Below, one piece after another: positions 1-13,748 of a DNA stretch of 13,748 bases. A program made the translations under genes and the position numbers. Position 1 is the first letter of the stretch, and each line of letters begins with the position of its first letter. The notes below the pieces were generated by a model. It made no database searches and was not told the origin of the DNA. It was given only the letters and a program-made list of their open reading frames with translations. Source of the stretch: Actinomycetota bacterium (GTDB lineage Bacteria > Actinomycetota > Thermoleophilia > Gaiellales > Gaiellaceae); NCBI GenBank assembly GCA_005883365.1, contig VAXA01000163.1, positions 1 to 13,748 of the forward strand. The letters run 5' to 3'.

Positions 1-110
1 CCCACCAGACGCTCGTCTACGTCGACCTCGCCGAGCGGAAAGCCTGCCCCGTGCCGGACGCCTTCCGAGCACCCGTCCTCGCCTTCGAGGGCGACGATGT
101 CGACGCCTGA
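1..110 (+). CDS. C-terminal end of a probable 4HBT-type acyl-CoA thioesterase (5'-truncated by window)
   Basis: The frame with codons starting at position 3 is open from the window edge to TGA at 108-110 and encodes 35 residues beginning HQTLVYVDLAERK and ending FEGDDVDA. The HQTLVYVDL...PVPDAFR pattern resembles the last beta strand and tail of hot-dog-fold acyl-CoA thioesterases (4-hydroxybenzoyl-CoA thioesterase family), which hydrolyse acyl-CoA thioesters in the cytoplasm. The catalytic part lies outside the window, so this assignment rests on the tail alone. The gene overlaps the next start by 14 bp, so the two are probably co-transcribed and translationally coupled. Confidence 0.5.
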   Translation, partial: HQTLVYVDLAERKACPVPDAFRAPVLAFEGDDVDA

Positions 111-399
111 CGCCGACGAGCTCTTGCGGCAGGCCGTTGCGACGCTCGCCGTGCGCGAGGACTGCGCCTGGGCCGGGATCTTCTTCGTCGAGGAGGACCG
201 CCTCGTCCTCGGGCCGGAGGCCGGCACGCCGGATCCCGGTCGACGCACGACCGTGCCTGTGGTCTGGCGCGACACCCGGGTCGCGGAGCTCGCGGCAGAC
301 GGCGCCGTCGACCCGGCCGACCTCGAGACCGTCGCCGCGGAAATCGCCGACCTCTGCCTCGTCGGCTGGGACACCGGCGGCGAGTCGTGGGAGAGCTGA
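97..399 (+). CDS. Small GAF-like domain protein
   Basis: This encodes a 100-residue soluble protein without signal peptide or membrane segment. Residues 5-35 form a helix followed by a WAGIFFVEEDRLVLGPEAG strand pair, and residues 48-95 run TTVPVVWRDTRVAELAADG...AEIADLCLVGW. This is the typical run of GAF-family sensor domains, including free-methionine-sulfoxide-reductase-like GAF proteins. At 100 residues it is shorter than a full GAF domain (about 150) and has only two cysteines (C23, C87), so the redox-enzyme function is not supported. The ATG start lies 14 bp inside the preceding gene and has a GAGGG Shine-Dalgarno about 6 nt upstream. The specific ligand or role is unknown. Confidence 0.6.
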   Translation: MSTPDADELLRQAVATLAVREDCAWAGIFFVEEDRLVLGPEAGTPDPGRRTTVPVVWRDTRVAELAADGAVDPADLETVAAEIADLCLVGWDTGGESWES

Positions 400-482
400 T
401 CCGTCCCTCGTCCGGGGGAGATGGGCCGCATCACCACAGGCTTGTCCCTCGATAGGGGTAACCCGGGGCTCGGGCGGCTGTA

Positions 483-498
483 TCCCTCGATCGAGGGA
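483..498. terminator. Palindrome between convergent genes, candidate bidirectional terminator
   Basis: TCCCTCGATCGAGGGA is a perfect 16-bp palindrome placed 2 nt beyond the stop codon of rel (minus strand) and 83 nt beyond the stop of the plus-strand GAF-like gene. It can fold as a 6-bp stem with a GATC loop. Its left arm is a direct repeat of TCCCTCGAT at 445-453, which itself forms a CCCT-cgat-AGGG hairpin (446-457). Neither has a T-tract, which is common in GC-rich actinobacteria, so termination is inferred from position and symmetry only. Confidence 0.45.
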
Positions 499-500
499 AG

Positions 501-2705
501 CTAGGACGGGGTGACGCGGCGGGCGTCGAAGACGCCGTCGACGTTGCGGAGCGAGGAGAGCAGGCCGCGGAGCGCCTTGACGTCGCCGACCTCGGCCACG
601 TACCAGTTCCGGGCCATCTGGTCATCCACGCTCCCGCCGTAGGAGACGATGTTGGAACCGTGCTCCGCGAACGTCCGGGCCACGTCTTCGAGCAGGCGCG
701 GCCGGTCCCACGAGTCGACGGCGATCTGGACGCGGAAGCTCTGGCTGCCGCCTCCCTCCCACTCGACCGACGTGAACCGCTCGGGGTTGCGGCGGAGCGC
801 GCGCACGTTCGGGCAGTCGCCGCGGTGGATCGTGATCCCCTTGCCGAGCGAGATGTAGCCGACGATGTCGTCGCCGGGAACGGGTGTGCAGCACTTGGCG
901 AGCCGGACGAGGACGTCCTCGACACCGATCACGTTGATGCCGTAGCTGTCGCTGCCGGCCGCGTCGCGGGCGCGTGGCTTCTTGAGCGGGATCGGCTCCT
1001 CGGCGACCTCGCCGACCTTGAGCTGCTGCAGGACCTTGTCGACGATCTTCGACGCGGTCAGCTTCCCCGAGCCGAGCGCGATGTAGAAGTCCTCGGCCTT
1101 CTTGTAGCCGGACTCCCGGATCACCCCTGCGAGGACGGCGGAGCCGGCGAGCTTCTTGTAGGGGAGGTTCTGCGCCTTGAGCGAGTTCTCGAGCGTCTCG
1201 CGGCCCTTCGCCTCGAGATCCTCCTTCTGCTCACGGGAGAAGAACTGCCGGATCTTGTTGCGGGCGCGCGACGAGGCGGCGAGCGAGAGCCAGTCACGCG
1301 AGGGGCCGCGGGCGGCGGACTTGCCGGTGAGAATCTCGACGCGGTCGCCGCTGTGGAGGCGGTAGTGGAGCGGCACGATCCGCCCGTTCACCTTGGCGCC
1401 GACCGTGCGATGGCCGACGTCGGTGTGCACGGCGTAGGCGAAGTCGATCGGCGTCGCCCCGGCCGGCAGCGTCTTCACCTCGCCCTTCGGCGTGAAGACG
1501 AACACCTCCTCGTCGAAGAGGTCGGTGCGGAAGCTCTTCACGAACTCGCGCGCGTCGGACTCGTCGGCGTTGATGTCCATGAGCTGCCGCACCCAGGCGA
1601 GCCATTCCTCGCCGGGCTTGGCGCCGCGGTTCTTGTACGAGTACCAGTGCGCCGCGACCCCGAGCTCGGCGGTCTCCTGCATCTCCCGGGTCCGCACCTG
1701 GATCTCGAGGGGCCGGCCCTCCGGCCCGATGACTGTCGTATGGAGGGAGCGGTAGCCGTTGAACTTCGGCATCGCGATGTAGTCCTTGAAGCGGCCGGGC
1801 ATCGGCTTCCAGAGGGAGTGGATGAGCCCGAGCGCGCCGTAGCAGTCGCGCGTCCCCTCCTCGCCGTCCCGCTCCACCGTGACGCGCATCGCGGTCAGGT
1901 CGTAGATCTCGTTGAACTCGCGGCCCTTGCGGGCCATCTTGTCGTAGATCGAGTAGAAATGCTTCGCCCGGCCGGAGATGTCGACGGGGATGTCGACCTT
2001 CTCGAGCTCGCGCAGCAGCACGTCGGCAGCCTCGGCGACGTGTCCCTCGCGATCGGCACGGCGCTCGGCGACCATCGCCTTGATCTCCGCGTACTTGCGC
2101 GGGTGAAGCGTCTCGAACGCGAGGTCCTCGAGCTCCCACTTGAGCGCGTGGATGCCGAGCCGGTGCGCGAGTGGCGCATAGACCTCGAGCGCCTCCTTTG
2201 ACTTCTGGATCTGCTTCTGCTTGCCGAGGTACTCGATCGTGCGGAGGTTGTGGAGACGGTCGGCGAGCTTGACGAGGATGACGCGCACGTCCTCGGCCAT
2301 CGCCACCACCATCTTGCGGTAGTTCTCCGCCTCCGCCTGCTCCCGGGTCTGGAACTGCACGCGGGTCAGCTTCGTGACGCCGTCGACGAGCGCCGCGATC
2401 TCGTCGCCGAAGTCGTCGCGCAGGGTCTCGAGCTCGACACCGGTGTCCTCGACGACGTCGTGGAGGAGCGCGGCGGCGATCGTCTGCTCGTCGAGCCGCA
2501 GGCCGGCGCAGATCGTGGCGACGCCGACGGGATGCGTGATGAACGGCTCGCCGGAGCGGCGCTGCTGCCCCTCGTGCGCGGCGGCCGCGAACCGGAAGGC
2601 GCGGGTGACGAGCTCGACGTCGACGTCCGCGTGCTGGGCGGCGAGCTCGGCGAGCAGCCCCTCGAGGAGCTCCTCGTGCCTCTCACCTGCCTCGACGGTC
2701 GTCAC
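501..2705 (-). CDS. rel: Bifunctional (p)ppGpp synthetase/hydrolase Rel
   Basis: This encodes a long RelA/SpoT homologue that makes (p)ppGpp from ATP and GTP/GDP when ribosomes stall, and degrades it. With the GTG start at 2705 the protein has 734 residues. The N-terminal HD hydrolase domain keeps HPVGVA (58-63), LLHD (H82, D83) and KLADRLHN (146-153), so hydrolase activity is expected. The synthetase domain carries RFKD (305-308), the RxKD form typical of bifunctional enzymes rather than the ExDD of dedicated RelA, followed by GYRSLHT (317-323) and EIQVRT (334-339). A TGS domain (about 400-462), the CC zinc-finger-type motif (605-606) and a C-terminal ACT domain (about 657-734) follow. The frame stays open to a GTG at 2858 and has an ATG at 2744. 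I chose 2705 because TACACT lies exactly 6 nt upstream, as for other leaderless genes here, and conserved sequence begins right after it. Confidence 0.95.
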   Translation of the reverse strand: MTTVEAGERHEELLEGLLAELAAQHADVDVELVTRAFRFAAAAHEGQQRRSGEPFITHPVGVATICAGLRLDEQTIAAALLHDVVEDTGVELETLRDDFGDEIAALVDGVTKLTRVQFQTREQAEAENYRKMVVAMAEDVRVILVKLADRLHNLRTIEYLGKQKQIQKSKEALEVYAPLAHRLGIHALKWELEDLAFETLHPRKYAEIKAMVAERRADREGHVAEAADVLLRELEKVDIPVDISGRAKHFYSIYDKMARKGREFNEIYDLTAMRVTVERDGEEGTRDCYGALGLIHSLWKPMPGRFKDYIAMPKFNGYRSLHTTVIGPEGRPLEIQVRTREMQETAELGVAAHWYSYKNRGAKPGEEWLAWVRQLMDINADESDAREFVKSFRTDLFDEEVFVFTPKGEVKTLPAGATPIDFAYAVHTDVGHRTVGAKVNGRIVPLHYRLHSGDRVEILTGKSAARGPSRDWLSLAASSRARNKIRQFFSREQKEDLEAKGRETLENSLKAQNLPYKKLAGSAVLAGVIRESGYKKAEDFYIALGSGKLTASKIVDKVLQQLKVGEVAEEPIPLKKPRARDAAGSDSYGINVIGVEDVLVRLAKCCTPVPGDDIVGYISLGKGITIHRGDCPNVRALRRNPERFTSVEWEGGGSQSFRVQIAVDSWDRPRLLEDVARTFAEHGSNIVSYGGSVDDQMARNWYVAEVGDVKALRGLLSSLRNVDGVFDARRVTPS

Positions 2706-2711
2706 TTCCTC

Positions 2712-2717
2712 AGTGTA
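2712..2717 (-). promoter_or_regulatory. -10 box TACACT of rel, leaderless start
   Basis: On the minus strand TACACT is followed by the 6-nt spacer gaggaa and then GTG at 2705. This is the TANNNT plus 6-7 nt arrangement that places the transcription start on the start codon. No convincing -35 hexamer is visible. The same GAGGAA spacer looks like a Shine-Dalgarno but would be only 1-2 nt from the GTG, too close to work well. Confidence 0.55.
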
Positions 2718-2740
2718 CTCCCGGGTTTCTCGGCTAATCC

Positions 2741-2787
2741 GCATGGAAGGAACGGTCGATAGATGATCGAAATGACGCGTTCCATGC
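2741..2787. repeat. Nested inverted repeat upstream of rel
   Basis: GCATGGAA (2741-2748) and TTCCATGC (2780-2787) are perfect 8-bp inverted arms 31 nt apart. Between them TCGAT (2756-2760) and ATCGA (2766-2770) form an inner 5-bp stem with an AGATG loop, and GGAACG/CGTTCC (2749-2754, 2778-2783) is a third pairing. The segment lies between the GNAT stop and the rel -10 box and is richer in A/T than its surroundings. It could end the recJ-GNAT transcript or bind a regulator of rel; the sequence does not decide between these. Confidence 0.5.
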
Positions 2788-2863
2788 CTGGATTTCGCCA
2801 TTTCTGGAGGCGCCGCACCGTCGTCCGCCTCGCGCGGGCGCTCGCCTTCTCGCTGCACGCGCG

Positions 2864-3361
2864 CTAGTCGCGAAAGGCGTTGCTGTACTCGACACGGCCC
2901 CGGGGCAGCTCGCCCTCAGGGTCGAGCAAGGCGACCTGGAATGGCCGGGACCGCCAGCCCGCCGGCGGCAGCAACCCGAGCGGCTCTGCCTGGAGGAAGC
3001 CGAACCGCTCGTAATAGGCGGGATCGCCGACGAGGGCCACGCAAGGCGCGCCAAGACGGCGAGCGCCGGCGAGGGCAGCGTCGACGAGAGTGCTGCCGAT
3101 CCCCTCGCCTTGGCGTTCCGGCACCACGCCGATCGGACCGAGCAGGAAGATCGGCTCTCCAGACGGCTCCACATGGCCGCGACTCACGATCACGTGGCCG
3201 ACGACGGCGCCTCCATCCTCGGCCACGAGCGAGAGCTCGGGAATGTAGGCGTCGCTGCCGCGCAGGTCGTCCACGATCTGCGCATCGCGATCTATCCCGA
3301 AGGCTGCGGTCTCGACGGCGCGGATCGCGACCTCGTCGCCTGCGCGTTCCGTACGGATCAC
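2864..3361 (-). CDS. GNAT family N-acetyltransferase (YhbS-like)
   Basis: This encodes a 165-residue single-domain acetyltransferase that would transfer acetyl from acetyl-CoA to an amine; the substrate is unknown. The fold signature is complete: an N-terminal helix region with IRAVETAAFG (13-22), the strand VVGHVIVS (53-60), then the acetyl-CoA pyrophosphate loop GPIGVVPERQGEGIGSTLV (75-93, Q/RxxGxG/A form) and the C-terminal DPAYYERFGF (113-122), typical of the YhbS group. It starts with GTG at 3361 inside the last codons of recJ (GTGA overlap at 3358-3361) and has no Shine-Dalgarno, so it is probably translated by termination-reinitiation from recJ. A direct functional link to RecJ or Rel is not evident. 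Confidence 0.85.
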   Translation of the reverse strand: MIRTERAGDEVAIRAVETAAFGIDRDAQIVDDLRGSDAYIPELSLVAEDGGAVVGHVIVSRGHVEPSGEPIFLLGPIGVVPERQGEGIGSTLVDAALAGARRLGAPCVALVGDPAYYERFGFLQAEPLGLLPPAGWRSRPFQVALLDPEGELPRGRVEYSNAFRD

Positions 3362-5238
3362 GCCGCCGCGGCGAGGGGCGGCTCGGCCGCGAGCAGCTCG
3401 CGGAACCGCCGCGACTCGAGCAGGTCGCGGCGAGGGCCGCCCTCGACCACGCCGAGCTCGGTGAAGATCGCCCGCGCCGCGGCGTCACGCGCAGCCTCGG
3501 GCTTCTTCCACTCTGCGGTCAACCAGGCGTGCAGCTCGCGGTAGCGGGGCGCGGCCGCGAAGATCCTCCGGACGACGAGCTGCGGTGCGACCGTGCCGTT
3601 CCAGTGGTTCTCCTCGAGCCGGAACGCGACGTCGTAGAGGGCTTCCGGCCGCAGCACGTCGAGGCGCGACCCTTGACCGAAGGCAATCGCACTGCCTCCG
3701 TCTCTCCCCTCCCGCCGGATGCGGAAGCGAAGATGCTTGCCGTCGCCGACGGTCGCGAGCTCTGCCAGCCCGCACCCTGGGGCAAGCAGCGTCGGCGCAG
3801 GATTGCCGAGCCCGAACGGCGCGAGCCTCGCAAGCTCCGCGCAGAGGTCGAGGGAGAGGTCGGCGCCGCGCGTGACGATGGCGTCGATCGACGTCAACGG
3901 CTCGAGGTCCTCCTCTGCGAGGACCGCGGCCGCCTGCTCGGCAAACGCGTCGGCGAAGGCTTCGACGTTCTCCTCCGCGATCGACAGGCCCGCGGCGGCT
4001 CGGTGGCCGCCCCAGCGCCCAAGCAGTCCGGCGCACGCACCGAGTGCGGCGTGCAGGTCGAAGGTGGGGATCGACCGGCCGGACCCCTTCCAGTCGCCGT
4101 CTGTCCCTGCGATGAGCACGACCGGCCGGTGGTAGCGCTCGACGAGCCGCGACGCGACGATTCCGATCACGCCCTCGTGCCAATCGGCGCCGGCCACGGC
4201 ATACGCGCGCCGGGCGCGCCTTTCCGGCGGCCACTCTTCGACCTGGGCCACGGCCTCCCGGAGGATCCGGCCCTCTACCGCCTGGCGCTCGCGGTTCAGC
4301 TCCTCGAGGGAGTCGGCCAGCCTGCGCGCCTCCGCCTCGTCCTCGGTGAGCAGGAGCTCGAGCGCCTCGCGCGGGTGGCCGAGGCGTCCCGCTGCGTTCA
4401 GGCGCGGGGCGAGGCGGAACCCGACGGCCCCTGCATCGGCGGCAGCTGGGTCCACGCTCGCGCTCTGCATGAGCGCGCGAAGACCGGGTTTCCCCGTGCG
4501 CGCGAGGGCGCGCAGGCCGGCGATCGCAAACGAGCGGTTCTCGTCTACGAGCGGGACGACGTCGGCGATCGTCGCGAGCGCGACGAGGTCGAGGTGTCGG
4601 CGCGGCACCTCGCTGTCGACGCCGAAGAGGGCCTGCCCGAGCTTGTAGACGACGCCGGTGCCGCACAGCTCGGGGAACGGATACAGCGAGGGCCGGGTCG
4701 CGACGATGGGGCAGTCTGGCAGCGTCTCGGCGGGCCGGTGATGGTCGGTGACGATGACGTCGAGACCGCGTTCCTTCGCCTCGGCCACCTCAGCGACGGC
4801 CGTGATGCCGCAGTCGACGGTGAGGACGAGCCCACAGCCGTCGTCTGCAAGACGGGCGAGCGTCTCGCTCCGCACGCCGTAGCCCTCGTCGAAGCGGCTC
4901 GGCAGATGCCAGACGACCTCAGCGCCGAGCTCGCGCAGCAGGAGGACGGCGAGCGCGGTGGCGGAGATGCCGTCGACGTCATAGTCGCCGTGGACGCAGA
5001 TCCGGCGACCTTGCTCCACGGCGGCGCGGATGTGCGCGCACGCAGCCTTCATGTCGCCGAGCAGGAACGGGTCGTGCGGGGGCTGCTCCCCGTCGAGGAA
5101 ACGCCTAGCGACGGCCGGATCGGAGTAGCCGCGCCGGAGGAGTACGGCGGCGGTCAGCTCCGAGATCCCGAGCGTGCGAACGAGCTCGGCCTGGCCGGCG
5201 GGCGGGCAATCGGAGAGTGTCCAGGTGCCTTCGTGCAT
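3358..5238 (-). CDS. recJ: Single-stranded-DNA-specific 5'-3' exonuclease RecJ
   Basis: RecJ degrades single-stranded DNA 5' to 3' in RecF-pathway recombination, mismatch and base excision repair, using two Mn ions. All DHH-family motifs are present in the 626-residue product: HGDYDVDG (83-90), VDCG (141-144), TDHH (164-167) and LATIADVVPL (221-230). The DHHA1 half has PRLNAAGRLG (278-287), WHEGVIGIVASRL (353-365), GSGRSI (385-390) and GGHRAAAGLSI (410-420). A C-terminal OB-like region follows to residue 560. The ATG at 5238 was chosen because the normal RecJ N-terminus begins there and TAGCTT lies 8 nt upstream; the frame is open to 5352, but that extension looks non-coding. The gene leads a transcript with the GNAT gene. 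In many bacteria recJ lies near secDF and rel, as here near rel. Confidence 0.94.
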   Translation of the reverse strand: MHEGTWTLSDCPPAGQAELVRTLGISELTAAVLLRRGYSDPAVARRFLDGEQPPHDPFLLGDMKAACAHIRAAVEQGRRICVHGDYDVDGISATALAVLLLRELGAEVVWHLPSRFDEGYGVRSETLARLADDGCGLVLTVDCGITAVAEVAEAKERGLDVIVTDHHRPAETLPDCPIVATRPSLYPFPELCGTGVVYKLGQALFGVDSEVPRRHLDLVALATIADVVPLVDENRSFAIAGLRALARTGKPGLRALMQSASVDPAAADAGAVGFRLAPRLNAAGRLGHPREALELLLTEDEAEARRLADSLEELNRERQAVEGRILREAVAQVEEWPPERRARRAYAVAGADWHEGVIGIVASRLVERYHRPVVLIAGTDGDWKGSGRSIPTFDLHAALGACAGLLGRWGGHRAAAGLSIAEENVEAFADAFAEQAAAVLAEEDLEPLTSIDAIVTRGADLSLDLCAELARLAPFGLGNPAPTLLAPGCGLAELATVGDGKHLRFRIRREGRDGGSAIAFGQGSRLDVLRPEALYDVAFRLEENHWNGTVAPQLVVRRIFAAAPRYRELHAWLTAEWKKPEAARDAAARAIFTELGVVEGGPRRDLLESRRFRELLAAEPPLAAAA

Positions 5239-5246
5239 CTGTGGCC

Positions 5247-5252
5247 AAGCTA
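5247..5252 (-). promoter_or_regulatory. -10 box TAGCTT of recJ
   Basis: On the minus strand TAGCTT (TANNNT form) is followed by 8 nt and then the ATG at 5238. The spacing allows a leaderless transcript or a 1-2 nt leader. No Shine-Dalgarno is present upstream of this ATG, which agrees with leaderless initiation. It is the weakest member of the set because the spacer is longer than in the others. Confidence 0.4.
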
Positions 5253-5381
5253 CGGGGACGGGCGGACGGAGCTGGCGCTCCAACCTGTCCGGCTCGGACG
5301 GCTGTAGGCGGACTGCCGGCCTTCCGTGACGAAGCCGCGACGCTGCGGTCACGCTCGGCCGGGCACACTCTCGCTGTCCCC

Positions 5382-5400
5382 GGGTGGGTGGGGGTTTGGG
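5382..5400 (+). other. G-quadruplex motif in the recJ upstream region
   Basis: GGGTGGGTGGGGGTTTGGG has four G-tracts of at least three with loops of 1, 1 and 3 nt, which is the canonical form of a stable parallel quadruplex. It lies about 130 bp upstream of the recJ promoter and just ahead of a possible small ORF on the same strand. The rest of the 5239-5433 interval shows no other gene-like signal. Confidence 0.6.
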
Positions 5401-5422
5401 ATGGAGTAAGAGAGGAGGCCCG

Positions 5423-5503
5423 ATGGCCGCACCCTCCCCGAACGAGTTGCTAGCCGCCCTCGTTCGGGAGCTTGACGCCGAGCACCGTCAGCAGGACGAG
5501 TAG
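5423..5503 (+). CDS. Possible 26-residue small protein with Shine-Dalgarno
   Basis: ATG at 5423 opens a 26-codon frame ending at TAG 5501-5503. The peptide starts MAAPSPNELLAALVREL and continues as a charged helix ending EHRQQDE, so it would be a short acidic amphipathic helix. AGAGGAGG precedes the ATG with GGAGG 4 nt away, one of the best ribosome sites in the window. The last two thirds are antisense to the 3' end of the 95-aa membrane protein gene. No -10 box at leaderless distance is visible. It could be a chance frame; I cannot recognise a family. Confidence 0.25.
   Translation: MAAPSPNELLAALVRELDAEHRQQDE
5434..5470 (-). terminator. Hairpin spanning the stop codon of the 95-aa membrane protein gene
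   Basis: CTCCCCGAACGAG (5434-5446) pairs with CTCGTTCGGGAG (5459-5470) over 12 bp with a single bulged C, around a 12-nt loop that contains the stop codon at 5450-5452. There is no T-tract. Its position at the end of the minus-strand gene suggests a terminator or 3'-end protecting structure. On the plus strand the same arms lie inside the possible 26-aa ORF. Confidence 0.5.
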
Positions 5504-5737
5504 GCCGAGGCCGAGCACCCAGTAGGCGAGGACGCGGCGCGGGTGGCGCGACTCCCGCAGCGAGGAGAGCGCGACCTTCCCCCACAGGAGCACGAGACCG
5601 ACTGCGGCGAGGCCGCCGACGACGATCACGGGCGCGAGAGAGACCGCCTTCTCGAACGGCCACGAGAGCGCCCACGCGGTCAGCGTGACGAGGCCGAGCA
5701 CGGCGACGAGCGCCGCCGCATAGCGGAGTATCCGCAC
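5450..5737 (-). CDS. Small three-helix membrane protein, function unknown
   Basis: This encodes a 95-residue protein that is almost entirely membrane: helices at about residues 6-24, 31-50 and 68-88, with a basic loop KVALSSLRESRHPRRVL between helices 2 and 3 and a short KLPNEGG tail. There are no catalytic motifs. The GTG at 5737 is preferred over an upstream in-frame TTG at 5776, because TACCCT sits exactly 6 nt before the GTG. The TTG would also lie inside the divergent gene. I do not recognise a family; its size and place between the ruv operon and rel are where yajC often lies in actinobacteria, but it has three helices and no YajC pattern. Confidence 0.72.
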   Translation of the reverse strand: MRILRYAAALVAVLGLVTLTAWALSWPFEKAVSLAPVIVVGGLAAVGLVLLWGKVALSSLRESRHPRRVLAYWVLGLGLLVLLTVLGVKLPNEGG

Positions 5738-5743
5738 CGGGCC

Positions 5744-5749
5744 AGGGTA
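5744..5749 (-). promoter_or_regulatory. -10 box TACCCT of the 95-aa membrane protein gene
   Basis: On the minus strand TACCCT is followed by the 6-nt spacer ggcccg and then GTG at 5737. This is a leaderless arrangement. It overlaps the -10 box of the divergent gene and shares its TA pair (5748-5749). Confidence 0.6.
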
Positions 5750-5753
5750 CGCT
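5748..5753 (+). promoter_or_regulatory. -10 box TACGCT of the 152-aa protein gene
   Basis: On the plus strand TACGCT is followed by the 6-nt spacer tcgcgc and then GTG at 5760, the mirror image of the arrangement on the other strand. The two start codons are only 22 bp apart, so there is no room for conventional leaders. Each promoter's upstream element would lie inside the opposite gene. Confidence 0.6.
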
Positions 5754-5759
5754 TCGCGC

Positions 5760-6218
5760 GTGGAAGCGGCCGGCAACTACCACTCCGGCGACGACTACAT
5801 CGTCGAGTTCCTCGGCTACCGCTTCTCCTTCAACAGCCTCGACTTCGAGGAGCGCGTGACGGCCGCCGCCGTCCGGCTCGGGCTCGTTGCCGGCCCCGAG
5901 CTGGACGAGGACGAGACCGCCGACCTCGTCGAGCTCGTCGAGCGCGACGCGATCGAGGTGCCCCGAAGCGCGCTCGGCGAATACCTCGTCCGCCACTGGG
6001 ACGCGCTCGCCCTCGTCCGCGGCGAGTCGCTCGTCTACTGGCTGAAGAAGCTCGTCTTCCGCGGCGCGTGGCTCGATCACCGGGTCAAGGAGGGCCTGCT
6101 GGAGGTGGGATGGGACGACGAGCGACAGGACTTCACGTTTGCGGACACGAACGGCGGCCGCGCCCTGCTGGAGCTCCTCCCCACCCCGAGCTGGCACGAG
6201 CTCCAGTACCGGCCGTGA
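5760..6218 (+). CDS. Conserved-looking soluble protein of unknown function
   Basis: This encodes a 152-residue acidic protein without signal peptide or membrane helix. It begins VEAAGNYHSGDDYIVEFLGYRFSF; the middle is helical and acidic (LDEDETADLVELVERDAIEV) and the end is rich in tryptophan and aromatic residues (SLVYWLKKLVFRGAWLDHRV, PSWHELQYRP). I recognise no family or catalytic motif. The GTG start is supported by TACGCT 6 nt upstream, giving a leaderless mRNA. Its stop overlaps the next start as TGATG, so it is co-transcribed and probably translationally coupled with the 259-aa membrane protein, hinting that the two act together. Confidence 0.78.
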   Translation: MEAAGNYHSGDDYIVEFLGYRFSFNSLDFEERVTAAAVRLGLVAGPELDEDETADLVELVERDAIEVPRSALGEYLVRHWDALALVRGESLVYWLKKLVFRGAWLDHRVKEGLLEVGWDDERQDFTFADTNGGRALLELLPTPSWHELQYRP

Positions 6219-6997
6219 TGCCCGCTCGCCGGTACGCAGTCGTGCTGCCGGCCTACCTGGCGGGGCTCCTCGCGCTCGACACTCAGGTGTCGTTCCGGGG
6301 ACAGCTCGCGCTCGGCGTGCTCACCTTCGCCGTGCTCGCGGCGGCACTCCGGCCGCTTCCGCCGCTCGTGCGGGCACAGGCCGTTGGCGTCGTCCTCTTC
6401 GCGACGGTCGGGGAGGTGACGGGCTCGCTCGTCTGGGGCGTCTACCACTACCGGCTGCACAACCTGCCGCTGTTCATCCCACCTGCGCACGGGCTCGTCT
6501 ACCTCAGCGGCCTCGCCCTGAGCCGCACGCTGCCTGCCCGCATCGTCGTCTGGGCCGCGGCAATCGGCGCCGCGGCCTGGGGCATCGCCGGCGTGACAGT
6601 GCTGCCGCGGTTGGACGTCGCCGGCGCCTTCGGAGTGCCGCTGCTCCTCCTCTTCCTCTGGCGCTCGCGCTCGCGGGCGACGTACGCCGGTGTGTTCCTC
6701 GTCGTGGGAGCCCTCGAGCTTTACGGGACGTCGATCGGGACGTGGCGCTGGGCGCGCGACCTCCCCGGACTGGGGATCCCCGACGGCAACCCGCCGAGCG
6801 GCGTTGCAAGTGGCTACGTCTGGTTCGACGTGATGGCGCTGCTCGTCGCGCCGTGGCTCGTCTACGCCGCCGGCGGGACGCTGAAGCCGAAGCGCTGGAT
6901 TCGATCGTCGGGCGACTTGCTGAGCTCGATCCGCCGCAGGGAGCCGATCGGCACGATGAGCGCGTCGGGCGCGTCGTCGCGCGCGTCCGTCACGTAG
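6218..6997 (+). CDS. Multi-pass membrane protein with an internally repeated motif, function unknown
   Basis: This encodes a 259-residue integral membrane protein with about eight hydrophobic segments (around 7-22, 29-45, 54-75, 83-102, 108-129, 134-148, 155-172, 202-219). Two similar stretches lie about 101 residues apart: E66-x2-G-S...W-G...Y...N82-x-P...PP-x2-G...Y95, and E167-x2-G-T...G-T-W...W...P...N191-PP-x-x-G...Y200. This suggests an internal duplication with conserved polar residues in the membrane. I cannot name the family. The ATG at 6218 overlaps the preceding stop (TGATG). The last 45 residues are antisense to the 108-aa gene and look low-complexity (SSGDLLSSIRRREP...), so the functional protein may end near residue 222. 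Confidence 0.75.
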   Translation: MPARRYAVVLPAYLAGLLALDTQVSFRGQLALGVLTFAVLAAALRPLPPLVRAQAVGVVLFATVGEVTGSLVWGVYHYRLHNLPLFIPPAHGLVYLSGLALSRTLPARIVVWAAAIGAAAWGIAGVTVLPRLDVAGAFGVPLLLLFLWRSRSRATYAGVFLVVGALELYGTSIGTWRWARDLPGLGIPDGNPPSGVASGYVWFDVMALLVAPWLVYAAGGTLKPKRWIRSSGDLLSSIRRREPIGTMSASGASSRASVT

Positions 6998-7188
6998 AGC
7001 GTCACCATCCCGAAACCGGGCTCGGGCTCGATCCGCTCGAGGACGAACCGTGACCTGTCGGCGAGCTCGACCTCGACGAGCGGCTTCTCCACGCCTGTGG
7101 CCTCGGCAAAGGACGCGATCGCGCGGTGGATCCGCTCGACGAACGCCTCGTGCGGCAGCTCGGCCACGGGCGTCCAGAGGTCGGGCAT
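6862..7188 (-). CDS. 108-residue protein at the end of the ruv operon, function unknown
   Basis: This encodes a small soluble protein: an N-terminal helix (LPHEAFVERIHRAIASFAEATG, about 12-33), then a beta-rich part (VEVELADRSRFVLERIEP, FGMVTLYVTD, ALIVPIGSLRRIEL) and the tail DDRIQRFGFSVPPAA. No family recognised and no catalytic signature. The ATG at 7186-7188 overlaps the ruvB stop as TGATG and no Shine-Dalgarno precedes it, so it is coupled to ruvB translation. It overlaps the convergent membrane protein gene by 136 bp. The regular hydrophobic/charged alternation of this frame through the overlap suggests it is the frame under selection there. Confidence 0.72.
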   Translation of the reverse strand: MPDLWTPVAELPHEAFVERIHRAIASFAEATGVEKPLVEVELADRSRFVLERIEPEPGFGMVTLYVTDARDDAPDALIVPIGSLRRIELSKSPDDRIQRFGFSVPPAA

Positions 7189-8210
7189 CAGAAGAGCCGC
7201 GTCTCGGTGTCGGCCGCGGCCGCCACGCCGAGGTGGGCGCGACCGAGCGCGGTGATCGTGCGCCCGCGCGGCGTCCGCTGGATGAAGCCGAGCTGGAGGA
7301 GGTACGGCTCATAGACGTACTCGATCGTGTCCGGCTCCTCTCCGAGCGCGGCGGCGAGCGTGTTGAGCCCGACCGGACCGCCGTCGTACTTCTCGACCAT
7401 CGCCCGCAGGAGCGCGCGGTCGAGCCGTTCGAGCCCCGCCTCGTCGACCTCGAGGAGCTCGAGCGCCTCGCGTGCGATCGCAGTCGTGATCGCGCCCTCG
7501 TGCCGCACCTCGGCGACGTCCCTGACGCGGCGGAGGATCCGGTTGCCGACCCGGGGCGTACCGCGGGCGCGGCCGGCGATCTCGTCGGCGGCGTCGTGGG
7601 CGATCTCGACGCCGAGGATTCCGGCCGAGCGCCGGACGATCGCGGCGAGCTCGCCATCCTCGTAGTAGTCGAGCCGGAACGTCATTCCGAAACGGTCGCG
7701 GAGCGGCGAGGTGAGGAGGCCCGTGCGCGTCGTCGCGCCGACGAGCGTGAACGGCGGCAGGTCGAGCGTGAGCGTCCGCGCGGCCACTCCCTGGCCCATG
7801 ACGATGTCGAGCCGGAAGTCCTCGAGCGCCGGGTAGAGGATCTCCTCTGAGGCGCGGCTCAGGCGGTGGATCTCGTCGACGAAGACGACATCGCGCGCCT
7901 CGACCGCCGTGAGGATCGCTGCGACGTCTTTCCGTTCGAGCGCGGGGCCGGCGACCGAGCGGATGCCGACGCCGAGCTCCTCGCGGATGATGTGCGCAAG
8001 GCTCGTCTTGCCGAGGCCCGGCGGCCCGACGAGCAGGACGTGGTCGAGCGCCTCGCCGCGTCCCTTTGCCGCGTCGAGGGCGATCGCGAGCTGCTCCTTC
8101 ACCCGTGCCTGGCCGACGAACTCGTCGAGCCGGCGCGGCCGGAGGCTTCGCTCGACCTCCTCCTCGTCGTCGCGAAGAGCGGGCGTGAGGAACTGCGTGG
8201 CGGCGTTCAC
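7188..8210 (-). CDS. ruvB: Holliday junction branch migration ATPase RuvB
   Basis: RuvB is the AAA+ motor that, loaded by RuvA, drives branch migration of Holliday junctions. The 340-residue product has the family's usual length: an N-terminal [11 protein letters not shown] (24-34), Walker A GPPGLGKT (62-69), Walker B VFVDEI (109-114), sensor 1 GATTRTG (158-164), the arginine-finger region SPLRDRFG (168-175) and a C-terminal winged helix ending in [17 protein letters not shown]. It starts with GTG at 8210, overlapping the ruvA stop as GTGA, with a partial Shine-Dalgarno AAGAAGG 4 nt upstream. It is followed by a coupled 108-aa gene. Expression should follow the ruvA promoter and its SOS box. 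Confidence 0.97.
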
Positions 8211-8776
8211 GCGGCCTTCTTCAACGCGAGCCGGACGCGTTCCTCCGGTGACAGGTCTAGATCGACCTCGGCGAGCGCGCGCTCGGCGTCGAGCAGCGAC
8301 CAGCCCAGCTCGACGAGCGCGTCGCGGGCCACGAGGTGCCGCTCGCCGGATGCGTCGGGAGCAGGCGCGAGCGCCGGATCGCCGAGCTTCTCCTTCAGCT
8401 CGAGGACGATCCGCTCCGCCGTCTTCTTCCCGATGCCCGGGATCGCCTGAAATCGGGCAGCGTCGCCGCGCGCGATCGCCCGGCGCAGCTCGGCGGCCGG
8501 CGAGCCGGAGACGATCGCGAGCGCGACCTTCGGCCCGACGCCGGTGACGGCGAGGAGGTGGACAAACAGCTCCCGCTCGCTGCGGTCGGCGAAGCCGTAG
8601 AGCTGGAGCACGTCCTCGCGGACGTGGAGGTACGTCTCGACCGTGATCTCGTCGGTGGCCTCGCCCTTTCGGATGGCCGTGGGAGTGGCATGAACGAGGT
8701 AGCCGACGCCTCCCACATCGAGCACGAGGCCCTCGGGCGTGTTGGCAGTGGGCTTGCCGCGCAGACGGGCGATCAT
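8207..8776 (-). CDS. ruvA: Holliday junction DNA-binding subunit RuvA
   Basis: RuvA tetramers hold the four-way junction and recruit RuvB. The 189-residue protein has the N-terminal OB fold ([39 protein letters not shown]; 1-62), two helix-hairpin-helix motifs ([15 protein letters not shown], 76-90; [17 protein letters not shown], 111-127) and the flexible C-terminal domain III that contacts RuvB ([19 protein letters not shown], about 150-168). The ATG at 8776 is the expected start and has TACGCT 6 nt upstream, so ruvA can be made from its own leaderless transcript. A LexA-type box lies just upstream. The 33-bp gap to ruvC is nearly all regulatory sequence. Confidence 0.97.
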
Positions 8777-8782
8777 GCGGTC

Positions 8783-8788
8783 AGCGTA
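8783..8788 (-). promoter_or_regulatory. -10 box TACGCT of ruvA
   Basis: On the minus strand TACGCT is followed by the 6-nt spacer gaccgc and the ATG at 8776, a leaderless arrangement. The region where a -35 element would sit is occupied by the SOS-type inverted repeat at 8794-8809. Confidence 0.6.
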
Positions 8789-8793
8789 CGCAC

Positions 8794-8809
8794 GGGAACG
8801 GACGTTCCC
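8794..8809. promoter_or_regulatory. LexA-type SOS box over the ruvA promoter
   Basis: GGGAACGGACGTTCCC is a perfect 7+7 bp inverted repeat around a 2-nt centre and contains GAAC-N4-GTTC, the core of the Gram-positive/actinobacterial LexA operator. It starts 5 bp upstream of the ruvA -10 box and ends next to the ruvC stop codon (8810-8812). LexA there would cover the spacer and -35 region. A visual scan for GAAC-N4-GTTC found no other copy in the window. Confidence 0.72.
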
Positions 8810-9301
8810 TCAGCCCGTGGCCACCCGGAGCAGGGGCGGCGAAAGCGCGTGACAAATCGCCACGGCGAGAGCGTCGGCAGCGTGGTGCGGCGTTGGCAGC
8901 TCCTCGAGGCCGAGGAGCATCTTCACCATCCGCTGCATCTGCGCCTTCTCGGCACGGCCGTAGCCGCAGATCGCCTGCTTGACGCGGGCGGGCGCATACT
9001 CGCAGCAGGAGACTCCCGCGTTGGCGGCCGCGACGAGCACGGCGCCGCGTGCCTGGCCGACGAAGAGCGCGATGCGGGCGTCGCCGCCGACGTACGACTC
9101 CTCGACCGCCACCGCATCCGGCGCGTGCTCGGCAATGAGCGCTGCGACGGCGTCGTGGATCGTCTTCAAACGGACGACCGTGTCCTCGCCGGCCGCTGTC
9201 GACCAGCAGCCGTGGGCCACTTCCCTGAGGCGGCCTCCGCTTTCTTGGACGACTCCGTACCCGCAAGCAGCAGTCCCCGGATCGATGCCCACGACTTTCA
9301 C
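8810..9301 (-). CDS. ruvC: Holliday junction resolvase RuvC
   Basis: RuvC is the dimeric Mg-dependent endonuclease that nicks Holliday junctions symmetrically. The 163-residue product has the RNase H-like fold with acidic residues where expected: D7 in VVGIDPGT, glutamates in AVEESYVGG (E67/E68), and HHAADALAVAICH (139-151) with D143. The middle VGQARGAVLVAAANAGV and YAPARVKQAICGYGRAEKAQMQRMV are also typical. It starts with GTG at 9301, 6 nt after TAACGT, so a separate leaderless transcript is likely even though yebC lies upstream in the same direction. No SOS box is visible at this promoter. Confidence 0.96.
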   Translation of the reverse strand: MKVVGIDPGTAACGYGVVQESGGRLREVAHGCWSTAAGEDTVVRLKTIHDAVAALIAEHAPDAVAVEESYVGGDARIALFVGQARGAVLVAAANAGVSCCEYAPARVKQAICGYGRAEKAQMQRMVKMLLGLEELPTPHHAADALAVAICHALSPPLLRVATG

Positions 9302-9307
9302 GCAGAG

Positions 9308-9313
9308 ACGTTA
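9308..9313 (-). promoter_or_regulatory. -10 box TAACGT of ruvC
   Basis: On the minus strand TAACGT is followed by the 6-nt spacer ctctgc and GTG at 9301, a leaderless arrangement. No Shine-Dalgarno is present. Upstream lies the hairpin-rich yebC-ruvC intergenic region. Confidence 0.58.
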
Positions 9314-9347
9314 GGCGCCGCCCCGGACGACTCCTGCTCTAGCCGGA

Positions 9348-9427
9348 GGCCCAACGCAGGCGAAGCCGCGTTGGCCGGCGGCCCATCCCGCGCCCGCAGA
9401 CGCCGCGAAGCGGCCTCAGCGGGCGGG
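9348..9427. repeat. Two adjacent hairpins with GAA loops, upstream of ruvC
   Basis: Hairpin A (9348-9376): GGCCCAACGC pairs with GCGTTGGCC (one bulged C), with an inner GGC-GAA-GCC stem (9359-9367), about 12 bp in all. Hairpin B (9387-9427): GCCCGC (9392-9397) pairs with GCGGGC (9419-9424) and an inner GCCGC-GAA-GCGGC (9402-9414), separated by a 4+4 internal loop. Both end in the same C-GAA-G loop, so they may be related repeat units. No open reading frame in the 207-bp region looks real. Confidence 0.6.
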
Positions 9428-9445
9428 CAAGAAGGACAGCACGGA

Positions 9446-9506
9446 GCGCGCCGGGAGACCGCGCTCTCCGGCGCGCGGAGTTCCGTCTCCGAGGAAGCGG
9501 GGACGG
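9446..9506 (-). terminator. Two hairpins directly behind yebC, candidate terminator
   Basis: Hairpin C (9446-9476): GCGCGCCGG-g-AGA pairs with TCT-CCGGCGCGC, 12 bp with one bulged G and a 6-nt loop. Hairpin D (9483-9506): CCGTCTCC pairs with GGGGACGG, 8 bp with one wobble. In the direction of transcription D begins 2 nt after the yebC stop codon and C follows. There is no T-tract, so intrinsic termination is only inferred. A separate ruvC promoter further on fits a transcript boundary here. Confidence 0.5.
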
Positions 9507-9508
9507 CG

Positions 9509-10264
9509 CTAGCCGGCCACGCTTTCGAGGACTCTTTCGGGAATGTCGAAGTTCGCGTAGACCTCCTGCACGTCGTCGTTCTCCTCGAGCTGGTCGATCA
9601 GGCGCAGGATCTTTTTCGCCTCGTTCTCGTCCTCGACGGCGACGGTCGTCTTCGGCAGCATCGTCAGCTCGGCCGACTCGATCTCGAAGCCGGCGTCCTC
9701 GACCGCCTCGCGCACCGTCGCGAGCTGCTCGGCGGCGGACAGCACCTGGTAGGAGGAGCCGTCGAGGGAGACGTCGTCGGCGCCGCCCTCGGCCGCCGCG
9801 AGCGTGAGCTCGTCCTCGTCCGCGCCCTCCGCCGGCACCAGCACGAGTCCGCGCCGCTCGAACAGCCACGCGACCGCACCCGAGGTGCCGAGGTTGCCGT
9901 CGTTCTTGGCGAAGGTGTGCCGCACCTCGCCCGCCGTCCGGTTGCGGTTGTCGGTCAGCGCCTCGACGATCACGGCGACGCCCGCCGGGCCGTAGCCCTC
10001 GTAGACGACGGTTTCGTACGCGGCGGCGTCGGAGTCTGTGCCTGCGCCCTTCGCGATCGCCCGGTCGATGTTGTCCTTCGGCATCGAGTTGGCCCTCGCC
10101 TTCTCGATCGCGTTCTGGAGCGCGAGGTTTCCGGCCGGATCGGGCCCGCCGTCCTTCGCTGCGACGATGATCGCGCGCGTCAGCTTCGAGAAGAGCTTGC
10201 CGCGCTTCGCGTCCGCGGCGCCTTTCTTGTGCTTGATCGACGACCACTTGCTATGCCCGGACAC
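9509..10264 (-). CDS. yebC: YebC/PmpR family DNA-binding regulatory / translation-associated protein
   Basis: This is a member of the YebC/TACO1 family, cytoplasmic proteins reported as transcriptional regulators (PmpR) and, for TACO1 and some YebC proteins, as helpers of translation of difficult sequences. The 251 residues match the family length. The hallmark N-terminus [20 protein letters not shown] is intact, followed by [25 protein letters not shown] (49-73), [39 protein letters not shown] and the C-terminal [16 protein letters not shown]. It starts with GTG at 10264, 14 bp inside pdxT, with the Shine-Dalgarno GGAGG at 10271-10275, 6 nt upstream. The order yebC-ruvC is widely conserved. 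Confidence 0.96.
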
Positions 10265-10817
10265 CGCTCTCCTCCCTCACGATGCTCAAGAAGCGCTCGT
10301 GGACGCGCGTGTCGTCGGTCAGCTCCGGGTGGAAGGCTGCGACGAGGAGCCGTCCCTCGCGCGCCAGCACCGGATGGCCGTCGACCTCCGCCAGTACCTC
10401 GACGTCCGGCCCCGCGTCCTCGAGCCACGGCGCGCGGATGAAGATGGCCCGCAGCGGCTCGTCGCCGTCCCCGACGTCCACGTCCGCCTCGAAGCTCTTC
10501 ACCTGCCGGCCGAACGCGTTGCGCCGAGTCCGGTAGCCGCCCACCCCGAGGTGGTCGCGGTCGAGGACGATCATGCCCGCGCACGTCCCGAAGATCGGGC
10601 CGCCGAACTCGCGCACCGCCTCGTCGAGGCCGTAGAGGCGCATCAAACGGGCGATCGCGGTCGACTCGCCGCCGGGAATGATGAGGCCGTCGAGCCCCTC
10701 GAGCTGCTCCGGAAGCCGCACCTCGACCGGCTCGGCGCCGAGCCGCCGCAGTACGGCGGCGTGTTCCCGGAAGTTCCCCTGAACGGCGAGGACGCCGATC
10801 TTGAGCGGCTTCTCCAT
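10251..10817 (-). CDS. pdxT: Pyridoxal 5'-phosphate synthase glutaminase subunit PdxT
   Basis: PdxT hydrolyses glutamine and channels ammonia to PdxS for PLP synthesis. The 188-residue class I glutamine amidotransferase shows [12 protein letters not shown] (8-19), LIIPGGEST (45-53), the nucleophile C79 in IFGTCAGMI and the catalytic pair H163/E165 in [23 protein letters not shown] (91-105) is the usual PdxT segment. The ATG at 10817 begins the conserved [14 protein letters not shown]. Upstream, TACCAT lies 7 nt before this ATG, giving a possible internal leaderless promoter in the 20-bp gap after the membrane protein gene. The frame runs on upstream without stop, but that part is antisense-like noise over other genes. 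Confidence 0.96.
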
Positions 10818-10824
10818 CGCCTCG

Positions 10825-10830
10825 ATGGTA
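10825..10830 (-). promoter_or_regulatory. -10 box TACCAT, possible internal promoter of pdxT-yebC
   Basis: On the minus strand TACCAT is followed by the 7-nt spacer cgaggcg and the ATG at 10817. It fits the leaderless pattern of this window, although pdxT may equally be translated from the pdxS transcript. Confidence 0.42.
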
Positions 10831-10837
10831 ACGAGCG

Positions 10838-11725
10838 CTATTCGGGCAGCGGTGCGGGGGTAGCCGTCCGCTGCCGGCCGAGGAGGCCGAGCAGCACGAG
10901 CCAGAAGCCGAGTAGCCCGAAGGCGACCGCCGGCGCCCACGGACTGACGTGCCGCGGCGGCGAGCCCGAGAAGGCAGCTCCGACGATGTCCGTCGGCGAG
11001 CCGATGAGGTAATGGACGGTCGCCGCGAAGAAGCCGATCGTGCCGAGGACGGCCCAGCTCGACCGCCCCGTCGCATACGCGATGACGACGAAGCAGAACG
11101 CCGCGATCGAGACCCCGGCCCACTGTCCGTCGCCGGTGTGTGCCCAGTAGACGATCGAGCCCCCGGTCAACAGCCCTCCGACGAGATGAAGCCAGAACGA
11201 GGACGGCGTGCGGTGGATCGTGCCCCAGAGGAGATAGGCGATCCCGACGAGCAGCGTGACTGCCGCGGTGAAGCTCCCACCGGCCGTGATGAGGTCGACG
11301 ACGAAGAGCCAGCCGACCACGGCCGAGATCAGCCGGATGAACGGGAAGCCGAACCTCCTCCGGTCGTCCCAGGCGGCGGCGAGGATCAGCAGCCAGAGCG
11401 CAAGGCGCGACCACGACCAGTTGCTGAGCGACCCGCTCACGCCGTTCCAGCCCCACCACTCGAAGAGAAACGCGATGAACGTGCCCCACGCGATCACGGA
11501 GGCGAACGCGAAGATGCCGGCGGCAATCTGCCGACCGCGCAGGCGGAGTGCATGCGCGATCCAGTAGAGGATGGCGAGGACGAGCAGTGCCCACGCCGCC
11601 TTGGCGCCGCTGCCATAGCGACTGGAGAGGTAGCCGAGCGCGGCGAGTCCGCCGCCGAGCACGGTCAGGCCGCCCGTGTAGAGGAGGAAGGACGAGGACG
11701 TCCAGACCGGCTTCGTCTCGCGCAC
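10838..11725 (-). CDS. Ten-helix membrane protein between pdxS and pdxT, function unknown
   Basis: This encodes a 295-residue hydrophobic protein with about ten predicted transmembrane segments spaced over its whole length. Examples are [20 protein letters not shown] near residue 15, [18 protein letters not shown] near 70, and [17 protein letters not shown] near the C-terminus. It has no signal of an ABC or MFS transporter and I do not recognise the family; it is in the style of DUF2157-like predicted membrane proteins. The GTG at 11725 has a strong Shine-Dalgarno GGAGGAGGA, 7 nt away. It lies 60 bp behind pdxS and 20 bp ahead of pdxT, so it is probably co-transcribed with both. Transport of a B6 vitamer is a guess from position only. 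Confidence 0.85.
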
Positions 11726-11732
11726 GAGGGAA

Positions 11733-11738
11733 TCCTCC
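11733..11738 (-). promoter_or_regulatory. Ribosome binding site GGAGGA of the ten-helix membrane protein gene
   Basis: On the minus strand GAGGAGGA precedes GTG 11725 with a 7-nt spacer. It decides this start and contrasts with the leaderless starts of promoter-proximal genes. Confidence 0.7.
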
Positions 11739-11761
11739 TCCCCGCGCCGGACGGAGCTGCG

Positions 11762-11777
11762 CGCGCCGCCAGGCGCG
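11762..11777 (-). terminator. Small hairpin behind pdxS, possible attenuator
   Basis: CGCGCC and GGCGCG form a 6-bp stem with a 4-nt loop, 8 nt beyond the pdxS stop codon and before the next gene's ribosome binding site. There is no T-tract. It could partly terminate the transcript and so favour PdxS over downstream products; short GC-only stems are also common by chance in this base composition. Confidence 0.3.
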
Positions 11778-11785
11778 GTCGCGTG

Positions 11786-12670
11786 TTACCAGCCGCGGGT
11801 CTCGAGCAGTTCGCTCGGGTCGAGCGTCTGCGTCGAGATGCCGACCATCGGCTCGCCGAGGCCGGCGGAGACACGCGCGAGGATGTCCGCGTCCTGGAAG
11901 TGCGTCGTCGCCTCGACGATCGCCTTCGCGCGGCGTTCCGGGTCGCCCGACTTGAAGATGCCGGAGCCGACGAAGACGCCGTCCGCGCCGAGCTGCATGC
12001 AGAGCGACGCGTCGGCAGGCGTCGCGATCCCGCCCGCGGTGAACGTCACGACCGGCAGCTTTCCGTTCTCGGCGACCCACTTGACGAGCTCATGCGGCGC
12101 GCGCAGCTCCTTCGCCTCGGCGTACAGCTCCTCCTCGCGCAGCGCGCCGAGCCTGCGGATGTGACCGAAGACCGCGCGCATGTGCGTCACGGCGTTGACG
12201 ATGTCGCCCGTGCCGGCCTCGCCCTTCGTGCGGATCATCGCCGCGCCCTCCGCGATCCGGCGCAGCGCCTCGCCGAGGTTCGTGCAGCCGCAGACGAAGG
12301 GGACGGTGAACTGCCACTTGTCGACGTGGTGCTCGAGGTCCGCCGGCGTCAGCACCTCCGACTCGTCGATGTAGTCGATCTCGAGCGCCTGCAGGATCTG
12401 CGCCTCGGCGAAGTGGCCGATGCGGCACTTCGCCATGACCGGGATCGTCACGGCCTCCTGGATCTCGCTGATCTTCTCCGGGTCGGACATGCGCGCGACC
12501 CCGCCGTCGCGGCGGATGTCGGCCGGAACCCGCTCGAGCGCCATCACAGCGACGGCACCCGCGGCCTCGGCGATCTTCGCCTGCTCGGCGTCGACGACGT
12601 CCATGATCACGCCGCCCTTGAGCATCTCGGCGAGACCGCTCTTGACCCGCATCGTCCCGTACTCGGCCAT
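11786..12670 (-). CDS. pdxS: Pyridoxal 5'-phosphate synthase lyase subunit PdxS
   Basis: PdxS (SNZ/Pdx1) builds pyridoxal 5'-phosphate from ribose 5-phosphate, glyceraldehyde 3-phosphate and ammonia from PdxT, as a dodecamer. The 294-residue TIM barrel has all key residues at the positions of the Bacillus enzyme: D24 in GGVIMDVV, K81 in [10 protein letters not shown] (ribose phosphate imine) and K149 in [10 protein letters not shown]. The phosphate loop GGIATPADA and the VGSGIFKS segment are present. The ATG at 12670 begins the usual [20 protein letters not shown]; the frame extends upstream to 12817 only by overlapping the divergent esterase gene. TACACT lies 7 nt before the ATG, so the mRNA is probably leaderless. 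The gene leads pdxS - membrane protein - pdxT - yebC. Confidence 0.97.
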
Positions 12671-12677
12671 CGGCGTG

Positions 12678-12683
12678 AGTGTA
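12678..12683 (-). promoter_or_regulatory. -10 box TACACT of pdxS
   Basis: On the minus strand TACACT is followed by the 7-nt spacer cacgccg and the ATG at 12670. The hexamer is identical to that of rel. No clear -35 element is visible. Confidence 0.58.
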
Positions 12684-12706
12684 GCCGGGCGCCTACGAGC
12701 CCCGGC
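12684..12706. repeat. Inverted repeat in the pdxS/esterase divergent promoter region
   Basis: GCCGGG (12684-12689) and CCCGGC (12701-12706) are inverted arms separated by 11 nt, abutting the pdxS -10 box. The position would suit an operator, but 6-bp GC arms are common by chance here. I see no other feature in the 54-bp divergent gap. Confidence 0.3.
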
Positions 12707-12724
12707 TTGATAGAAGAACGCCTC

Positions 12725-13747
12725 GTGGAGCCGTGGTCGCGGGAGCCGGTGGGGCACTTCGACGAGCTCGAGATCGAGAGCGACGTCCTCCGCAACAACC
12801 CGCTCGGCGACCCGCACGCCCGGCCGATCTGGGTCTACCTCCCGCCCGCGTACGACGCCGAGCCCGACCGGCGCTTCCCGTCGATCTACCTGATCCAGGG
12901 GATGACCGGCCAGCTCGACATGTGGCGCAATCGCTTCGCCTTCCGCCCCAACGTGCCCGAGCTCGTCGACCGGCTCTTCGGGGAGGAGGATTGCCCGCCG
13001 GCGCTCGTCGTCTTCGTCGACTGCTGGACGTCGTTCGGCGGCTCGCAGTTCATCGACTCACCTGGGACAGGGCGCTACGGCGAGTACCTCTGCGAGGAGG
13101 TCGTGTCCTTCGTCGACTCGCGCTACCGCACGCTCGCCGGGGCCGCGCACCGAGGCCTCACCGGCAAGTCGAGCGGCGGCTTTGGCGCGATAGTCGTGCC
13201 GATGCTGCGGCCCGACGTCTTCGGCGGCCTCGCGACTCATTCCGGCGACGCGCTCTTCGAGCTCTGCTACCTGCCGGAGTTCCGCGACACGGTGCGCGCG
13301 CTGCGCGACGACTACGACGGCTCATACGAGCGCTTCTGGGAGGAGTTCCACTCACGGCCGGCATTCACGAAGGAATCCGACTATTACCTCCTCAACACGT
13401 ACGCGATGGCGGCGTGCTACTCGGCGAACGAGGACGCCTCAATCGACCTCCCGTTCGACCTGGCGACAGGAATGCTGCGCGACGACGTCTGGCGGCGCTG
13501 GCTCGCGTGGGATCCGGTCCGGATGGCACGCCGTCACGCGGACGCGCTGCGCAGCCTGCGCGCGATCTACATCGACGCGGGCAAGCACGACGAGTGGTTC
13601 CTCGACCTCGGCGCCGACGCATTCCGGCGCGAGCTCGAGGAGCTCGGGATCACGGACGTCTTCTTCGAGCTCTTCGACGGGAAGCACGGCGGGATCGAGT
13701 ACCGCTACCCGCTCGCGATTCGCTACCTCGCCGAGCGCCTGCAGTAG
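12725..13747 (+). CDS. Alpha/beta hydrolase of the Esterase_D / enterochelin-esterase family
   Basis: This encodes a 340-residue cytoplasmic serine hydrolase without signal peptide. Visible core: [12 protein letters not shown] (33-44), the strand [10 protein letters not shown] (51-60), ALVVFVDCW (93-101), [16 protein letters not shown] (121-136), the nucleophile elbow GKSSGG with S149, and probable triad partners D289 (IDAGKHDEW) and H321 (FDGKHGG). Enzymes of this family cleave carboxylic or siderophore esters or S-formylglutathione; the substrate here is unknown and there are no siderophore genes nearby. The start is uncertain: GTG 12725 is used, with TTG 12707 and GTG 12749 as alternatives. 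No clear TANNNT or Shine-Dalgarno decides it. The TAG stop lies one base before the window end. Confidence 0.85.
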
Positions 13748-13748
13748 C

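Follow-up and report, generated by a model that had tools for sequence, protein, structure and literature searches.

The 10-bp sequence AGGGTACGCT, at positions 5744-5753 and read on both strands, very probably consists of two overlapping -10 elements of the primary sigma factor that start two leaderless mRNAs in opposite directions, an arrangement that we attribute to economy and not to exclusion. The evidence for this comes from the letters themselves, their conservation in relatives, the recurrence of the layout at other gene pairs and spacing statistics of the leaderless type. The core lies in a stretch of 13,748 nucleotides (the window) of a 2.15-Mb assembly, which comprises 310 contigs and is 78% complete; the host family is taken to be Gaiellaceae or one near to it (Thermoleophilia).

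Architecture of the divergent site

On the minus strand, a GTG start codon (5735-5737, CAC on the plus strand) lies 6 nt from a leftward -10 box TACCCT (5744-5749, a TANNNT that reads AGGGTA on the plus strand), and on the plus strand a rightward box TACGCT (5748-5753, also TANNNT) lies 6 nt from a second GTG (5760-5762). The two codons are separated by 22 bp and both boxes contain the TA at 5748-5749; the sequence-only reading had described all of these letters correctly. Both sides thus have the leaderless arrangement of a TANNNT about 6 nt from the start. Judging from the box spacing, the predicted start sites are 5760 on the plus strand and 5737 on the minus strand, 23 bp apart, a distance to be set against the 7-25 bp range in the definition of bidirectional promoters, as given in the available parts of PMC10268837. 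The common TA would provide -12T and -11A of each promoter in reciprocally paired form, so that by sequence the two -10 elements overlap reciprocally in the sense used in those same parts of the paper. The overlap is 2 bp and not 5, and the site is therefore not in the 18-bp TANNNTA register, in which -7T is paired with -11A.

Between 5400 and 6300 we found no sigma70-type promoters and no terminators, and the window contained no Rfam families or tRNA genes. Three weak inverted-repeat pairs, 71-80% complementary, occur at 5650-5850; one arm (5740-5763) covers the core and pairs only 71% with 5672-5695.

The left gene (5450-5737, minus strand) encodes a small protein of 95 aa that looks membrane-like by eye and has no confident Pfam or NCBIfam family. 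A TTG at 5776 offers a longer reading frame, but conservation favours GTG 5737 as the probable start. The right gene (5760-6218, plus strand, 152 aa) matched no Pfam or NCBIfam family, and its sole match in the PDB (E 0.35) is meaningless; its frame is closed upstream by a TAG at 5721-5723, and GTG 5760 is the first start codon after this stop. The ATG of a second right gene (6218-6997, plus strand, 259 aa) overlaps the stop of the first (TGATG). The description of two membrane-associated gene sets fits the left gene and the second right gene, both membrane-like by eye, but not the first right gene, in which no membrane character was seen. From their translations, the neighbours in the window were read as recJ, relA/spoT-like, ruvA, ruvB, ruvC, YebC-like, pdxS and pdxT, of which only recJ was checked against Pfam.

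TANNNT as a putative leaderless promoter signal

In the family, TANNNT behaves like a leaderless promoter signal. In five genomes, 107 of 1880 candidate starts had the word 6 nt upstream, compared with 6 of 1880 for the control ATNNNA (sums made by hand; the own-genome contigs in this count had been picked for pattern matches), and the spacing distribution peaked at 6 nt with smaller shoulders at 7-9 nt. Among 191 leaderless candidates with a spacer of 6 nt, no -35 signal appeared at this resolution, all columns between -45 and -2 relative to the box staying at or below 0.08 bits. Available passages on other actinobacteria describe frequent leaderless mRNAs whose promoters have a TANNNT box that precedes the start site by 7-12 bp (PMC3898074, PMC4895711), and those on Mycobacterium tuberculosis report no -35 motif at leaderless TANNNT promoters (Cortes et al. 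2013, PMC3898074), where a figure legend also calls closely juxtaposed divergent promoters common. In contrast to our candidates, leaderless mRNAs of Streptomyces coelicolor are reported, likewise in a legend, to have both a -10 and a -35 consensus (PMC4895711). The sharing of a box between two promoters is not described in the passages at hand on M. tuberculosis (PMC3898074), S. coelicolor (PMC4895711), Deinococcus or Mycobacterium smegmatis.

Eight relatives were surveyed over 1.98 Mb, in contigs picked because they hold the locus of the window or belong to the same long contig. On both strands together, 2541 occurrences of TANNNT were observed where base frequencies predict 12,807, and ATNNNA occurred 7439 times. 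The word thus lies about fivefold below expectation and about threefold below its control, as if stray -10 words had been purged; the TA dinucleotide is about twofold depleted in the same sequences.

Within the window, eight sites combine TANNNT, a spacer of 5-9 nt and an ORF of at least 60 aa (starts at 2705, 5238, 5737, 5760, 8776, 9301, 10817 and 12670), and all eight lie at credible gene starts. The six outside the divergent pair precede genes read as recJ, ruvC, ruvA, pdxS, pdxT and relA/spoT-like, while ruvB, the YebC-like gene and others have no such box. On a practical matter, the boxes could serve to correct start calls, moving recJ to 5238 and the relA/spoT-like gene to 2705 from their longest-ORF starts.

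Conservation of the core in the own and nearest genus

We compared 14 loci, 13 from the own genus (g1, own genome included) and one from the nearest genus (g32); three further g1 genomes gave no match to the right gene and so fall outside this set. The rows were aligned by the core word, which is present exactly once in each. All 10 columns of AGGGTACGCT were invariant, as was the CA of the left start codon, and no column was invariant among the six of the left spacer, the six of the right spacer or the 31 leftmost columns. At the left start, GTG and ATG replace each other at a constant 6 nt from the box in 14/14 loci, and the right spacer measures 6 nt in nine loci, 7 nt in four and 8 nt in one. 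Because the core is invariant while the spacers vary and the left start stays fixed at 6 nt, both boxes are very probably real promoters.

This also bears on the idea that only one direction is real, the other box being a chance by-product of near symmetry and the other gene starting elsewhere, which we regard as very unlikely. Symmetric -10 sequences can indeed fire divergently, often producing non-coding antisense RNA, according to the available sections of PMC10268837, and the rightward box also occurs in genomes that have no close left box. However, a left start placed exactly 6 nt from its box in every locus, despite varying spacer letters, is hard to reconcile with a by-product, and the left gene carries a TANNNT box of its own in relatives where the two boxes lie 2 bp or 8-10 bp apart.

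The invariance of the six N positions is more than TANNNT needs and may reflect an extra constraint, such as a bound protein, extended -10 contacts or the strength of the promoter. In addition, every N in either box would fall within positions -15 to -13 of the opposite promoter, a possible reason why all ten core positions are fixed.

Box spacing across the family

The right gene is present in 90 of the 103 genomes of the family, and its upstream region was read in 89 loci. A rightward TANNNT precedes its start by 5-9 nt in 82 of these, and seven have none by the same test. A homologous left neighbour was identified in 70 of 88 genomes, a count that leaves out G086 since the right gene is split there; it falls into two matches (L089, G086:C94:34961-35301), through either an assembly error or a real frameshift.

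By an automatic test, the boxes share their TA in 25/89 loci (g1 13, g32 1, g11 7, g12 1, g13 1, g3 2), lie 2 bp apart in 7 (all g10) and lie 8-10 bp apart in 15 (g2 3, g3 6, g4 1, g5 3, g14 1, g29 1), and a close pair is absent in 42. One of these 42, G052 (g14), shares the TA by eye with a right spacer of 10 nt. The gap of the 15 wider pairs, 9 bp in nine of them, is thus near one helical turn. In four g31 loci (L064, L066, L067 and L068) the right -10 abuts the apparent left start codon, leaving no space for a left box. We considered an 11-bp deletion between two TA repeats, which would turn a gap of 9 into a gap of -2, and set it aside as an inexact fit, the g3 intergenic regions measuring, by hand count, 33 bp (G013) and 25 bp (G009, G012).

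A homologous left gene is present in each genome whose boxes were scored as shared or as 2 bp or 8-10 bp apart; outside those groups, 22 of 41 genomes have one and 19 do not. Since 22 genomes hold the homologous left gene without close boxes by our test, the close double box is not universal for the gene pair. The expectation that relatives with the same genes would conserve overlapping TANNNT boxes is borne out in the 14/14 g1/g32 loci, but it fails in the 15 genomes with a gap of 8-10 bp, in the seven with a gap of 2 bp and in these 22.

A tree was made from the right proteins of 88 genomes (G086 left out, G052 counted as shared); it rests on few columns and has 23 open forks. The shared state changes 5 times on it, and the starred branches force at least 4 of these changes; dropping the by-eye call for G052 would be expected to remove one. 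Gains and losses of sharing are indistinguishable on this tree.

The same series speaks to the proposal that the shared TA acts as a regulatory see-saw, its overlap having been selected for alternate or stochastic expression of the two genes. Sharing is kept in all 14 g1/g32 loci with a fully invariant core, and the geometry implies steric exclusion of two polymerases; yet separate boxes serve the same gene pair in 22 genomes (15 with a gap of 8-10 bp and 7 with a gap of 2 bp). Moreover, polymerases on starts 23, 26 or 34 bp apart would all sterically exclude each other, so that exclusion would not need a shared TA, starts in related genera being 26-34 bp apart. We consider the proposal improbable. 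Because the shared state has changed about five times and 22 genomes use separate boxes, sharing seems to be economical and not required.

Recurrence of the shared TA at other gene pairs

The layout recurs elsewhere in the own genome. Over its whole length, the one-sided pattern ANNNTANNNTN{6,7}RTG gave 55 matches compared with 30 for the reversed control, and 10 of 45 distinct one-sided cores were two-sided, against about 2.3 expected from base frequencies (hand arithmetic). Nine of these ten have an ORF of at least 60 aa on both flanks and the tenth lies at a contig edge. Allowing spacers of up to 8 nt, we counted 12 shared-TA pairs and one pair in the 18-bp register in own contigs that had mostly been picked for pattern matches. 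The partner genes, named from sequence, include biotin carboxylase and a cupin, a histidine kinase and a Nei-type glycosylase, RlmN and threonine aldolase, and a PepT-like peptidase and a membrane protein. Several of them begin with familiar N-termini and seem to have unrelated functions, which again argues against overlap selected for alternate expression.

Each of the four pairs checked beyond this locus is kept in part of its relatives. Of 16 genus loci given for the histidine-kinase/Nei pair, 10 had a readable N-terminus, and 7 of these 10 have its core ATCGTAGGCT. The PepT-like/membrane core AACGTACACT was found in 6 of 14 genus loci; among 15 biotin-carboxylase/cupin loci of the genus, four have the core ACCATAGACT and two others have AGCCTAGACT. 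Nine biotin-carboxylase loci have no left start; by eye, five of them have a rightward TAGACT or TAGGCT and four do not. The left A of the core is kept in two of those five and is not there in three, which argues weakly against a left box that arises as a mere by-product of the right one. RlmN was found in 86 of the 103 genomes and its start was read in 26 loci (20 selected plus 6 already in the set). Nine of these are two-sided, seven with a partner of the MIDLRSDT type (threonine aldolase) across g1, g10, g11 and g25, and two (G032 and G086) without such a partner. Among the 17 that are not two-sided, five (G096, G050, G043, G010 and G012) retain the left A of the core with no left start; thus, retention of a half-core alone is no proof of a left promoter.

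These other loci also allow us to judge whether the core serves primarily as a conserved operator to which a regulator binds, with the promoter reading secondary. Invariant N positions would suit an operator, but each locus has its own conserved core (ATCGTAGGCT, AACGTACACT, ACCATAGACT, ACGCTACCGT), which leaves no common operator word, and the letters common to the cores are those of two TANNNT boxes. We find this explanation barely credible, although a regulator specific to this locus is possible.

In the eight relatives, 181 shared-TA cores had a gene start on the right in 36 cases, on the left in 31 and on both sides in 10, three of these ten being the locus of the window itself; ATNNNA-type control cores in the same register gave 11 right, 10 left and none on both sides out of 429. 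The 18-bp TANNNTA register constitutes a second two-way layout, with predicted starts 18 bp apart at seven gene pairs (22 right, 20 left and 7 both of 83 cores), and all remaining gaps pooled gave 32 right, 40 left and 17 both of 133. This register is smaller than the one in the window and occurs in the same genomes, so the suggestion that a two-way promoter can hardly be smaller than this site does not hold.

Together, the two sharing registers make up 17 of 34 close divergent pairs. Per core, however, two-sided sites are no more frequent in them (10/181 and 7/83) than at other spacings (17/133), a further point against a switch. Once a core is present, a start on one side is nearly independent of a start on the other (10 two-sided observed, 6.2 expected, p 0.054). 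The lack of enrichment per core and the near-independence of the sides are evidence against selection for sharing as such. A shared TA as an enriched regulatory design is likewise unneeded, as the excess of close divergent pairs in the -2 and -7 registers follows from the number of such cores.

Proposed mechanism and relation to known bidirectional promoters

The proposal of two divergent, predicted leaderless promoters that share a TA is supported by the conservation of the core, the 6-nt spacing peak and the recurrence of the layout. The further step of the sequence-only reading, that sharing makes the two gene sets mutually exclusive or stochastically chosen, has not found support: some relatives manage with separate boxes, partners elsewhere look functionally unrelated, and exclusion would extend to 26 or 34 bp as well. 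In the mechanism that we infer, from start sites and sigma contacts to competition and the absence of a switch, each strand would have one -10 element, whose -12T, -11A and -7T would be used by a primary-sigma holoenzyme, and each predicted leaderless mRNA would begin at the first base of its GTG. As TA is palindromic, both promoters would use the same two base pairs as -12 and -11. Two polymerases should be unable to open the site simultaneously; one holoenzyme would do so at a time, and after its escape either direction would be usable again. Both genes could thus be expressed from a single site, the rates depending on each half-core. The layout may have originated because TANNNT is scarce in a genome of 70% GC and no -35 element is apparently needed, so that one TA could serve both strands, and it would be maintained by purifying selection on each promoter and not by a need for exclusion.

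The source study on bacterial bidirectional promoters with reciprocal -10 symmetry is reportedly that of Warman and colleagues from 2021. A 23-bp bidirectional class was not found in the literature that we searched, though that study may already contain one.

Bidirectional promoters have been defined by starts that diverge on opposite strands at a distance of 7-25 bp, according to the available parts of Middlemiss et al. 2023 (PMC10268837). In most species, the same parts state, 18 bp is the most frequent spacing since -7 and -11 coincide, other arrangements occur as well, and on the Salmonella chromosome such promoters are biased to regions between divergent genes (PMC10268837). Like them, our site has a -10 element on each strand, and the two overlap such that their key bases pair reciprocally. 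Unlike them, it pairs -12T with -11A at a predicted distance of 23 bp, where theirs usually pair -7T with -11A at 18 bp, and both of its products are predicted to be coding and leaderless, with the promoter and both start codons contained in 28 bp. On geometric grounds, only two registers bring A-11 opposite a conserved T of the other box, namely -7T (18 bp) or -12T (23 bp), and both occur in the eight relatives. Bidirectional promoters themselves are already known; what seems to be new here is the 23-bp register with two predicted leaderless mRNAs. A bolder and rather doubtful idea is that this register, with its reciprocal -12T/-11A, represents a distinct, second type of symmetric bidirectional promoter that dominates in GC-rich leaderless Actinobacteria, arose repeatedly by the collapse of back-to-back boxes onto one TA and couples both outputs through forced one-at-a-time opening.

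The family offers a natural series in which the same gene pair has box gaps of -2, 2, 8, 9 and 10, and with which it can be asked whether the overlap alters expression or only economises. Our findings suggest that 28 bp can be enough for a complete two-way expression unit that includes the promoters and translation starts of both genes, and that one bacterial family uses such a unit repeatedly and that selection keeps it.
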